This document shows, one piece after another, positions 1-64,000 of a stretch of DNA of 64,000 bases. This stretch comes from Mesorhizobium sp. WSM4904. GTDB lineage: Bacteria > Pseudomonadota > Alphaproteobacteria > Rhizobiales > Rhizobiaceae. How positions within the stretch are numbered: position 1 is the stretch's first letter; every line of letters begins with the position of its first letter. The position numbers and the translations under genes are program-made. A model generated the notes under the pieces. The model worked only from the letters and a program-made list of their open reading frames with translations. It ran no database searches and had not been told where the DNA came from. Location of the stretch: positions 558,001 through 622,000 of the forward strand of contig NZ_CP121354.1 of NCBI RefSeq assembly GCF_029674545.1, written 5' to 3'.

Positions 1-261
1 GGCCATGAAGCGGCGGCGGAAATTCGCTTTGCCATAGGCGATCGCCGCATGCGCCATCGCTTGCTCGTTATGGGCGCGGAAGGTCGGCAGCTCGTCGCGC
101 AGCTGATAGAGCGCCTCGCCGACGCCGGCGACATTGCCATGGCCGAAGATCGCCCAGACGCCGCCAAAGATCGGCACCTTTTTGCCGTCGATCTCGGTCA
201 TCTGGCGGCTGAGAAAGCGGGTCAGCGCCTGCGCCATCGTCAGGCGAATGGTCTTTGTCAT
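1..261 (-). CDS. iolD: Inositol catabolism hydrolase IolD, N-terminal 87 residues (cut by window edge)
   Basis: IolD is a thiamine-diphosphate enzyme that opens the ring of 3D-(3,5/4)-trihydroxycyclohexane-1,2-dione in myo-inositol breakdown. The visible part begins MTKTIRLTMAQALTRFLSRQ and continues with GGVWAIFGHGNVAGVGEAL and FRAHNEQAMAHAA, which fit the N-terminal pyrimidine-binding domain of this family; the Glu in HNEQ is at the position of the ThDP-activating glutamate. The ATG lies 52 bp downstream of the iolC stop on the same strand, so the two genes are probably co-transcribed. The rest of the gene lies outside the window. Confidence 0.9.
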   Translation of the reverse strand, partial: MTKTIRLTMAQALTRFLSRQMTEIDGKKVPIFGGVWAIFGHGNVAGVGEALYQLRDELPTFRAHNEQAMAHAAIAYGKANFRRRFMA

Positions 262-313
262 TGGTCGTTTCCTCCGGCTTTCCTTGTGCCGTCTTGTTAT
301 GCGGCCCGTCTTC

Positions 314-2248
314 TTATGCTGCTTTACGGCCGCGCGCGACAAGCCATGCCTCGGTCAGCTGCTCGAAGCGCGAGGCCATGTCGGCGACAGCCTCGTCATT
401 CGACATCCTGCCTGCCAGCCATTGTTCGGCGGCATTGATGAAGATGGTGCGACCGACGGCAAATCCCTTGACGATCGGCGCATTGGCGGTGGCGGCAAAG
501 GCCGCGACCAGCTCGTCCTGCGGCGCCTCCAGCCCCAGCAGCACGACGCCGCGACACCACGGATCGTTCTTGACGATCACCTGTTCGATCTTCGCCCAGG
601 CGTTGGCCGAAGCCTGCGGCTCGAGCTTCCACCAATCCGGCTTGATGCCCAGCGCGTAAAGCTCCTCCAGTGCGCGCGGGATGGTGGTGTCGTCCAGCTT
701 GCCGTGCTTGCCGGCAATGATCTCGACCAGCAATTCGCGACCGACCTTACGCGCGGCTTCGAACAAGGCTCGCAGCTTCTGCTGTTGCTCAACTTTCAGC
801 GCCTCCGGATCGTCCGGGTGATAGAAGCACAGGCATTTGATGCAGTGGTCGACCGGCCATTCGGTGAGCTGCGAGCCGATGTCCTGCGAGAACTCGAAGC
901 GCAGCGGCCGCGATCCCGGCAGCTCGACCGGACGGCCGAGCCAAGCGAAGGGATGGCGGGCGAATTCGAACATGGCGTCGCGGCCATATTTCTCGTCGAT
1001 CAGCATGCCGTAGCCGTCGCGCCCGGCTGCCACCTTGGCCGCCGCCTTGACGGTCAGCACCTTGAAATCCGGGATGCGCGAGGCGTCGGCGCCGACTTTT
1101 GCCGCGACGTCTTCCAGCTGGACGCGGTGATCGCAAGCGAGCGCCATCAGCGAAGGGATATCGCGCCGCCGCGTAGTGGCCCAATGGATGTGGTTGATCG
1201 CCTCGTCCTTGCGCAGCGCCAGATGCTGGCTGCCGTGCTTCAAGAAGAACTGCAATTCCTCGAAGGTCGGATATTCCGGCGCGCAAAGCAGGCGCGACAC
1301 GGCAAAGGCGCCGCAGGCATTGGCCCAGGTCGCCGCCGTGGCAAAGCTTTCGCCGCCGAGCCAGCCGCGCAGGAAGCCCGACATGAAGGCGTCGCCGGCG
1401 CCGAGCACGTTGTAGATTTCGATCGGAAAGCCCTTGCCGACGATGCCGTCCTCGAGATCGTCGCTGATCGGCCCATCATAGACGATGCAGCCCTTGGCGC
1501 CGCGCTTCAAGACGATGGTGGCGGGCGACAGAGAGCGGATCGTCTTCAGCGCGCTCAGGCAATCGTCGGCGCCGGAGGCGATCATGATCTCCTCCTCGGT
1601 GCCGACGATGAGATCGCAATCGGGCAGCACCGTCTTCAGCTGCGCCGAGACGCGGTCGGACTTGACGTAGCGCTCGAAACCCTCGGCATGGCCGGCGAGC
1701 CCCCAGAGGTTCGGGCGATAGTCGATGTCGAAGACGACCTTGCCGCCCTTGGCCTTCATGAGGCGGATCGCCTTGCGCTGGGCGGCATCGGTATTGGGGC
1801 GGGAGAAATGCGTGCCGGTGACGACGACGGCCCGGGCCGACGCGATGAAAGCCTCGTCTATGTCTTCTTCCGCGAGCGCCATGTCGGCGCAATCGGAACG
1901 ATAGAAGATCATCGGCGAGATGCCTTCGTCCTCGACGGACAGCAGCACCAGCGCGGTCAGCCGTTCCCTGTCGGTTTTCAAGCCGTCGACCGAGACGCCC
2001 TCACGCCTGAGCTGCTCGCGGATGAAGCGGCCCATCTGTTCGTCGCCGACGCGAGTGAGCAGCGCCGAGCGCAGGCCGAGCCGTGCCGTGCCGACGGAAA
2101 TATTGGCAGGGCAACCGCCGACCGACTTGGCGAAAGAGGTGATGTCCTCCAGCCGCGAGCCGATCTGCTGGCCGTAGAGATCGACCGACGCGCGGCCGAT
2201 CGTGATGACGTCGAGCGGCGGATATTTCGCTTCCACGGCTTCGCCCAT
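314..2248 (-). CDS. iolC: 5-dehydro-2-deoxygluconokinase IolC fused to a DUF2090 domain
   Basis: 644 residues. The N-terminal half (about 15-325) is a PfkB-type sugar kinase that phosphorylates 5-dehydro-2-deoxy-D-gluconate; the PfkB signature GAGDAFMSGF is at 283-292, with Asp286 as expected catalytic base. The C-terminal half (about 335-640) is DUF2090, a predicted TIM-barrel domain often found attached to IolC in proteobacteria and resembling class I sugar-phosphate aldolases. Stand-alone IolC proteins are about 330 residues. I infer, but cannot prove, that the C-terminal half supplies the next aldolase step. The start has a strong GGGAGG ribosome site. Two inverted repeats of the GGAA-N6-TTCC type lie 80-130 bp upstream. 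Confidence 0.93.
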   Translation of the reverse strand: MGEAVEAKYPPLDVITIGRASVDLYGQQIGSRLEDITSFAKSVGGCPANISVGTARLGLRSALLTRVGDEQMGRFIREQLRREGVSVDGLKTDRERLTALVLLSVEDEGISPMIFYRSDCADMALAEEDIDEAFIASARAVVVTGTHFSRPNTDAAQRKAIRLMKAKGGKVVFDIDYRPNLWGLAGHAEGFERYVKSDRVSAQLKTVLPDCDLIVGTEEEIMIASGADDCLSALKTIRSLSPATIVLKRGAKGCIVYDGPISDDLEDGIVGKGFPIEIYNVLGAGDAFMSGFLRGWLGGESFATAATWANACGAFAVSRLLCAPEYPTFEELQFFLKHGSQHLALRKDEAINHIHWATTRRRDIPSLMALACDHRVQLEDVAAKVGADASRIPDFKVLTVKAAAKVAAGRDGYGMLIDEKYGRDAMFEFARHPFAWLGRPVELPGSRPLRFEFSQDIGSQLTEWPVDHCIKCLCFYHPDDPEALKVEQQQKLRALFEAARKVGRELLVEIIAGKHGKLDDTTIPRALEELYALGIKPDWWKLEPQASANAWAKIEQVIVKNDPWCRGVVLLGLEAPQDELVAAFAATANAPIVKGFAVGRTIFINAAEQWLAGRMSNDEAVADMASRFEQLTEAWLVARGRKAA

Positions 2249-2330
2249 TCGAACCTCCCATCGGCCTTGTTGTGCAGAGCAGCGTCGTTTTGGGCAGCAC
2301 GCGCGAACGGCATCGTGGCGCCGTCAATAT

Positions 2331-2374
2331 GAAATAATAATTCCAATCCATAGTCAATATGGAATGAGCATTCC
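2331..2374. promoter_or_regulatory. Two IolR-like operator candidates upstream of iolC
   Basis: GGAATGAGCATTCC at 2361-2374 is an exact GGAA-N6-TTCC palindrome. GAAATAATAATTCC at 2331-2344 differs by one base in the left arm. This is the motif type I recall for the RpiR-type inositol regulator IolR of Sinorhizobium. Both sites lie in the gap between iolC and the rpiR-type gene. No footprint exists here; the role is inferred from motif and position. Confidence 0.6.
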
Positions 2375-2391
2375 CGGACGGAAAAACGCCT

Positions 2392-2497
2392 AAAGCATGT
2401 CTCCCGAAAGTGGGAACCGGTTTCGGGGTAAAGACATGCGCAAAATCAAAAACCTAAAGCGCATGGAGCGAATCTGAAAGATCGCGACGCGCTTTAG
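2392..2497. repeat. REP-like palindromic repeat, family B, with a second arm
   Basis: The core has inverted ends GCATGTCT (2395-2402) and AGACATGC (2432-2439) around the common interior GTGGGAACCGGTTTCGG. A further half follows and ends with CGCGCTTTAG. Related units occur near 22524, 27731, 28144, 37988, 54901 and 58096. The unit lies between the rpiR-type gene and iolC and could act on the shared transcript. Confidence 0.8.
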
Positions 2498-2507
2498 GCG
2501 GGGCCGT

Positions 2508-3374
2508 TCAGCCCTTGCGCTTGCGGCCGGAGTCGCGACGCTTCTCGCCGACGGCAACCGTCAGCGCCATTGCCAATGCCATCGTCGCCGAGATCGAGCG
2601 GAAACCGCCGAAATCGGCCTCGGCAACTTCGAACCAGACCTTGGCGAACTGGGCGAGCGGCGAGAACGAGCTGTCGGTGATGGCGACGATCGGCACGCCC
2701 TGCTCGGCGATCGCGCGCGTCTCTTCGATGGTCGCGGGCGCGTAAGGCGAGAAGCTGATGGCGATGACGGCGTCGCGCGGCGTGGCGAAGCCGATCATCT
2801 CGGCGTTCAGGCCCGCGGCCGATTCCACCAGCTGATTGCGGATCTTGAGCTTGCCCAGCGCATAGGCGATGTAGGAGGCGACCGGATAGGAGCGGCGCTT
2901 GGCCAACACGTAGATGGTTTCGGCTTTCGCCAGGAGCGCGATCGCCTCTTCGAAATGCGCATCGTTCAACGTGCGCGAAATGTCGCTGAGCGACGTGCTG
3001 GCGGCGGCGACGAAGCCGTCGAAGATCGCCCGGTGCCCGGCGCCTTCCTCGGCCTTGGCGCGCAGCGCCGCCAGTCGCTCGTCATAGGAGGAATTGCGCT
3101 CGCGCAGGCGCTCGCGAAAAACCTGCTGCAGGCTGGTGAAGCCGTCGAAGCCGAGCTGCTGGGCGAAACGGATCAGCGTCGAGGGCTGGACGCCGGCCGA
3201 GGCGGCGATGCTCGCCGCCGTGCCGAAGGCGATGTCGTCGGGATTGTCGAGCGCATAGGCGGCGATCTGCGCGATACGCTTGGGCAGGTTCGCGCGCCGC
3301 TCCAGGATCGTTGCACGCAACGTCTCGAAATCGCGAGGCACCCGTTCGTCCATCGTCGCTCCGCCCACGGCCAT
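2508..3374 (-). CDS. iolR: RpiR/MurR-family transcription regulator, probable inositol regulator IolR
   Basis: 288 residues. An N-terminal RpiR helix-turn-helix (about 15-90) includes FGTAASIAASAGVQPSTLIR and FAQQLGFDGFTSLQQVFRER, both typical of the family. A SIS sugar-phosphate-binding domain follows (about 125-270). The gene sits upstream of iolC-iolD and is divergent from a Gfo/Idh/MocA dehydrogenase, the usual place for IolR in rhizobia, where it represses inositol genes until a catabolic intermediate is bound. An internal ATG at 3353 is an alternative start. The symbol rests on family plus context. Confidence 0.8.
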   Translation of the reverse strand: MAVGGATMDERVPRDFETLRATILERRANLPKRIAQIAAYALDNPDDIAFGTAASIAASAGVQPSTLIRFAQQLGFDGFTSLQQVFRERLRERNSSYDERLAALRAKAEEGAGHRAIFDGFVAAASTSLSDISRTLNDAHFEEAIALLAKAETIYVLAKRRSYPVASYIAYALGKLKIRNQLVESAAGLNAEMIGFATPRDAVIAISFSPYAPATIEETRAIAEQGVPIVAITDSSFSPLAQFAKVWFEVAEADFGGFRSISATMALAMALTVAVGEKRRDSGRKRKG

Positions 3375-3440
3375 ATTGAAAGTTCCCTCTCCTGCCTCAT
3401 CATAACGAGTTCGCGCAAGAACACCATAAAAAATGATTTG

Positions 3441-3485
3441 GGCGTTCCATTCTCACGTGAAATGGATTAATTCATCCATACGGAA
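3441..3485. promoter_or_regulatory. Palindromic operator candidates between the rpiR-type gene and the dehydrogenase
   Basis: CCATTCTCACGTGAAATGG (3447-3465) is a near-perfect palindrome centred on CACGTG. It overlaps a second imperfect one, TGGATTAATTCATCCA (3463-3478). The second has the GGAN-N6-NTCC layout of the sites before iolC. They lie 25-65 bp before the ATG of the 3511 gene and about 70-110 bp before that of the regulator, so both promoters could be controlled. Confidence 0.5.
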
Positions 3486-3510
3486 TCCCCCTTCAGTGGA
3501 GACAGTCTAA

Positions 3511-4620
3511 ATGGTTGGAGTGGGCCTCATCGGCACGGGCTTCATGGGCAAGTGCCACGCCATCGCCTGGAACGCGGTCGGCACCGTCTTTCCCGATGTC
3601 GAGAAGCCGAAGCTGGTGCATCTGGGCGAGGTCAATGACGAGCTTGCAAAGCGCAAGGCCGGCGAGTTCGGCTTTGCCAAGGGATCCGGCGATTGGCGCG
3701 CCGTGGTCAACGACCCGGAGGTCGATGTCGTCTCGCTGACAACGCCTAACCAGTTCCATCCGGAAATGGCGATCGCCATCCTCGAAGCCGGCAAGCACCT
3801 GTGGTGCGAGAAGCCTATGGCGCCGAGCTTCGCCGAGGCCGAGGCCATGGCGAAGGCGGCAACGAAATCCGGCAAGGTCGCAGTACTCGGCTACAACTAC
3901 ATCCAGAACCCGGCAATCCGTCACATCGGCGCGCTGCTCGACGAACAGATCATCGGCGACGTCAATCTCGTGCGCATCGAGATGGACGAGGATTTCATGG
4001 CCGATCCCGAAGCGCTGTTCTTCTGGAAGCACGAGGCGGCTTCCGGCTATGGCGCGCTGGACGATTTCGCCGTCCATCCGCTGTCGCTGATCAAGGTGCT
4101 GTTCGGCCGCGTTGCCCGCGTCATGTGCGACATGGCCAAACCCTATGCCGACCGGAAACTCGCTTCCGGCGGCCGTCGGGCGGTCGAAACCTACGATATC
4201 GCCAGCGTGCTGATGCATCTCGAAAACGGCGTCGCCGGCACGCTGCTGGTCAACCGCTCGGCCTGGGGTCGCAAGGGCCGCATCGCCATCCAGATTTTCG
4301 GCTCGAAGGGCTCGATCCTCTACGACCAGGAGCGGATGAACGAGTTCCAGCTCTACCTGACCGCCGACCGGCCGACCGAGCAGGGCTACCGCACCATCCT
4401 GGTGGCGCCGCACCACAAGCCATACGATTCCTTCCTGCCGGCGCCCGGCCACGGCCTCGGCTTCAACGACCTCAAGATGATCGAATGCCGAGAACTGCTG
4501 ATGCGGATCGCCGGCAAGCCGGCGCGCGTCATCGATTTCGACGAAGGGCTGGAGATCGAGCGCACCGTGCACGCCATGGCGCGCTCCTTCCAGGAACAGC
4601 GCTGGATGGATGTGAGGTAA
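3511..4620 (+). CDS. Gfo/Idh/MocA-family oxidoreductase, probable inositol or cyclitol dehydrogenase
   Basis: 369 residues. The N-terminal Rossmann fold starts VGLIGTGFMGKCHA with the dinucleotide-binding glycines at 8, 10 and 13. The family motif CEKPMA follows near residue 95, then the C-terminal alpha/beta substrate domain. The family includes myo- and scyllo-inositol dehydrogenases and the rhizopine protein MocA. The gene diverges from the probable iolR, so a substrate from the inositol pathway is likely, but a second dehydrogenase (idhA) is present at 9309 and the exact substrate cannot be read from sequence. Confidence 0.8.
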   Translation: MVGVGLIGTGFMGKCHAIAWNAVGTVFPDVEKPKLVHLGEVNDELAKRKAGEFGFAKGSGDWRAVVNDPEVDVVSLTTPNQFHPEMAIAILEAGKHLWCEKPMAPSFAEAEAMAKAATKSGKVAVLGYNYIQNPAIRHIGALLDEQIIGDVNLVRIEMDEDFMADPEALFFWKHEAASGYGALDDFAVHPLSLIKVLFGRVARVMCDMAKPYADRKLASGGRRAVETYDIASVLMHLENGVAGTLLVNRSAWGRKGRIAIQIFGSKGSILYDQERMNEFQLYLTADRPTEQGYRTILVAPHHKPYDSFLPAPGHGLGFNDLKMIECRELLMRIAGKPARVIDFDEGLEIERTVHAMARSFQEQRWMDVR

Positions 4621-4710
4621 TTTCACGTCGTTCGCCGACGCGAAGAAAGGCTGCCGGCTTTCCCGCGAACAGTCGCAAACGTCTGCGATTGGACGCAGCT
4701 TTCCGACTTT

Positions 4711-4890
4711 GTCATCCTTGGGCGTAGCGACGCGAAGCGGAGTGAAGACCCAAGGATCCATGCCGTTACCTCGGCCGAAGGATGCAGCGGCGCAGAATTC
4801 CGCACCGTCGCAACGCTTCAATGTCACGGCATGGATCCTATGGTCTGCGCTGCGTCGCTTCGCTCCTTGCTCCGCCATAGGATGACGACC
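4711..4890. repeat. 185-bp palindromic intergenic element, family A, copy 1
   Basis: Two stem-loops are arranged head to head. The ends pair (GTCATCCTTGGGCG and CGCCATAGGATGACG are related inverted), and the interior holds the inverted words GGATCCATGCCGTTA and CACGGCATGGATCC around a GCAGAATTC core. Further copies lie at 9048, 13754 and 59171. The element fills most of the 366 bp between the dehydrogenase and the WYL regulator. No gene is evident in it. Confidence 0.85.
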
Positions 4891-4986
4891 TGATGGGCGT
4901 TTCGGTCAATCTCCGAGGGCTCCGATATGCCAACGCAATCACTACGAGACAGGTCGGAATTTCCGCGCCAAGTATTTTGAGATCTC

Positions 4987-5688
4987 TCAGGCGCTCTCCG
5001 CAGAGCCATTGATCTCCCAGCCGTCGACCCACACCTGCCGCAGGCGGTCGCCCTCGCCCTTGAACCACAGGCCAGTCAGCCGGCAGTCCTCGATGCGGTC
5101 GCTGCGGAAATTGCGGATCGCCTGGCGCAACTCGCACCAGGCGACGATGTTGGCGGTCTCTGCATAGTAGATGAGCGCGATCGGGCGGATGATGCGCTCA
5201 GTGTCGCGGCCGGCTTCGTCGCGATAGGCAAGGTCGAGCTTCTCTTCGTCGCGGATGGCGCGGCGCACCAGGGCAAGATCGACCGTCGGGGCCGAAGGCG
5301 CGGCGAACCCCCAGGCATGCAGGGCGTTGGCGTCGAGCGTCTGGCGCAAGGGTGGCGGCACTGCGCCGGCGATCTTGGCGCCAACCCGCTTGGCCGCCTG
5401 CTTGAGCTCGTCGTCGCCGGTGCGCTCGAGCAGAGCCAGCGACAGCACGATCGCCTCCATCTCCTCGATCGAAAACATCAGCGGCGGCAGGTCGAAACCG
5501 GGACGCAGGATGTAACCGATGCCGCGCCCGCCGTCGATCGGCACGCGCATCGCCTGAAGCGCGGCGATGTCGCGATAGACCGAGCGCACCGTCACTTCCA
5601 GCTGCTCGGCGATCATCGCCGCCGTCACCGGCTTTCGGGCCAGCCGCAGGATCTGGATGATCTCGAACAGGCGCGATGCCTTGCGCAT
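4987..5688 (-). CDS. YafY-type transcription regulator with HTH and WYL domains
   Basis: 233 residues. The N-terminus is an HTH_11-type winged helix (RLFEIIQILRLARKPVTAAM, then LEVTVRSVYRDIAALQ, residues about 5-60). A WYL domain follows (about 130-220), containing IRPIALIYYAETANIVAWCE. WYL regulators usually sense a small ligand or nucleic acid. The gene is divergent from a LysE-type exporter 125 bp away, and many such pairs are regulator plus target; that link is an inference. Confidence 0.85.
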   Translation of the reverse strand: MRKASRLFEIIQILRLARKPVTAAMIAEQLEVTVRSVYRDIAALQAMRVPIDGGRGIGYILRPGFDLPPLMFSIEEMEAIVLSLALLERTGDDELKQAAKRVGAKIAGAVPPPLRQTLDANALHAWGFAAPSAPTVDLALVRRAIRDEEKLDLAYRDEAGRDTERIIRPIALIYYAETANIVAWCELRQAIRNFRSDRIEDCRLTGLWFKGEGDRLRQVWVDGWEINGSAESA

Positions 5689-5813
5689 TTCCTCACCGGC
5701 CGAAACGCAACTGACACACCCCCGTCAGTTGGGATGATCTATAGGGCTGCCTACCCGCTTGAAAATCAAGAGAATCCTTTCGCGCCTTGTTGGCGCGGCG
5801 ACCGGCAACTGAC

Positions 5814-6449
5814 ATGAGTTATAGCGAAAACCTCTGGCTTTTCTTCATCCTGCTGTTCGGCATCATCGCCGTGCCGGGCATGGATATGCTGTTCGTGCTG
5901 GCCAACGCGCTGACCGGCGGCGGCAATCGGGGCCTTGCCGCGACCGCCGGCATCATGCTGGGCGGCGCGGTGCACACGCTGAACGGCGCGGTCGGCGTCG
6001 GCCTGCTCATGCATTTCGTGCCGATCCTGTTCAAGCCGCTGCTGATCGCCGGCGCCGCCTATATGGCATATATCGGCATTTCGCTGATGCGCAGCTCGAT
6101 CACCGTCGGCGATGACGGGCCGGCCGGCAGCCGCTCCGCCTGGAAGGCTTTTCGGCAGGGGTTGGTCACCTGCCTGATCAATCCCAAGGCCTATCTCTTT
6201 ATCCTCGCGGTCTATCCGCAGTTCCTCAAGCCGGCCTACGGTCCGATCTGGATGCAGGCGACAATCATGGGGTTGCTGACGGTCGCCACCCAGGCCGCCA
6301 TCTATGGCGGGCTCGCAATCACCGCGGGGCGCAGCCGGGCGATGCTGGTCGACAATCCCGGGGCGACCGCTTTTGCCGGGCGCGCGGCCGGGCTGCTTTT
6401 GTTTGCGGTCTCGGTTTTCACCGCATGGGAGGGGTTGAGGGCGGCGTGA
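5814..6449 (+). CDS. LysE/RhtB-family amino-acid exporter
   Basis: 211 residues. Hydrophobic segments and the family motif PGMDMLFVLANALTGGGNRG near the N-terminus mark the LysE/RhtB translocator family, which exports amino acids or related compounds across the inner membrane. The central GLVTCLINPKAYLF motif is also typical. ATG 5814 was chosen because the helix begins there and it matches the usual length of about 205-210 residues; a longer frame opens at 5787. The substrate is unknown. Confidence 0.85.
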   Translation: MSYSENLWLFFILLFGIIAVPGMDMLFVLANALTGGGNRGLAATAGIMLGGAVHTLNGAVGVGLLMHFVPILFKPLLIAGAAYMAYIGISLMRSSITVGDDGPAGSRSAWKAFRQGLVTCLINPKAYLFILAVYPQFLKPAYGPIWMQATIMGLLTVATQAAIYGGLAITAGRSRAMLVDNPGATAFAGRAAGLLLFAVSVFTAWEGLRAA

Positions 6450-6460
6450 TCGCCGCCCTC
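6437..6460. terminator. Bidirectional hairpin between convergent lysE-type gene and aroG
   Basis: GAGGGCGGC and GCCGCCCTC form a perfect 9-bp stem with a 6-base loop that overlaps the exporter stop codon. It lies 14 bp beyond the aroG stop on the other strand. There is no clear T-run, so termination on either side is only likely. Confidence 0.4.
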
Positions 6461-6473
6461 TCCGACGCGCCGC

Positions 6474-7565
6474 TCAGGCAGCGCCCTGGCGGGTTGCGAG
6501 CAATTCGCGCTTCACCGACCGGCGCCATTCGACGGCGCCGGCAAGGCCGTGCAGCACCGTCTCGGTGGCCGCCCAGTCGATGCAGCCATCGGTGATGCTC
6601 TGCCCGTAGGCGAGCGGCTTGCCGGGCACGACGTCCTGACGGCCGGCGACGAGGTTGCTCTCGATCATGACGCCGATGATGCGCTCGTCGCCCGCCGCGA
6701 CCTGGCCCGCCACGTCATGCGCGACTTTCGGCTGGTTCTCCGGCCGCTTGCCGCTGTTGGCGTGGCTGACGTCGATCATCAGCCGCGGCGCGACGCCGAT
6801 GCGGCCGAGCTCCGCGGCGGCCGCATCGACACTTGCCGCGTCGTAGTTGGGCACCACACCGCCACGCAGGATGACATGGCAGTCCTCATTGCCGGTGGTC
6901 GCTGCGATGGCGCTGCGGCCACCCTTGGTCACCGCCATGAAATGATGCGGCTGGGCGGCCGACTTCACCGCTTCGCCGGCGATTCTCAAATTGCCGTCGG
7001 TGCCGTTCTTGAAGCCAACCGGGCAGGAGAGGCCCGAGGCCAGCTCGCGATGGATCTGGCTTTCGGTCGTGCGCGCGCCGATGGCGCCCCATGCGACGAG
7101 GTCGGCGATATATTGCGGCGTCGTCATGTCGAGGAACTCGGTCGCCGCCGGCAGGCCGAGATTGTTGACGGCCGACAGCACGTTGCGCGCCATCCGCAGC
7201 CCCTTGTCGATGTTGAAGCTGCCGTCGAGATCGGGATCGTTGATCAGGCCCTTCCAGCCGACCGTGGTGCGCGGCTTCTCAAAATAGACGCGCATGACGA
7301 TCTCGAGCCGGTCCGCCAGGGCCTCGCGCAGCGCCGCCAGACGGCTGGCATAGTCCACGGCGGCGACCGGATCGTGGATGGAACAAGGGCCGACGATGAC
7401 TACCAGTCGATCGTCGGCCCCGGTCAGGATGGAATGGATGGCGTTGCGCGAAGCGGCAACGGTGCGCGTCGCCGTCAGTGAGCGCGGTATCTCGCGCATC
7501 ACCTCGTCCGGCGTGCTCAGGACTTTGAGTTCCTTGACCCGAAGGTCGTCTGTGGTGGTCAACAC
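6474..7565 (-). CDS. aroG: 3-deoxy-7-phosphoheptulonate synthase, AroF/AroG/AroH (class I) type
   Basis: 363 residues from the proposed GTG start. The enzyme condenses phosphoenolpyruvate with erythrose 4-phosphate, the entry step of the shikimate pathway. Family motifs are VVIVGPCSIHDP, MRVYFEKPRTTVGWKGLIND, GARTTESQIHRELASGLS and PVGFKNGTDG. The GTG at 7565 is preferred because AGGAG stands 8 bases before it and the frame then gives the normal family length of about 350-360. Upstream lies an aromatic-amino-acid leader peptide and a terminator, so the gene is very probably controlled by transcription attenuation. Confidence 0.93.
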   Translation of the reverse strand: MLTTTDDLRVKELKVLSTPDEVMREIPRSLTATRTVAASRNAIHSILTGADDRLVVIVGPCSIHDPVAAVDYASRLAALREALADRLEIVMRVYFEKPRTTVGWKGLINDPDLDGSFNIDKGLRMARNVLSAVNNLGLPAATEFLDMTTPQYIADLVAWGAIGARTTESQIHRELASGLSCPVGFKNGTDGNLRIAGEAVKSAAQPHHFMAVTKGGRSAIAATTGNEDCHVILRGGVVPNYDAASVDAAAAELGRIGVAPRLMIDVSHANSGKRPENQPKVAHDVAGQVAAGDERIIGVMIESNLVAGRQDVVPGKPLAYGQSITDGCIDWAATETVLHGLAGAVEWRRSVKRELLATRQGAA

Positions 7566-7603
7566 GGCTTCTGCTCCTGGTTGGGAGACCTGCCGGCTGA
7601 AAC

Positions 7604-7634
7604 GAAAAAGCCGCCAGGTCTGGCGGCTTTTCGG
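7604..7634 (-). terminator. Attenuator terminator in the aroG leader
   Basis: On the minus strand GAAAAGCCGCCAG (7632-7620) and CTGGCGGCTTTTTC (7617-7604) form a stem of about 12 bp ending in a run of five T, a standard intrinsic terminator. It sits between the leader peptide stop and the aroG GTG. The 3-prime arm word CTGGCGGC also occurs in the leader at 7682-7675, so that copy can pair with the terminator 5-prime arm instead and prevent termination. Confidence 0.85.
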
Positions 7635-7652
7635 ATTTAGATGCTGCAATCT

Positions 7653-7730
7653 TCAGATCGAGCGCAATCCTCCCGCCGCCAGCGAGCTGTCGTAGTAAAA
7701 GTACCAAAACGAGGCGGTCAGGTGGATCAT
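7653..7730 (-). CDS. Leader peptide rich in aromatic residues (Phe-Trp-Tyr-Phe-Tyr-Tyr), aroG attenuation
   Basis: This is a 25-codon frame. It starts ATG ATC CAC CTG and reads MIHLTASFWYFYYDSSLAAG, ending in TGA. Codons 8-13 are Phe, Trp, Tyr, Phe, Tyr, Tyr, an extreme concentration of exactly the three end products of the pathway that aroG begins. A CTATAT -10 box ends 8 bases before the ATG, so the transcript probably starts at or very near the ATG and the peptide would be leaderless, as is known for trpL in Sinorhizobium. Region CTGGCGGC at 7682-7675 lies 9 bases after the last Tyr codon and can form the antiterminator. A longer in-frame ATG at 7739 overlaps the -10 box and is unlikely. 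Confidence 0.85.
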   Translation of the reverse strand: MIHLTASFWYFYYDSSLAAGGLRSI

Positions 7731-7737
7731 GCGGCCC

Positions 7738-7766
7738 ATATAGTCGATGCGAAGGCGGTTGTCACG
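7738..7766 (-). promoter_or_regulatory. Promoter of the aroG leader transcript
   Basis: On the minus strand CGTGAC (7766-7761), a 17-base spacer and CTATAT (7743-7738) match the rhizobial housekeeping consensus CTTGAC-N17-CTATAT in 11 of 12 positions. The expected start of transcription, 6-8 bases after the -10 box, coincides with the leader ATG at 7730. Confidence 0.75.
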
Positions 7767-7846
7767 TGTCTGATGGTGCTGCTCTCTGGGAATGACCACT
7801 TGAAACAGCGATAGCCGCGTTGGCAATGCCAATTGTCGATGTCGGC

Positions 7847-8034
7847 GCCGCCCCTCATCGCCCTGCCGGGCACTTCTCCCCGTATAGTGACGGGGAGAAG
7901 GGGGCCGGCCGCACCCTCGGCCCTAGCCTTGCTATGTCGGCAATTTGGCGAGACCGCCGGCGACAGCGCCCCTCTCCCCGTCACTATACGGGGAGAGGAT
8001 GCCGGCAGGCAGGTGAGGGGCAGCGCCGAGGCCC
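7847..8034. repeat. Inverted-repeat intergenic element, family D
   Basis: Two arms face each other across about 70 bp. The left one (7847-7905) contains the hairpin CTTCTCCCCGT/ACGGGGAGAAG with loop ATAGTG. The right one (7968-8034) contains CCTCTCCCCGT and ACGGGGAGAGG around the complementary loop. Outside these, CCCCTCATCGCCCTGCCGG on the left matches the complement of the right flank. Both arms together look like a small non-autonomous palindromic element. It fills the gap between the aroG promoter and the SDR gene; no gene is evident there. Confidence 0.75.
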
Positions 8035-8137
8035 GAGGAACAAGGCGAGGCGGCGGCATCGGTCTTCAAACTGAGCTTGGACCCGATAACTGTCAAAAGT
8101 CGATGCTGCCCCTCGTTGCCCGGTGCACCGGCGGCCC

Positions 8138-8932
8138 TTACTCGCCGATGACCCCAGCTATGTTCTGATCGTAGTCGACCAGCGAGCCGGTCATGACGCC
8201 GGCCTGGGGACTGAGCATATAGGTGATCAGCCGGGCAAGCTGCGCCGGCTTGACCAACTGGCCCATCGGCTGGGCGGCCTCGGCCTTTGCCAACCAGTCG
8301 TCCGGCGCGTCGTGCCATTTCTTCTGCACGATCGCCTCGCCTTCGGTGTCCATCCAGCCGGGCAGCACCGCGTTGCAGCGGATGCGGTTCCGCCGATAGG
8401 AGCTCGCGACATTCTTGGTCAGCGTCATCAGCGCACCCTTGCTGGTGGAATAGGGCGTCAGGAAGGACTGGCCGGCATGCGCCGACATCGACAAGACATT
8501 GACGATCGAGCCTGGCGCCTTGCGCTCCAAAAGATGCGCGACCAGGCCCTGCATCAGGAAGAAGGGCCCGCGCACATTGGTGTCGAAGATCTGGTCGAAC
8601 AGCTCTTCCGATGTCTCGACCAGCGAGCCGCGCGCCGAGGTAGCGGCGGCGTTGACCAGCGCGTTTAGCGTGCCGAAATGAGCAATCGCCGTTGCGACGG
8701 CGCGCTTGCAGTCGGCGACCTTGGCGACGTCGGCGCTGATGAAGATGGCGTCGACGCCGCTCTTCTTGAGCGCGGCCACCGCTTTGTCGCCCTTCTCCTG
8801 CGAGCGGCCGATGAGCGCCAGCGCGCGGCAGCCTTCGTCGGCGAGCGCCTCCGCGACAGCGAAGCCGATGCCCTGCGCGCCACCGGTGACGATGGCGCGC
8901 GTTTCTGAATTGCGACCGGCCAAACCGTTCAT
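8138..8932 (-). CDS. Short-chain dehydrogenase/reductase (SDR)
   Basis: 264 residues. The cofactor motif TGGAQGIG is at 16-23 and the catalytic Tyr-x3-Lys is YSTSK at 161-165, both classical SDR features. The enzyme would oxidise or reduce a hydroxyl/keto group with NAD(P). It lies downstream of idhA on the same strand but is separated by a 375-bp gap holding a family A repeat, so a role in cyclitol metabolism is possible but not shown. Confidence 0.85.
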   Translation of the reverse strand: MNGLAGRNSETRAIVTGGAQGIGFAVAEALADEGCRALALIGRSQEKGDKAVAALKKSGVDAIFISADVAKVADCKRAVATAIAHFGTLNALVNAAATSARGSLVETSEELFDQIFDTNVRGPFFLMQGLVAHLLERKAPGSIVNVLSMSAHAGQSFLTPYSTSKGALMTLTKNVASSYRRNRIRCNAVLPGWMDTEGEAIVQKKWHDAPDDWLAKAEAAQPMGQLVKPAQLARLITYMLSPQAGVMTGSLVDYDQNIAGVIGE

Positions 8933-9047
8933 CGCTCTGCTCCTGTGTTTTGAATTACCAATGGATTTTCGAGATTCATTGACGTTCCGATCGGCTTCCC
9001 GGTGTCTTGTCGCAACGTTGATAACTTGGTTGAAGAGCCCTCGACTT

Positions 9048-9232
9048 CGTCATCCTAGGGCGAAGCAGGAGCGGAGCTCCGTCGCGGAGACCCTAGGATC
9101 CATGCCGTGACCCGGGCGAAGAGCGCAGCGGAGCAGAATTCTGCACCGTTAGCATCACTCAGACGTAACGGCATGGATCCTCGGGTCTGCGCCGCGTCGC
9201 TTCGCTCCTTGCTCCGCCCGTGGATGACGAGG
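9048..9232. repeat. 185-bp palindromic intergenic element, family A, copy 2
   Basis: Same structure as the copy at 4711: outer ends CGTCATCCTAGGG and a complementary GGATGACGAGG, inner inverted pair GGATCCATGCCGT/ACGGCATGGATCC, central GCAGAATTC. It occupies the middle of the 376-bp gap between the SDR gene and idhA. Nothing else is apparent in that gap. Confidence 0.85.
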
Positions 9233-9308
9233 TGACATGCGTTCCGGCTAATCGCCAACCGATGGAGACAGGCAATCCGACCGCCATCGAAATACCTGCC
9301 TCATCGAA

Positions 9309-10301
9309 TCAATCGACGCGAACGGTCTTGCCCGTCTTCGCAGACTCCAGGGCTGCATCGGCCAACTTCAGGGCGACCAGTCCATCCTTGCCGCTCGGCG
9401 CCGCCTTCTTGCCGGCGGTTGCAGCGGCGATGAAAGCCGCGATCTCGTTGGCATAGGCGTCGATGTAGCGGGTCATGAAGAAGTCGTGCAGTGGCGGACG
9501 CGTGTAGCCCTTGTCGTTGGCGAGCTCGATCGACACCGGCCGCTGGTTCTCGGCCGCGACCATGCCCTTGGAGCCATGCACCTCGATGCGCTGGTCGTAG
9601 CCATAGGTGGCGCGGCGCGAGTTGGAGATGACGGCCTGCCTGCCCGAGGCGGTCTCCAGGATGACGCTGACCGAGTCGAAATCGCCTGCATCGCCGATTT
9701 GTCTGTCGACCAGCACCGACGCGTGGGCGCTGACGGCCACCGGCTCCTCGCCGAGCAGGAAGCGCGCCATGTCGAAGTCGTGGATGGTCATATCGCGAAA
9801 AATGCCGCCGGAACGGGCGATGTAGTCGAGCGGCGGCGCACCCGGATCGCGGGACGTGATGGTGACCATCTCGACATCGCCGATGGCGCCTTCGTCGATC
9901 GCCTTGCGAACCGCGGCGAAATGCGGGTCGAAGCGGCGGTTGAAGCCGACCATCAGCGTGGCGTTGGCCTTCTCGACCACGGCCAGGCACTGTTCGACGC
10001 GCTTGACGTCGAGGTCGATCGGCTTCTCGCAGAAGATCGCCTTGCCGGCCCTGGCGAAGCGCTCGATGAGATCGGCATGGGTGTCGGTCGGGGTGCAGAT
10101 GATGACGGCGTCGATGTCCTTGGCCTTTTCGATCGCGTCGATCGTGCGCACCTCGGCGCCGTAGGCGGAGGCCAGATCCGTCGCCGCTTTCTCGAAGGCA
10201 TCGGCCACGGCGACGAGCTTGGCCTGCGGATTGGAACCAACGGCGCGGGCATGCACCTTGCCGATGCGGCCGGCGCCGAGAAGAGCGAAGCGGAGAGTCA
10301 T
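9309..10301 (-). CDS. idhA: Inositol 2-dehydrogenase, Gfo/Idh/MocA family
   Basis: 330 residues. Starts MTLRFALLGAGRIGKVHARA with the NAD-binding glycines at 9, 11 and 14; FCEKPIDLD follows near residue 95, and GFNRRFDPHF near 125 is characteristic of the inositol 2-dehydrogenase branch. It would oxidise myo-inositol to 2-keto-myo-inositol (scyllo-inosose), the first catabolic step. It is the last gene of a tight run ibpA-iatP-iatA-idhA, which places the enzyme with its own uptake system. ATG 10301 gives the usual length; an upstream extension to 10691 overlaps iatA out of frame and is not real. Confidence 0.88.
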   Translation of the reverse strand: MTLRFALLGAGRIGKVHARAVGSNPQAKLVAVADAFEKAATDLASAYGAEVRTIDAIEKAKDIDAVIICTPTDTHADLIERFARAGKAIFCEKPIDLDVKRVEQCLAVVEKANATLMVGFNRRFDPHFAAVRKAIDEGAIGDVEMVTITSRDPGAPPLDYIARSGGIFRDMTIHDFDMARFLLGEEPVAVSAHASVLVDRQIGDAGDFDSVSVILETASGRQAVISNSRRATYGYDQRIEVHGSKGMVAAENQRPVSIELANDKGYTRPPLHDFFMTRYIDAYANEIAAFIAAATAGKKAAPSGKDGLVALKLADAALESAKTGKTVRVD

Positions 10302-10381
10302 GGAATGTCCTTTGAGGTGGTTCAGAAAGCTGTCCGCGCCTTGCCGGCGCGGATGATTGGTTATCCCGTCGTGACGCCTCG

Positions 10382-11152
10382 TCAGGCGGCCTGGAGCTCG
10401 GCCTGTCCGGTCTTGGCGCCGGTGATGTAGGCGACGATATCGTTGCCGTCGGTGTCCTGCTTGCGCAGATTGGCGACGATCTTGCCGCGCCGGAAGACGA
10501 CGATGCGGTCGACCAGGTCGAACACCTGGCGCATGTTGTGGCTGATCAGGATCAGCGGCTCGCCATTTTCCTTCAGCGTGCGGATGATGTTTTCGACCTG
10601 CGCCGTCTCCTGCACGCCGAGCGCCGCGGTCGGCTCGTCCATGATGATGAGCTTCGAGGCGAAGGTCGCGGTGCGGGCGATCGCCACGCACTGGCGCTGG
10701 CCGCCCGACATGTGGCGGATGGTGCTGGAGAGGTTGGGTATCTTCACCGCCGTGCGGATCAGCGCCGCCTCGGTCGCCTTGCGCATGGCCTTGCGGTCGA
10801 GGATCGAGAAGGGACCGAGGTTGAACAGCACCTTCTCGCGGCCGAGGAAGAGGTTCGACGGCACGTCGAGGTCGTCGGCCAGAGCCAGGTTCTGGAACAC
10901 CGTCTCGATGCCCGCCTCGCGCGCCTCGATCGGCCCGGCGAAGTTCACTTCCTTGCCGTCGAACCAGATCTTGCCGTCGGTGCGCTGCTCGACGCCGGTG
11001 ATCTGGCGCACGAAGGTCGACTTGCCGGCGCCGTTGTCGCCCATGATGGCGACATGCTCGCCCTTGCGCAGCTCGAAATTCGCCTCCTGCAGCGCATGCA
11101 CGCCGCCATAATGCTTGGTCAGGTTTTCGGTCTTCAGAACGATGTCGGACAT
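10382..11152 (-). CDS. iatA: Inositol ABC transporter ATP-binding protein
   Basis: 256 residues, a single ABC domain of the CUT2 sugar class in short form. Walker A is GDNGAGKST at 38-46, the signature is MSGGQRQCVAIAR and Walker B with its glutamate is LIIMDEPTAALG. Classical CUT2 ATPases such as RbsA are duplicated at about 500 residues; single-domain versions occur in rhizobial transporters such as FrcA. The start ATG is 2 bp after the permease stop. An 80-bp gap to idhA contains a GC-rich 8-bp hairpin. Confidence 0.88.
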   Translation of the reverse strand: MSDIVLKTENLTKHYGGVHALQEANFELRKGEHVAIMGDNGAGKSTFVRQITGVEQRTDGKIWFDGKEVNFAGPIEAREAGIETVFQNLALADDLDVPSNLFLGREKVLFNLGPFSILDRKAMRKATEAALIRTAVKIPNLSSTIRHMSGGQRQCVAIARTATFASKLIIMDEPTAALGVQETAQVENIIRTLKENGEPLILISHNMRQVFDLVDRIVVFRRGKIVANLRKQDTDGNDIVAYITGAKTGQAELQAA

Positions 11153-11154
11153 GG

Positions 11155-12231
11155 TCAAGCTCCTATCGCCCGGCGGCGCTGGCGCCATTGATCGAGAACG
11201 ACTGCGCCGACGATGATCACGCCCTTGACCATCTCCTGGTAGTAGGCGTCGAGGCGCAGGAAGGTGAAGCCGGAGATGATGACGCCGAAGATCAGCGATC
11301 CGATCACCGTGCCGATGATAGACCCGCGTCCGCCCGAGAGCGAGACGCCGCCGATGACCGCCATGGCGATGGCGTCGAGCTCGTACATCACGCCCATGCC
11401 GGCCTGGGCGGTGAGGTTCTTGGAGGAGAGCACCACCGCGGCGATCGAGGCGAGGATGCCGGCAATGACATAGACCAGCACCTTGTGGTTGGCGATCTTG
11501 ATGCCGGACATGCGCGCGGCGTCCTCGTTTGAGCCGATGGCGTAGCAGTGCTTGCCGTATCTGGTGTAGCTCAGGATAAGCTGGAACAGGATCGCCAGCG
11601 AAATGAAGATTATGACCGGCATCAGTCCCTTGCCTATTGCCGCGAAGCTGTCGGTCGGGAACGAGATCGGCTGGCCCTTCGACCACCATTTGGCGATGCC
11701 ACGCGCCGTGACCATCATGCCGAGCGTGGCGATGAAGGGCGGAATGCGGGTGAAGGCGATCAATGATCCGTTGATGAGACCGGCCAAAAGCCCGCAGCCG
11801 ACGGCGACCAATAGCGGCACGATGACGGGCAGGTCGGTCCAGCCATAGGCGATGAACATCGCCTTGGGGTTGGGATTGCCGTTGACGGTCGCAACCTGCG
11901 CGAAGCTCATGGCGATCATGGCGGTGGCGCCGACGATCGAGCCCGAGGACAGGTCGATGCCGCCACAGATGATGACCTGGGTGACGCCGATGGCGATGAT
12001 GCCGACGATCGACACCTGCAGGATGATGATCTGCAGGCGCTGCTCGTTGAAGATGCCGGCGACATTCTCGCGGGTGTTGAACAGGAAGCTGTCGCCGAGG
12101 AAGACGCGGCCGATCAGCTCGAACGCGCCGACCAGGATGACGAGCGCCAGGAACACGTTGAACTCGGCAGGCCAGGGGCGCTTCTTGGCGTCGTAACTCA
12201 AGCCGCCAATGCCATGCGATGTCTGTGACAC
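11155..12231 (-). CDS. iatP: Inositol ABC transporter permease
   Basis: 358 residues with about eight to ten hydrophobic segments. The motif GGIDLSSGSIVGATAM, followed later by AFTRIPPFIATLGMM and GGVSLSGGRGSIIGTVIG, is characteristic of CUT2 (ribose-type) permeases, which form the membrane pore together with the ATPase. The N-terminal 30 residues are polar and cytoplasmic. The gene lies between the binding protein and the ATPase in one operon. Confidence 0.88.
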   Translation of the reverse strand: MSQTSHGIGGLSYDAKKRPWPAEFNVFLALVILVGAFELIGRVFLGDSFLFNTRENVAGIFNEQRLQIIILQVSIVGIIAIGVTQVIICGGIDLSSGSIVGATAMIAMSFAQVATVNGNPNPKAMFIAYGWTDLPVIVPLLVAVGCGLLAGLINGSLIAFTRIPPFIATLGMMVTARGIAKWWSKGQPISFPTDSFAAIGKGLMPVIIFISLAILFQLILSYTRYGKHCYAIGSNEDAARMSGIKIANHKVLVYVIAGILASIAAVVLSSKNLTAQAGMGVMYELDAIAMAVIGGVSLSGGRGSIIGTVIGSLIFGVIISGFTFLRLDAYYQEMVKGVIIVGAVVLDQWRQRRRAIGA

Positions 12232-12261
12232 GTCTTCTTCCTCCGAATGACCGCGCCCGTC

Positions 12262-12316
12262 CTCCCGCCCGGTGGGGCGGGAGAAGGAAGGGAGCGGCGC
12301 AGTCTTGCGCCGCTCC
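12262..12316 (-). terminator. Two tandem hairpins between ibpA and iatP
   Basis: One stem is CTCCCGCCC/GGGCGGGAG (12262-12283). The other has perfect 10-bp arms GGAGCGGCGC/GCGCCGCTCC (12291-12316). They lie in the 102-bp gap after the binding-protein gene and lack T-runs. In binding-protein operons such structures commonly lower expression of the membrane genes or protect the upstream mRNA; that role is inferred. Confidence 0.55.
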
Positions 12317-12333
12317 GTATGGAAGCGCCTATC

Positions 12334-13275
12334 TCAGTTCTTCTTCAGGAACTTGTCGATGTTGGCCGGTGTGACGAGCTGGAAGGGAATGTAGACCTTG
12401 TGCTCCACCTTCTCGCCCTTGGAGAGCTTCAGCGCCGCATCGAGCGCGCCGGCGCCCTGGCCGGCCGCGTCCTGGAAGACCGTCACGTCGAGATCGCCCG
12501 CCTGCATCGCGGCCAGCGCGTCCTGGGTGGCGTCGACGCCGCCGACCACGACCGACTTCATGTCGATGTTGGCGGCCTTCATCGCCTGGATGGCGCCGAT
12601 GGCGCTTTCGTCGTTGTTGGCGATGACGCCGTCGAACGCCTTGCCGGACGACAGCCAGTTGGTCATCAGATTCTGCGCTTCGTCGCGCTTCCAGTTCGAG
12701 GTCTGCTTGTCGATGATCTTGATGAAGCTGCAGTCAGGCGTAGCAATGACTTCCTCGATGTCCTTGGTGCGCTGCACGGCGGCCTGGTTGGATAGCTCGC
12801 CCATGATCACATAGACATTGGCCTCCTTCTTGCCGGCTTCCTTTAGCAGGCGGCAGGCTTCCTTGGTCTCGAGCGTGCCGGACTCGGCCTCGTTCGAAGC
12901 GACGAAAGCCTGGTTGTCGGGCAGCTTGTCGACATTGACCGGCTCGCGGTTGACATAGACCAGCGGGATCTTGGCGGCGGCAGCCGCGTCCGACATCGCC
13001 TGGGTGGCCGAGGTGTCGACGGGATTGACGATGATGGCGTCGACGCCCGAAGCGGCGAAGTTCTTGATCTGATCGAGCTGCTTGGCCACGTCGTTCTGCG
13101 CGTCCTCGACCTGCAGCTCGACGCCGCTCATGCCCTTGGCCTGCGCGATCATGCCGTTGCGCAGCACGGTCAGGAAGTTGTCGTCGAAAAGAGCCATCGA
13201 AACGCCGATCTTGGCGGCGAAGGCGGATGAACACATCAGCGCCGAAAGCGCGACGCCCAAAAGCAGTTTCTTCAT
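12334..13275 (-). CDS. ibpA: Periplasmic inositol-binding protein of ABC transporter
   Basis: 313 residues. A signal peptide ends at ...CSSAFA (about residue 20), followed by AKIGVSMALFDDNFLTVLRN and a ribose-type Peripla_BP_4 fold with GVDAIIVNPVDTSA and VIANNDESAIGAIQAMKAA. The sequence resembles IbpA of Sinorhizobium and the context (permease, ATPase, inositol dehydrogenase) agrees with myo-inositol as ligand. The upstream region carries a GAAA-N6-TTCC site like those before iolC, which suggests joint control with the iol genes. Confidence 0.82.
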   Translation of the reverse strand: MKKLLLGVALSALMCSSAFAAKIGVSMALFDDNFLTVLRNGMIAQAKGMSGVELQVEDAQNDVAKQLDQIKNFAASGVDAIIVNPVDTSATQAMSDAAAAAKIPLVYVNREPVNVDKLPDNQAFVASNEAESGTLETKEACRLLKEAGKKEANVYVIMGELSNQAAVQRTKDIEEVIATPDCSFIKIIDKQTSNWKRDEAQNLMTNWLSSGKAFDGVIANNDESAIGAIQAMKAANIDMKSVVVGGVDATQDALAAMQAGDLDVTVFQDAAGQGAGALDAALKLSKGEKVEHKVYIPFQLVTPANIDKFLKKN

Positions 13276-13400
13276 TTTAGTTTCTCCTCCACTTGGTGTC
13301 CGGCTGCACCGATTGAACCGGAATCCCCGACCTCTCCGGGGAATCTCTCCCTATGGCCCCTTCCGGCGGCGATTTCCTCACACAATGGAACGCCTGGTCC

Positions 13401-13465
13401 TCTGTTTGAAACAGATGTTCCGGAACGAAAGAACCAAAATGCCTAGTTGGTGAAATATTTATTCC
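13401..13465. promoter_or_regulatory. Operator candidates upstream of ibpA
   Basis: TCTGTTTGAAACAGA (13401-13415) is a perfect 15-base palindrome. GAAATATTTATTCC (13452-13465) agrees with GAAATAATAATTCC upstream of iolC at 12 of 14 positions. These sites lie 125-190 bp before the ibpA ATG and mark the likely regulatory region of the inositol transport operon. Confidence 0.55.
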
Positions 13466-13583
13466 ATTTCGCCTGGAGCCGTCAAGGGAAATTCGGAACG
13501 GACATGCCGGATTTTCGATCCCGATCACCGCGGCAAAGACAACGAGCATCGAAAACCTGGGTCCAAATCGGAGCAAACCGTCG

Positions 13584-13616
13584 TGAAAGAATCCATCAAC
13601 CTGATGGATTCTTTCA
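13584..13616. other. Perfect 14-bp inverted repeat in the gap between ibpA and the lacI-type gene
   Basis: TGAAAGAATCCATC and GATGGATTCTTTCA are separated by 5 bases. No T-run follows on either strand. The right arm word ATGGATTCTTTCA is like ATGGATTAATTCA in the palindromic region at 3462-3474. It may be an operator, or a terminator for the lacI-type gene. The 752-bp gap also holds the ibpA control region and a family A repeat; I see no gene in it. Confidence 0.6.
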
Positions 13617-13753
13617 TATCGATTCCATCGCTCCTGGGTCAGTTCCCCGACACAGGGATTTTTGAAAGGTTGCCATTTGTCTTGGTGCAAGATTTTCCGT
13701 TCATTTCCGTGAAATCAGCGCAAGCTCCGGGGATTGGTTGAAGCCGCCCCAAC

Positions 13754-13939
13754 GTCGTCATTCTATGGCGGAGCAAGGAGCGAAGCGACGCGGCGCAGAC
13801 CATAGAATCCATGCCGTGACTTGGAAGCGCCGCCACGGTGCAGAATTTTGCTCCGTTGCACTCCTTGGCGAAGGTAACGGCATGGATTCTAGGGTCTTCG
13901 CGACGGAGCTTCGCTCCTGCTCCGCCCTAGAATGACGAC
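13754..13939. repeat. 185-bp palindromic intergenic element, family A, copy 3
   Basis: Outer ends CGTCATTCTATGGCGGAGC and GCCCTAGAATGACG are related inverted, with the inner pair GAATCCATGCCGT/ACGGCATGGATTC around GCAGAATTTTGC. Same layout as copies at 4711, 9048 and 59171, with sequence drift in the outer stems. Confidence 0.85.
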
Positions 13940-14027
13940 GCGGGGTGGGCGCTTCGGCCAATCTCCAATGCACATCACCTGCCAATGCAAAACAGAGCCT
14001 ACCGATCAAAATCCCTGTGCTGGAGGT

Positions 14028-15059
14028 CTAGATGTTCTCCGGCAGATAGATGTCGAAGGGCAGGAAGGTCTGGCCGGGCGCGTTGGCGGCGCCGCTCTCG
14101 ATGGCATGCGCCATGAGCGCCACAAGCTCGCGGCACAGCGCCGCCAGCGGTGTCGAGATCACCATGGTGAGGATGTTGTCGGCAAGCGCCGCGCGCGAGA
14201 AGGCGTTGATCTCGTTGCAGATGACCACCGGCATGTTTGCCGGCTTTGCCGCCCGCAGCGCCGCCACCGCGCCTTCCATGCCGCCGCCGGCGACATAGCA
14301 GCCGGCAAGGTCCGGCTGCCGGGCCAAAAGATCGAGCATCGCATCATGCGTCACCTGGTTGGCTTCCAGATTGACCAGCGTCTCCATCACCGTGAAGTCT
14401 GGCGCATGTTCGCGAAAGTAGGAGCGGAAGCCGATCTCGCGCAATTCATGGCCATGGAAGCGGTGGCTGCCGACGAAAAGCGCGACCTTGCCGGGTTTCT
14501 TCGCCGCCCTGGCGATCATCCAGGCCGCGGTGCGGCCGACCTTGCGGTTGTCGAGCCCGACATAGCCCTCGCGGATGCCGGCGGCGAAGTCGGACAGCAG
14601 CGAGAAGACCGGCTGTCCCCTCGCCTTCAGCACCTCCACCACAGCCGTCAGCGTCGGATGGTCCGGGCCGACGACGGCGATGGCTCTCGATTTCGCCGCC
14701 AGCCTGCGCATCTGGGCGGCGATCTCGTCGGGCGCCAGCGATGCCGCGAAGTCGATCGTCGCGGTACCGCGAAAGCGTTGCGATTGCGAAACCGCCGTTT
14801 CCAGTTCCCGCGCGAAATCGCCGTAGAAGACATCGTTGCCCCGCAAGAGCAGGAAGCCGAGACGGTATTCCGGCAATTCCTGGCGCATGCGCTGCTTGAT
14901 CAGGCCAGCGGCATGATAGCCGATATCGGTCGCTGCCTCGTAGACCCGGCGCGCCGTTTCCTCGCGCACCGGCAGGCGGTTGTTCAGCACCCTGTCGACG
15001 GTGGCGACGCTGAAGCCGGAAACGCGCGCGAGATCGGTGATTGTCGGCCGCCTTGCCAT
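14028..15059 (-). CDS. LacI-family transcription regulator
   Basis: 343 residues. The N-terminal LacI helix-turn-helix reads TITDLARVSGFSVATVDRVL, followed by a hinge and a periplasmic-binding-protein-like ligand domain (about 60-330). ATG 15059 was chosen because the HTH begins at once after it and GGAG lies just upstream; a TTG at 15086 is a weaker option. It is divergent from the moc-like oxygenase operon 177 bp away and a palindrome in that gap is a good operator candidate. The ligand is unknown; a cyclitol or methylated cyclitol is plausible from context. Confidence 0.87.
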   Translation of the reverse strand: MARRPTITDLARVSGFSVATVDRVLNNRLPVREETARRVYEAATDIGYHAAGLIKQRMRQELPEYRLGFLLLRGNDVFYGDFARELETAVSQSQRFRGTATIDFAASLAPDEIAAQMRRLAAKSRAIAVVGPDHPTLTAVVEVLKARGQPVFSLLSDFAAGIREGYVGLDNRKVGRTAAWMIARAAKKPGKVALFVGSHRFHGHELREIGFRSYFREHAPDFTVMETLVNLEANQVTHDAMLDLLARQPDLAGCYVAGGGMEGAVAALRAAKPANMPVVICNEINAFSRAALADNILTMVISTPLAALCRELVALMAHAIESGAANAPGQTFLPFDIYLPENI

Positions 15060-15098
15060 GAATGCTCCATCGCCAGTTCGACTCAAGATAGCTCACCC

Positions 15099-15159
15099 TG
15101 ATAGGAAATGATAGAAACTATCTTTGTGACGTTGAGACTATCATGGCTTGGCGCTATGG
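15099..15159 (+). promoter_or_regulatory. Operator and promoter of the moc-like operon
   Basis: GATAGAAACTATC (15110-15122) is a perfect palindrome. TGATAG also occurs at 15099 and the inverted CTATCA at 15138. GTTGAG (15131-15136), 17 bases and CTATGG (15154-15159) resemble the rhizobial promoter CTTGAC-N17-CTATAT. Operator words overlap the -35 and spacer, which fits repression by the divergent LacI-type protein. Confidence 0.6.
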
Positions 15160-15235
15160 TGAAGCCGAAGCCAGCCATGGGCGAGCCGCGGCACCGCCGA
15201 GGGCCATTCGCCAAGGGCTGATGGAGGAACCCGCA

Positions 15236-16342
15236 ATGACGGCAATCACGTCTCCGGCAGCGTCCGGACGCGACTACAGCCTGACCGGCCGCGACGCCAG
15301 GCTGGCGGTCGAGAACGGGCTTTCGGCGGCCGAATGGTACCATACCGAGATCCCGCGCAAGCAGATGAAGGAGCTGATGCAGCGCTCCGACCAGCCGGCG
15401 ATCCGCGACACCGTCATCTGGCTCGGCGCGCTGATCCTAAGCGGCGCCGGCGGCGCCTGGTTCTGGGGTAGCTGGTGGTGCGTGCCGTTCTTCTTCGTCT
15501 ATGGCACGCTCTACGGTTCCTCGACCGATTCCCGCTGGCACGAATGCGGCCACGGCACGGCCTTCCGCACGCAGTGGATGAACGATGCCGTCTACCAGCT
15601 CGCCTGCTTCATGATCATGCGCAATCCGGTGACCTGGCGCTGGAGCCATACGCGCCACCATACCGACACCATCATCGTCGGCCGCGACCCCGAGATCGCC
15701 GTCATGCGGCCGCCGGACCTTCTGCGCCTTGTCCTGAACTTCTTCGGCATCCTCGACGCCTGGCACGCGATGACCGACATGGTGCGCAACGCCGCCGGCG
15801 TCATCAGCGCCGCGGAAGAGACCTTCATTCCGGAACAGGAGCAGCTCAAGGCGATCCGCGCCGCCCGCATCTGGCTCGCCATCTACATCGCGACCATCGC
15901 GCTGGCGCTCTATCTGCATTCATGGCTGCCGCTGATGCTCGTCGGCCTGCCCCGCCTTTATGGCGCCTGGCACCATGTGATGACCGGGCTGCTGCAGCAT
16001 GGCGGCCTTGCCGAGAATGTCGTCGACCACCGCTTGAACAGCCGCACCGTCTACATGAACCCGATCAGCCGATTCATCTACTGGAACATGAACTACCATG
16101 TGGAGCACCACATGTTCCCGATGGTGCCCTACCATGCGCTGCCCAAGCTGCACGAGCTGATCAAGCACGATTTGCCGGCGCCGACGCCGTCGATCCTCGC
16201 CGGCTATCGCGAGATGATCCCCGCCTTCCTGCGCCAGCTGCGCAACGAAGATTATTTCATCAAGCGCGAGCTGCCGGCGACGGCAAAGCCCTATCGGGAA
16301 GAGCTGCACAACGACAATCCGGCAACGGCCGCGGCCGGGTGA
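15236..16342 (+). CDS. mocD: Desaturase-type diiron oxygenase, MocD-like
   Basis: 368 residues. Three histidine clusters of the membrane fatty-acid desaturase/alkane hydroxylase superfamily are present: HECGH at 102-106, HTRHH at 138-142 and HVEHH at 288-292. Hydrophobic stretches fit about four membrane spans. It is followed by its own Rieske ferredoxin and ferredoxin reductase, so electrons can pass NAD(P)H to reductase to ferredoxin to this oxygenase. The trio matches mocD-mocE-mocF of rhizobial rhizopine catabolism, which removes the methyl group of 3-O-methyl-scyllo-inosamine. ATG 15236 follows GGAGGA; a longer frame opens at 15143 before the promoter ends. Substrate identity is inferred. 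Confidence 0.75.
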   Translation: MTAITSPAASGRDYSLTGRDARLAVENGLSAAEWYHTEIPRKQMKELMQRSDQPAIRDTVIWLGALILSGAGGAWFWGSWWCVPFFFVYGTLYGSSTDSRWHECGHGTAFRTQWMNDAVYQLACFMIMRNPVTWRWSHTRHHTDTIIVGRDPEIAVMRPPDLLRLVLNFFGILDAWHAMTDMVRNAAGVISAAEETFIPEQEQLKAIRAARIWLAIYIATIALALYLHSWLPLMLVGLPRLYGAWHHVMTGLLQHGGLAENVVDHRLNSRTVYMNPISRFIYWNMNYHVEHHMFPMVPYHALPKLHELIKHDLPAPTPSILAGYREMIPAFLRQLRNEDYFIKRELPATAKPYREELHNDNPATAAAG

Positions 16343-16388
16343 TCGGTCCCGACGCAAGCCGGCTATCAAATCTTTGCTGGAGGACGAC

Positions 16389-16703
16389 ATGAGCGACTGG
16401 GTCGAGGCCTGCACGGCCGGAGACATCGACGAAGAAGACGTGATGCGGTTCGATCACGCCGGCCGCACCTACGCCATCTATCGCAGCCCGGACGACGAAT
16501 ATTTCGCGACCGACGGCCTGTGCTCGCATGAGAAGGTGCATCTGGCCGACGGGCTGGTGATGGACGACATCATCGAATGCCCTAAGCACAATGGCCGCTT
16601 CAACTACAAGACCGGCGATGCCCGCGGCGCACCGGTCTGCGTCAACCTAAAGACCTATCCGGTCAAGGTCGACGCCGGCAAAGTGCTCATTCAGGTCGGG
16701 TGA
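16389..16703 (+). CDS. mocE: MocE-family Rieske [2Fe-2S] ferredoxin
   Basis: 104 residues. The Rieske ligands are C45-S-H47 and C64-P-K-H67, so this is a small stand-alone Rieske ferredoxin. It is placed between the oxygenase and the reductase and would carry single electrons between them in the cytoplasm. ATG 16389 follows GGAGGAC; a frame opening at 16374 would include the ribosome site. The stop overlaps or nearly touches the next gene, which indicates translational coupling. Confidence 0.83.
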   Translation: MSDWVEACTAGDIDEEDVMRFDHAGRTYAIYRSPDDEYFATDGLCSHEKVHLADGLVMDDIIECPKHNGRFNYKTGDARGAPVCVNLKTYPVKVDAGKVLIQVG

Positions 16704-16708
16704 CGGCG

Positions 16709-17938
16709 ATGGCGGGAGGAATGGTCATCATCGGCGCCGGCGAGTGCGGCGGGCGCGCCGCGCTTACCCTGCGCGATCTCGGTTACGAAGGGCCGGTGAC
16801 CCTGGTGGGCGACGAGCCGCATCTGCCCTACGAACGGCCGCCGCTGTCGAAGGAAGCGATGACCAGCGAGGCGCCGCTGGTCAAGGCGATCGCCAGCGAC
16901 GAGCTTCTGGCCGACCGCTCGATCCGCCACATCCATTCCGTCCGGGCCGTGGCAATCGACCGCGACGCGCATGTCGTGCGCCTTTCAGACGGCTCCTCGC
17001 TTGCCTATGACAAGCTGCTGCTCGCGACCGGATCCGTGCCGCGCAAGCTGCCGATGCCGGGCCTTGGGCGGCGCTGCGTCTATCTCAGAACCTTCAACGA
17101 CGCGCTCGCCATCCGCGCCCATCTCAGCGCAGGAAACCGCGTCGCCATCATCGGCGGCGGCTTCATCGGCCTCGAGCTTGCCGCTTCGGCGCGCAAGCTC
17201 GGCGCGACCGTCACGGTGCTGGAGGCGCAGCCGCGCATCCTGATGCGCGGCGTGCCGGCCGAGATCGCCGAAATCATCCACAAGGCGCATGAGGCCGAAG
17301 GCGTGAAGGTGCTAACCGGACAAGGCATCACCGCGATCGCCGATGACGGCGCCGAGGTTCGCATCATGCTTGCCAACGAGCAGGAAGTCGTCGCCGATCT
17401 CGCCGTCATCGGCATCGGCGCCGTGCCGGTGACGGCGCTTGCCGCCGAAGCGGGGCTGGCGACCGACAACGGCATCGCGGTCGATGGAACGTTGCGCACC
17501 GAGGATCCCGATATCTTTGCCGCCGGCGACTGCTGCTCGTTCCCGCTGGCCGTCTATGGCGGGCGGCGCGTGCGGCTGGAAGCCTGGCGCAACGCGCAGG
17601 AGCAGGGCGCTCTCGCCGCCAAGAACATGCTCGGCGCCAACGAGGCTCATGCCGCCGTGCCGTGGTTCTGGTCTGATCAGTACGGACTCACCCTGCAGAT
17701 CGCCGGGCTTTCCGACGAAGGCCGATCGATCGTGCGGCGCGACCTCGACGACGGCGCCTTCATTCTCTTCCACCTTGCCGAGGACGGACGGCTGGTCGCC
17801 GCGAGCGGCATCGGCCCCGGCAACGCGGTGGCGCGCGACATCCGTCTGGCGGAGATGCTGATCGCCAGGCGAGCGACACCGGCGCCGGAGGCGCTGGGCT
17901 CGCAAGCGGTCAAGCTGAAGTCGCTGCTGGCGGCATAG
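16709..17938 (+). CDS. mocF: FAD-dependent ferredoxin reductase, MocF-like
   Basis: About 409 residues. The N-terminal FAD motif GAGECGGRAALTLRDLGYEG replaces the usual GxGxxG with GAGECG. The NAD-binding motif IIGGGFIGLELAASARKLG is at about 147-165 and the late FAD motif is DIFAAGDCCSF. This is the rubredoxin/ferredoxin reductase type used with Rieske ferredoxins in oxygenase systems. The start is uncertain: GTG 16700 overlaps the mocE stop, while ATG 16709 is 6 bases after it. Confidence 0.82.
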   Translation: MAGGMVIIGAGECGGRAALTLRDLGYEGPVTLVGDEPHLPYERPPLSKEAMTSEAPLVKAIASDELLADRSIRHIHSVRAVAIDRDAHVVRLSDGSSLAYDKLLLATGSVPRKLPMPGLGRRCVYLRTFNDALAIRAHLSAGNRVAIIGGGFIGLELAASARKLGATVTVLEAQPRILMRGVPAEIAEIIHKAHEAEGVKVLTGQGITAIADDGAEVRIMLANEQEVVADLAVIGIGAVPVTALAAEAGLATDNGIAVDGTLRTEDPDIFAAGDCCSFPLAVYGGRRVRLEAWRNAQEQGALAAKNMLGANEAHAAVPWFWSDQYGLTLQIAGLSDEGRSIVRRDLDDGAFILFHLAEDGRLVAASGIGPGNAVARDIRLAEMLIARRATPAPEALGSQAVKLKSLLAA

Positions 17939-17972
17939 TCCGGTCAAATTGCAGGGAGCGAGGATCAAGGAC

Positions 17973-18782
17973 ATGGCACGCAGCAGACCGACCGTCGCCG
18001 ACTTGCAGTCGTTGAAGGGCAGGCGGCAGCTTTCGAAGCTGCGCGTCTTTTCGCTGGAGGAGGCCGAGGCCGCGGAGCGGGCCGGCATCGACCTCATCTC
18101 GGTCCCCTATGACCTCATGTTCGATCCGCGTTTTCGCGACGCGGCGCCCACCTGCTTCGCCATTCCTGGCGACGAACGCATCAAGCTGGGTGCCACCACG
18201 AACGAGATCCTGCGCATGGCGGTCAAGCTGCGCGCCGCGAGCGCCGACGCCATGTACTGCTCGGCCAGCCTGCAGACCATCCGCCGGCTGCGCGACGAGC
18301 ACATTCCGGTCTGCGGTCACGTCGGCCTGATCCCCGCGCACGCGACCTGGACTGGCGGCTTCAAGGCGGTCGGCAAGACGGCTGAAAGCGCCGCCTTCGT
18401 CTGGAAGCAGGTTAAGGACCTCGAAGCGGCCGGCGCCTTCGCCGCGGAGATCGAGGTGGTGCCGGCGGGCGTCGCCGCCGCCATCTCGCGGCGCACCTCG
18501 CTGATCATGATCTCGATGGGCGCCGGCGCCGGCTGCGACGCGCAATATCTGTTCTCGGAAGACGTGCTCGGCAGCAATCGCGGCCACTATCCGCGCCACG
18601 CCAAACGCTACCGCGACTTCGCGGCGGAGTTCGAGCGCCTCCAGGGCGAGCGCATCGCCGCCTTCCGCGAGTACGCCGACGATATCCAGTCCGGCGCCTA
18701 TCCGGGGCCGCGCCATATCGTGGAGGCGGATCCCGAGGAAATGCGCAAATTCGAGGCCTATCTCGCCTCGGAGGGTTACTGA
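17973..18782 (+). CDS. PanB-like (ketopantoate hydroxymethyltransferase family) protein
   Basis: 269 residues. CGHVGLIPAHATWTGGFKAV aligns with the CGHLGLTPQS...GGYKVQGR block of PanB, and GAFAAEIEVVP aligns with the segment carrying the catalytic Glu. The PanB block KxEGG, which binds substrate, is absent: the corresponding region reads AMYCSASLQTIRRL. The GDSLG metal site is replaced by VPYDLMF. It is the last gene of the moc-like operon, 34 bp after the reductase. Since PanB handles one-carbon units from methylene-tetrahydrofolate and the oxygenase should release formaldehyde, a related C1 role is conceivable but is speculation. Confidence 0.7.
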   Translation: MARSRPTVADLQSLKGRRQLSKLRVFSLEEAEAAERAGIDLISVPYDLMFDPRFRDAAPTCFAIPGDERIKLGATTNEILRMAVKLRAASADAMYCSASLQTIRRLRDEHIPVCGHVGLIPAHATWTGGFKAVGKTAESAAFVWKQVKDLEAAGAFAAEIEVVPAGVAAAISRRTSLIMISMGAGAGCDAQYLFSEDVLGSNRGHYPRHAKRYRDFAAEFERLQGERIAAFREYADDIQSGAYPGPRHIVEADPEEMRKFEAYLASEGY

Positions 18783-18803
18783 GCGCCCTGGCTCAAGCCG
18801 CCG

Positions 18804-19757
18804 CTAGAACAGCACCTTCAGCTCGTCCAGCTTGTCGTTGATCAGCCAGCCATAATAGTTCTCCTCGGGCAGCTTTTCAGGCTCGCCGGCAGCGCGGCGC
18901 TTCTCGTTCTCCTCCTTCAGCGCATAGGCGCGCTGCTCGGGATTGCCGACATTGTAGAGCGTGGCGGTGAGGCCCGGATTGTGCGAGATGTCGAAGCCGG
19001 CGATGCCTTTATAGGCGTCGATCGACTTCCTGATCGTAGCGGCGACGTAAGGCAAGGTCAGATCCGGATCCATGATGGTCTTGTAGACCGAGTTGGGATC
19101 CTCGACATCGAGCTTGGGCAAGCCGGAAACCTTGTGCACGAGGTCGCTCATCTGCAGCGCCGTCAGCGGGTTGAGCTGGCCGAGGCCGAAGGTCTGGCCG
19201 GCATAGTAAGGCTGGAAGAAGGTGGCGCCGAAGCGGTCGTTGGGGAAGCTTTCACCACCGACGGTCTTGCCGCGGAAGGAATGGTTCCACACCTGCTCGC
19301 GGCATTCCCAAAGATCGTAGCTGTCATCCATGCCGGCGCATTTCTTGAATTCCGGCCGCTGGACGAAATCGGCGACATCCTCGCCGTCATAGGCAAAGGT
19401 GAGCTTGCTCGACAGATATGACATCGCCTTGACGTAATAGGTCTGCAGCCGGTCGTAGGCGTCGACATTGTAGGTGTGCTCGCCGACGATGGCGCCGACA
19501 ATGTGCATCGGATCGATGCCATAGGCGGCCGCCGCCTTCTTGATCTTGCCACGCAGCTCGGCGTCCTTCTGCAACAGCGCGTAGACCTTGCGGTACTTGG
19601 CCTGGAAGGTGGTGTTGGTGGCCTGGGTACGCCGGCTGGACGCGCCGGGGATGTCGGGCTGCACGCTGTTGCGATTGCCCGGCGGCACCATGGTCGCAGC
19701 GTTGGCCGTTGCCACCGCCAACGCCAGACCGAGGAAGAGAAGTACGCGTTTCTTCAT
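18804..19757 (-). CDS. DUF1402-family secreted protein, lytic-transglycosylase-like
   Basis: 317 residues with a signal peptide (MKKRVLLFLGLALAVATANA). The body matches my memory of the DUF1402 family of Alphaproteobacteria. AYGIDPMHIVGAIVGEHTYN followed by FGLGQLNPLTALQM recalls the lysozyme-like fold of lytic transglycosylases, with Glu of GEHT in the position of a catalytic acid and the GLGQLNP loop like the usual GLMQLxP motif. A murein-cleaving role in the periplasm is inferred. It converges on the moc-like operon with 21 bp between stops. Confidence 0.7.
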   Translation of the reverse strand: MKKRVLLFLGLALAVATANAATMVPPGNRNSVQPDIPGASSRRTQATNTTFQAKYRKVYALLQKDAELRGKIKKAAAAYGIDPMHIVGAIVGEHTYNVDAYDRLQTYYVKAMSYLSSKLTFAYDGEDVADFVQRPEFKKCAGMDDSYDLWECREQVWNHSFRGKTVGGESFPNDRFGATFFQPYYAGQTFGLGQLNPLTALQMSDLVHKVSGLPKLDVEDPNSVYKTIMDPDLTLPYVAATIRKSIDAYKGIAGFDISHNPGLTATLYNVGNPEQRAYALKEENEKRRAAGEPEKLPEENYYGWLINDKLDELKVLF

Positions 19758-19796
19758 GCGCCGCCGCCCTGGAGCGGGCCCAGCTGCCACCGGCCC

Positions 19797-19868
19797 ACTC
19801 CAACTATTTGTTTTTATGCAATTTCGGATGGAAAACCGCTGCGCACTTTTCCTGAAATTGCTTTCGGA
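19797..19868. repeat. Family C palindromic repeat, reverse-oriented partial copy
   Basis: Contains TTTTTATGCAATTTCGGATGG, AAAACCGC and CTTTTCCTGAAATTGC, the reverse of the family C word GCAATTCCAGGAAAAG. Family C copies occur at 19984, 28195 and 54818. It lies just upstream of the DUF1402 gene. Confidence 0.7.
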
Positions 19869-19935
19869 ATCGGCGGCAACCTAGGTAAAGTGGCCGGTAG
19901 AGTCGAGACGAGGCAAGCTTGCGCCGGAACGAAAG

Positions 19936-19961
19936 GTGGCCAGATGGTACCATCTGGCCAC
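19936..19961. other. Perfect 26-bp palindrome
   Basis: GTGGCCAGATGGT is followed directly by its complement ACCATCTGGCCAC with no spacer. It is in the 324-bp gap between hslU and the DUF1402 gene, between two family C repeats. On the minus strand it is followed by CTTTCGTTCC, so it could be a weak terminator after hslU. No gene is seen in this gap. Confidence 0.8.
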
Positions 19962-19983
19962 ACGTCGCCAAGCTTGGCAGTTG

Positions 19984-20085
19984 GAGCAATTCCAGGAAAA
20001 GTGTGAGCGGTTTTCCGCCCGCAATTGCGTAAAAACAAAGAGTTGGAGCGGTTCGGCGTTTCGGTGAAACGGTGAACCGCTCTAG
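19984..20085. repeat. Family C palindromic repeat, full copy abutting hslU
   Basis: GAGCAATTCCAGGAAAAGTG starts the unit, GCAATTGCGTAAAAACAAAG is in the middle and GAACCGCTCTAG ends it. The last bases (CTA at 20082-20084) are the hslU stop codon, so the element sits exactly at the gene end. The same unit is found at 28195. Confidence 0.85.
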
Positions 20086-21392
20086 AGAATGAACCGCGAC
20101 AGATCGGTGTTCCGCGACAGGTCGCCGACATGCTTCTGCACATAGTCTGCATCGATGGTGACCGCCGTGCCGTGGCGATCCGGCGCGTCGTAGGAAATCT
20201 CGTCCAGCACCCGCTCCATCACCGTCTGCAGGCGTCTGGCGCCGATGTTCTCGACATTGGCGTTGAGCTCGACGGCAATGCCGGCGAGCGAATCGATGGC
20301 GTCGTCGGTGAACGTCAACTCGACGCCTTCGGTCTTCATCAGCGCGATATACTGCTTGATGAGGCTGGCTTCCGTCTCGGTGAGGATGCGGACGAAGTCC
20401 TCCTTCTCCAGCGCACGCAATTCGACGCGGATCGGCAAGCGGCCCTGCAGCTCCGGCAAAAGGTCTGAAGGCTTGGAGACATGGAAGGCGCCCGAGGCGA
20501 TGAACAGGATATGGTCCGTCTTGATCGGCCCGTATTTGGTCGCGACGGTGGTGCCTTCAACCAGCGGCAGCAGGTCGCGCTGGACGCCTTCGCGCGAGGG
20601 GCCGCCCGAAATGTCGCTCCGGGCCGCGATCTTGTCGATCTCGTCCAGGAACACGATGCCGTCGTTCTCGGCCGATTCCAGCGCCCGGCGCACCACCTCG
20701 TCCTGGTCGAGCAGCTTGTCGGACTCGTCGTTGATCAGAAGCGCGTAGGATTCCTTCACCGTCGTCTTGCGGGTCTTGGTCCTGCGGCCGCCCATCGCCT
20801 TCGACAGCATGTCGTTGATGTTGAGCACGCCGATATTGGCGCCGGGCATGCCGGGGATCTCGAAGCCCGGCATGCCGCCCGTGCCTGTGTCGGCCACCTC
20901 GATCTCGATCTCCTTGTCGTCGAGCTCGCCATCGCGCAGCCTCTTGCGGAAGCTGTCGCGCGTGGCCGGGCTCGCGGTCTTGCCGACGAGCGCTTCGAGC
21001 ACCCGCTCTTCGGCGTTGATGTGGGCGCGCGCCTTGACGTCCTCGCGCATCTTCTCGCGCGTCAGGCCGATGGCGACCTCGACGAGATCGCGCACGATCT
21101 GCTCGACGTCGCGGCCGACATAGCCGACCTCGGTGAACTTGGTGGCCTCGACCTTGACGAAAGGCGCGCTGGCGAGCCGCGCCAGGCGGCGCGAGATTTC
21201 GGTCTTGCCGACGCCGGTCGGGCCGATCATCAGGATGTTCTTCGGCATCACCTCTTCGCGCATCTGGCCTTCCAGCTGCTGGCGGCGCCAGCGGTTGCGC
21301 AAGGCGATCGCCACGGCGCGCTTGGCGTCCTTCTGGCCGATGATGAAGCGGTCGAGTTCCGAAACGATTTCACGAGGAGAGAAGGTGCTCAT
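20082..21392 (-). CDS. hslU: ATP-dependent protease ATPase subunit HslU (ClpY)
   Basis: 436 residues, the normal HslU length. Begins [20 protein letters not shown]; Walker A is GPTGVGKTE; Walker B is [16 protein letters not shown]; the C-terminus ends DLSRFIL, close to the conserved tail that docks into HslV. It is an AAA+ hexamer that unfolds proteins and feeds them to HslV. It is the distal gene of a run hslV - GNAT - DUF2585 - hslU. ATG 21392 fits the family; the upstream extension in frame is not conserved sequence. Confidence 0.96.
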
Positions 21393-21397
21393 AATAC

Positions 21398-21997
21398 TCA
21401 AATTCCACTTTGCCACTGCTTGATGGACTCGAACGGATGCAGCAGCATGATCACGTTGAGCGTCAGATTGTCCCGGATGATGTAGCCCGTGCCGAACTCG
21501 AAAATGAGCGCCAGGACCACGATCACCCATATAGGGAGCTTTCGCGCCATCACAAATCCCAGCGCCATGAACAGCGTATCGGACACCGAGTTGATGATTG
21601 AGTCGCCGTAATAGTTGAGAGAGATAGTGCCGGCGCGATAGCGGTCGATGATGAAGGGGCTGTTTTCCAGGAGTTCCCATCCGCCCTCGATGAGGACGGC
21701 GACAGCCAGCCTCAGTCCGACCGGCGAGCGCGGAAACAGCGCCCATGCCAGCGCATAGAACAGGAAGCCGTGGATGACGTGCGAGAAGGTGTACCAGTCG
21801 GCGATGTGCTGGGAATTCTCCGAACTGTTCACCACGCCGTGCCAGAGCTTGACGTAGCCGCAGGTGCAGATCGGCGGGTGGCCCATGCCGTAGAGGACGC
21901 CGGCCTGGAAGATGACCAAGGCGAGCACGAGCAGCAGCCCCATGCGCCAGCTGTCTTCATAGGCCGACAGCGTTTTGTCCTCTCCGGATGCGGTCAT
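21398..21997 (-). CDS. DUF2585 (UPF0314) membrane protein
   Basis: 199 residues with about five hydrophobic segments. [20 protein letters not shown] followed by [18 protein letters not shown] matches the UPF0314/DUF2585 family known from rhizobia. [20 protein letters not shown] is another conserved block. No function is known. It lies 5 bp before hslU and 4 bp after the GNAT gene, so it is probably co-transcribed. Confidence 0.8.
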
Positions 21998-22001
21998 CTG
22001 G

Positions 22002-22526
22002 TCAGTCCCCCTCTTGTGTGTCGGCTTCGGCCGCGTCGACGGCCATCAGCACGACGTCCCCATATTCCGAATGCCTGCGGCCGATCGGCCTGAAGCCGGC
22101 CTTCTCATAGGCGCGGATGGCGCGGCCATTGTCCGGATGCGGATCGATGACGACGCGCGGCGCGCCTTCCTCGAACAGTTCCTCGACGAACTGGCGGACA
22201 ATCGCCGAGCCATGGCCGATGCCGACCAGTTCCGCCGGGCCGATCGACAGATCGATGCCCAGCGTGCCGAATGGCTGGTCGGCATAAGGATGGTCGTCCT
22301 CGAGATGCGGATCGTAGCTCTGCAGGTAGGCGATCGGCTTGCCGTCCAGCTCGACGATCAGCGGCTCCACCGAAACCGAATCGATATGTTCGCGGATTTC
22401 GGCGATCTCAATCTCCGGATCGCCCCACCATTCGGCGAGATGCGGCTTGGCCAGCCAGCCGGCGATCATCGGCAGGTCCTTTTCGGTGACCGGACGAAAA
22501 TCGTAGCTATCTTCTCGTTCGACCAT
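22002..22526 (-). CDS. GNAT acetyltransferase resembling aminoglycoside 6-prime-N-acetyltransferases
   Basis: 174 residues from the chosen ATG. The layout [19 protein letters not shown], then [49 protein letters not shown] follows the AAC(6-prime)-Ib pattern (WLxxPHxxEWWG, YAQSY, GID, P.PSN.RAI.CYEKAGF); siderophore acetyltransferases such as IucB are also related. This is chromosomal and sits in the hslVU operon, so an ancestral non-resistance role is as likely as drug modification. The start codon lies at the edge of a REP-like repeat; a longer frame from 22565 would translate the repeat. Confidence 0.78.
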
Positions 22527-22566
22527 GATCTTTTCCAAAAACCGGTTCCCACTTTTTGGGATCATG
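22524..22566. repeat. REP-like repeat, family B, between hslV and the GNAT gene
   Basis: CATGATC (22524-22530) and GATCATG (22560-22566) are perfect inverted ends around AAAACCGGTTCCCACTTTT. The left CAT is the complement of the GNAT start codon. The unit fills nearly all the gap to hslV. Confidence 0.85.
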
Positions 22567-22576
22567 GCCGGCCGCT

Positions 22577-23128
22577 TCAGGCGGCATCGAGCGTTTCGAC
22601 GACGAAGTTGCTGTTGGTGTAGACGCAGATGTCGGCGGCGATCTGCATCGCCCTGCGGGCGATCTCCTCGGCGTCCTTGTCGGTGTCCATCAGCGCGCGG
22701 GCCGCGGCCAGCGCGTAGTTGCCGCCGGAGCCGATGGCCATGACGCCATGTTCGGGCTCGAGCACGTCGCCGGTTCCGGTCAGCGCCAGCGAGACCGACT
22801 TGTCGGCAACCAGCATCATCGCCTCTAGCCGGCGCAGATAGCGGTCGGTGCGCCAGTCCTTGGCTAGCTCGACGCAGGCGCGCGTCAGCTGGTCCGGATA
22901 TTGTTCGAGCTTGGCTTCGAGACGTTCCAGCAGGGTGAAGGCGTCGGCGGTGGCGCCGGCAAAACCGGCAATGACGCTGCCGCCCTTGCCGATGCGGCGC
23001 ACCTTGCGGGCGTTGCCCTTCATGATGGTCTGGCCAAGGCTGACCTGGCCGTCGCCAGCGATCACAACCTTGTTGCCCTTGCGCACGCTGATGATGGTCG
23101 TGGCGTGCATGGTCAATTCATTCGACAT
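22577..23128 (-). CDS. hslV: ATP-dependent protease subunit HslV (ClpQ)
   Basis: 183 residues. The catalytic threonine after removal of the propeptide is T10 in [20 protein letters not shown]. Conserved blocks include [30 protein letters not shown] and [16 protein letters not shown]. HslV forms the proteolytic double ring that pairs with HslU. The propeptide of 9 residues is typical for Alphaproteobacteria. It is the first gene of its operon and divergent from hisB with 206 bp between. Confidence 0.96.
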
Positions 23129-23334
23129 TTCCGGCTCCGATTCGCGCTATCCCTTTGAAAGGCGATTGGCGCGGTACGAGTGACTTTTGATTGCCATATG
23201 TATGCATGGGGCGAGTGATTGCAAACCGCCCTCGGCAAGGCCGATAACGCCTGGAATGGCAACTGGCAATCGCCTGATCATGCTGATAGAAGGCTCTCGT
23301 TTTCAAGCCCCGTGCTCCTCAACAGGACAGACTG

Positions 23335-23934
23335 ATGCCGCCCCGTTCCGCAGAAATCAGCCGCAAGACCAAGGAAACCGAGATTTCGGTGTCGGTCCAT
23401 GTCGACGGCAAGGGCAAATCCGACATTTCGACGGGCGTCGGCTTCTTCGACCATATGCTCGACCAGCTGTCGCGCCATTCGCTGATCGACATGACGGTCA
23501 AGGCCAAGGGCGACCTGCACATCGACGACCACCACACGGTCGAGGACACCGGCATCGCGATCGGCCAGGCGCTGAGCAAGGCGCTGGGCGAGCGGCGCGG
23601 CATCATGCGCTACGCCTCGATCGACCTGGCCATGGACGAGACGCTGACCCGAGCGGCGATCGACGTGTCCGGCCGGCCGTTACTGGTCTGGAACGTCGCT
23701 TTCTCGTCGCCCAAGATCGGCACGTTCGACACCGAGCTGGTGCGCGAGTTCTTCCAGGCGCTGGCGCAGAATGCCGGCGTCACGCTGCATGTGACCAATC
23801 ATTACGGCGCCAACAACCACCATATCGCCGAAACCTGCTTCAAGGCGGTGGCCAGGGCGCTGCGCGCGGCGCTGGAGCCCGACCCGCGCCAGCCGGACGC
23901 GGTGCCGTCCACCAAGGGATCCCTGAAAGGATAG
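23335..23934 (+). CDS. hisB: Imidazoleglycerol-phosphate dehydratase
   Basis: 199 residues, the single-function HisB type. Metal-binding histidine motifs include [21 protein letters not shown] and [12 protein letters not shown]. It removes water from imidazoleglycerol phosphate in histidine synthesis. It opens the run hisB - DUF2628 - hisH - DUF1330 - hisA - arginase-like - hisF - hisE. hisG, hisD and hisI are not in this window. I saw no His-rich leader upstream. Confidence 0.96.
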
Positions 23935-23938
23935 CCCT

Positions 23939-24412
23939 ATGGCCAGCTATGTCGTGATGGAACCGCCGTCGGGCAGTGGAGCGGCTGACACGACTTTCGT
24001 GCGCGACGGCTTCACCTGGCTCGGTTTCCTGTTCTCGCCGGTCTGGCTCGCCTGGCACCGGCTGTGGATGGAGGCCCTGCTCACCTTCGCCGTCATGGTG
24101 ATCCTGTCGCTGCTCGGCGAAAGACTGGGGCTGAAAGGGGCCGGATCGGCCCTTTCGCTGCTGGTTTCGCTTTATGTCGGGCTCGAAGGCCAGGGCCTGC
24201 GTGTCTCGGCGCTGCGCCGCCGCGGCTGGCGCGAATGGGGCGTGGTCGAGGCCGGCAATCTCGGTGACGCCGAGATCCGTCAAGCTCTGGAAACCGGTGC
24301 AGGCGGCGACGAGCCGGAGCCCATGCCGCGCATCGTTCCCGATACGAGCCTGGCGCGCCCCGCGCAGACGGGCATGGCGCTTGGACTGACCCACACCCCG
24401 GGAAGGTCCTGA
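23939..24412 (+). CDS. DUF2628 small membrane protein in the his operon
   Basis: 157 residues. The block [20 protein letters not shown] followed by two hydrophobic segments (about 20-80) is the DUF2628 pattern, whose WLGFLF.P.WLLWHRLW sequence is typical. The C-terminal 70 residues are soluble and Pro/Glu-rich. It starts 4 bp after hisB and ends 1 bp before hisH. Function is unknown; this position in the his operon is common in rhizobia. Confidence 0.75.
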
Positions 24413-24413
24413 C

Positions 24414-25064
24414 ATGCGGGTAGCGATCATCGACTATGGCTCGGGCAATCTGCGCTCGGCCACCAAAGCCTTCGAGCGCGCCGCGCACGAGGCGGGCATC
24501 GCCGCCGCAATCGACCTGACGGCTGACGCCGAACGGGTCCGCACGGCCGACCGCATCGTTTTGCCGGGCGTCGGCGCCTATGCCGACTGCGCCGCCGGCC
24601 TGCATGCCGTCGCCGGCATGTGGGAAGCGGTGGAAGAGGCGGCCCTTCGCAAAGGACGGCCGTTCCTCGGCATCTGCGTCGGCATGCAGTTGATGTCGGA
24701 ACGCGGTCTCGAGAAGACGATCACCAGGGGCTTCGGCTGGATTTCCGGCGACGTCAAGGAAATCACGCCGAAGGATCCGGCGCTGAAGATCCCGCAGATC
24801 GGCTGGAACACGATCGAGCTTCAACGCAAGCATCCGCTGTTTTCAGGCATCGAGACCGGCCCGAAAGGGCTGCATGCCTATTTCGTCCATTCCTACCATC
24901 TGGATGCGAAGAAGCCCGGCGAGGTGCTGGCGACCGCCGACTATGGCGGCCTGGTGACGGCGGCCGTTGCCCGCGACAATCTGGCCGGCACGCAGTTCCA
25001 TCCCGAAAAGAGCCAGGCGCTCGGCCTGGCGCTGATCGCCAATTTCCTGAGGTGGAGACCGTAG
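24414..25064 (+). CDS. hisH: Imidazole glycerol phosphate synthase, glutamine amidotransferase subunit
   Basis: 216 residues. Class I amidotransferase: the nucleophile Cys is in [11 protein letters not shown] and the His/Glu pair in QFHPEKSQ. Starts [20 protein letters not shown]. It supplies ammonia to HisF in making imidazoleglycerol phosphate and AICAR. Confidence 0.96.
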
Positions 25065-25065
25065 C

Positions 25066-25356
25066 ATGAGCAAGAAGGGCTATTGGATCGCCATGATCGA
25101 CGTCCGCGACCCGGGCGCCTACAAGAACTACATCGAGGCCAACGCGAAAGCCTTCGCCAAATACGGCGCCAAGTTCCCGGTCCGGGCCGGACGTTACACG
25201 AATCCGGAGGGACCGACAGGGAACCGCCATGTGGTCGTGGAGTTTTCGTCCTACGAAACGGCGCTCGCCTGCTATGAGTCGCCGGAGTACCGGGAAGCCT
25301 TGAAATTCCGGCTGGCGGCGTCGACCGGCCATTTCGTCATCGTCGAGGGCGCCTGA
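25066..25356 (+). CDS. DUF1330 family small protein
   Basis: 96 residues. [20 protein letters not shown], then [13 protein letters not shown] and [20 protein letters not shown], match the DUF1330 dimeric alpha+beta barrel fold. It begins 1 bp after hisH and ends 2 bp before hisA, so it is translated with the his genes. No activity is known. Confidence 0.85.
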
Positions 25357-25358
25357 CC

Positions 25359-26102
25359 GTGATCCTGTTTCCGGCAATAGACCTCAAGGACGGCAAATGC
25401 GTGCGCCTGAAGCACGGCGACATGGCGACCGCCACGATCTACAACGATGATCCGGCGGCGCAGGCCAAGGCTTTCGAGGACCAGGGCTTCGAGTGGCTGC
25501 ACGTCGTCGACCTCAACGGCGCCTTCAAGGGCCAGAGCGTCAATTCCGCGGCGGTCGGCGCCATCCTCAAGGCGACGAAGAACCCGGTGCAGCTTGGCGG
25601 CGGCATCCGCACGCTGGCGCAGATCGAGGACTGGCTGGATCGCGGACTGGCGCGGGTCATACTGGGCACCGTGGCCGTGCGCGAGCCCCAACTGGTGAAG
25701 GAGGCGTGCAAGGCCTTTCCCGGCAAGATAGCGGTCGGCATCGACGCCAAGGGCGGCAAGGTGGCCGTCGAGGGCTGGGCCGAAGCCTCGGAGCTCGGCG
25801 TCGTCGAGCTGGCGAAGAAATTCGAGGGCGCGGGTGTCGCCGCCATCATCTACACAGACATCGACCGTGACGGCGTGCTCTGCGGCATCAACTGGGACGC
25901 CACCATCGACCTCGCCGAAGCGGTTTCGATCCCGGTGATCGCCTCCGGCGGATTGGCCTCGATCGCCGACATCGTGCGCATGACCATGCCCGATGCGAAG
26001 AGGCTCGAAGGCGCGATCTCGGGCCGGGCGCTCTATGACGGGCGCATCGACCCGGCGGAGGCACTGGCGATCCTGCGTGGCGAAGGGGCGGAGGCAGAAT
26101 AG
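25359..26102 (+). CDS. hisA: Phosphoribosylformimino-AICAR ribotide isomerase
   Basis: 247 residues starting with GTG ([20 protein letters not shown]). A (beta/alpha)8 barrel with the catalytic Asp pair in PAIDLKDG and in [10 protein letters not shown], and the phosphate-binding GGGIRT and ASGGLAS motifs. It catalyses an Amadori rearrangement in histidine synthesis. Its stop overlaps the GTG of the next gene by one base. Confidence 0.96.
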
Positions 26103-26941
26103 TGAACATCTCGATCATCCTGGCATCCTACGACAGCGGCCACTTTCACGGCGGCTGCGGCCAGGGTCCCGACACGCTGATCGCCGGGGGGCTGGCCGAG
26201 GCGCTGAAGCTCGCCGGCCACGATGTCGCCGTGCACGACATCGGCAAGGTGAGCGAGGACGAGCAGGAGCGTGAGATCGCAACGGGATTTGCCGTCTGCA
26301 ACGCCGTTTCGGGCGAGGTTCGCATCGCGCTGGACAAAGGGCGGTTCCCGATCGTTCTGGCCGGCAATTGCCTGACCAGCGCGGGCGCGGTGGCCGGCGA
26401 AGGCGCGGACGCCATCATCTGGGCCGACCAGCATGGCGACCTCAACACGCCCGAAACCTCGACCTCCGGCTTTCTCGACGGCATGGCGCTGGCGACGGTG
26501 CTTGGCCTGTGCTGGCGGCCGATGGCAGCGCAAATCCCCGGCTTCAAGGCGATCGATCCATCCCGCTGCGTGCTGGTCAACGCGCGCGACCTCGACCCGG
26601 CGGAGACAGAACTGCTGGAAAGGCTGCCCATCATCCGCACCGAGTGCCCGGACTGGGCGACCGCCGCGCAAAGGCTGAAAGCCGATGGCGCAAACCAGGT
26701 CCACATGCATATCGACCTCGACGTTCATGACCCCGAGAAGCTGCAGGCCAATCGCTACGCCACGCCCGGCGGCCCGGCGCCGGAGCAGGTACGCATGGCG
26801 ATGTGCGGCCTCGCCGGCCCGCTGACCATCGCCGGGCTCACCATCTCGGCTTACGATCCGGCCTTCGACGCCAAGGGCGAGGTGCCGCCGCTGGTCGGCG
26901 AGCTGGTGGTCGACCTGCTGTCGACAATGGAGGGGGCGTGA
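26102..26941 (+). CDS. Arginase/agmatinase-fold protein with a changed metal site
   Basis: 279 residues, starting with GTG. The fold is that of the ureohydrolase family: [20 protein letters not shown] (ligands D109, H111, D113) and HIDLDVHDP (D205, D207). The first metal motif, GGDHS in true arginases and agmatinases, is here AGNCLTS (N89, C90), so one His ligand and its Asp are replaced. Activity on a guanidine substrate is therefore uncertain. It overlaps hisA by 1 base and hisF by 1 base, which implies coupled translation in the his operon. Confidence 0.78.
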
Positions 26942-27732
26942 TGCTGAAGGCCCGTGTCATCCCCTGCCTCGACGTCAAGAACGGCCGTGTCGTCAAAGGC
27001 GTCAATTTCGTCGACCTGATCGATGCCGGCGATCCGGTCGAGGCCGCCAAGGCCTATGACGCGGCGGGCGCCGACGAGCTCTGCTTTCTCGACATCACCG
27101 CGTCGTCCGACAATCGCGAAACGATCTTCGACGTCGTCGCCCGCACGGCCGAGCAGTGTTTCATGCCGCTCACCGTCGGCGGCGGCGTGCGCCAGGTGGC
27201 CGACATCCGAAAGCTGCTTCTGGCCGGCGCAGACAAGGTGTCGATCAACACGGCGGCGGTGAAGAACCCGGACTTCGTCGCGGAGGCCGCCGACAAGTTC
27301 GGCAACCAGTGCATCGTGGTGGCTATCGACGCAAAGAAAGTGTCGGCGGCCGGCGAGGCCGACCGCTGGGAGATCTTCACCCATGGCGGGCGCGAGAAGA
27401 CCGGCATCGACGCCGTCGAATTCGCCAGGAAGATGGTCGATCGCGGCGCCGGCGAAATCTTGCTCACCTCGATGGACCGCGACGGCACTAAGGCCGGCTA
27501 CGACATCGCGCTCACCCGCGCCATCGCCGACGCGGTGCGCGTGCCGGTCATCGCTTCGGGCGGCGTCGGCACGCTCGATCACCTGGTCGAAGGCATCCGC
27601 GACGGCCATGCCGGCGCCGTGCTTGCCGCCTCGATCTTCCATTTCGGCACCTACACCATCGCCGAAGCCAAGGCGCATATGGCCAAGGCCGGCCTGCCGA
27701 TGCGGCTGGACTCGGCCGTCCATCGGACTTAA
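26941..27732 (+). CDS. hisF: Imidazole glycerol phosphate synthase, cyclase subunit
   Basis: 263 residues. [20 protein letters not shown] at the start, the [10 protein letters not shown] phosphate site, and [15 protein letters not shown] with the second catalytic Asp identify HisF. It forms the synthase with HisH. The ATG overlaps the stop of the preceding gene (TGATG). Confidence 0.97.
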
Positions 27733-27780
27733 AGCATGATCCCGAGAAGTGGGAACCGGTTTTCGGAAAAGATCACGCTT
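27731..27780. repeat. REP-like repeat, family B, between hisF and hisE
   Basis: AGCATGATC and GATCACGCT are inverted ends around AAGTGGGAACCGGTTTTCGG. It begins within the hisF stop codon. As a hairpin in the his mRNA it could tune the level of hisE. Confidence 0.85.
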
Positions 27781-27794
27781 AAACAAACAGATAG

Positions 27795-28127
27795 ATGACT
27801 GCCATGGCTCAATTTTCGCTCGCCGAGCTGGAAACGATCATCGATCAGCGAGCCCAATCCGGCGATCCGGATTCATGGACGGCGAAGCTGTTCGCCAAGG
27901 GCATGGACAAGGCGGCGCAGAAGCTCGGCGAGGAAGCGATCGAAGCCGTTATCGCCGCCATTCGCGGCGACCGGCAGGCCCTCGTTTCGGAAAGCGCCGA
28001 TCTTATATATCATTGGCTTGTCGTCCTCGGCATCGCCGGCATTCGTTTGGACGACGTGCTGAAGGAGCTCGAGGGCCGCACCGGCCGCTCGGGCGTTGCC
28101 GAAAAGGCGTCCCGGCCCCGGGGCTGA
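27795..28127 (+). CDS. hisE: Phosphoribosyl-ATP pyrophosphatase
   Basis: 110 residues. [20 protein letters not shown] and [13 protein letters not shown] carry the acidic MazG-like metal site of HisE, which cleaves pyrophosphate from phosphoribosyl-ATP. HisE is separate from HisI as in most Alphaproteobacteria. A second in-frame ATG at 27804 (MAQFSLAEL) is an alternative start. Confidence 0.95.
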
Positions 28128-28143
28128 TCGAAAGAGACGGATA

Positions 28144-28297
28144 GAGCATGATGTCGCCCGAAAACCGCTTCGCACTTTTCGGCATCGTGCTCTGGAGCAA
28201 TTCCAGGAAAAGTGTGTAACGGTTTTCCGTCCGGAATTGCGTAAAAACAAAGAGATAGAGCGGTTCGGCGTTTCCGTGAAACGCTGAAGCGCTCTAG
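28144..28297. repeat. Composite of family B and family C repeats between hisE and coaA
   Basis: A family B unit (28144-28192, ends GAGCATGATG/CATCGTGCTC) is followed directly by a family C unit (28195-28297) that starts GAGCAATTCCAGGAAAAGTG and ends GAAGCGCTCTAG. The family C part is nearly the same as 19984-20085. The pair fills the gap before coaA. Confidence 0.85.
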
Positions 28298-28313
28298 GAG
28301 GGCAGGAGACTCG

Positions 28314-29273
28314 ATGGACCAGCTTGCTCCCACCGAGAAATATTCCCCCTATCGCTTCTTCTCGGCCGAGCAATGGTCGCAATTCCGCGCCGACACGCCG
28401 CTCACGCTCACCGAGGACGAAATCTCCCGGCTGCGTTCGCTCAACGACCCGGTCGACCTCGAAGAGGTCAAGCGCATCTACCTGTCGCTTTCCCGCCTGC
28501 TTTCGGCGCATGTCGAGGCGAGTCAGCTTCTGTTCAGGCAGCGCCAGGCCTTCTTCAAGGCGCAGGATGTCGTCAAGACGCCCTTCATCATCGGCATCGC
28601 GGGTTCGGTCGCTGTCGGCAAATCGACCACGGCCCGCGTGTTGAAGGAACTGCTGGCGCGCTGGCCATCGAGCCCGAAGGTCGATCTCATCACCACCGAC
28701 GGCTTCCTTTTGCCCAACGAGATCCTGCGTCATAACAATCTGATGGAGCGCAAGGGCTTCCCCGAGAGCTATGACGTCGGCGCGCTCCTGAGATTCCTCT
28801 CCGGCATCAAGTCGGCGCAAGGCAGCGTCCGCGCGCCGGTCTATTCGCATCTGACCTACGACGTCATTCCCGGCGAGTTCGTCACCATCGACAGGCCGGA
28901 CATATTGATCTTCGAAGGCATCAACGTCTTGCAGCCGGGCAAGCTGCCGAAGGACGGCAAGATCGTGCCGTTCCTGTCCGACTTCTTCGACTTCGCCATC
29001 TATATCGATGCCGACGAGAAGCTGATCCACCAGTGGTACATCCAGCGTTTCATGCGCCTGCGCGAGACCGCCTTCCGCAATCCGGACTCCTTCTTCCACC
29101 GCTATTCGCAGCTTTCCGAGGATGCCGCGCGCGCCATCGCCGAGGGCCTGTGGAGCAACATCAACCTGAAGAACCTGCGCGAGAACATCCTGCCGACGCG
29201 GGCACGAGCCGACCTCATCCTGCGCAAGGGCGCCAACCACCTGGTCGAGGAAGTGGCGCTGCGGAAGCTCTGA
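28314..29273 (+). CDS. coaA: Pantothenate kinase, type I
   Basis: 319 residues. Walker A is [17 protein letters not shown], followed by the type I blocks [19 protein letters not shown] and [12 protein letters not shown]. It phosphorylates pantothenate in the first step of coenzyme A synthesis and is normally inhibited by CoA. It follows the his genes after a repeat and may have its own promoter. Confidence 0.97.
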
Positions 29274-29333
29274 CCATCATGCCGAGGCGTTGATCGGTTC
29301 GGGCAATTCCAGGAAGATTGCGCCGCCTTGGGC

Positions 29334-30482
29334 TCACGAAATCGCGAGAACCGCCTCGGGACGAGCGGCGGTCTGCGTGCGCATCGCCAGCAACCGGCTA
29401 TCCGCCGGAACCAGCTTGCGAGCCACGACATAGATCACGAACGTCACGGAAGCGGCAACATAGCCGTCGATCGCATAGTGCCAAGCCAGATAGACAGAAC
29501 TGGCCGCGACAAAGGCCACATAGAGGAAAGCCAGCGCGCCCAGGTTGCGACTGTACTCGCGCAGGAACAGCGCGTTAAGCGTTACCAGGCCGACATGGAC
29601 GCTCGGAAACGCCGAAATGCCCGAACCAAAACCCGTCCGCCCGGCTTCGTTCAACGACCACAGGTAATTTTGATAGGAGACAGCGGAGTAGAACGATCCG
29701 AGTCCCTTGGTCAGGAAGGCCAGCTGTTCGCCAAACCGCGCGGTGTCTCCCGTGACGAGGCCGTAAAATGCCGGACCGGCCGATAGGAACAGCGCGGCCA
29801 GCACGCTTCCGACAATGATCCAGACAGCCATGAAGCAGACCACGTAGCGCGTCCGAATTGATGCCACCTTGGGCGATGTAGCGACAAAGAACAGGGCGCT
29901 GAAATTGAGCAGGAACCACAAGACGTTGTAGTTCCACTCCACCACCGCGCGCACCCAATCAATTTTGGCCACCGCATAGAGCCAGCGCCACGGATCAATC
30001 CCGAAATGCAGAAAGGCATCGATGTTGGCTTGCACGACATCGAAGCGAAAACCGCCCTGCCAGACAGGCATGGCATTCTTTACCGACGTGAACGTGCCCT
30101 GGAAGATCATCAGCGCCATGAGAAGGCATAGCCCGGACAGGAAATATGCCAACCGGCCGTTGGAAAACGTCGTCTTCACGACAAGAAGCCGCCGCGAGCT
30201 GAAACGGTGCAGGATGAGGATCGCGTCAAAAATGACGACGAATATGGGAAACGTCAAACAGTTGAGCTTTGTCCAGTCTGCAAAATAGATCGAGTACGCG
30301 CTGCGGTCGTCCGCGCCGACGGCGTGAAGAAAGACCAGGCCGGCCAAGGTGTAGGCGGCTATTATGAGGTAAAGGCCCGAATCCTTGCGGACGATCTGCG
30401 CCGCCGCCTCGATGATCGCCCATGGGCGATTGAAAACTGATCGCCTTATGATCATTGCCCAAGCCCTGATACCGGAATGCAT
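29334..30482 (-). CDS. PAP2-superfamily multi-spanning membrane protein
   Basis: About 382 residues with some nine to ten hydrophobic segments. The lipid-phosphatase motifs are FPSVHVGLVTLNALF and AWHYAIDGYVAAS (His and Asp), as in the PAP2_3 group that includes inositolphosphoceramide synthases and phosphatases of polyprenyl or lipid phosphates. The Arg-rich first motif of soluble PAP2 enzymes is not clear. The start is uncertain: ATG 30482 and ATG 30455 are both possible. The substrate is unknown. Convergent to coaA with a 60-bp gap. Confidence 0.7.
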   Translation of the reverse strand: MHSGIRAWAMIIRRSVFNRPWAIIEAAAQIVRKDSGLYLIIAAYTLAGLVFLHAVGADDRSAYSIYFADWTKLNCLTFPIFVVIFDAILILHRFSSRRLLVVKTTFSNGRLAYFLSGLCLLMALMIFQGTFTSVKNAMPVWQGGFRFDVVQANIDAFLHFGIDPWRWLYAVAKIDWVRAVVEWNYNVLWFLLNFSALFFVATSPKVASIRTRYVVCFMAVWIIVGSVLAALFLSAGPAFYGLVTGDTARFGEQLAFLTKGLGSFYSAVSYQNYLWSLNEAGRTGFGSGISAFPSVHVGLVTLNALFLREYSRNLGALAFLYVAFVAASSVYLAWHYAIDGYVAASVTFVIYVVARKLVPADSRLLAMRTQTAARPEAVLAIS

Positions 30483-30810
30483 CAAGCGATTTCGCCCTGG
30501 CTGGGAATGGCTTTCGATACCCCCAGTCCTTTGCAATTCCAGGCGAGCCGCCGCCGCGCGGCTGCCCTGACATGGCTTGGTCTTATGGGAGAAATCTGTA
30601 GATTCGGTTAGCTGCGGCGGAGGCGGACGCGGCCGCATCAATCGGTGGAACGCCCTGTCACCGCCGGCAACCGGGCGGATAGGTTCGAGTTGGGTCGCTC
30701 CCTTCGCGATCGCCCACAGGCCGCGGACGACCGAATAGCTTTCCGTCATTGCCGAAGCCCCAAGCTGCAACAGCAGAGCGTCTTTAAGAGAGAGTAAACT
30801 ATAGATTTGG
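30483..30810. other. 328-bp gap upstream of the PAP2 gene
   Basis: No gene seen. Related words TCTGTAGATTCGGTTAGCT (30595-30613) and ACTATAGATTTGGTTAGCT (30798-30816), identical at 16 of 19 positions, form a direct repeat 203 bp apart; the second reaches into the end of alkB. Confidence 0.5.
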
Positions 30811-31431
30811 TTAGCTTGCGGGCACCGTCACCCGCCGCAGCGTCAGATTGATACGGCCGCCATTTTTCAACAGCGCCGAGGTCGCCGGATAGATGCGGTC
30901 GACGCCGTGGAAGCACAGCCGCCCCTCGGCGCCGAGCACGACGACATCGCCGCTCTTCAGCCTGAACGACTTCGTGACGCCTTCGCGCGTGGTCTGGCCG
31001 ACCCGAAACAGGCAGTCGTCGCCGAGCGACACCGAGACGACGGGCGCGGCGAAATCCTGCTCGTCGCGGTCCTGGTGCAGGCCCATCCTGGCGTCCGCCG
31101 AGTAGAAGTTGACGAGGCAGGCTTCCGGCGGATGCGGATAGGCCGACACCTCGCGCCACAATCGCAGCAAAGCTTCGGGGATCGGCGGCCACGGCTCCCC
31201 CGTCACCGGATGCGTCGGCTGGTAGCGGTAGCCGCGGTCGCGGTCCGTCACCCAGCCGAGCGTGCCGCAATTGGTCATGCGCACGCTCATCTCCTTGCCG
31301 GTGCGCGGCATGGCCGGCACGTAGAGCGGCGCCGCCTGCACGACGCGCCTGATCTCCTCGACCAGCGTTTCCTGCGCCGCGCGTGGCAGGTAGCCCGGCA
31401 TATGGCGAACGCCCTTGGGCAGAACGAGCAT
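30811..31431 (-). CDS. alkB: Alkylated-DNA repair dioxygenase AlkB
   Basis: 206 residues. The Fe(II)/2-oxoglutarate motif is MGLHQDRDE (His-x-Asp), the distal His is in CFHGVDRIYP and the 2-oxoglutarate arginine in GGRINLTLRRV. The substrate lid contains MSVRMTNCGTLGWVTDRDRG. It removes methyl groups such as 1-methyladenine and 3-methylcytosine from DNA. ATG 31431 was chosen; a TTG at 31449 extends it by 6 residues. Confidence 0.92.
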   Translation of the reverse strand: MLVLPKGVRHMPGYLPRAAQETLVEEIRRVVQAAPLYVPAMPRTGKEMSVRMTNCGTLGWVTDRDRGYRYQPTHPVTGEPWPPIPEALLRLWREVSAYPHPPEACLVNFYSADARMGLHQDRDEQDFAAPVVSVSLGDDCLFRVGQTTREGVTKSFRLKSGDVVVLGAEGRLCFHGVDRIYPATSALLKNGGRINLTLRRVTVPAS

Positions 31432-31527
31432 GGGATTCGGTCCGATCAAATTTCACCCGAGCATGCCATCGATGGAACAGCTCCGCGACCCGAAAGCGGA
31501 CGCCGATCGGGTCGCGGGCTTCGGGCC

Positions 31528-31965
<438 letters not shown>

Positions 31966-31991
31966 GCGCGCAGTCATGACGCGGCGGCGGC

Positions 31992-32023
31992 AAAAAGAAA
32001 AGGCCCGGCGCAAGCCGGGCCCT
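31992..32023 (-). terminator. Intrinsic terminator after pckA
   Basis: On the minus strand AGGGCCCGGC and GCCGGGCCTTTTC form a stem with a short loop, followed by TTTTCTTTTTG. It stands 26 bp after the pckA stop and just before arfB. Confidence 0.85.
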
Positions 32024-32048
32024 GGAGGAAAGATGTCTGGAGCGGCAG

Positions 32049-33659
32049 CTATTCCGCCGCCTCCTGCAGACGCGGAGCCGCGCCGAGGATGGCCGCATCG
32101 ACATGCGTTTCGAATTTCTCGAAGTTGGCGGCGAACATGTTGACCAGCTTCGCTGCCTGCCGGTCGTAGGCCGCCTTGTCGGCCCAGGTCGAGCGCGGAT
32201 CGAGGATGGCTCCGTCGATACCCGGGACCGCCACCGGCACATCGAAGCCGAAATTGGCGTCGGTGCGGAATTCGGCGGCATTGAGCGAGCCGTCAAGCGC
32301 GGCGCCGAGCAGGGCGCGCGTCACCTTGATCGGCATGCGGCGGCCGGTGCCGTAGGCGCCGCCGGTCCAGCCGGTGTTGACCAGCCAGCAATCGACGCCG
32401 TGGCCCGCGATCAGCTCGCGCAGCAGCTTGCCGTATTCGGACGGATGGCGCGGCATGAAGGGCGCGCCGAAGCAGGTCGAGAACGTCGCTTCGGGCTCGG
32501 TGACACCCCTCTCCGTCCCCGCGACCTTCGCGGTGTAGCCGGAGAGGAAGTGGTACATCGCCTGCGCCGGCGTCAGCCTGGCGATCGGCGGCATGACTCC
32601 GAAAGCGTCGGCGGTCAGCATGATGATGTTCTTCGGATGACCGGCGCGGCCGGTCCTCGAGGCATTGGGAATGTAATCCAGCGGATAGGCGCAGCGGGTG
32701 TTTTCGGTGAGGCTGCCGTCGTCGAAATCCGGCACGCGGGCAGCGTCGAGCACCACATTCTCCAGCACCGTGCCGAAACGCTGCGTCGTGGCGAAGATCT
32801 CCGGCTCCGCCTCGGCCGACAGCCTGATAGTCTTGGCGTAGCAGCCGCCTTCGAAGTTGAAGATGCCGTGCGGACCCCAGCCGTGCTCGTCGTCACCGAT
32901 CAGCGTGCGCGCCGGGTCGGCGGAAAGCGTCGTCTTGCCGGTGCCGGACAGGCCGAAGAAGACGGCCGCATCGCCGGCGGGTCCCTCATTGGCTGAGCAA
33001 TGCATCGGCATCACGCCCTTTTGCGGCAGCAGGTAGTTCAGCACGGTGAACACCGACTTCTTCATCTCGCCGGCATAGGACGTGCCGCCGATAAGCACGA
33101 TCTTGCGGGTCAGATCGACCGCGATCACCGTCTCGGTGCGGGTGCCGTGGCGGGCCGGGTCGGCGCGGAATGACGGCAGGTCGATGATGGTCATCTGAGG
33201 CAGGAAGCGGTCGAGTTCCGAAGCTTCCGGGCGGATCAGGAGATTACGGATGAACAGCGAATGCCAGGCGAGCTCGGTGACGACCCGGACCGGCAACCGG
33301 AGCTCCGCGTCGGCGCCGCCGACGAGGTCCTGCACATAGAGATCCCTGCCCGCAGCGTGGGCGCGGAAATCGGCATGGAGCGCCTCGAACTGCGCCGGCG
33401 AGATCGCCTTGTTGTTATCCCACCAGACATGCGGGCCGGTGTTGTCGTCGCGCACCACGAACTTGTCCTTCGGCGAGCGACCGGTGTGCTGGCCGGTCTC
33501 GGCAACCAGCGCACCCTGCGCCGTCAATTTCGCCTCGCCGCGGCGGATCGCTTCCTCATAAAGCTCGGCGGCGCAGAAATTGTAATGCACCATGCCCGTG
33601 GTCTTCAGGCCGATGGCGCCAATGGCGCAGTCGGGGTTGCGTTTGCCGGCTTCCGACAT
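32049..33659 (-). CDS. pckA: Phosphoenolpyruvate carboxykinase (ATP)
   Basis: 536 residues. The kinase P-loop is [16 protein letters not shown], and the metal and substrate block [20 protein letters not shown] is complete. It converts oxaloacetate to phosphoenolpyruvate for gluconeogenesis, which rhizobia need on C4-dicarboxylates. ATG 33659 follows AGAGAGG at a suitable distance. It is divergent from chvI, and in rhizobia the ChvI regulator region and pckA are commonly adjacent. Confidence 0.97.
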
Positions 33660-33981
33660 CAAAATTCCTCTCTGGATTTGGCCGCATTCGACCGGTGGGT
33701 TTTCGGAGGCCGCAGATGGCCTGATAAGGTTCAGAACCAGAAAAGCCAAATGATATCAAATCATTAATCGATTTAAAAAATTTGAAAGTTGTTTAAATCG
33801 TTTAGATGTGCAAAAACTCACAGAGGTTGCCCAAAGGATTGGCAGGCTTTGTTCGTCAATCCCGTGTCGGGTGCGATCGTATGTAGCGGCAGGCCGCCCG
33901 TGACTTCGGAGAGGGGCCATGCCACATTTTGTACCCAATTTGTCCACAAAAGCCCCTTCTCGACGACAGAAGGGACAGCTC
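33660..33981. promoter_or_regulatory. AT-rich divergent control region of pckA and chvI with a 9-bp inverted repeat
   Basis: The stretch 33745-33810 is far richer in A and T than its surroundings. CGATTTAAA (33770-33778) and TTTAAATCG (33792-33800) are perfect inverted arms 13 bases apart, about 110 bp before the pckA ATG. It may be a regulator site for pckA. No clear -35/-10 pair could be fixed by eye. No gene is seen. Confidence 0.5.
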
Positions 33982-34701
33982 ATGAGGGAGCCGCTTGAAA
34001 TGGCAACTATCGCGCTTGTCGATGACGACCGCAACATTCTGACTTCGGTGTCGATCGCCCTCGAATCCGAGGGTTACCGCGTCGAAACCTACACGGATGG
34101 TGCGTCGGCGCTGGAAGGCCTGGCGGCTCGCCCGCCGAACCTTGCCATCCTCGACATCAAGATGCCGCGCATGGACGGCATGGAGCTGTTGCGCCGGATG
34201 CGTCAGAAATCCGACCTGCCGGTGATCTTCCTGACCTCTAAGGACGACGAGATCGACGAATTGTTCGGCCTCAAGATGGGCGCCGATGACTTCATCCGCA
34301 AACCGTTCTCGCAGCGCCTTTTGGTCGAGCGGGTGCGCGCGGTGCTGCGCCGCACCAGCGCCCGTGAGGCCGCCGCCAAGGCGCCCAGCCAGCAGGCACG
34401 CTCGCTCGAACGCGGCCAGTTGGTGATGGACCAGGAGCGGCACACCTGCACCTGGAAGGGCGAGCCGGTGACGCTGACGGTGACCGAGTTCCTCATCCTG
34501 CATTCGCTGGCGCAGCGCCCCGGCGTGGTAAAAAGCCGTGATGCGCTGATGGATTCGGCCTATGATGAACAGGTTTATGTCGACGACCGGACCATTGACA
34601 GCCACATCAAGCGGCTGCGCAAGAAGTTCAAGGCCGTCGACGACGACTTCGAGATGATCGAAACCCTGTACGGAGTCGGATACCGGTTTCGGGAAGCTTG
34701 A
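33982..34701 (+). CDS. chvI: Two-component response regulator ChvI
   Basis: 239 residues. The receiver domain starts [20 protein letters not shown], with phospho-acceptor D58 in [13 protein letters not shown] and Lys in [11 protein letters not shown]. An OmpR-type winged helix follows (about 140-235, ending [12 protein letters not shown]). ChvI with ChvG controls envelope, acid and exopolysaccharide responses and is essential or nearly so in several rhizobia. ATG 33982 has AAGGGA upstream; ATG 34000 is also possible. Confidence 0.94.
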
Positions 34702-34800
34702 GATAGTGAATGGTCAATGGTGAATAGTAGATGGTGCGAGCGGCCCACTGGCTCTATCTTAAGCGCCCCATTTTTCCATTCCCCATTCACCATTCACCAA
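34702..34800. repeat. Inverted runs of GTGAATGG-type words between chvI and chvG
   Basis: GTGAATGGTCAATGGTGAAT at 34706-34725 and CCATTCCCCATTCACCATTC at about 34776-34795 are imperfect complements on either side of a 50-bp spacer. They would form a loose hairpin in the chvI-chvG mRNA. Confidence 0.6.
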
Positions 34801-34817
34801 ACAGGGACTGCTAGTTG

Positions 34818-36602
34818 ATGGCAGTGGAAGTAGAGCGAGGCAGGCGGACGGGCGCGGCGAAGCGCTCGTCGCGGATCGTGCCCGCATTCGTGTCGAGGAT
34901 CACGGTGCCGATGCGCCGGTTTCTCGGCCACCACATCTTCTCCAGCCTGACGCGGCGCATCCTGTTCCTCAACCTGGCCGGCCTCGCAGTGCTGGTCACC
35001 GGCATCCTCTACCTCAACACCTTCCGCGACGGGCTGATCGACGCCCGCGTCGAAAGCCTGATGACGCAAGGCGAGATCATCGCCGGCGCCATCGCGGCCT
35101 CGGCGACGGTCGAGACCGACTCGATCAGCATCGATCCGGAAAAGCTGCTCGAGCTGCAGGCCGGCGAAAGCCTGGGGCCGGGTTCCGACCAGCTCGACAA
35201 CCTCGACTTCCCGATCAATCCCGAGCGCGTGGCGCCGGTGCTGAGACGGCTGATCTCGCCGACCCGCACGCGCGCCCGCATCTATGACCGCGACGCCAAC
35301 CTCCTGCTCGATTCGCGCCATCTCTATTCGCGCGGCCAGATCCTGCGTTACGACCTGCCGCCCGTCGACGACGAGCAGCCGGATCTTTTGGAGCGCGTCG
35401 AGAAATTCGTCTTCGACTTTTTCCGCAACAAGGACCTGCCCGTCTATCACGAACAGCCCGGCGGCAACGGCGCGGCCTTCCCCGAGGTGGTCAAGGCGCT
35501 GACCGGCGGCCCCTCGACCATCGTGCGGGTGAGCGAGCAGGGCGAGCAGATCGTCTCGGTGGCGGTACCCATCCAGCGCTTCCGCGCCGTGCTCGGCGTG
35601 TTGATGCTGTCCACCGAAGGCGGCGACATCGACAAGATCGTCGCGGCCGAACGCAAGGCGATCCTGCGCGTATTCGGCATCGCGGCCCTCGTCACCGCCA
35701 TCCTGTCGATGCTGTTGGCCTCGACCATCGCCAATCCGCTGCGGCGGCTCTCCGCCGCCGCCGTCCGGGTGCGGCGCGGCGTCAAGAGCCGTGAGGAAAT
35801 CCCGGACTTCTCCGACCGGCAGGACGAGATCGGCAACCTATCGATCGCCGTGCGCGACATGACCAACGCGCTCTATGCGCGCATCGAGGCGATCGAAAGC
35901 TTCGCCGCCGACGTCTCGCACGAGCTCAAGAACCCGCTGACTTCGCTGCGCAGCGCGGTCGAAACGCTGCCGCTGGCCAAGAACGAGAATTCGCGCGGGC
36001 GGTTGATGGAGATCATCCAGCACGACGTGAAGCGGCTCGACCGGCTGATCACCGACATTTCCGATGCCTCGCGCCTCGACGCCGAACTGGCGCGCGAGGA
36101 TGCCTCCACAGTCGATCTGAAGAAGTTCATCACCGATCTCATCGCGGTCTCGCGCGAGACGACGCGCAACAAGAAGGCGGTCGAGATCGAGCTCAAGGTC
36201 GCCAAGCTGCCGCAGGGCATCAAAGGCTATGTCGTGACCGGCCACGATCTCAGGATCGGCCAGGTCATCACCAACCTGATCGAGAACGCCCGTTCCTTCG
36301 TTCCCGAGGAACACGGCCACATCGCCATCTCGCTGGCGCGCGCCGGCAAGTTCAACATCGTCACCGTCGACGACAACGGCCCGGGCATCAGGGCCGAAAA
36401 GATCGACCGCATCTTCGAGCGCTTCTATACCGACCGGCCCGCCGGCGAGGCTTTTGGCCAGAATTCCGGCCTTGGGTTGTCGATCAGCCGCCAGATCGTC
36501 GAGGCGCATGGCGGCACGCTGACGGCGGAAAACATCCCCGGCACCAAGCCGGGCGAGATCAAGGGCGCGCGCTTCGTGGTGACGCTGCCGGCCGAAGGCT
36601 GA
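34818..36602 (+). CDS. chvG: Sensor histidine kinase ChvG (ExoS)
   Basis: About 594 residues. After a basic N-terminus there is a membrane span (about 48-68), a periplasmic domain up to about 280, a second span, a HAMP domain and the kinase core. The phospho-His is H368 in DVSHELKNPLTSLRSAVETL; the ATP lid has DDNGPGIRAEKIDRIFERFY and GLGLSISRQIVEAHGG. It phosphorylates ChvI. In other rhizobia the periplasmic protein ExoR inhibits it. It leads into the PTS genes hprK, manX and npr. Confidence 0.94.
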   Translation: MAVEVERGRRTGAAKRSSRIVPAFVSRITVPMRRFLGHHIFSSLTRRILFLNLAGLAVLVTGILYLNTFRDGLIDARVESLMTQGEIIAGAIAASATVETDSISIDPEKLLELQAGESLGPGSDQLDNLDFPINPERVAPVLRRLISPTRTRARIYDRDANLLLDSRHLYSRGQILRYDLPPVDDEQPDLLERVEKFVFDFFRNKDLPVYHEQPGGNGAAFPEVVKALTGGPSTIVRVSEQGEQIVSVAVPIQRFRAVLGVLMLSTEGGDIDKIVAAERKAILRVFGIAALVTAILSMLLASTIANPLRRLSAAAVRVRRGVKSREEIPDFSDRQDEIGNLSIAVRDMTNALYARIEAIESFAADVSHELKNPLTSLRSAVETLPLAKNENSRGRLMEIIQHDVKRLDRLITDISDASRLDAELAREDASTVDLKKFITDLIAVSRETTRNKKAVEIELKVAKLPQGIKGYVVTGHDLRIGQVITNLIENARSFVPEEHGHIAISLARAGKFNIVTVDDNGPGIRAEKIDRIFERFYTDRPAGEAFGQNSGLGLSISRQIVEAHGGTLTAENIPGTKPGEIKGARFVVTLPAEG

Positions 36603-36653
36603 TCTCCGGTCCCCAGTCTTCACGATACCAAGGGACGATACCAGGACACGATC

Positions 36654-37115
36654 ATGCCCGACCCTGCGGCGAAGCCTGAAAACATCCACGGAACGGCGAT
36701 CCTGATCGGCGAGCGCGGCGTCCTCATCACCGGGCCGTCCGGCGCCGGCAAGACGACGCTGGCGCTGACGCTCATCGACCATTGCCGAATCCGCGGCCTG
36801 TTTTCGCGGCTGATCGGCGACGACAGGCTGCTTGCCGCCCCGCATCACGGGCGGCTGGTCTGCCGGGCGCCGGCGACCATCGCAGGCCTCGCCGAAGTGC
36901 CGGGCTTCATTCCGAGTCCGCTGCCGTTCGAACCGGGCGGCGTGATCGACCTCCATATCCGGCTGGTGCCGAAAGGGGAAATGGCCCGTTTCCAGGAAGA
37001 GATCAGCGAGCCTGTCGCCGGCTGCGCGGTGCCGCGCATCGACCTTGCCGAACACAATGCCGCCACGGCCGTGCCGGCCGTGATGGCGCGGCTCTCGATA
37101 CAGCCTTTTTCATGA
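36654..37115 (+). CDS. hprK: HPr kinase, short alphaproteobacterial form
   Basis: 153 residues. P-loop GPSGAGKTT at 27-35 and LIGDDRLL with the catalytic Asp; a late block PVAGCAVPRIDLAEHNAA is the family signature region. It lacks the N-terminal half of the about 310-residue HprK/P of Firmicutes, as is usual in this class. It would phosphorylate the regulatory serine of HPr (gene at 37678). The order chvI-chvG-hprK-manX-npr suggests linked signal pathways. Confidence 0.9.
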   Translation: MPDPAAKPENIHGTAILIGERGVLITGPSGAGKTTLALTLIDHCRIRGLFSRLIGDDRLLAAPHHGRLVCRAPATIAGLAEVPGFIPSPLPFEPGGVIDLHIRLVPKGEMARFQEEISEPVAGCAVPRIDLAEHNAATAVPAVMARLSIQPFS

Positions 37116-37279
37116 TGCGGTCCGGATTTTTTGCTGCAATGCGTCAAAATGGCCCGGGCCGTCGCAATTTTGGGCTTGTCAACCGGCCGTGCGTCGACAA
37201 GATAGCGCTCCCGCCGCCTGGAATGGTTGGCGAACATAAAATACGCCTGTGAAGCGGCGATGACGGGAGCCACCAAAGA

Positions 37280-37681
37280 ATGATCGGACTCGTGCTCGTG
37301 ACGCACGGTCAACTCGCCACCGAGTTCCGGCATGCCGTAGAACATGTGGTGGGGCCACAGGACAATTTCGAAACCGTGGCGATTGGCGCCGACGACGACA
37401 TGGAGAAGCGCCGGGCCGACATCGTCGACGCGGTGGCGCGCGTCGACAGCGGCGCCGGCGTCATCGTGCTCACCGACATGTTCGGCGGCACGCCCTCCAA
37501 CCTCGCCATCTCGGTGATGGAATCGGGCCGCACCGAAGTGATCGCCGGCATGAACCTGCCGATGCTGATCAAGCTCTCTTCGGTCCGCAAGGGCGACAAC
37601 ATGGCCGCCGCGCTCGATGAGGCGCAGGCGGCAGGCCGCAAATACATCAACGTCGCCAGCCAGCTTCTGAGCAGCAAATGA
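37280..37681 (+). CDS. manX: PTS EIIA component, mannose family
   Basis: 133 residues. The phospho-acceptor is H9 in MIGLVLVTHGQLATEF; VLTDMFGGTPSNLA is the family block. No EIIB or EIIC is present, so this is part of a regulatory rather than a transport phosphotransferase chain. Its stop overlaps the ATG of npr by 4 bases. A 164-bp gap with nothing recognisable separates it from hprK. Confidence 0.93.
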   Translation: MIGLVLVTHGQLATEFRHAVEHVVGPQDNFETVAIGADDDMEKRRADIVDAVARVDSGAGVIVLTDMFGGTPSNLAISVMESGRTEVIAGMNLPMLIKLSSVRKGDNMAAALDEAQAAGRKYINVASQLLSSK

Positions 37682-37974
37682 ACGCCCAGGCACCGCAGAG
37701 GGACGAGGTGGTGCGGGAGTTTCCGATCGTCAACCAGCGCGGCCTGCATGCCCGCGCCTCGGCCAAATTCGTCCAGGTCGCCAGCGGCTTCGATGCCACC
37801 ATCCATGTCGAGAAGGACGGCGTTAAGGTCGGCGGCACGTCGATCATGGGCCTGATGATGCTGGCGGCAAGCCCTGGTTATTCGATCCGCGTCACCGCCA
37901 CCGGTCCGGAAGCCGGTCCGGCCATGGATGCGCTGGAGCAGCTGGTCGCCTCGCGCTTCGGCGAGGAAATCTGA
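37678..37974 (+). CDS. npr: HPr phosphocarrier protein (regulatory PTS)
   Basis: 98 residues. The catalytic site is H24 in NQRGLHARASAKF and the regulatory serine is in GGTSIMGLMML. It accepts phosphate from EI-Ntr and passes it to EIIA proteins; HprK can phosphorylate the serine. It overlaps manX. Confidence 0.94.
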   Translation: MNAQAPQRDEVVREFPIVNQRGLHARASAKFVQVASGFDATIHVEKDGVKVGGTSIMGLMMLAASPGYSIRVTATGPEAGPAMDALEQLVASRFGEEI

Positions 37975-37987
37975 ATTTTAGTTTCAT

Positions 37988-38145
37988 GCATGTCGTTGCC
38001 CCAAACCGCTGCGCACTTTTGGGCGACATGCTGTTTTGTCTGTGCATGTCGTTGCCCCAAAACCGCTGCGCACTTTTGAGCGACATGCTGTTTTGTCTGT
38101 GCATGTCGTTGCCCCAAAACCGCTGCGCACTTTTGAGCGACATGC
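37988..38145. repeat. Three tandem copies of a family B REP-like unit
   Basis: Copies start at 37988, 38044 and 38101 (period 56 and 57). Each has perfect inverted ends GCATGTCG/CGACATGC around CCGCTGCGCACTTTTG; copies are joined by TGTTTTGTCTGT. The array fills the gap between npr and ahcY. Copies 2 and 3 are identical over about 45 bp, so the expansion is recent. Confidence 0.92.
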
Positions 38146-38294
38146 ATTGATGCAAAGACATGCACGAATAAAGATTTCTTTATATCCCATTGTCGTTTGA
38201 CGGCCGATCTGCTAGTCAGGCCGGCAATCCGCGCCCCTTCATGCGCCGTCCCGGCGCTGGCGCGCTTTTGAGACAATCACACCGGAGCACTGCC

Positions 38295-39695
38295 ATGACG
38301 GGTAGCAAGGACTATGTGGTCGCCGATATCTCGCTTGCCGGCTGGGGCCGCAAGGAGATCGAGATCGCCGAAACCGAAATGCCGGGCCTGATGGCCTGCC
38401 GCGCGGAATTCGGCGACAAGAAGCCGCTCAAGGGCGCGCGCATCACCGGCTCACTGCACATGACGATCCAGACGGCGGTGCTGATCGAGACGCTGAAGGC
38501 GCTGGGCGCCGATATCCGCTGGGCTTCCTGCAACATCTTCTCGACCCAGGATCATGCCGCCGCGGCCATCGCCGAGGCCGGCGTTCCAGTGTTCGCCATC
38601 AAGGGCGAGTCGCTCGAGGATTATTGGAACTACACCGACCGGATCTTCCAGTGGGCCGACGGCGGCACCTCCAACATGATCCTCGACGACGGCGGCGACG
38701 CCACCATGTACATCCTGCTCGGCGCCCGCGCCGAGGCCGGCGAGGACGTGCTGTCCAATCCCGGCAGCGAAGAGGAAGAGATCCTGTTCGCCCAGATCAA
38801 GAAGCGCATGAAGGCTTCGCCAGGCTTCTTCACCAAACAGAAGGAAGCTATCCGCGGCGTCACCGAGGAGACCACCACCGGCGTCAACCGGCTCTATCAG
38901 TTGCAGAAGAAGGGCCTGCTGCCCTTCCCGGCGATCAATGTCAACGACTCCGTCACCAAGTCGAAGTTCGACAACAAATACGGCTGCAAGGAATCGCTGG
39001 TCGACGGCATCCGCCGCGGCACCGACACCATGATGGCCGGCAAGGTCGCCGTGGTCTGCGGCTATGGCGACGTCGGCAAGGGCTCGTCGGCTTCGCTGCG
39101 CGGCGCTGGCGCCCGCGTCAAGGTGACCGAGGTCGACCCGATCTGCGCGCTGCAGGCGGCGATGGACGGCTATGAGGTCGTCACGCTGGAAGACGCGGCC
39201 CCCACCGCCGACATCGTCATCACCACCACCGGCAACAAGGACGTCGTCACGCTCGACCACATGCGGGCGATGAAGGACATGGTGATCGTCGGCAACATCG
39301 GCCACTTCGACAACGAGATCCAGGTGGCGTCGCTGCGCAACCTGAAATGGACCAACGTCAAGCCGCAGGTGGACATGATCACCTTCCCGGACGGCAAGCG
39401 GATGATCCTTCTGTCCGAAGGCCGGCTGCTCAACCTCGGCAACGCCACCGGTCATCCGAGCTTCGTCATGTCGGCCTCGTTCACCAACCAGGTGCTGGCG
39501 CAGATCGAGCTCTTCACCAAGCACGGCCAGTACCAGAACCAGGTCTATGTGCTGCCCAAGCACCTCGACGAGAAGGTGGCGCGGCTGCATCTCGACAAGC
39601 TCGGCGCGCGCCTGACGGAGCTGTCTTCCGAGCAGGCGGCCTATATCGGCGTGACGCCGCAGGGTCCGTACAAGCCGGAACACTACCGCTATTAA
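38295..39695 (+). CDS. ahcY: Adenosylhomocysteinase
   Basis: 466 residues. Conserved blocks are [49 protein letters not shown] (NAD site) and the C-terminal PYKPEHYRY. It splits S-adenosylhomocysteine to adenosine and homocysteine and keeps methylation running. ATG 38295 is preferred over in-frame upstream codons because [20 protein letters not shown] matches the family start. Followed by a strong terminator. Confidence 0.97.
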
Positions 39696-39722
39696 CCAAA
39701 GCGAAAATATCTACAATATATT

Positions 39723-39760
39723 GAAGCCGGGTGTTGACATTCCGCCCGGCTTCACTTTTT
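39723..39760 (+). terminator. Intrinsic terminator after ahcY
   Basis: GAAGCCGGG (39723-39731) and CCCGGCTTC (39745-39753) form a 9-bp stem followed by ACTTTTT. Confidence 0.9.
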
Positions 39761-39884
39761 GCGCCTATGATTCTTCACGCCGATTCCGGCAGGCGCTATT
39801 GTTGTGATTCGCGGTCCGGGGACATGAAGGGCCGGGGACGCATTCAGGGCGGTCCTGCATTCAAGCGGCGAAGAGGACCAAGAC

Positions 39885-42452
39885 ATGCCGGGGGATAACC
39901 CGCTACGCGCGGGAACGGCCGTTTCCGGCGGCCACGAGGATTCGATCACGACCGGCTCCGCCGCGACGGGCGGCGGTTTCCCATGGCGTGCGGGCGCGCG
40001 CCTGGGCGCGTTTCTTGCCGCCGCCACGCTTGCCAGCCCATTGCTCGGCCTTGCGGCGCGTGCCGATACCGTCATGGCGCAAAAGGCAGCTCCGCCGCTC
40101 AGCACGGTCGAAGTGATGCAGCTGGCGATGTTCGCCGGTGTCATGGGGGCGGCACTTGTCTCGGCCATCTTCCTGATCCGCGAGCGGGCGCGGACGGCAT
40201 CGCAAAATGTCCAGCTCAGGGCGCGCATCGCCGACGTGAATGCGGCCCTGCAGCGCTCGGAGGCCCTGCTCAATTTGCGCGACCAGCGCGTCGTCGTGTG
40301 GTCCTCCGAGAGCAAAAAGCCGGAGCTGATCGGCAGCCTGCCGCTGGAAAGCGGCGCGCCGGACGAGAGGTCCGCCTTCCTCGCCTTCGGCCGCTGGCTG
40401 ATGCCGCGTTCGGCCGCAGCGCTCGAGAACGCCATAGCTGGGCTCCGCGACAAGGCGAAGGCCTTCGACCTCGTCATCGAAACGCAGGCGGGCATGCCGC
40501 TGGAAGTGCATGGCCGCAAGAGCGCCGCGCATGTGCTGGTCCGCTTCATCTCGCTGTCGGAAACGCTGCGCAGCCAGGCGCGGCTGACGATCGAAAACCA
40601 ACGGCTCAGCGCCGACTACGACACCATGCTCGGCCTGCTCGACGCGCTGAAGATGCCGACATGGCTGCGCTCGGCCGACGGGCGGCTGACTTGGGTCAAC
40701 CGTGCCTATGCCGAGGCGGTGGAAGCGGAAAGCGCGGGCGCCGCCGTGCGCGAAGCGAAGGAGTTCCTCGGCGGACAGGCGCGCGAGCAGATCGCCGAGC
40801 AGCACAAGTCGCGTCCTGTCTTCGAGCAGAATCTGTCGACGGTGATCGACGGCGATCGCCGGATGTTTTCGGTCACCGATTTCGCCAGCGTCGACGGCTC
40901 GGCGGGACTGGCCTGCGACATCAGCGCCATCGAGACGATCCGCGCCGAATACGAGCGGACGGTGCGCAGCCATGCCGACACGCTCGACCAGCTCAACACG
41001 GCTGTGGCGATCTTCGATACCGACGAGAAGCTGCGCTTCTTCAACCAGGCATTCCAGAAGCTGTGGGGTCTCGACAGCGGCTTCCTGCACAGCGCCCCGT
41101 CCAACGCGCTGCTGCTTGACCGGCTGCGCAGCGACGGCAAGCTCGCCGAGCAGCCGGAATGGCGGCGCTGGAAGGAGAATTTGCTCGGCGCCTATCGCGC
41201 CGTCGAATCGCAGGAGCATTGGTGGCACCTGCCGGACGGCAAGACGATCCGCGTGCTGGCCAATCCGCAGCCCAAGGGCGGCGTTACCTGGGTGTTCGAG
41301 AACCTGACCGAGAAGATCGATCTCGAAAGCCGCTACCAGACCGCCGTGCGCGTGCAGGGCGAGACGCTGGACAATCTGGCGGAAGGCGTGGCGGTGTTCG
41401 GACCGGACGGTCGGCTTCGCCTGTCCAACCCCGCCTTCGTCGCGCTGTGGGGATTGTCGCCGGACGCGATCAAGCCGAACGTGCACGTCTCGGCGATCCG
41501 CGACCTTTGCGACCAGCGCGCTTCCGACAGCCCGTGGGGCGGCTTCGTCGCCGCCATCACCGGCTTCGACGACGAGCGCCGCGACCGCCACGGCCAGACC
41601 GAACTCGTCAACGGCACGGTGTTGAGCTATGCCGTGATCCACCTGCCCAACGGACAAGTGATGATGACCTTCGTCGACGTCACCGACACCGTCAATGTCG
41701 AGCGGGCGCTGAAGGACAGAAACGAGGCGCTGGAGAAGTCCGACCAGTTGAAGAACGAGTTCGTGCAGCACGTCTCCTATGAACTGCGCTCGCCGCTGAC
41801 CAACATCATCGGCTTCACCGAGCTTTTGTCGCTGCCCGCGACCGGGCCGCTGACGCCGAAGCAGCGCGAATATGTCGAGCATGTCGGCTCGTCGTCCTCG
41901 GTGCTGCTCACCATCGTCAACGACATACTGGACCTCGCCACGGTCGATGCCGGCATCATGCAGCTCGACATTTCCGAGATGAGCATCGACAGGACCATCG
42001 CGGCGGCCGCCGAGCTGGTCGCCGACCGGCTGGAGGAGCACCAGATCAAGCTCGAGGTCGACGCGGCGGCGGCGCCGAAGAGCTTCCATGGCGACGAGAT
42101 CCGCGTCCGCCAGATCCTCTACAATCTCCTGAGCAATGCCGCGAACTACGCGCCGGAGGCGAGCACGATCACGCTCACCTGCCGTCGGCTGACGGAGGGG
42201 GTCGAGTTCTCCGTCCACGACGACGGACCCGGCATGCCGCCGGACGTGCTGGAATCGGTCTTCCGCCGCTTCGAGCCGCGCGCCAATGGCGGCCGCCGGC
42301 GCGGCGCCGGGTTGGGGCTCTCGATCGTCAAGAGCTTCGTCGAGTTGCATGGCGGAACGGTGCGCATCGAGACCGGCATTGACAAGGGCACGACGGTCAT
42401 CTGCACCTTCCCAGACACGCCCTTGGGCGGCATCCGCGAAGCGGCCGAGTAA
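39885..42452 (+). CDS. divL: DivL-type cell-cycle kinase-like protein with Tyr in place of His
   Basis: 855 residues. An N-terminal signal/anchor and a membrane span (about 78-98) precede PAS-like domains (about 240-340, 360-480, 490-600) and a histidine-kinase core. In the dimerisation box FVQHVSYELRSPLTNIIGFT the phospho-acceptor His is Tyr (Y632), the mark of Caulobacter DivL. The ATP domain is complete (NLLSNAANYAPEAS, DDGPGMP, GLGLSIVKSFVELHGG). DivL controls CckA-CtrA through DivK. The neighbours ahcY and tsaE are also typical. Confidence 0.87.
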   Translation: MPGDNPLRAGTAVSGGHEDSITTGSAATGGGFPWRAGARLGAFLAAATLASPLLGLAARADTVMAQKAAPPLSTVEVMQLAMFAGVMGAALVSAIFLIRERARTASQNVQLRARIADVNAALQRSEALLNLRDQRVVVWSSESKKPELIGSLPLESGAPDERSAFLAFGRWLMPRSAAALENAIAGLRDKAKAFDLVIETQAGMPLEVHGRKSAAHVLVRFISLSETLRSQARLTIENQRLSADYDTMLGLLDALKMPTWLRSADGRLTWVNRAYAEAVEAESAGAAVREAKEFLGGQAREQIAEQHKSRPVFEQNLSTVIDGDRRMFSVTDFASVDGSAGLACDISAIETIRAEYERTVRSHADTLDQLNTAVAIFDTDEKLRFFNQAFQKLWGLDSGFLHSAPSNALLLDRLRSDGKLAEQPEWRRWKENLLGAYRAVESQEHWWHLPDGKTIRVLANPQPKGGVTWVFENLTEKIDLESRYQTAVRVQGETLDNLAEGVAVFGPDGRLRLSNPAFVALWGLSPDAIKPNVHVSAIRDLCDQRASDSPWGGFVAAITGFDDERRDRHGQTELVNGTVLSYAVIHLPNGQVMMTFVDVTDTVNVERALKDRNEALEKSDQLKNEFVQHVSYELRSPLTNIIGFTELLSLPATGPLTPKQREYVEHVGSSSSVLLTIVNDILDLATVDAGIMQLDISEMSIDRTIAAAAELVADRLEEHQIKLEVDAAAAPKSFHGDEIRVRQILYNLLSNAANYAPEASTITLTCRRLTEGVEFSVHDDGPGMPPDVLESVFRRFEPRANGGRRRGAGLGLSIVKSFVELHGGTVRIETGIDKGTTVICTFPDTPLGGIREAAE

Positions 42453-42458
42453 CGCGCT

Positions 42459-43970
42459 TTGGCAAAGACGATATTGGAACGTTTTCTCGCCGACGAGGCG
42501 GCGACGGCAAGGCTTGGCGAAGACCTTGCCATGGCGCTGCGGGCAGGCGACGCGATCGCGCTCAAAGGTGATCTCGGCGCCGGCAAGTCGACGCTGGCGC
42601 GAGCCCTGATCCGGGCGCTCGCCGACGATGCCAGCCTCGAAGTGCCGAGCCCGACCTTCACGCTGGTGCAAAGCTACGAGACGCGGATACCGGTCCATCA
42701 TTTCGACCTCTACCGCCTCTCCTCGCCGGACGAGCTCGACGAACTTGGCCTCGACGACGCGCTTTCGCAAGGCGCGGCGCTGATCGAATGGCCGGAGCGG
42801 GCCGGAGACCAGCTGCCGGCGAAGGCGCTCGAGGTCGAGCTTGCCGAACAGGGCGCCGGCCGGTCGGCAAGGATCTCCGGGCAGGGACCCAGCTTCGAGC
42901 GCGTGGCGCGCTCGCTCGCCATGCGCGACTTTCTGACCTCGGCCGGATGGGGCGAGGCGAGCCGTCGTCATTTCGTCGGCGATGCGTCCGCCCGTTCCTA
43001 CGAGATCGTCTCGCTTCCGGGCCAGACGCCGCGCGTGCTGATGAACTCGCCGCGCCTCGTGCTCGGTCCACCGGTGCGCGACGGCAAGCCCTATGCGGTG
43101 ATCGCCCACACGGCACAATCGGTCACCGCCTTCGTCGCCATCGACCGCGCGCTGCTTGCCGCCGGCGTTAGCGTGCCGGCGATCCATGCCCAGGATCTCG
43201 ACCAGGGTTTCCTGCTGCTCGAACATCTCGGCTCGGAAGGTTTCTTGGGCAGCGACGGCCAGCCGATCGCCGAACGCTACGAAGCGGCGGCGCAACTGCT
43301 CGCCATGATGCACGGCAAGTCCTGGCCGAGCCGCATGGAGGCCGCGCCGGGCGTGTTCCACGACGTGCCGCCCTTCGATCGCGAGGCCATGCTGATCGAG
43401 GCAGACCTTCTGGTCGACTGGTATGTGCCGATGGTCACCGGCAAACCGGCAAGCGATCAATTGCGAGCCGGCTACCACAAGGAATGGAATGCGGCGCTCG
43501 ATCGCCTCGCAGGCAGCGAGCACACATTGATGCTGCGCGACTTTCATTCGCCCAACATCATCTGGCGTGAAGAGCGTTCGGGCCTCGATCGGCTCGGTAT
43601 CATCGATGTCCAGGACGCGCTGATCGGCCCGGCGGCCTATGACGTCGCCTCTTTAGCCATGGACGCGCGCGTCACCGTCTCACCGGCAATCGAGCGGCGG
43701 GCGGTCGCGGCCTATGTCGCGGCGCGGCGCGCGGCAGGTCCATTCGACGAAGCAGGCTTCGCGGAGGCCTATGCGATCATGGCGGCGCAGCGCAATTCGA
43801 AGATCCTCGGCATTTTCGTGCGGCTCGAAAAGCGCGACGGCAAGCCTTACTATCTAAAACACCTGCCGCGCATCCGTGACTATCTGAGGCGGGCGCTGGC
43901 GCATCCGGCGCTTGCCAGCCTGAAGGAGTTTTACGTGGCCCACGGCCTGCTGGAGGAACGCTCGCCATGA
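42459..43970 (+). CDS. TsaE (tRNA t6A ATPase) fused to an AmgK-like sugar kinase
   Basis: 503 residues starting with TTG. Residues 1-150 are TsaE: P-loop GDLGAGKSTLARALI (K43), SPTFTLVQSYE and HHFDLYRL; it is needed for threonylcarbamoyl-A37 of tRNA. Residues about 165-500 are an aminoglycoside-phosphotransferase-like kinase of the AmgK type: LMLRDFHSPNIIW carries the catalytic Asp and GIIDVQDALIGPAAYD the metal site. AmgK phosphorylates N-acetylmuramate in peptidoglycan recycling, and the next gene is its partner murU. No ATG near the start gives a full TsaE domain. Confidence 0.9.
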   Translation: MAKTILERFLADEAATARLGEDLAMALRAGDAIALKGDLGAGKSTLARALIRALADDASLEVPSPTFTLVQSYETRIPVHHFDLYRLSSPDELDELGLDDALSQGAALIEWPERAGDQLPAKALEVELAEQGAGRSARISGQGPSFERVARSLAMRDFLTSAGWGEASRRHFVGDASARSYEIVSLPGQTPRVLMNSPRLVLGPPVRDGKPYAVIAHTAQSVTAFVAIDRALLAAGVSVPAIHAQDLDQGFLLLEHLGSEGFLGSDGQPIAERYEAAAQLLAMMHGKSWPSRMEAAPGVFHDVPPFDREAMLIEADLLVDWYVPMVTGKPASDQLRAGYHKEWNAALDRLAGSEHTLMLRDFHSPNIIWREERSGLDRLGIIDVQDALIGPAAYDVASLAMDARVTVSPAIERRAVAAYVAARRAAGPFDEAGFAEAYAIMAAQRNSKILGIFVRLEKRDGKPYYLKHLPRIRDYLRRALAHPALASLKEFYVAHGLLEERSP

Positions 43971-44689
43971 AGCCGAAGACGGCGATGGTGCTTGCCGCGG
44001 GCCTCGGCAAGCGCATGCGGCCGATCACCGACACGATGCCGAAGCCGCTGGTGAAAATCGCCGGCAAGACCTTGCTCGACTGGGGGCTGGACAGCCTGGA
44101 AGCTGCCGGCGTGACCAGGGCCATCGTCAATGTCCACTATCTGCCTGAGCAGATCATCGCCCATGTCGCCGGCCGCCGGGCGCCGAAGATCGTCATTTCC
44201 GACGAGCGCGAAGCCTTGCTGGAATCGGCGGGCGGCATCGTCAAGGCGCTGCCGCTCTTGGGCAGCGAGCCCTTCTATATCATCAATGCCGACACCTTCT
44301 GGATCGACAGCGGCGAGCCCAGCCTCGATCGCCTTGCCCTTGCATGGGACGCCGCCAGAATGGATATTCTGCTGATGCTCACCGATCTCGACTCAGCGAC
44401 AGGACACTGTGTCGGCACCGACTTCCTGGTGGCGCCGGATGGCGCGCTCCGGCGCTCGAAGGGCGATCCGGCCGGCCTGATCTATGCCGGCGCCGCAATC
44501 ATTCATCCGCGCATCTTCAAGGACGCGCCGACGGGCTCGCACTCGCTCAACGTCTATTTCGACAAGGCGATCGCCGACGGCCGCCTGTTCGGGATGGCGA
44601 TGCAAGGCCGCTGGATCACCGTCGGCACGCCGGATGCCATTCCAGCGGCCGAAGCGGCGGTTACCGGCGTCCTAGCGAAAGCGGTATGA
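43967..44689 (+). CDS. murU: N-acetylmuramate 1-phosphate uridylyltransferase MurU
   Basis: 240 residues. The nucleotidyltransferase start MVLAAGLGKRMRPITDTMPKPLV binds the UTP; INADTFWIDSG holds the metal Asp. With the AmgK part of the preceding gene it would turn recycled MurNAc into UDP-MurNAc, bypassing MurA (the fosfomycin target). It overlaps the preceding gene by ATGA and addB by ATGA. Confidence 0.88.
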   Translation: MKPKTAMVLAAGLGKRMRPITDTMPKPLVKIAGKTLLDWGLDSLEAAGVTRAIVNVHYLPEQIIAHVAGRRAPKIVISDEREALLESAGGIVKALPLLGSEPFYIINADTFWIDSGEPSLDRLALAWDAARMDILLMLTDLDSATGHCVGTDFLVAPDGALRRSKGDPAGLIYAGAAIIHPRIFKDAPTGSHSLNVYFDKAIADGRLFGMAMQGRWITVGTPDAIPAAEAAVTGVLAKAV

Positions 44690-47600
44690 GCGGCTCGCGC
44701 CGCGTCTTCTCCATCCCGCCCGGAGCGCCGTTCCTGCCGACGCTGGCGGAGGCGTTGCTCGATGGCCGCCTCATCCCCGGCTTCCGCTTCGACGGTGACC
44801 CGCTGGCGCTGGCCGACGCGACCATCTATGTGCCGACACGGCGCGCGGCGCGCGCGTTGCGCGGTGTCTTCGTCGAGGTGCTTTCCGAATTGGAACGGGG
44901 GCGTCGTTCGGCCATCCTGCCGACGGTGCGCCCGCTCGGCGAGTTCGACGAGGACGAGGCGGCCTTCGACGCCCAGGCGGCACCGGCAATAGACCTTGCG
45001 CCGCCCATCGCCGCGCAGGAGCGACTGCTGTTGCTGGCACCTTTGGTGCGCGCCTGGAAGGAAAGCCTGCCGGCGCATGTCAGGGCGCGCTTCAACGAGG
45101 AATTCGTCGTGCCCACCTCGGCCGCCGACGCCATCTGGCTGGCGCGCGACCTCGCGCGGCTGATGGACGAGATCGAGACCGAGGGAACGGATTGGGCCAA
45201 GCTCGCGACGCTGGTCACCGGCAATCTCGCCGGCTGGTGGCAGGTGACGCTCGATTTCCTCGGCATCGTCACCGACAACTGGCCCAAGCTGCTTGAGGAA
45301 CGCAACCGCTCCAATCCGGCCGCGCACCGCAGCGCGCTGATCCGGCTGGAAGCGGCGCGGCTGAAGCGCAATCCGCCGGCCGGACCGGTGATCGCCGCCG
45401 GCTCGACCGGCTCCATTCCCGCCACCGCTGAATTGCTTGCCGTGATCGCCGGCCTGCCCAATGGCGCCGTCGTGCTGCCCGGGCTCGACAGCGAGCTGGA
45501 CGACGCGTCCTTCGCCGCGATAACGGCGACCGGCGCGCGGCCGGCCACGCTCGGCCATCCGCAATACGGCCTGGCCAAGCTCATCGGCAGCATCGAGGTT
45601 GAGCGTCGCGACATCGAAGGGATTGGCGCGGTGGCGAGGCCGCTCGCGCTGCGCGCGGCCCTTGTCGGCGAGGCGCTGCGGCCGGCCGAGACCACGGAGC
45701 GCTGGACCGAGACGCGGCCGCGGTTCTCGATCAACGACATCGAGCAGGCGCTGGCCGGCGTGACGCTGGTGGAGGCGGCCAATGAGCGCGACGAGGCGGC
45801 GGCGATCGCCATTGCGCTGAAACGTGCGGTGGACGTCCCGGGCAAGCGCGCGGCGCTGGTCACCGGCGACCGCGCCCTGGCGCGGCGTGTCTCGGCCGAG
45901 CTGCTGCGCTTCGGCGTCGTCGCCGACGATTCCGGCGGCACGCCGCTGGCCAACACGCCGGCAGCCAGCCTGCTCAGGCTCGCGCTGAGCGCCGCGTTCC
46001 GGCCAGGCGATCCGGTGGGCCTGCTGTCGCTGCTCAAGCATCCGCTGCTTGGTCTCGGCCTCGAACGCCAGAGCGTGCGCAAGGCGGCCGAACTGATCGA
46101 GCTGGTTGCCTTGCGCGGCGGCGCCGGCCGGCCGGATATCGCTTCCCTCGGCGAGCTTTTCGAGACGCGGCTTTTGGACCTTAGCGGCGACAGGCGCCAA
46201 CCATTCTGGTTCCCCCGTCTCAAAGTGCGCGGCATCGAGCAGGCACGGGATGTGCTTAGCCGCCTTACCGATGCGCTCTCCTTGCTCGTGGCGATGCGCG
46301 GCGAGAAGGACGCGGACATCGCGATGCTGACGCGGGCAAGCGTCGTGGCCCTGGAAGGTCTTGGCCGCGCGACCGACGGCAGCGTGACCGAGCTCTATGC
46401 CGGCGACGCCGGCGAGAAGCTCGCCGAGGCGCTGCGCGGGCTGGTCGCCGCGTCATCGCCCTTCACTTTCGCGGCAAACGAGTGGCCCGACGTGATGGAG
46501 GCGCTGATCGCGCCGGAGACGGTCAAGCCGGGGCAAGGCACCGACCGCAACATCGCCATCTGGGGCGCGCTGGAGGCCCGGCTGCAGAGCGTCGACACGC
46601 TCGTCATCGGCGGGCTCAACGAAGGCGTGTGGCCGCGCAAGCCGGAGAGCGACCGCTTCATGTCGCGGCTGATGAAGACCGGCATCGACCTCGAGCCGCC
46701 GGAGCGGCGCATCGGCCTTGCCGCGCATGACTTCCAGATGGCGATGGGCACTGAAACGGTGGTGCTGACGCGCTCGGCACGGTCCGGCGACGCGCCGGCG
46801 GTGCCGTCGCGCTGGCTGCAGCGCATCCTCACCTTCATCGGCAAGGACCATGCGACGGCACTTAGCCGGCGCGGCGATGCGCTGCTCGCCTGGGCGCGCG
46901 CGCTCGACGCCGGCGAAAGACAAGAGTTCGCGGCCCGTCCGCAGCCGAAGCCGCCGCTGCACCTCAGACCACAGCATTTCTCGGTCACCGAGATCGAGAC
47001 GCTGCGCCGCGACCCTTATGCGGTCTATGCCCGGCGGATCCTCGGCCTGATGCCGCTCGACCCGGTGATCCGCGATCCGGGTGCCGCCGAACGCGGGACC
47101 CTATTCCACGCCATCCTGCATCTGTTCTCGCGGCGGGTCGAAGATCCAAGGGCGCCGGGCGCGCTGGCAGGCCTCATCGAGGCCGGGCGAGTTTGTTTTG
47201 CTGACGCAGCGCTGCCGCCCGATATCGAGGCGGTGTGGTGGCCGCGCTTCGAAAAGCTCGCCGAAAACATCGTCGAATGGGAGCATACCCGCGCCGACGC
47301 CGTCGCCAGGCGCCATGCCGAGGAACGCGCCGAGAAGACCATCGTCGGCCGCACCGGCGTCACGCTCTCCGGCTATGCCGACAGGGTCGACCTGCTCGCC
47401 GGCGGCATGGCCGACATCCTCGACTACAAGACGGGCTCCTCGCCCTCGAAGGCACAGGCGCACACACTTCTGTCGCCGCAGCTTGCGCTCGAAGGCGCGC
47501 TTCTGCGGCGCGGCGCCTTCAGGGAACTCGGCATTTGCGAGCCCTCCCAGCTCGCGTTCGTACGGCTGAAGCCGAATGGCGAGGTGTTCGAGGAATCGAT

Positions 47601-47820
47601 CCTCGAATACAACCGCAAGCCGAAAACCGCCAACGAGCTCGCCGAGGAGGCCTGGGCGCGGCTGGAGCGGCTGCTCTTCCATTACGCGGATCCTGCGACC
47701 GGCTATCTGTCGCGCGCGCTCCCGTTCCGCGAGGGCGAGGCCGATGGCGACTACGACCATCTCGCCCGCGTGCTCGAATGGTCGGCCGGCGGCGCAAGCG
47801 AGGACGAGGCGGAAGGATGA
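44686..47820 (+). CDS. addB: Double-strand break repair protein AddB
   Basis: 1044 residues, alphaproteobacterial AddB type. The N-terminus has TIYVPTRRAARALRGVFVEV in place of a strict Walker A motif, typical of this group. The C-terminal PD-(D/E)XK nuclease region includes LSGYADRVDLLAGGMADILD and YKTGSSPSKAQ. With AddA it forms the helicase-nuclease that resects broken ends for RecA. Overlaps murU and addA by 4 bases each, so the three are translated together. Confidence 0.94.
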   Translation: MSGSRRVFSIPPGAPFLPTLAEALLDGRLIPGFRFDGDPLALADATIYVPTRRAARALRGVFVEVLSELERGRRSAILPTVRPLGEFDEDEAAFDAQAAPAIDLAPPIAAQERLLLLAPLVRAWKESLPAHVRARFNEEFVVPTSAADAIWLARDLARLMDEIETEGTDWAKLATLVTGNLAGWWQVTLDFLGIVTDNWPKLLEERNRSNPAAHRSALIRLEAARLKRNPPAGPVIAAGSTGSIPATAELLAVIAGLPNGAVVLPGLDSELDDASFAAITATGARPATLGHPQYGLAKLIGSIEVERRDIEGIGAVARPLALRAALVGEALRPAETTERWTETRPRFSINDIEQALAGVTLVEAANERDEAAAIAIALKRAVDVPGKRAALVTGDRALARRVSAELLRFGVVADDSGGTPLANTPAASLLRLALSAAFRPGDPVGLLSLLKHPLLGLGLERQSVRKAAELIELVALRGGAGRPDIASLGELFETRLLDLSGDRRQPFWFPRLKVRGIEQARDVLSRLTDALSLLVAMRGEKDADIAMLTRASVVALEGLGRATDGSVTELYAGDAGEKLAEALRGLVAASSPFTFAANEWPDVMEALIAPETVKPGQGTDRNIAIWGALEARLQSVDTLVIGGLNEGVWPRKPESDRFMSRLMKTGIDLEPPERRIGLAAHDFQMAMGTETVVLTRSARSGDAPAVPSRWLQRILTFIGKDHATALSRRGDALLAWARALDAGERQEFAARPQPKPPLHLRPQHFSVTEIETLRRDPYAVYARRILGLMPLDPVIRDPGAAERGTLFHAILHLFSRRVEDPRAPGALAGLIEAGRVCFADAALPPDIEAVWWPRFEKLAENIVEWEHTRADAVARRHAEERAEKTIVGRTGVTLSGYADRVDLLAGGMADILDYKTGSSPSKAQAHTLLSPQLALEGALLRRGAFRELGICEPSQLAFVRLKPNGEVFEESILEYNRKPKTANELAEEAWARLERLLFHYADPATGYLSRALPFREGEADGDYDHLARVLEWSAGGASEDEAEG

Positions 47821-50800
47821 GATATCCGATCCCCTCCGATACCGCCGCCAGCCAGGCGCGCGCCTCCGACCCGCAAAATTCGGCCTGGGTGTCGGCCAAT
47901 GCCGGATCGGGCAAGACGCATGTGCTGGCGCAACGTGTCATCCGGCTTCTGCTCAACGGCACCGATCCGTCGAAGATCCTGTGCCTGACCTATACGCGCG
48001 CCGCCGCCGCCAACATGTCGAACCGCGTGTTCTCGACCCTGTCGGAATGGACGGCGCTGCCCGATGCCGAACTCGCGGTGAGGATCGCGGCGCTCGACGG
48101 GCGCGGCGCCGACCGCGACACCATGCGCCGCGCGCGCCGATTGTTCGCCGAGGCGCTTGAGACGCCGGGCGGGTTGAAGATCCAGACCATCCACGCCTTC
48201 TGCGAATCGGTGCTGCATCAGTTCCCGCTCGAGGCCAACATCCCCGCGCATTTCGAGATGCTCGATCCGCAGATGGAGGCCTCGCTGTTCGCGGATGCGC
48301 GCCGCGACATGATCTCAGGGGCGGGCGCCGGCGTCGAAGGCCTGGCGGAAGCCTTTGCTATGGTGCTGGAGCGCGGCGGCGAATTCGGGCTCGACACGCT
48401 GCTCGCCGAGATCGTCGGCAAGCGCGACGAGTTGCGCGGCTTCATCGCCAAGATCGGCAAGGACCGGGATTTCCGGCCGCTCTTTGTCGAATTCGGCTTC
48501 AGGCCGGGGCAGACTGGCGAGGACATCGCTGCTTCGGTATGGCCGCTGCCGGGCTTCGCGCCAGGCCAATTCGCCGAGTTCGCGCGCGCCGCGGAAGCCG
48601 CCGACGCGCGGCAGGTGCTGAACAACGTGCTGCCTTACGCGCAGAGCGCCTTTGCCGAGGCCGATCCGATCCGGCGGCTGCGGCTTCTCGCCAAGGCGTT
48701 CCTGCGCTCCGACGGCGACCCTTACGATCCGCCGAAGATCTTCAAGAAAGCGCTGGTCGACAGGCTGCCCGACCTGCCCGAGCGCTACCTCGCGGCGGCC
48801 AAGGCGATCCTCGACGTGTCGGACCGGCTGGCGCTCTTCCGCATGCTCGAAGGGACAGCGGCGGCGCTCACCGTCGCCGGCTGGCTGATCGCACGCTATG
48901 AGCAGTTGAAGCGCAGCCGCGGCTTCCTCGACTTCAACGATCTGATCACCCGCACGGTCAGTCTTTTGTCTCGGCCCGATGCCGGCCCCTGGGTGCAGTA
49001 CAAGCTCGACCAAGGCATCGATCACATCCTGCTCGACGAGGCGCAGGACACGAGCCCCGACCAGTGGGAAGTGGTGAAGAAACTGACGGAGGAGTTCTTT
49101 GCCGGGCTCGGCCAGCGCGAGGCGGTGCGGCGCACGGTGTTTGCCGTCGGCGACGAGAAGCAGTCGATCTACTCCTTCCAAGGTGCTGCACCCGATTCCT
49201 TTGCCGAGAGCCGGCATTTGTTTGCCGGGCGCGTGCGCGACGCCGAAGCCTCCTTCGCCGACTTGAAACTCACCTGGTCGTTCCGCTCCAGCGACGATGT
49301 GCTTGCCGCCGTCGACCGCGTCTTCGCCGAGCCGGGCGTGCGGCGCGGCATCAGCCACGATCCCGATCCGCTCAGCCACAAGGCGATCCGCACCGACGCG
49401 CCGGGCTATGTCGAGCTGTGGCCCTCGATCGGCGCCGAGATGGTCGAGGAGCCGGACGACTGGACCTTGCCGGTCAACCACGCCAGCGCGCCGGCCGTGC
49501 GCGTGGCCGAGCATGTGGCCGCGACCATCCAGACCTGGCTGCGCAACGGCGAAATCATCGAGGGCAAGGGCCGGAAGCTGACGGCCGGCGACATCCTCGT
49601 CCTGGTGCGCAAGCGCGACCGCTTCGTGCATGCGCTGTCGCGAAGCCTCAAGAACCGGCAGATCCCGGTCGCCGGCGCAGATCGGCTCAGCCTGCCCGGC
49701 CATATCGCCGTGCAGGATCTGATCGCGCTCGGCCATTTCTTGATCCAGCCGGAAGACGATCTGTCCTTGGCCGCCGTGCTGCGCAGCCCGATCTTCGAGA
49801 TTTCCGAGGAGGCTTTGCTGGCGCTAGCCGGCGAGCGGCCAAAGGGCCAGTCGCTGATCGCCTCGTTGAGGCAGCATGCGGCGGGCGACGAGGCCTTGGC
49901 CGCTGTCGTCAGCCGGCTCGATGCCTGGGCGAACGAGGTGGCCTTCAAGCCGGTCTTCGAATTCTACGCCGCCACGCTGGCGCGCGACGGTCTGCGGCGC
50001 AAGATGACGGCACGGCTCGGGCCGGAAGCCGGCGACATCCTCGACGAATTCCTGAGCTTCTGCCTGGCCGAGGAGCGCACCGGCCTGCCGGGGCTGGAAT
50101 CTTTCCTCTCGACGCTCGAAAACAGTGGTCCCGAGATCAAGCGCGAGATGGACCAGACGCGCGACGAGGTGCGTGTCATGACCGTGCATGCCGCGAAGGG
50201 CCTGGAAGCGCCGGTGGTCTTCCTGGTCGATGGCGGCTCGGCGCCGTTCAGCGATCAACATCTGCCGCGATTGATGGCCTTCGAAAGCTCGGGCGCCGAG
50301 TGGAAGGGCAAGGGCTATCTCTGGCGCTCGGCCAGCGACGTCGCCAATGGCGTTTCGCGGGCGGCCTCGGCGCGGGCGCGCGAGCTGGCCGATGACGAAT
50401 ACCGGCGGCTGCTCTATGTCGGCATGACGCGCGCCGAGGACCGGCTGATCGTCTGCGGCTATCACGGCAAGCGGGCGCCGAGCACCGGGACCTGGCATTC
50501 GATCGTCAGCCGGGCGCTGCTCGGAGCCCCTGAAAGCGTGGAGCGCCGGCACCCGGCGGCGGCCGAGGTGGCGGTGCATCGCTTCCACATGACCAAGCTG
50601 CCGCCGGTGACTCTCACCGGAACGGATGAGGCAGCACCTTTCGAGCACGCCGCGCCTTTGCCGGATGGCCTGTTCCGCCCGTTGCCGCCTTATGAGGACT
50701 TGCCGCGGCCATTGTCGCCTTCCGGCGCTTCGGCGCTGATCGACGAGACGACCGAAGCTCTGCCCGACACGCGCTCGCCGGTGCTCGACACCGAATCCGA

Positions 50801-51329
50801 GCCGGGTTTTGCGGTGGTGCGCGGACTGGCCCTGCACAAATTGCTGCAGATGCTGCCCGGCATCGCCGAGGATGAAAGGCGAGACGCGGCAGAGCGCTAT
50901 CTGGCGCGCGCCGGCGCCAAATGGCCTGCGGGCGAGCGGGACAAGGCGCTGGACGCGGTGCTCTCGATCTTGTCCGACGGCCGCTTCGGGGCGCTGTTCT
51001 CGCCATCCTCGCGCGCCGAAGTCGCCGTCATGGGCAGCCTGGAGGTGAAGGGCAGATTGCGCTCCATCTCCGGCAAGATCGACAGGCTGGCCGTTACCCA
51101 AGAAGAGGTATCGATCGTCGACTACAAGACCAACCGGCCGGCGCCGGCCAGCCTGGCAGAAGTGCCACCGGCCTATCTGCTGCAGCTTGCGCTCTACCGC
51201 GCGCTGCTTAAGCCGCTCTATCCGGGCCGCGAGGTGACGGCCGCACTGCTCTTCACCGAAGCGCCGCGCCTGATCGAGCTGCCTGCAACGGCCATGGACG
51301 ATGCCCTTGCCCGACTCACGGGAGCGTGA
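47817..51329 (+). CDS. addA: Double-strand break repair helicase AddA
   Basis: 1170 residues, UvrD-type superfamily 1 helicase with a C-terminal nuclease. Walker A is [20 protein letters not shown], motif II is [17 protein letters not shown], motif III is [16 protein letters not shown] and motif VI is [13 protein letters not shown]. The nuclease motif is [12 protein letters not shown]. Partner of AddB. The start overlaps the addB stop (ATGA). Confidence 0.95.
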
Positions 51330-51403
51330 CACAAGAACTGCTTGAACATCACCGCTACAACCACCACATTTGGTGCAACCCGAGTTTTCGAAAGGATTTC
51401 AGC

Positions 51404-51727
51404 ATGGCCACCGTCAAGGTCGACAAGGGCAATTTCCAGGCCGATGTGCTCAACGCCAAGGAACCGGTCGTGGTGGATTTCTGGGCGGAATGGTGCGGTC
51501 CTTGCAAGATGATCGCGCCGGCGCTGGAAGACATCGCCAAGGAACTCGGTACGAAGATCAAGGTCGCCAAGCTCAACATCGACGAGAATCCCGAATTGGC
51601 CGCGCAGTATGGCGTGCGCTCGATCCCGACGCTGATGATCTTCAAGGGCGGCGAAGTGGCCGACATGAAGGTGGGTGCCGCGCCGAAGACCGCGCTGTCG
51701 CACTGGATCAACGGCAGCCTCGCCTGA
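51404..51727 (+). CDS. trxA: Thioredoxin
   Basis: 107 residues with the redox site C31-G-P-C34 in [14 protein letters not shown] and the cis-Pro in [10 protein letters not shown]. Cytoplasmic disulfide reductant. ATG 51404 follows AAAGGA. A terminator follows the gene. Confidence 0.96.
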
Positions 51728-51753
51728 GCCAATCCGAATATTTTGAAGGAACG

Positions 51754-51780
51754 AGCCCGGCCACCGCGCCGGGCTTTTCT
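51754..51780 (+). terminator. Intrinsic terminator after trxA
   Basis: AGCCCGGC and GCCGGGCT pair, followed by TTTCTTTGG, 27 bp after the stop of trxA. Confidence 0.88.
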
Positions 51781-51858
51781 TTGGCGCCATCGCTGGCGGC
51801 GCTCTGGCCCTCGCACCCGGGCACGTCATGCCCTCTGCTTCGGAAAAAGGAGAGCGCC

Positions 51859-52140
51859 ATGACCGGAACAGCCAAGGCCACAGTTCACGTCGACAACGAG
51901 CGGGTGATCGTCACCGAATACCGCTTCGCGCCCGGCGCCAACACCGGCTGGCACCGCCACGACCACGACTATGTCGTGGTGCCGCTGATGGACGGCAAGG
52001 TGAAGCTGGTGACCAAGGACGGCGTCACCTTCGCCGAGATGAAGCAAGGTGCGCCCTATTTCCGCAGGGAAGGCGTCGAGCACGACGTCATCAATGCCAA
52101 TGACGGCGAATACGCCTTCATCGAAATCGAGCTGAAGTAA
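51859..52140 (+). CDS. Small single-domain cupin protein
   Basis: 93 residues. Cupin motif 1 is GANTGWHRHDHDYVVVPLMD (three His for metal) and motif 2 is GVEHDVINANDGEYAFIEIE. ATG 51859 has AAAGGAGAG upstream. Proteins of this size bind metals and may act as isomerase, dioxygenase or sensor; nothing narrows it here. Confidence 0.85.
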   Translation: MTGTAKATVHVDNERVIVTEYRFAPGANTGWHRHDHDYVVVPLMDGKVKLVTKDGVTFAEMKQGAPYFRREGVEHDVINANDGEYAFIEIELK

Positions 52141-52200
52141 GCGTGCTGTGATCTCGGCCGCCAGCTTGCGACGACTCACCACGGCCTCGAACGCCACGAC

Positions 52201-52965
52201 ATGGGTCTAGGTTCACTCGCCGCCTTTGCTGGTTTCGCGGCGATTGCCGCCTATGTCCAGACACTGACAGGTTTTGCCTTCGGTCTGATCATGATGGGCG
52301 CGATCGCCCTCGTTGGCTTGCTGCCGCTGCCGGACGCCGCTGCGATGGTCGGCATGCTTACACTGGTCAACGCGGCGCAAATGCTGATCCAGGGCGGCTG
52401 GCGCGAAGTCGCACGCCGCGAGTTGCGACTGATCCTGGTCGCAAGCCTGCCTTCGTTGTTCGTAGGTTACGTCCTGTTGGAATGGCTGGCGGACACACGA
52501 GCGGACCTGCTGAAAATCGGACTTGGCCTGGTCATCATGCTGTCCAGCCTGCAGCTGGCGGTCAGGCCCGCCGGTTTGGCAAAACCATCGTCAAACGCGA
52601 GTTTCGTCGGCTTTGGCGTCATCTCGGGTCTGATGAGCGGCCTGTTTGCGACCGGTGGTCCGCCGCTCGTATATCTTCTCTTTCGCCAGCCGCTGCCCCA
52701 TGTGCGCATTCGCGAAACACTGGTTACCGCGTTCGGCGCCGCGCAAGCGGTCCGGCTTAGCACGGTCGTGGCGAGTGGCAACCTGCCTGCCATGTCGCCC
52801 ATGGCGCTCGTCCTTGCCGTACCGGCGGTGATGCTGGCGACCTATGCGGCGCGCCGCTGGCCGCCGTCGTTGTCGCAACGGACGATGCGCAGGAGCGTCT
52901 TTGTCCTGCTTTTCCTGTCCGGCCTGTCGTTGGCGCTGCCGGCCATCATGCACCTTGCCGTTTAG
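52201..52965 (+). CDS. TSUP (TauE/SafE) family membrane transporter
   Basis: 254 residues with about seven to eight hydrophobic segments. The pattern TLTGFAFGLIMMGAIALVGL and GLMSGLFATGGPPLVYLLFR, two internal repeats with Gly-rich turns, fits sulfite/sulfonate exporters of the TSUP family. The substrate is unknown. The 60 bp before its ATG hold no clear ribosome site. Confidence 0.83.
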   Translation: MGLGSLAAFAGFAAIAAYVQTLTGFAFGLIMMGAIALVGLLPLPDAAAMVGMLTLVNAAQMLIQGGWREVARRELRLILVASLPSLFVGYVLLEWLADTRADLLKIGLGLVIMLSSLQLAVRPAGLAKPSSNASFVGFGVISGLMSGLFATGGPPLVYLLFRQPLPHVRIRETLVTAFGAAQAVRLSTVVASGNLPAMSPMALVLAVPAVMLATYAARRWPPSLSQRTMRRSVFVLLFLSGLSLALPAIMHLAV

Positions 52966-53010
52966 CTGGAGATGCGGGCTCGTGGAATTTCCAGCCGGAC
53001 CACTACCTGG

Positions 53011-53430
53011 TCACCAGTCGGCGACGCGGTCGCCGCCGGCAAATTGCGCGCTTTTGCCGGTATATTCGAACAGCTCGATCCTCACGCCGTTGGGATCTGT
53101 GATCCAGGCCTGAAAAGTGTCGTCGCAGGCGAGCTTCTTTGGCGTCACCTCGACGCCTTTCGACCGGATGTGGGCGATCGCGGCATCGATGTCTTCCACC
53201 TCGAGGCAGAAGTGGTTGATCTGATTGCGCTCGCTGTAGCTGGTCTCGCTCTTCTCGAACACCTCGACATGGCTGCGGCCGCCACAATCGAGGTAGAAAC
53301 CGAAGACCTTGCCGTCGCGGAGGAAATTGAACCGCGTGTCCATGCCGAGCACGTCGTGGTAGAAGCCGCGCGTCGCCTCGAGGTCATGCGCGAAGATGCA
53401 GACATGGGCGAGCTGCTTCACCTTGATCAT
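53011..53430 (-). CDS. VOC-superfamily (glyoxalase-like) protein
   Basis: 139 residues, two beta-alpha-beta-beta-beta units. HVCIFAHDLEATRGFYHDVL, GGRSHVEVFE, INHFCLEVEDIDAAIAHIRS and TDPNGVRIELFEY give the metal ligands His, Glu, His and Glu seen in glyoxalase I and related lyases. It lies downstream of folC, 32 bp away, and may belong to the trpF-trpB-trpA-accD-folC transcript. The substrate is unknown. Confidence 0.85.
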   Translation of the reverse strand: MIKVKQLAHVCIFAHDLEATRGFYHDVLGMDTRFNFLRDGKVFGFYLDCGGRSHVEVFEKSETSYSERNQINHFCLEVEDIDAAIAHIRSKGVEVTPKKLACDDTFQAWITDPNGVRIELFEYTGKSAQFAGGDRVADW

Positions 53431-53462
53431 GACAGGCTCCTTGCGGCTCAGCGAACCTTCGC

Positions 53463-54788
53463 TCAGGTCGGCGGCGTGCCGTTCTCGTCCAATACAGCGC
53501 CGGCGAAATAGAGCGAGCCGCCGATGAGGATGCGCGGCGCCGGACCGTCCCAGCTGTCGCGCAACAGCATCAGCGCATTGGCGACGGAGCTGACCGGCTC
53601 TGCCGACAGGCCGGCTTCGGTGGCGCGCAGCGCCAGCTCGTCGTTCGGCACGCCGGCATCGCTCTTGCTCACCGGCACCGTGTAGACATGCCGGGCCAGC
53701 CCCTTGAAGGCGCTGAAATAACCGGTCTGATCCTTGGTGTTGATCATGCCGGAGATGAGGATCAGCGGCCGTGGGTTCTTTTCCTCCTGCTCGGCGAGCG
53801 CTTCGGCGATGACGACCCCGGCACCCGGATTGTGGCCGCCGTCGAGCCAGATCTCGGCGCCCTTGGGCGCCAGATCGACCAGCTTGCCCTGCGACAATTT
53901 CTGCATCCGGGCGGGCCATGCGACTTGCGCCATCGCCTTTTCAGCAGCGCGGTGACCGATCTCGAAGCCGGCGGCCTTGACCGCAGCGATCGCCGCGGCG
54001 GCATTGGCGAACTGGTGCCGTCCCGACAGGCGCGGCAGCGGCAGGTCCATCAGGCCGTCCTCGTCCTGATAGACCATGCGGCCGTTCTCCTCGAAGGCGA
54101 GGAAATCCTGGCCGTAGACGACGGTCGGGCAATCGAGCCGCTCGGCGGTCTCGATCATCACTTCGAGCGCCGTCTCGCTTTCCTGCGCGCCGATCACCAC
54201 CGGGCAGCCGCGTTTCATGATGCCGGCCTTCTCGGCGGCGATCACCTCGACCCGGTCGCCGAGATAGGCTTCATGGTCCAGCGACACCGGCATGATCACG
54301 GACACCGCCGGCCGCGCGATGACGTTGGTGGCGTCGAAGCGGCCGCCGAGGCCGACCTCGATGATCGCGGCTTCGGCCGGATGCTCGGCAAACAAAATGA
54401 AGGTGACGGCGGTCAGGATCTCGAAGACGGTGATCTTCTGGCCCTGGTTGGCCTCGGCGACGCGCGCGATGGCCTCGGCGAAGATCTTGTCATCGACAAG
54501 CTTGCCGCCGCCCTCGGCGGCCAGCCGGTAGCGCTCGTGCCAGTTCACCAGATGCGGCGAGGTGTGCACGTGGACGAGGTGCCCCGCCGCTTCGAGCAGC
54601 GCCCGGGCAAAGGCGGCACAGGAGCCCTTGCCGTTGGTGCCGGCGACATGGATGACCGGCGGCAGCCGCTCCTGCGGGTTGCCGAGGCGGTCGAGCAGGC
54701 GGGTGATGCGGTCCAGCGAAAGGTCGAAGCCTTTCGGATGGAGCGTCATCAGATGTTCGATTGCGCGGTCGGCGGCGAGCGTTGTCAT
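53463..54788 (-). CDS. folC: Dihydrofolate/folylpolyglutamate synthase
   Basis: 441 residues. Mur-ligase-like: P-loop VIHVAGTNGKGSCAAFARAL, the catalytic region IEVGLGGRFDATNVI and LDGGHNPGAG. It joins glutamate to dihydropteroate and tetrahydrofolate. It lies downstream of accD as in many proteobacteria, with two repeats between. Confidence 0.96.
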   Translation of the reverse strand: MTTLAADRAIEHLMTLHPKGFDLSLDRITRLLDRLGNPQERLPPVIHVAGTNGKGSCAAFARALLEAAGHLVHVHTSPHLVNWHERYRLAAEGGGKLVDDKIFAEAIARVAEANQGQKITVFEILTAVTFILFAEHPAEAAIIEVGLGGRFDATNVIARPAVSVIMPVSLDHEAYLGDRVEVIAAEKAGIMKRGCPVVIGAQESETALEVMIETAERLDCPTVVYGQDFLAFEENGRMVYQDEDGLMDLPLPRLSGRHQFANAAAAIAAVKAAGFEIGHRAAEKAMAQVAWPARMQKLSQGKLVDLAPKGAEIWLDGGHNPGAGVVIAEALAEQEEKNPRPLILISGMINTKDQTGYFSAFKGLARHVYTVPVSKSDAGVPNDELALRATEAGLSAEPVSSVANALMLLRDSWDGPAPRILIGGSLYFAGAVLDENGTPPT

Positions 54789-54817
54789 AGTGGAATCCCA
54801 GAGCGGGTCATCATTTC

Positions 54818-54946
54818 ATGGAAATGCAGAACCGCTCCATCTTTTGTTGGCGCAATTCCGGACGGAAAACCCGTTCACGCTTTTCCTGGAATTGCTTTAG
54901 CGCACGACCCCGAAACCGGGAATCGGTTTCGAAAAGGGTCATGCGC
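54818..54946. repeat. Composite of family C and family B repeats between accD and folC
   Basis: The family C part (54818-54900, reverse orientation) holds GCAATTCCGGACGGAAAAC and CTTTTCCTGGAATTGCTTTAG. It is joined to a family B part (54901-54946) with ends CGCACGACCC/GGGTCATGCG and interior CCGGGAATCGGTTTCG. Same pairing as at 28144 but in the other order. Confidence 0.82.
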
Positions 54947-55011
54947 AAATCAAATGGCTACTGCGCAGCACGGCCGGCGCGCAATCGCGATTCGCGGCGG
55001 ACGATGTCGCG

Positions 55012-55938
55012 TCAGACCTGCGGCCGCGCTTCCGGTTGCGTCAGGGCCGGCGGCAGGATCTCCGGCTCGACCGGCTTCTCAGCCGCTGGAACCTTGAGGA
55101 GCATCTTCAAGAGCCTGGCGATGGTCTGGCGCATCTCCAGCCGCGAAACCACCATGTCGACCATGCCGTGCTCCATCAGATATTCGGCGCGCTGGAAGCC
55201 GTCGGGCAGCTTCTCGCGGATGGTCTGCTCGATGACACGCGGGCCGGCGAAGCCGATCAACGCGCCGGGTTCGGCAATGTGGACGTCGCCGAGCATGGCG
55301 TAGGACGCGGTGACGCCGCCCGTCGTCGGATTGGTGAGCACGACGATGTAGGGCAGACCGGCTTCCTTCAGGCGGTCGACGCCGACCGTGGTGCGCGGCA
55401 ATTGCATCAGCGAGAGGATGCCTTCCTGCATGCGGGCGCCGCCCGAGGCAGCGAACAGGATCAGCGGCCGCCTGCGCTGCAGGGCGACTTCGAAGCCGTG
55501 GACGATGGCTTCGCCGGCGGCCATGCCGAGCGAGCCGCCCATGAAAGCGAAATCCTGCACGGTGACGATGACCGGAAGCCCGTCGATGGTGCCGGCGGCA
55601 TTGAGGATAGCGTCTTCCAGGCTGGTCTTGGCCTTCGCCTCCTTCAGGCGATCGGTGTAGCGCTTCTCGTCGCGGAACTTCAGCGGGTCCTGGACGACCT
55701 TGGGGTTTTCCAGCGTCTCGTATTTGCCGTCGTCGAAGAAATATTTCAGCCGTTCCTTGGCCGAAATCTTCATGTGGTGGCCGGAAGCCGGGATGACGAA
55801 CTGGTTGGATTCGAGGTCCTTGTGGAAGATCATCTCGCCGGTCTCGGGATCCTTGATCCAGAGGTTTTCCGGCATATCGGTGCGCCGGCCGAGCATCGAA
55901 TTGATCTTCGGACGGACGTAGTTGGTGATCCAGTTCAT
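55012..55938 (-). CDS. accD: Acetyl-CoA carboxylase carboxyltransferase beta subunit without zinc cysteines
   Basis: 308 residues. The crotonase-like core is complete ([72 protein letters not shown]). The N-terminal zinc ribbon, CxxC...CxxC in E. coli, is kept in length but reads D30-PE-T33 and I49-PA-S52, so all four cysteines are gone. It transfers CO2 from biotin to acetyl-CoA together with AccA. Follows trpA by 38 bp. Confidence 0.95.
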
Positions 55939-55976
55939 GGCTTCGGCTCCTGTCCTGGAAGATAGACTTAGGAAGA

Positions 55977-56816
55977 CTATTCGGCGGCAGCAAGGCGGGC
56001 CGAACGCACGCCCTGGGCAAGGCCGCTGACCAAAGTCGCGACGGCCTCGGCCGGATCGGCGGTCTTCTCGCCCTTGGGTCCGAGCACATTGGCGACCGCG
56101 TTGACGATCGCGGTGCCGACGACGACGCCGTCGGCCGAGGCGCCGATCACCCGGGCCTGCTCGGCGGTCTTGACGCCGAAGCCGACGCAGACCGGCAGCG
56201 CGGTATGACCCTTGATGCGCTTGACTGCCGCCGCGACCTTGGCGGTGTCGGCAAGGGCCGAGCCGGTGATCCCGGTCATCGATACGTAATAGACGAAGCC
56301 GGAGGTGTTTTCCAAAACCTTGGGCAGGCGCTTGTCGTCGGTGGTCGGCGTCGCCAGTCGGATGAAGTTGACGCCGGCCTTCAGCGCCGGGATGCAGAGC
56401 TCCTCGTCCATTTCCGGCGGCAGGTCGACGACGATCAGTCCGTCGATGCCGCTGGCCTTGGCATCGGCGAGGAAGCGATCGACGCCGTAGATGTAGATCG
56501 GGTTGTAGTAACCCATCAGCACGATCGGCGTCTCGTTGTCGCTGGTTCGGAATTCGGCCGCCATCTTCAGCGTCTTGACCAGCGTCTGGCCGCCTTTCAG
56601 CGCCCTGAGGCCCGCCGCCTGGATGGCCGGACCGTCGGCCATCGGATCGGAGAAGGGCATGCCGAGCTCGATGACGTCGGCGCCGGCGCCCGGCAGCGCC
56701 TTCATGATGGCCAAGGAGGTGCCGTAGTCCGGGTCGCCGCCCATGATGTAGGTGACCAAAGCCGGACGGCCCTCGGACTTGAGCTTCGCCATGCGGCGGT
56801 CGATGCGGGTGGTCAT
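55977..56816 (-). CDS. trpA: Tryptophan synthase alpha chain
   Basis: 279 residues. The catalytic Glu and Asp are in [16 protein letters not shown] and IVVDLPPEM; the phosphate loop is [10 protein letters not shown]. It releases indole from indole-3-glycerol phosphate and passes it through a tunnel to TrpB. It begins 2 bp after the trpB stop. Confidence 0.97.
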
Positions 56817-56818
56817 CG

Positions 56819-58069
56819 TCAGATCTCCATGCCCAGCATGTTGGCCACCGTATGCACGTCCTTGTCGCCGCGGCCGGACAGGTTGACGATGACGATCTGG
56901 TCCTTGTCCATTTCCGGCACGATCTTCATGGCGTGGGCAATGGCGTGCGCCGATTCCAGGGCCGGGATGATGCCTTCGACGCGGGTCGTGAGCTGGAAGG
57001 CTTCCAGCGCCTCGTCATCGAGGATCGGCACATATTGGACGCGGCCCGAATCGCGCAGCCAGGAATGCTCGGGCCCGACGCCCGGATAATCGAGGCCGGC
57101 CGAGATCGAATGGCCGTCGAGGATCTGGCCGTCCGCATTCTGCAAGAGATAGGTGCGGTTGCCGTGCAGCACGCCGGGAGAGCCGGCGCTCATCGAGGCG
57201 CAGTGCTCGACGCCGTTCAGGCCACGCCCGCCGGCCTCGACGCCGATGATGCGAACCTCCTTGTCGTCGAGGAAGGGATGGAACAAGCCGATGGCGTTGG
57301 AGCCGCCGCCGACCGCGGCGATGATGACATCCGGCAGCCGGCCTTCCTGCTCCAGCACCTGGGCACGCGCTTCCGTGCCGATGACCGACTGGAAGTCGCG
57401 CACCAGCTCCGGATAGGGATGCGGGCCGGCGGCGGTGCCGATCAGGTAATAGGTGTCCTCGACATTGGTGACCCAATCACGAAGGGCTTCGTTCATGGCA
57501 TCCTTCAGCGTGCCGTGGCCGGCGGTGACCGGCCGCACCTCGGCGCCGAGCAGCTTCATGCGGAAGACGTTGGGGCTCTGCCGGGCGACGTCGGTGGCGC
57601 CCATGTAGACGACGCAAGGGTAGCCGAAGCGCGCCGCGACGGTTGCCGAGGCGACGCCGTGCTGGCCGGCACCGGTCTCGGCGATGATGCGCCGCTTGCC
57701 CATGCGCTTGGCGAGCAGGATCTGGCCGAGGCAGTTGTTGATCTTGTGCGAGCCGGTATGGTTCAGGTCCTCGCGCTTGAAATAGACCTTGGCGCCGCCC
57801 CCGAGGCCCCTCGCCGAGGAAACCTCACGAAGATGCCTGGTCAGGCCTTCGGCGAAGTAGAGCTTCGACGGCCGCCCGGCATAGTGGGTCGACAGGTTCT
57901 GCAGCTCGGCCTTGAACTCCGGATCGTTCTTGGCCTTGTTCCACTGCTCTTCGAGATCGAGGATCAGCGGCATCAGCGTCTCGGCGACGAAGCGCCCGCC
58001 GAAAATGCCGAACATGCCCTGCTCGTCGGGCCCGGTGCGGAAGGAATTGGGCATAGCCGGCTTGTTCAT
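56819..58069 (-). CDS. trpB: Tryptophan synthase beta chain
   Basis: 416 residues. The PLP lysine is in [13 protein letters not shown] and the PLP phosphate loop is [14 protein letters not shown]. It joins indole and serine to tryptophan. A REP-like repeat lies between trpF and this gene. Confidence 0.97.
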
Positions 58070-58095
58070 CGCCGATCTCCTGGCATCTTATGTTT

Positions 58096-58144
58096 GAGCA
58101 TGTCCTTATCGGAAAACCGGATTCCACTTTTCCGGGACATGCTC
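58096..58144. repeat. REP-like repeat, family B, between trpF and trpB
   Basis: Inverted ends GAGCATGTCC and GGACATGCTC (10-bp perfect arms) enclose GGAAAACCGGATTCCACTTT. It is part of the trpF-trpB mRNA and could affect its stability. Confidence 0.88.
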
Positions 58145-58155
58145 GGTTAGGTTCC

Positions 58156-58815
58156 TCAGGCGGCGCGGTCGTCGCGCGCGGCCTTGACGGCCCGGAAAAA
58201 CTGCTCGATCAGCGCCGGATCCTTGACGCCGGGAGCGCTTTCCACGCCCGACGAGATGTCTATTGCGGGCGGATTGGCCAGTCTCAGGGCATCGCCGACA
58301 TTGGCGGCGTTGAGCCCCCCGGAAAGCATGTAATCGAGCCCGGCGTCAAGGCCGGCAAGGAGGCGCCAGTCGAAAGCGACGCCGTTGCCGCCCGGCAATT
58401 GCGATCCCTTGGGCGGCTTGGCGTCGAACATGAACTGGTCGGCAATGCCGATGTAGGGCTTTATCCGGTCGAGGTCCGCCGCTTCGCTGACCGACAGCAC
58501 CTTCATCACCGGCAGGCCGTAGCGAGCCTTGAGCTCCGCCACCCGCGCCGGCGTTTCGGACCCATGCAGCTGCAGCATATCCGGCTGCATCCTGGAGACG
58601 ATCTCGTCCAGGAATTCATCATCGGCGTCGACGGTGACGGCGACCGCCTTGGCCTTGCCGCGCGCGGCTTCGCGCAGGCGCCCTGCCTCTGCCGGTTCTA
58701 CGTAACGCGGGCTTTTGGCAAAGAAGATGAAGCCGACATGGCTGGCGCCGCCGGCGAGCGCGGCAGCCATCGCGGCGTCGGTCTTCAATCCGCAGATCTT
58801 GATGTCGAGCGTCAT
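58156..58815 (-). CDS. trpF: Phosphoribosylanthranilate isomerase
   Basis: 219 residues. MTLDIKICGLKT carries the catalytic Cys, FDAKPPKG the catalytic Asp and SGGLNAANVGDAL plus DISSGVE the phosphate site. First gene of trpF-trpB-trpA-accD-folC. ATG 58815 was chosen as it directly precedes the conserved KICGLK strand; an upstream ATG at 58860 adds a Cys-rich stretch not typical for TrpF. I saw no Trp leader before it. Confidence 0.96.
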   Translation of the reverse strand: MTLDIKICGLKTDAAMAAALAGGASHVGFIFFAKSPRYVEPAEAGRLREAARGKAKAVAVTVDADDEFLDEIVSRMQPDMLQLHGSETPARVAELKARYGLPVMKVLSVSEAADLDRIKPYIGIADQFMFDAKPPKGSQLPGGNGVAFDWRLLAGLDAGLDYMLSGGLNAANVGDALRLANPPAIDISSGVESAPGVKDPALIEQFFRAVKAARDDRAA

Positions 58816-58924
58816 GGCGCGGAATTGGCACGAAAAGCCGCAAGAGTCGAGAAAAAGCATGCTGTTGCCGGATGGTCAGAAAGCGCTAACTTGAATTCAA
58901 GGCAATGCAGGCGGGAGCAAACCA

Positions 58925-59143
58925 ATGGCCGACCGGACCGTCGCCGAACTCAGGCAAAAGATCGCGCAGGCGCGCGAGGTGATCGCGCATCTGATGGAGA
59001 AGTCCGACTTCAACGGCGCCGAAGCGCACCGGGCGCTGGAATATTTCGGCAGCGACGCCTTCGACCGGAATTTCTTGCCCTGGCCGCATCAGGGGGATGA
59101 GGGGCTGAAGCCGGAGGAGTTGAACGCCGCGAATGACGATTGA
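58925..59143 (+). CDS. Small uncharacterised protein of 72 residues
   Basis: A clean ATG frame with GCGGGAGCA upstream, divergent from trpF. Predicted mainly helical (MADRTVAELRQKIAQAREVI, then HLMEKSDFNGAEAHRALEYF), acidic at the C-terminus, with no signal peptide or motif I know. Codon use is like neighbouring genes, so it is probably real. Function unknown. Confidence 0.7.
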   Translation: MADRTVAELRQKIAQAREVIAHLMEKSDFNGAEAHRALEYFGSDAFDRNFLPWPHQGDEGLKPEELNAANDD

Positions 59144-59170
59144 GCGGGTTTGCGGCGAGGCAACCGCGCC

Positions 59171-59392
59171 TTCGTCCCAGGGCGGAGCGACGCGAAAGCG
59201 GAGCGCAGACCCTGGGATCCATTCCGTTACGTCGGCCGAAGAGTGCCGCGATCGAAAATAAAACGGCCGTTCTGGGACGCCTCTCGTCAAGGCAAAACAA
59301 CTTCTGAACCGCCGCAGCGCTCACGCGTCACGGCATGGATCCTAGGGTCTACGCGCGTCGCTTCGCTCCTTGCTTCGCCCTAAGATGACGAC
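59171..59392. repeat. Palindromic intergenic element, family A, copy 4 with internal insertion
   Basis: The left outer arm TTCGTCCCAGGGCGGAGCG and right arm GCCCTAAGATGACGACG flank the element, and the inner words GGATCCATTCCGTTACG and GTCACGGCATGGATCC remain. The centre is about 35 bp longer than in copies 1-3 and lacks the GCAGAATTC core. It fills most of the 318-bp gap before the YgjP-type gene; no gene is seen. Confidence 0.8.
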
Positions 59393-59461
59393 GCTGAGGG
59401 CACGGCCAAATCTCAACGTCCCGCAGCCAGCGGTGGACGACAATGGCGCCTCGCAGACGAC

Positions 59462-60220
59462 TTACTCGAACACGATCGCCTGCAGCGCGCCGCCGTTGCG
59501 CTTCAGCCAATCCTTGCAGCGGTCGGTGTCGGGGCAGAGCTTTTCGCACAATTTCCAGAATTTCGGGCCGTGGTTCATCTCTTTCAGATGCGCCACCTCA
59601 TGCGCCACCAGGTAATTGATGACCGGCGGCGGCGCCATCATGATGCGCCACGAGAAGGAGAGATTGCCCTCCGAGGTGCATGACCCCCAGCGGCTGGAGG
59701 TATCCTTGTAACGGATCGCCTTGGCGCGCTTGCCGATCGCTTCGGTGTGCTTGACCACCAGCTTCTCGATCTCGCGCTTGGCCTCGCGTTTCAGATAATC
59801 GGCGATGCGGCGCGGCAGGTGGATGCGCTCGCCATGCACGATCAGCAGCGGGCCGCGATCGTCGCGAGCGATGGTGACGGTGCCGCGCTTTGCCGGCTCA
59901 TGGACGATGCGGTGCGGCACGCCCCGGATCGGGATCTTGATGCCTGGCCGCACCTGCGGACGCATCGGCACCTTGGCCAGGCGCTGCTCCAGCCAGTCCT
60001 GATGACGGTCGAGGAATTTCTCGACCTCGCCGCGCCGCAGGCCGGGCGGCACGGTGATGCGCAGGCCCTGGCCGCCGGAATCGATGCGCAGCGTCAGCCG
60101 CCGGGCCCTGGCGCTCTCGACGATCTTGAGCGGCAGCGTGCGGCCGGCGACGCAATGCTCGCGCTCTACGACGGGCGCGGGCTTGGGCTTGGTCAGATTG
60201 CGAAAGAAGCCGAGGGACAT
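59462..60220 (-). CDS. YgjP-type zinc metallopeptidase (M48-like, DUF45)
   Basis: 252 residues. The zinc motif is HEVAHLKEMNHGPKFW (HExxH with downstream His), preceded by SRWGSCTSEGNLSFSWRIMM, which is the family signature (RWGSC). Cytoplasmic, no signal peptide. Cellular substrates are not known; YgjP homologues are sometimes annotated as UTP pyrophosphatases. Confidence 0.88.
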   Translation of the reverse strand: MSLGFFRNLTKPKPAPVVEREHCVAGRTLPLKIVESARARRLTLRIDSGGQGLRITVPPGLRRGEVEKFLDRHQDWLEQRLAKVPMRPQVRPGIKIPIRGVPHRIVHEPAKRGTVTIARDDRGPLLIVHGERIHLPRRIADYLKREAKREIEKLVVKHTEAIGKRAKAIRYKDTSSRWGSCTSEGNLSFSWRIMMAPPPVINYLVAHEVAHLKEMNHGPKFWKLCEKLCPDTDRCKDWLKRNGGALQAIVFE

Positions 60221-60275
60221 GGCTGGACGATACGCGATTCGAGGAAAACGGCCAGTGGAGTGAAGCTACATGGAG

Positions 60276-60311
60276 AACAAAAAAGAAACGGCGCCGCTCG
60301 CGCGACGCCGT
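60276..60311 (-). terminator. Intrinsic terminator after the DUF2852 gene
   Basis: On the minus strand ACGGCGTCGCGCGAGCGGCG closes into a hairpin with ACGGCG/CGCCGT arms and is followed by TTTCTTTTTTG. It lies about 30 bp after the DUF2852 stop. Confidence 0.8.
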
Positions 60312-60340
60312 ATTATCACGCCGAAACCTGTCGCGCGGCC

Positions 60341-60823
60341 TCAGTCGTCGAGCAGATTCGTGCCTTCGCCGCGCTTCGGCCCTGTCGCTCCGGTCGAGTC
60401 GCCAGTGGCGGTCGGTGCGGTCGGCTTGTTGCGCTGAGCCATGAAGCGGTCGAACTCTTCCTGGTCCTTGGCGCGGCGCAGCTCGCGGGCATACTCGTCG
60501 AACTCGGTCAGCATTTCGTCGAGCTTGCGGCGCTCCTCGGCGAGGCGCTCGAGCTCCTTCTCGCGCCAGTCGTCGAAGGCGACGTTGCCGGTGCGGGACG
60601 AACCGTGGCCCCAGCGGGCGGCCTTGTCGGAGCCGCGGCGGCAGCCGGCGAAGATACCGTCGGTGGCGCGGTTGACGTCACGCTTGAAGCCATCGAGCCG
60701 GTCGCCCCAGATGATGTAGGCGAGCATGGCGAAGCCGAGCGGCCAGAACACCATGAAGCCGATCACCATCAGCGCGATGGTCGCCGGCGTCCAGGCCGGA
60801 CGGATCAATGCGGTTGTGTTCAT
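60341..60823 (-). CDS. DUF2852 small membrane protein
   Basis: 160 residues. A hydrophobic segment (about 14-40, TIALMVIGFMVFWPLGFAML) precedes AYIIWGDRL, the DUF2852 hallmark. A charged predicted coiled coil (about 95-130, EKELERLAEERRKLDEMLTE) and a Thr/Gly-rich tail follow. Function unknown; found in many Rhizobiales. Confidence 0.82.
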   Translation of the reverse strand: MNTTALIRPAWTPATIALMVIGFMVFWPLGFAMLAYIIWGDRLDGFKRDVNRATDGIFAGCRRGSDKAARWGHGSSRTGNVAFDDWREKELERLAEERRKLDEMLTEFDEYARELRRAKDQEEFDRFMAQRNKPTAPTATGDSTGATGPKRGEGTNLLDD

Positions 60824-60937
60824 TCTCCCAATCCTTCCGTTGGAGACAGCCAAACCGGCTGTGTGGAATCGAAATGGGAAGGCGAAATCGGCGATTCAAG
60901 GCAAGTCCGCCCAAAACCGGCGAAGCGGTTGAAATGA

Positions 60938-62080
60938 TTATCGCCTTTTGAGTTTTTCGAGGAAAAGCACCACCATTCCGGCAACCAGGCCCCAAAACGC
61001 GGCGCCGACACCGAACAGCGTCAGCCCCGAGGCGGTCACCGCGAAGGTGACGGTGGCCGGCATGCGCTCGCCCGTGTCATGGAGAGCGATCGACAGCGCG
61101 TTGGCCAAAGGTGCCATCAGCGCCAGTCCGGCGACCAGCACGATCAGGCTCTGCGGCAGGACGGCGAAGATCGCCACCAGCGAAGCGCCGAAAATGGCAA
61201 AGACCAGGTAGGCGAGCGCATAGAACGGCCCGGTCTTCCAACGCTCGGCGGGGTCCGGATGGACGTCCGGGCCGGTGCAGATCGCGGCCGAGATGGCCGC
61301 CAGATTGGTGGTCGAGGCGCCGAACGGCGCCGAGAGCAGCGAAAACAGCCCGGTGACGCCGATCAGCGGGCCGGGCTCCGGGTGGTAGCCGGCGGCTTTC
61401 AGGACGGCGAGGCCGGACAGGTTTTGCGAGGCCATGGTGACGAGGTAGAGCGGCAAGGCCAGCCCAACGATAGCCGAGGCGGTGAACTGCGGCACAACCA
61501 GTGTCAGTGTCGACAGTTCAGGCGCCGGCAGGCCGCCGACGCGGCCGGTGAGGAAGGCGGCGAGGCCGCCGCCGATCAGCACCACCAGCACAGACAATGC
61601 CGGATTGAACAGCCGGATGACGAAGAAGGCGGCGATCAGCGGCAAGATCAGCCACGGATCGGCGGGGATGGCCTTCACCGCATTGACGGCGAAGCCGACC
61701 AGGATGCCGGCGAGCATGCCGGAAGCCACCGAGGCCGGAATCATCGCGATCAGCCGGGTCAGCGGCTTGAACAGGCCGGTGGCAATCAGAAGGATGCCGG
61801 TGACGATGAAGGCACCGACGGCTTCCGGCATGGTGAAGCCGCTGGAGGCGGCAATCAGCGCCAGTCCCGGCGTCGACCAGGCGGTGATGACCGGCATCTT
61901 GGTGCGCCAGGACAGCCACAGGCATTCGATCGCCATGGCCAGGCAGATCGCCGTCACGCCGCTCGCGGTCTCGATCTGCGTGGCGCCGACCGCCTTGGCC
62001 GCGGCGATGACGATGGCTAAAGTGCCGCCAAAGCCGACGATCGCCGCGACGAAGGCGGATATGGGGATGGAAATGCGCAT
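60938..62080 (-). CDS. benE: BenE-family benzoate/proton symporter
   Basis: 380 residues with about 11 to 12 hydrophobic segments. The family blocks are ISAFVAAIVGFGGTLAIVIA at the start, WSTPGLALIAASSG and FGASTTNLAAISAAICTGPD. BenE proteins import benzoate or related acids. No benzoate genes lie nearby, so the substrate is not certain. It is 3 bp downstream of the hydrolase gene at 62084. Confidence 0.88.
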   Translation of the reverse strand: MRISIPISAFVAAIVGFGGTLAIVIAAAKAVGATQIETASGVTAICLAMAIECLWLSWRTKMPVITAWSTPGLALIAASSGFTMPEAVGAFIVTGILLIATGLFKPLTRLIAMIPASVASGMLAGILVGFAVNAVKAIPADPWLILPLIAAFFVIRLFNPALSVLVVLIGGGLAAFLTGRVGGLPAPELSTLTLVVPQFTASAIVGLALPLYLVTMASQNLSGLAVLKAAGYHPEPGPLIGVTGLFSLLSAPFGASTTNLAAISAAICTGPDVHPDPAERWKTGPFYALAYLVFAIFGASLVAIFAVLPQSLIVLVAGLALMAPLANALSIALHDTGERMPATVTFAVTASGLTLFGVGAAFWGLVAGMVVLFLEKLKRR

Positions 62081-62083
62081 GGT

Positions 62084-62854
62084 TCAAGCGACCCGCTTGA
62101 CCATGTCGCCGACGGCGCGGAGCAGCATGTCGAGATCCTCGGGGCGGGACAGACGATGATCGCCGTCGGGAATCAGCGACAGCGTGACGTCGTCGGCCGG
62201 CAAAAGCGCGGCGAGCTTCAGCGCATGGCCGGACGGCACGTCGGGATCGGCCAGGCCCTGCAGGATGTGTACCGGGCAGTGGGTGTCGATCGGCCCGGCC
62301 ATCACCCGGTTCGCCCGGCCGTCCTCGATCAGCGCGCGCGTGTAGATATAGGGCTCGTCCGAATAGTCGGACGGTTCGGCGAAAAATCCCTTTTTCGAAA
62401 GATCGCGCTTCTGCGCCTTGGTCAGCACCGGTTCGATCAGCTCGATCGTGAAGTCCGGCGCCGGCGCAAGCAGCACGAGGCCGGCCACGCGATCCTCGCC
62501 CGCCTTGCGCAGTTCCTGAACCATGCGCAACGCTATCCACGCCCCCATCGAGGAGCCGACCAGGATCTGCTTGCCCTTGCTGAAGCGGCGGAAGACGGCA
62601 AGGCTCTCGGCCAGCCATTGCGAGATCGTGCCGTCGGCGAAATCGCCGCCGGATTCGCCGTGGCCGGAATAGTCGTGGCGCAGATAGGCGCGGCCTTCGC
62701 GGGCCGTCCAGGCCGACAGCGCCTCGGCCTTGGTGCCCAGCATGTCGGACTTGTAGCCGCCCAGCCAGACGATGCCCGGTGCCGAGCCCGGCACCTGCCT
62801 GACGGCGATCTCTGCCCCGTCCACGTCGATGAAAACTGGTGCGCTGGCGTTCAT
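62084..62854 (-). CDS. Alpha/beta-hydrolase
   Basis: 256 residues. The nucleophile elbow is LVGSSMGAWIAL (Ser of GSSMG), preceded by YLRHDYSGHGESGGDF, and late DGDHRLSRPEDL has the catalytic His; the Asp is probably in LQGLADPDVP. It looks like the BAAT/thioesterase-like group of carboxylesterases. It leads directly into benE, so it may act on an aromatic ester, which is only a guess. Confidence 0.87.
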   Translation of the reverse strand: MNASAPVFIDVDGAEIAVRQVPGSAPGIVWLGGYKSDMLGTKAEALSAWTAREGRAYLRHDYSGHGESGGDFADGTISQWLAESLAVFRRFSKGKQILVGSSMGAWIALRMVQELRKAGEDRVAGLVLLAPAPDFTIELIEPVLTKAQKRDLSKKGFFAEPSDYSDEPYIYTRALIEDGRANRVMAGPIDTHCPVHILQGLADPDVPSGHALKLAALLPADDVTLSLIPDGDHRLSRPEDLDMLLRAVGDMVKRVA

Positions 62855-63082
62855 GACATCATCCTTCCCGGGCGGTCTTTTGGCACAACCGGCGGTTCAT
62901 GGAAAAGTGCTCGTGACGTTTCTTTGCTTGGTGCAGACGATGGCGGCTTCCAGGGGCAAGCTTTGAGGTGATTTCCTGGTGAGGCTGTGCTATTGACTCC
63001 GGCCGCGCGCTCACCACATAGGCGCGTCCAAGGACTTGAATCCAAAGAAACCCTGAACGAAACGGCCGAGGAGACCACGACC

Positions 63083-63619
63083 ATTCGCAGACCTTTCAAA
63101 GCAGCGGCCCCCACCAAGGACGGTCCGCGCTCCAACCGAGACATCCGGGTTCCCCGGGTCCAGCTCATCGACGCCGAAGGCCAGAACCGTGGCGAAGTTT
63201 CGATCAACGACGCATTGCTGCTCGCCGAAGAGGCTGGGCTCGATCTCGTCGAGATATCGCCCAACGCGCAGCCGCCCGTCGTAAAGATTCTCGATCTCGG
63301 CAAGCTGAAATACGCCAACCAGAAGAAGGCGGCCGAAGCGCGCAAGAACCAGAAGGTCATCGAGATCAAAGAGATCAAGATGCGCCCGAACATCGACAGC
63401 CATGACTACGAGACCAAGATGAAGGCCGTGCGGCGCTTCTTCGAGGAAGGCGACAAGGTCAAGCTGACGCTGCGCTTCCGCGGCCGCGAGATGGCGCATA
63501 TGGAGCTCGGCATGCAGCTCCTGAACAAGGTGCGCGAGGAAGTGGCGCCGATCGCCAAAGTCGAGGCCGAGCCGAAGCTCGAAGGCCGCCAGATGATGAT
63601 GGTGCTGGCGCCCCGCTGA
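63083..63619 (+). CDS. infC: Translation initiation factor IF-3 with a probable ATT start codon
   Basis: 178 residues. The protein reads (M)[20 protein letters not shown] then [19 protein letters not shown], which matches the IF-3 N-domain, and [20 protein letters not shown] in the C-domain. There is no ATG, GTG or TTG in frame near the start of conserved sequence; ATT at 63083 stands 9 bases after GAGGAG. IF-3 rejects such codons on other mRNAs, and in E. coli infC starts with AUU to control itself. A TTG at 62987 would add 32 unconserved residues. Confidence 0.93.
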
Positions 63620-63702
63620 CAGGGCGCCTTCCTTTCGTCCAGGAACCATTCCGGCGCGGCCGCTGCAATCCGTCGCGCCGATCACGGTTTCGAGAAAGAG
63701 AG

Positions 63703-63732
63703 TTGACCGGCCGGCGCGGCTTCGTGCTCTAA
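63703..63732 (+). promoter_or_regulatory. Possible promoter downstream of infC
   Basis: TTGACC (63703-63708), 18 bases and CTCTAA (63727-63732) resemble a housekeeping promoter about 97 bp before the ATG at 63829. Weak at the -10. Confidence 0.4.
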
Positions 63733-63828
63733 AATCCGCCCGAATTGCCGCGCACGGCGACCCGACGATCGGCGGGGCGCCTGTTTTCTATCCGATCGCC
63801 GGCAAAGAAAGCGACGATCGGATTGGCC

Positions 63829-64000
63829 ATGGTCGATGAAACGAAGGTCCCGCCCGACAACCAGATAGAGGGGTTGGGCGGCTATCAATATATGCGCCGC
63901 GTCGTGCTGGCCGTGCTCATCGTGGTGCTGTTTGCGGCACTCTTGTTCGGCCAGTCGACGTTCCCTCCCGACACGCCGATGCACGAGTCGATCGAGATGT
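63829..64000 (+). CDS. N-terminal part of a membrane protein, cut by window edge
   Basis: 57 residues are visible. MVDETKVPPDNQIEGLGGYQ and YMRRVVLAVLIVVLFAALLF show a short polar start and one membrane helix followed by a periplasmic loop. I think it may be an isoprenylcysteine carboxyl-methyltransferase-like protein as seen after infC in some rhizobia, but the visible part does not prove it. Confidence 0.55.
   Translation, partial: MVDETKVPPDNQIEGLGGYQYMRRVVLAVLIVVLFAALLFGQSTFPPDTPMHESIEM

Follow-up and report, generated by a model that had tools for sequence, protein, structure and literature searches.

A candidate attenuator with an aromatic leader peptide upstream of type I DAHP synthase genes in Rhizobiales and other proteobacteria

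Upstream of the type I DAHP synthase gene in the 64-kb stretch of Mesorhizobium DNA under analysis (hereinafter the window), a short open frame with a run of six aromatic codons is followed by a terminator, and we consider this arrangement to be, very probably, a ribosome-mediated transcription attenuator with charged aromatic tRNAs as its signal. A sequence-only reading had earlier proposed an aromatic leader ahead of DAHP synthase, and its overall anatomy was confirmed when the sequence was reread. Its attenuation reading has likewise gained support, in that the frame, the terminator, the antiterminator core, and the promoter spacing are kept in nearly all loci that we compared.

Anatomy of the leader and the DAHP synthase genes of the genome

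The features of the leader and of the gene that follows it are collected in Table 1. The promoter-like element CGTGAC-N17-CTATAT (7766-7738) agrees in 11 of 12 positions with CTTGAC-N17-CTATAT, a consensus given in the sequence-only reading, and the leader ATG falls 7 nt past the -10-like hexamer. Between the leader frame and the GTG start of the DAHP synthase gene (7565-7563) is a hairpin rich in GC and ending in a T-run (7631-7605); its stem pairs GCCGCCA (7627-7621) with TGGCGGC (7616-7610), and the T-run occupies 7609-7605. The promoter score, the 25-codon frame, the six aromatic codons, and the terminator with its T-run before the GTG were all found as described earlier, as was the recurrence within the leader of a word of the terminator 3′ arm (CTGGCGGC); the CCGCC placed at 7716-7712 actually sits at 7717-7713, one base off. 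A mechanical promoter and terminator scan returned zero sites in 7400-8150, which we ascribe to its use of a different sigma-70 consensus and to A-T pairs that prolong the terminator stem into the T-run. Farther upstream of the leader are two inverted copies of a near-palindrome built on CCCCGTCACTATACGGGG (7873-7900 and 7971-7998), which look like a dispersed palindromic repeat.

Table 1. Positions in the window of the leader elements and of the DAHP synthase gene downstream of them
Feature	Position	Strand	Remarks
-35-like hexamer CGTGAC	7761..7766	minus	Read from the sequence
-10-like hexamer CTATAT	7738..7743	minus	Read from the sequence; 17 nt from CGTGAC
Leader-peptide frame MIHLTASFWYFYYDSSLAAGGLRSI	7653..7730	minus	25 codons; ATG 7730-7728; stop TGA 7655-7653
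Six aromatic codons TTT TGG TAC TTT TAC TAC	7692..7709	minus	Phe Trp Tyr Phe Tyr Tyr; codons 8-13
Segment 1	7713..7728	minus	Predicted partner of segment 2 (protector 1:2); MFE folds
Segment 2 core CTGGCGGC	7675..7682	minus	Copies terminator 3′ arm; predicted antiterminator 2:3
Segment 3 AAAAGCCGCCAG	7620..7631	minus	Terminator 5′ arm
Segment 4 TGGCGGC + T-run	7605..7616	minus	Terminator 3′ arm
Type I DAHP synthase gene	6474..7565	minus	363 aa; GTG start; called aroG in the sequence-only reading

The enzyme encoded downstream of the leader scores 517.8 bits with the NCBIfam aroFGH model TIGR00034 (cut-off 173.2) and matches the DAHP synthetase structure PDB 1n8f (E 7.8e-139) and the Phe-regulated DAHP synthase structure PDB 1gg1 (E 1.1e-138). 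With the NCBIfam AroG equivalog it reaches 531.6, under the cut-off of 568, and with the Trp-sensitive AroH subfamily 492.7, over the cut-off of 463; hence, the name aroG serves as a label only. Residue 211 of DAHP synthase bears on feedback specificity, and the window enzyme has an alanine where PDB 1n8f has Ser211. A protein search of its own genome with the type I enzyme gave one match; PF00793 finds a second match there, which we take to be KdsA, and the same genome encodes a type II DAHP synthase (C1:3965472). Three smaller genomes of the same genus, with sizes of 3.3-4.5 Mb (G005, G012, and G023), show neither a type I gene match nor a strong match to the leader model; all three retain a type II DAHP synthase gene, which is in two pieces in G023.

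Conservation within the order and reach beyond it

The type I gene search was positive in 36 of 61 relatives and in 59 of 397 genomes of the order, 52 of the 59 being new, and the upstream regions compared here come from 88 loci, that of the window among them, distributed over five families of the order. Identical or nearly identical leaders in named records suggest that these families include Mesorhizobium, Bradyrhizobium, Devosia, and Rhizobium. A short aromatic frame followed by a terminator lies upstream of the type I gene at all 88 loci; the sequence-only reading, which had staked its claim on the frame being conserved in relatives, is borne out on this point across the order. Under a single rule (an ATG-initiated frame of 10-60 aa in the 280 nt upstream, including an eight-codon stretch with four or more aromatics), a frame was recovered in 88/88 upstream regions as against 24/1760 dinucleotide shuffles. 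The same rule, applied to both strands of the roughly 630 nt that precede the type II gene, was satisfied at 1 of 20 loci (18 of the genus together with G041 and G051, among 60 genomes having a type II gene). These counts, along with the kept spacing and the compensatory changes described below, make it hardly credible that a chance frame merely happens to lie between a promoter and an ordinary terminator, a reading with which the failure of the mechanical scan to list either of these elements would agree. A covariance model of the leader gave E-values below 1e-18 in 24 of 41 genomes, adjacent to the type I gene in each case, and these 24 are exactly those of the 41 in which the protein search found a type I gene.

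Phe, Trp, and Tyr are all present in the leader at 86 of the 88 loci and in 56 of the 58 distinct leader peptides. When peptides are aligned on the Trp (n=56), the preceding residue is F or Y in 49, and the residues that follow are most often Y (51), F (50), S (38), and Y (36). The Trp codon is replaced in L085 and L086 (FYSY), for which reason these two had escaped a stricter leader filter. Together with L087, L088, and L151 they belong to a Rhizobium-like lineage with a divergent leader, YASRFYWY or YASRFYSY; such leaders, with either a Trp codon or TCG in its place, constitute a natural pair for testing Trp sensing. The Phe codons of the 38 Mesorhizobium-group leaders are TTT in 52 of 55 instances, compared with 127 of 569 in 40 mechanically chosen long open frames of the window, where Phe is mostly encoded by TTC; the preference for TTT may keep a loop unpaired or slow decoding.

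The promoter spacing is similarly conserved, with GACA 33-36 nt before the leader ATG at 83/88 loci and CTA starting 13-16 nt before it at 81/88; at three of the spacing exceptions, L041, L042, and L049, the second of two ATGs had been chosen as the start. A Shine-Dalgarno-like 4-mer precedes the leader ATG at 2/88 loci and at 0/13 of the listed leaders from other orders, classes, or families. The leader frame is apparently leaderless, that is, the RNA would start at the ATG itself with no Shine-Dalgarno sequence. A second in-frame ATG at 7739, 9 nt upstream, overlaps the -10 box and has a counterpart at 29 of the 38 loci of the genus; since this upstream ATG is found at only 34 of the 88 loci overall, the inner ATG (7730) emerges as the conserved start. 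In the Burkholderia and Oxalobacteraceae examples, we read a TATA-like box as lying farther upstream of the leader; accordingly, these leaders may have a short 5′ region that lacks a Shine-Dalgarno sequence.

The earlier description of the leader as rhizobial proved too narrow, as similar leaders occur ahead of this gene in other alphaproteobacterial orders and in Beta- and Gammaproteobacteria. Among the best 80 named type I loci of a longer list, each taken with 400 nt of upstream sequence, the same aromatic rule finds an ATG frame at 64 (37/800 for shuffles) and none at 16. The combination of an aromatic frame, a GGCGG word, and a GGCGG-T terminator is seen at 53 of these best 80 loci under a rule that additionally admits GTG starts, by which L121 enters. 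These 53 include records from Methylosinus, Phenylobacterium, Xanthomonas, Dyella, Burkholderia, Massilia, and Bordetella; a Caulobacter record (L158) has the aromatic frame and falls outside the 53. A class-level search of 385 genomes recovered the type I gene in 14, of which 12 were new, and an aromatic frame is present at 10 of the 12 new loci (doubtful in L217), with no aromatic leader seen at L211, which lies at a contig edge, or at L214. For two of the class loci (L215 and L216), an inner GTG or TTG start was listed, with an in-frame ATG just upstream.

These codon compositions bear on what the leader would sense. One alternative retains the same attenuator as, in effect, a sensor of Phe and Tyr only, with the single Trp codon being incidental. 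We regard it as somewhat unlikely, given that Trp occurs inside the aromatic run in 56 of the 58 distinct peptides of the order and that a modelled ribosome placed on the Trp codon is predicted to yield the antiterminator. On its side are the presence of exactly one Trp codon in each Trp-bearing distinct leader, against several for Phe and Tyr in most, the absence of a Trp codon from L085 and L086, and the Trp content of the 53 full-architecture named loci: 38 have a Trp codon, 35 within the aromatic cluster and 3 only outside it, and 15 have none. In the three-way attenuator, the single Trp codon would contribute to Trp sensing. A second alternative holds that the nascent peptide, rather than codon supply, is the sensor, as in the nascent-peptide arrest of TnaC. 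The residues around the Trp are indeed strongly conserved in the order, as such a sensor would have it, but the remainder of the peptide differs between families, F and Y exchange in the aromatic columns, and the beta- and gammaproteobacterial leaders keep aromatic density and not the order of residues, which renders this alternative very improbable.

RNA pairings and modelled ribosome positions

In the attenuator that we propose, transcription would begin at about 7730, and a ribosome would load straight onto the 5′ AUG of the leaderless RNA. When Phe-, Tyr-, or Trp-tRNA runs short, the ribosome would stall on codons 8-13 and cover segment 1, whereupon segment 2 (CUGGCGGC) would be freed to capture the terminator 5′ arm (the 2:3 antiterminator), and with 2:3 formed RNA polymerase would continue into the DAHP synthase gene. 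When all three tRNAs are plentiful, the ribosome would advance over segment 2, segments 3 and 4 would pair, and transcription would end before the gene. The transcript start, the stalling, the termination, the readthrough, and the three-way sensing are parts of this attenuator reading that we infer. The terminated leader RNA or its peptide might act in trans too, a behavior described for rnTrpL/peTrpL in Sinorhizobium and compatible with the attenuator. The RNA would be about 125 nt long and is well conserved in sequence, which would suit such a role; we nevertheless view action in trans as distinctly unlikely.

A GGCGG word stands between the aromatic run and the stop codon at 85/88 loci, its distance from the run being 11 nt in 67 and 8 nt in 16 (together 83/88), and at these distances it matches the core of the terminator 3′ arm. 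Minimum free energy folds of the window's leader predict 1:2 as long as segment 3 has yet to be transcribed, 2:3 after its synthesis, and 1:2 together with 3:4 at full length. Pairs were counted in 24 aligned leaders, drawn from the 88 so as to span the groups. The six core terminator pairs form in 24/24 of these leaders and show almost no variation, in keeping with the need of these bases to suit two partners.

Compensatory changes are present to some extent in the antiterminator. On the positive side, two of the eight pairs of antiterminator 2:3 are changed on both sides, one from G-C to A-U in two sequences and the other from C-G to U-A or G-C in three; the G-C to A-U change comes from two g26 rows, in which the corresponding terminator pair is U-G. 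On the negative side, the RNAalifold consensus comprises the terminator and a separate 3-pair helix without 2:3, and shows changes on both sides in only 1 of 10 pairs. The covariation score of 2:3 is reached by 0/500 shuffles and exceeds all six slid registers, with the caveat that with this tool related sequences can beat shuffles in the absence of structure. The count of 2:3 pairs changed on both sides is reached by 162/500 shuffles and that of further pair types by 159/500, and the outermost 2:3 pairs often fail (18/24 sequences at columns 68-133). In terms of duplex energy against mononucleotide shuffles across the 88 loci, p=0.05 is reached by 2:3 in 42% and by 1:2 in 64%. The protector 1:2 stands out in the window and in the greater part of the Mesorhizobium and Bradyrhizobium groups; outside these two, many loci have a 1:2 that does not surpass the shuffles.

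In our model, the ribosome covers the RNA between a point 14 nt upstream of the P codon and a point 12 nt beyond the first base of the A codon; P(2:3) denotes the probability that segment 2 is paired with the terminator 5′ arm when the transcript ends immediately ahead of segment 4. The group means of P(2:3) are 0.85-1.00 for an A site on the aromatic codons, versus 0.01-0.10 past them, and the value is higher on the aromatic codons than past them in 88/88 models, a drop that is partly built in because the modelled ribosome covers segment 2. When segment 2 is shuffled in 22 representatives, the on-codon mean falls only from 0.90 to 0.56, and 40/330 shuffles equal or exceed the observed P(2:3). 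For the window itself, a ribosome on any of the six aromatic codons leaves the terminator 5′ arm paired upstream with a probability of at least 0.96; the next codon after the run gives 0.25, and other positions past the run give 0.19 to 0.74. The same upstream pairing is also 1.0 when no ribosome is present, when one sits on codons ahead of the run, and at the two final positions. When the partial transcript is folded without a ribosome, P(2:3) is 0.98 in Mesorhizobium, 0.93 in Bradyrhizobium, and 0.97 in group f50, and 0.00-0.34 in the other three of the six groups; with the ribosome at the stop codon, the values for the first three are 0.98, 0.74, and 0.99, respectively. In full-length folds with the ribosome on aromatic codons, the terminator still wins in groups f6, f16, and g26 (0.97-1.00), so the switch there must be kinetic. 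The models thereby offer a picture, and not a proof, of a kinetic switch with conserved parts.

Database comparisons and relation to known attenuators

No curated RNA or peptide family searched (Rfam, Pfam, and NCBIfam) fits the aromatic leader. Rfam has no match at its cut-off over 6300-8300; the best-scoring leader family there is Phe_leader (RF01859; 23.8 bits against a cut-off of 55, E 0.44). The best Rfam match of any kind, RNAI (31.7 bits against a cut-off of 47, E 0.0018), covers the terminator region only and was rejected. NCBIfam has no match for the leader peptide of the window or of six relatives, and Pfam yields for these a La-domain match alone, in one relative and below the cut-off (E 0.082). 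A second copy of the leader was also considered: of the many regions weakly matched by the RNA model (E 1e-3 to 1), six were inspected with a looser rule of three aromatics in eight, and none of the six has an aromatic leader on the same strand. Terminator-like hairpins are present in five of these regions and none in L198, and L195 has a 21-codon aromatic frame by the looser rule on the strand opposite to the weak match. A scan of the same genome for trpL with TGGTGGTGG produced 169 matches against 175 for the control.

In the part of the literature covered here, the available main text of PMC2965389 does not contain aroG, DAHP, Rhizob-, aromatic, 3-deoxy-, deoxyheptonate, phenylalanine, tryptophan, or tyrosine. 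The available portion of PMC3766115 names His, Leu, Thr, and Trp attenuators as in Rfam, with Ile/Val and Phe attenuators known besides, and does not contain aroG, aroF, or DAHP. The available portion of PMC4842269 reports 320 transcription starts that lie 0-10 nt ahead of a start codon in Bradyrhizobium japonicum, and does not contain aroG, attenuat-, or leader peptide. The novelty of the aromatic leader, judged against these databases, is provisional.

DAHP synthase is the entry point to the three aromatic amino acids, and its textbook control is by repressor proteins together with feedback on isozymes. The distribution described above is consistent with an old, widespread, and as yet unnamed attenuator family in Alpha-, Beta-, and Gammaproteobacteria in which one leader combines the supplies of Phe, Tyr, and Trp into a single decision at the entry to the shikimate pathway, and in which some lineages have acquired or lost the Trp codon, the sensed set having thereby itself evolved; we judge the chances that this is correct to be about even. 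If true, a single RNA switch reading three supplies would be a compact alternative to repressors and isozyme feedback, and the natural leaders with and without a Trp codon would make the number of codons needed per amino acid directly testable.

Among known systems, trpL of Sinorhizobium meliloti is a leaderless attenuator with Trp codons only, which controls trp genes. The leader described here resembles it in being alphaproteobacterial, in apparently starting at its own AUG, in its codons for a product of the pathway, and in its predicted antiterminator and terminator; it differs in having six codons for three aromatic amino acids and in its location before the first common step. With the pheL/trpL-type attenuators of Escherichia coli, it has in common a leader peptide and the predicted 1:2, 2:3, and 3:4 pairings, whereas those leaders have a Shine-Dalgarno start and sense one amino acid. 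Several amino acids are read by one leader at a shared pathway step in thrL and the ilv leaders; here, the set would be Phe, Trp, and Tyr, and the step that of DAHP synthase. The DAHP synthase genes of E. coli are controlled by the repressors TyrR and TrpR, which act on transcription initiation: the enzyme and the end-product signals are the same, and what is achieved there by repressor proteins would here be achieved by attenuation.
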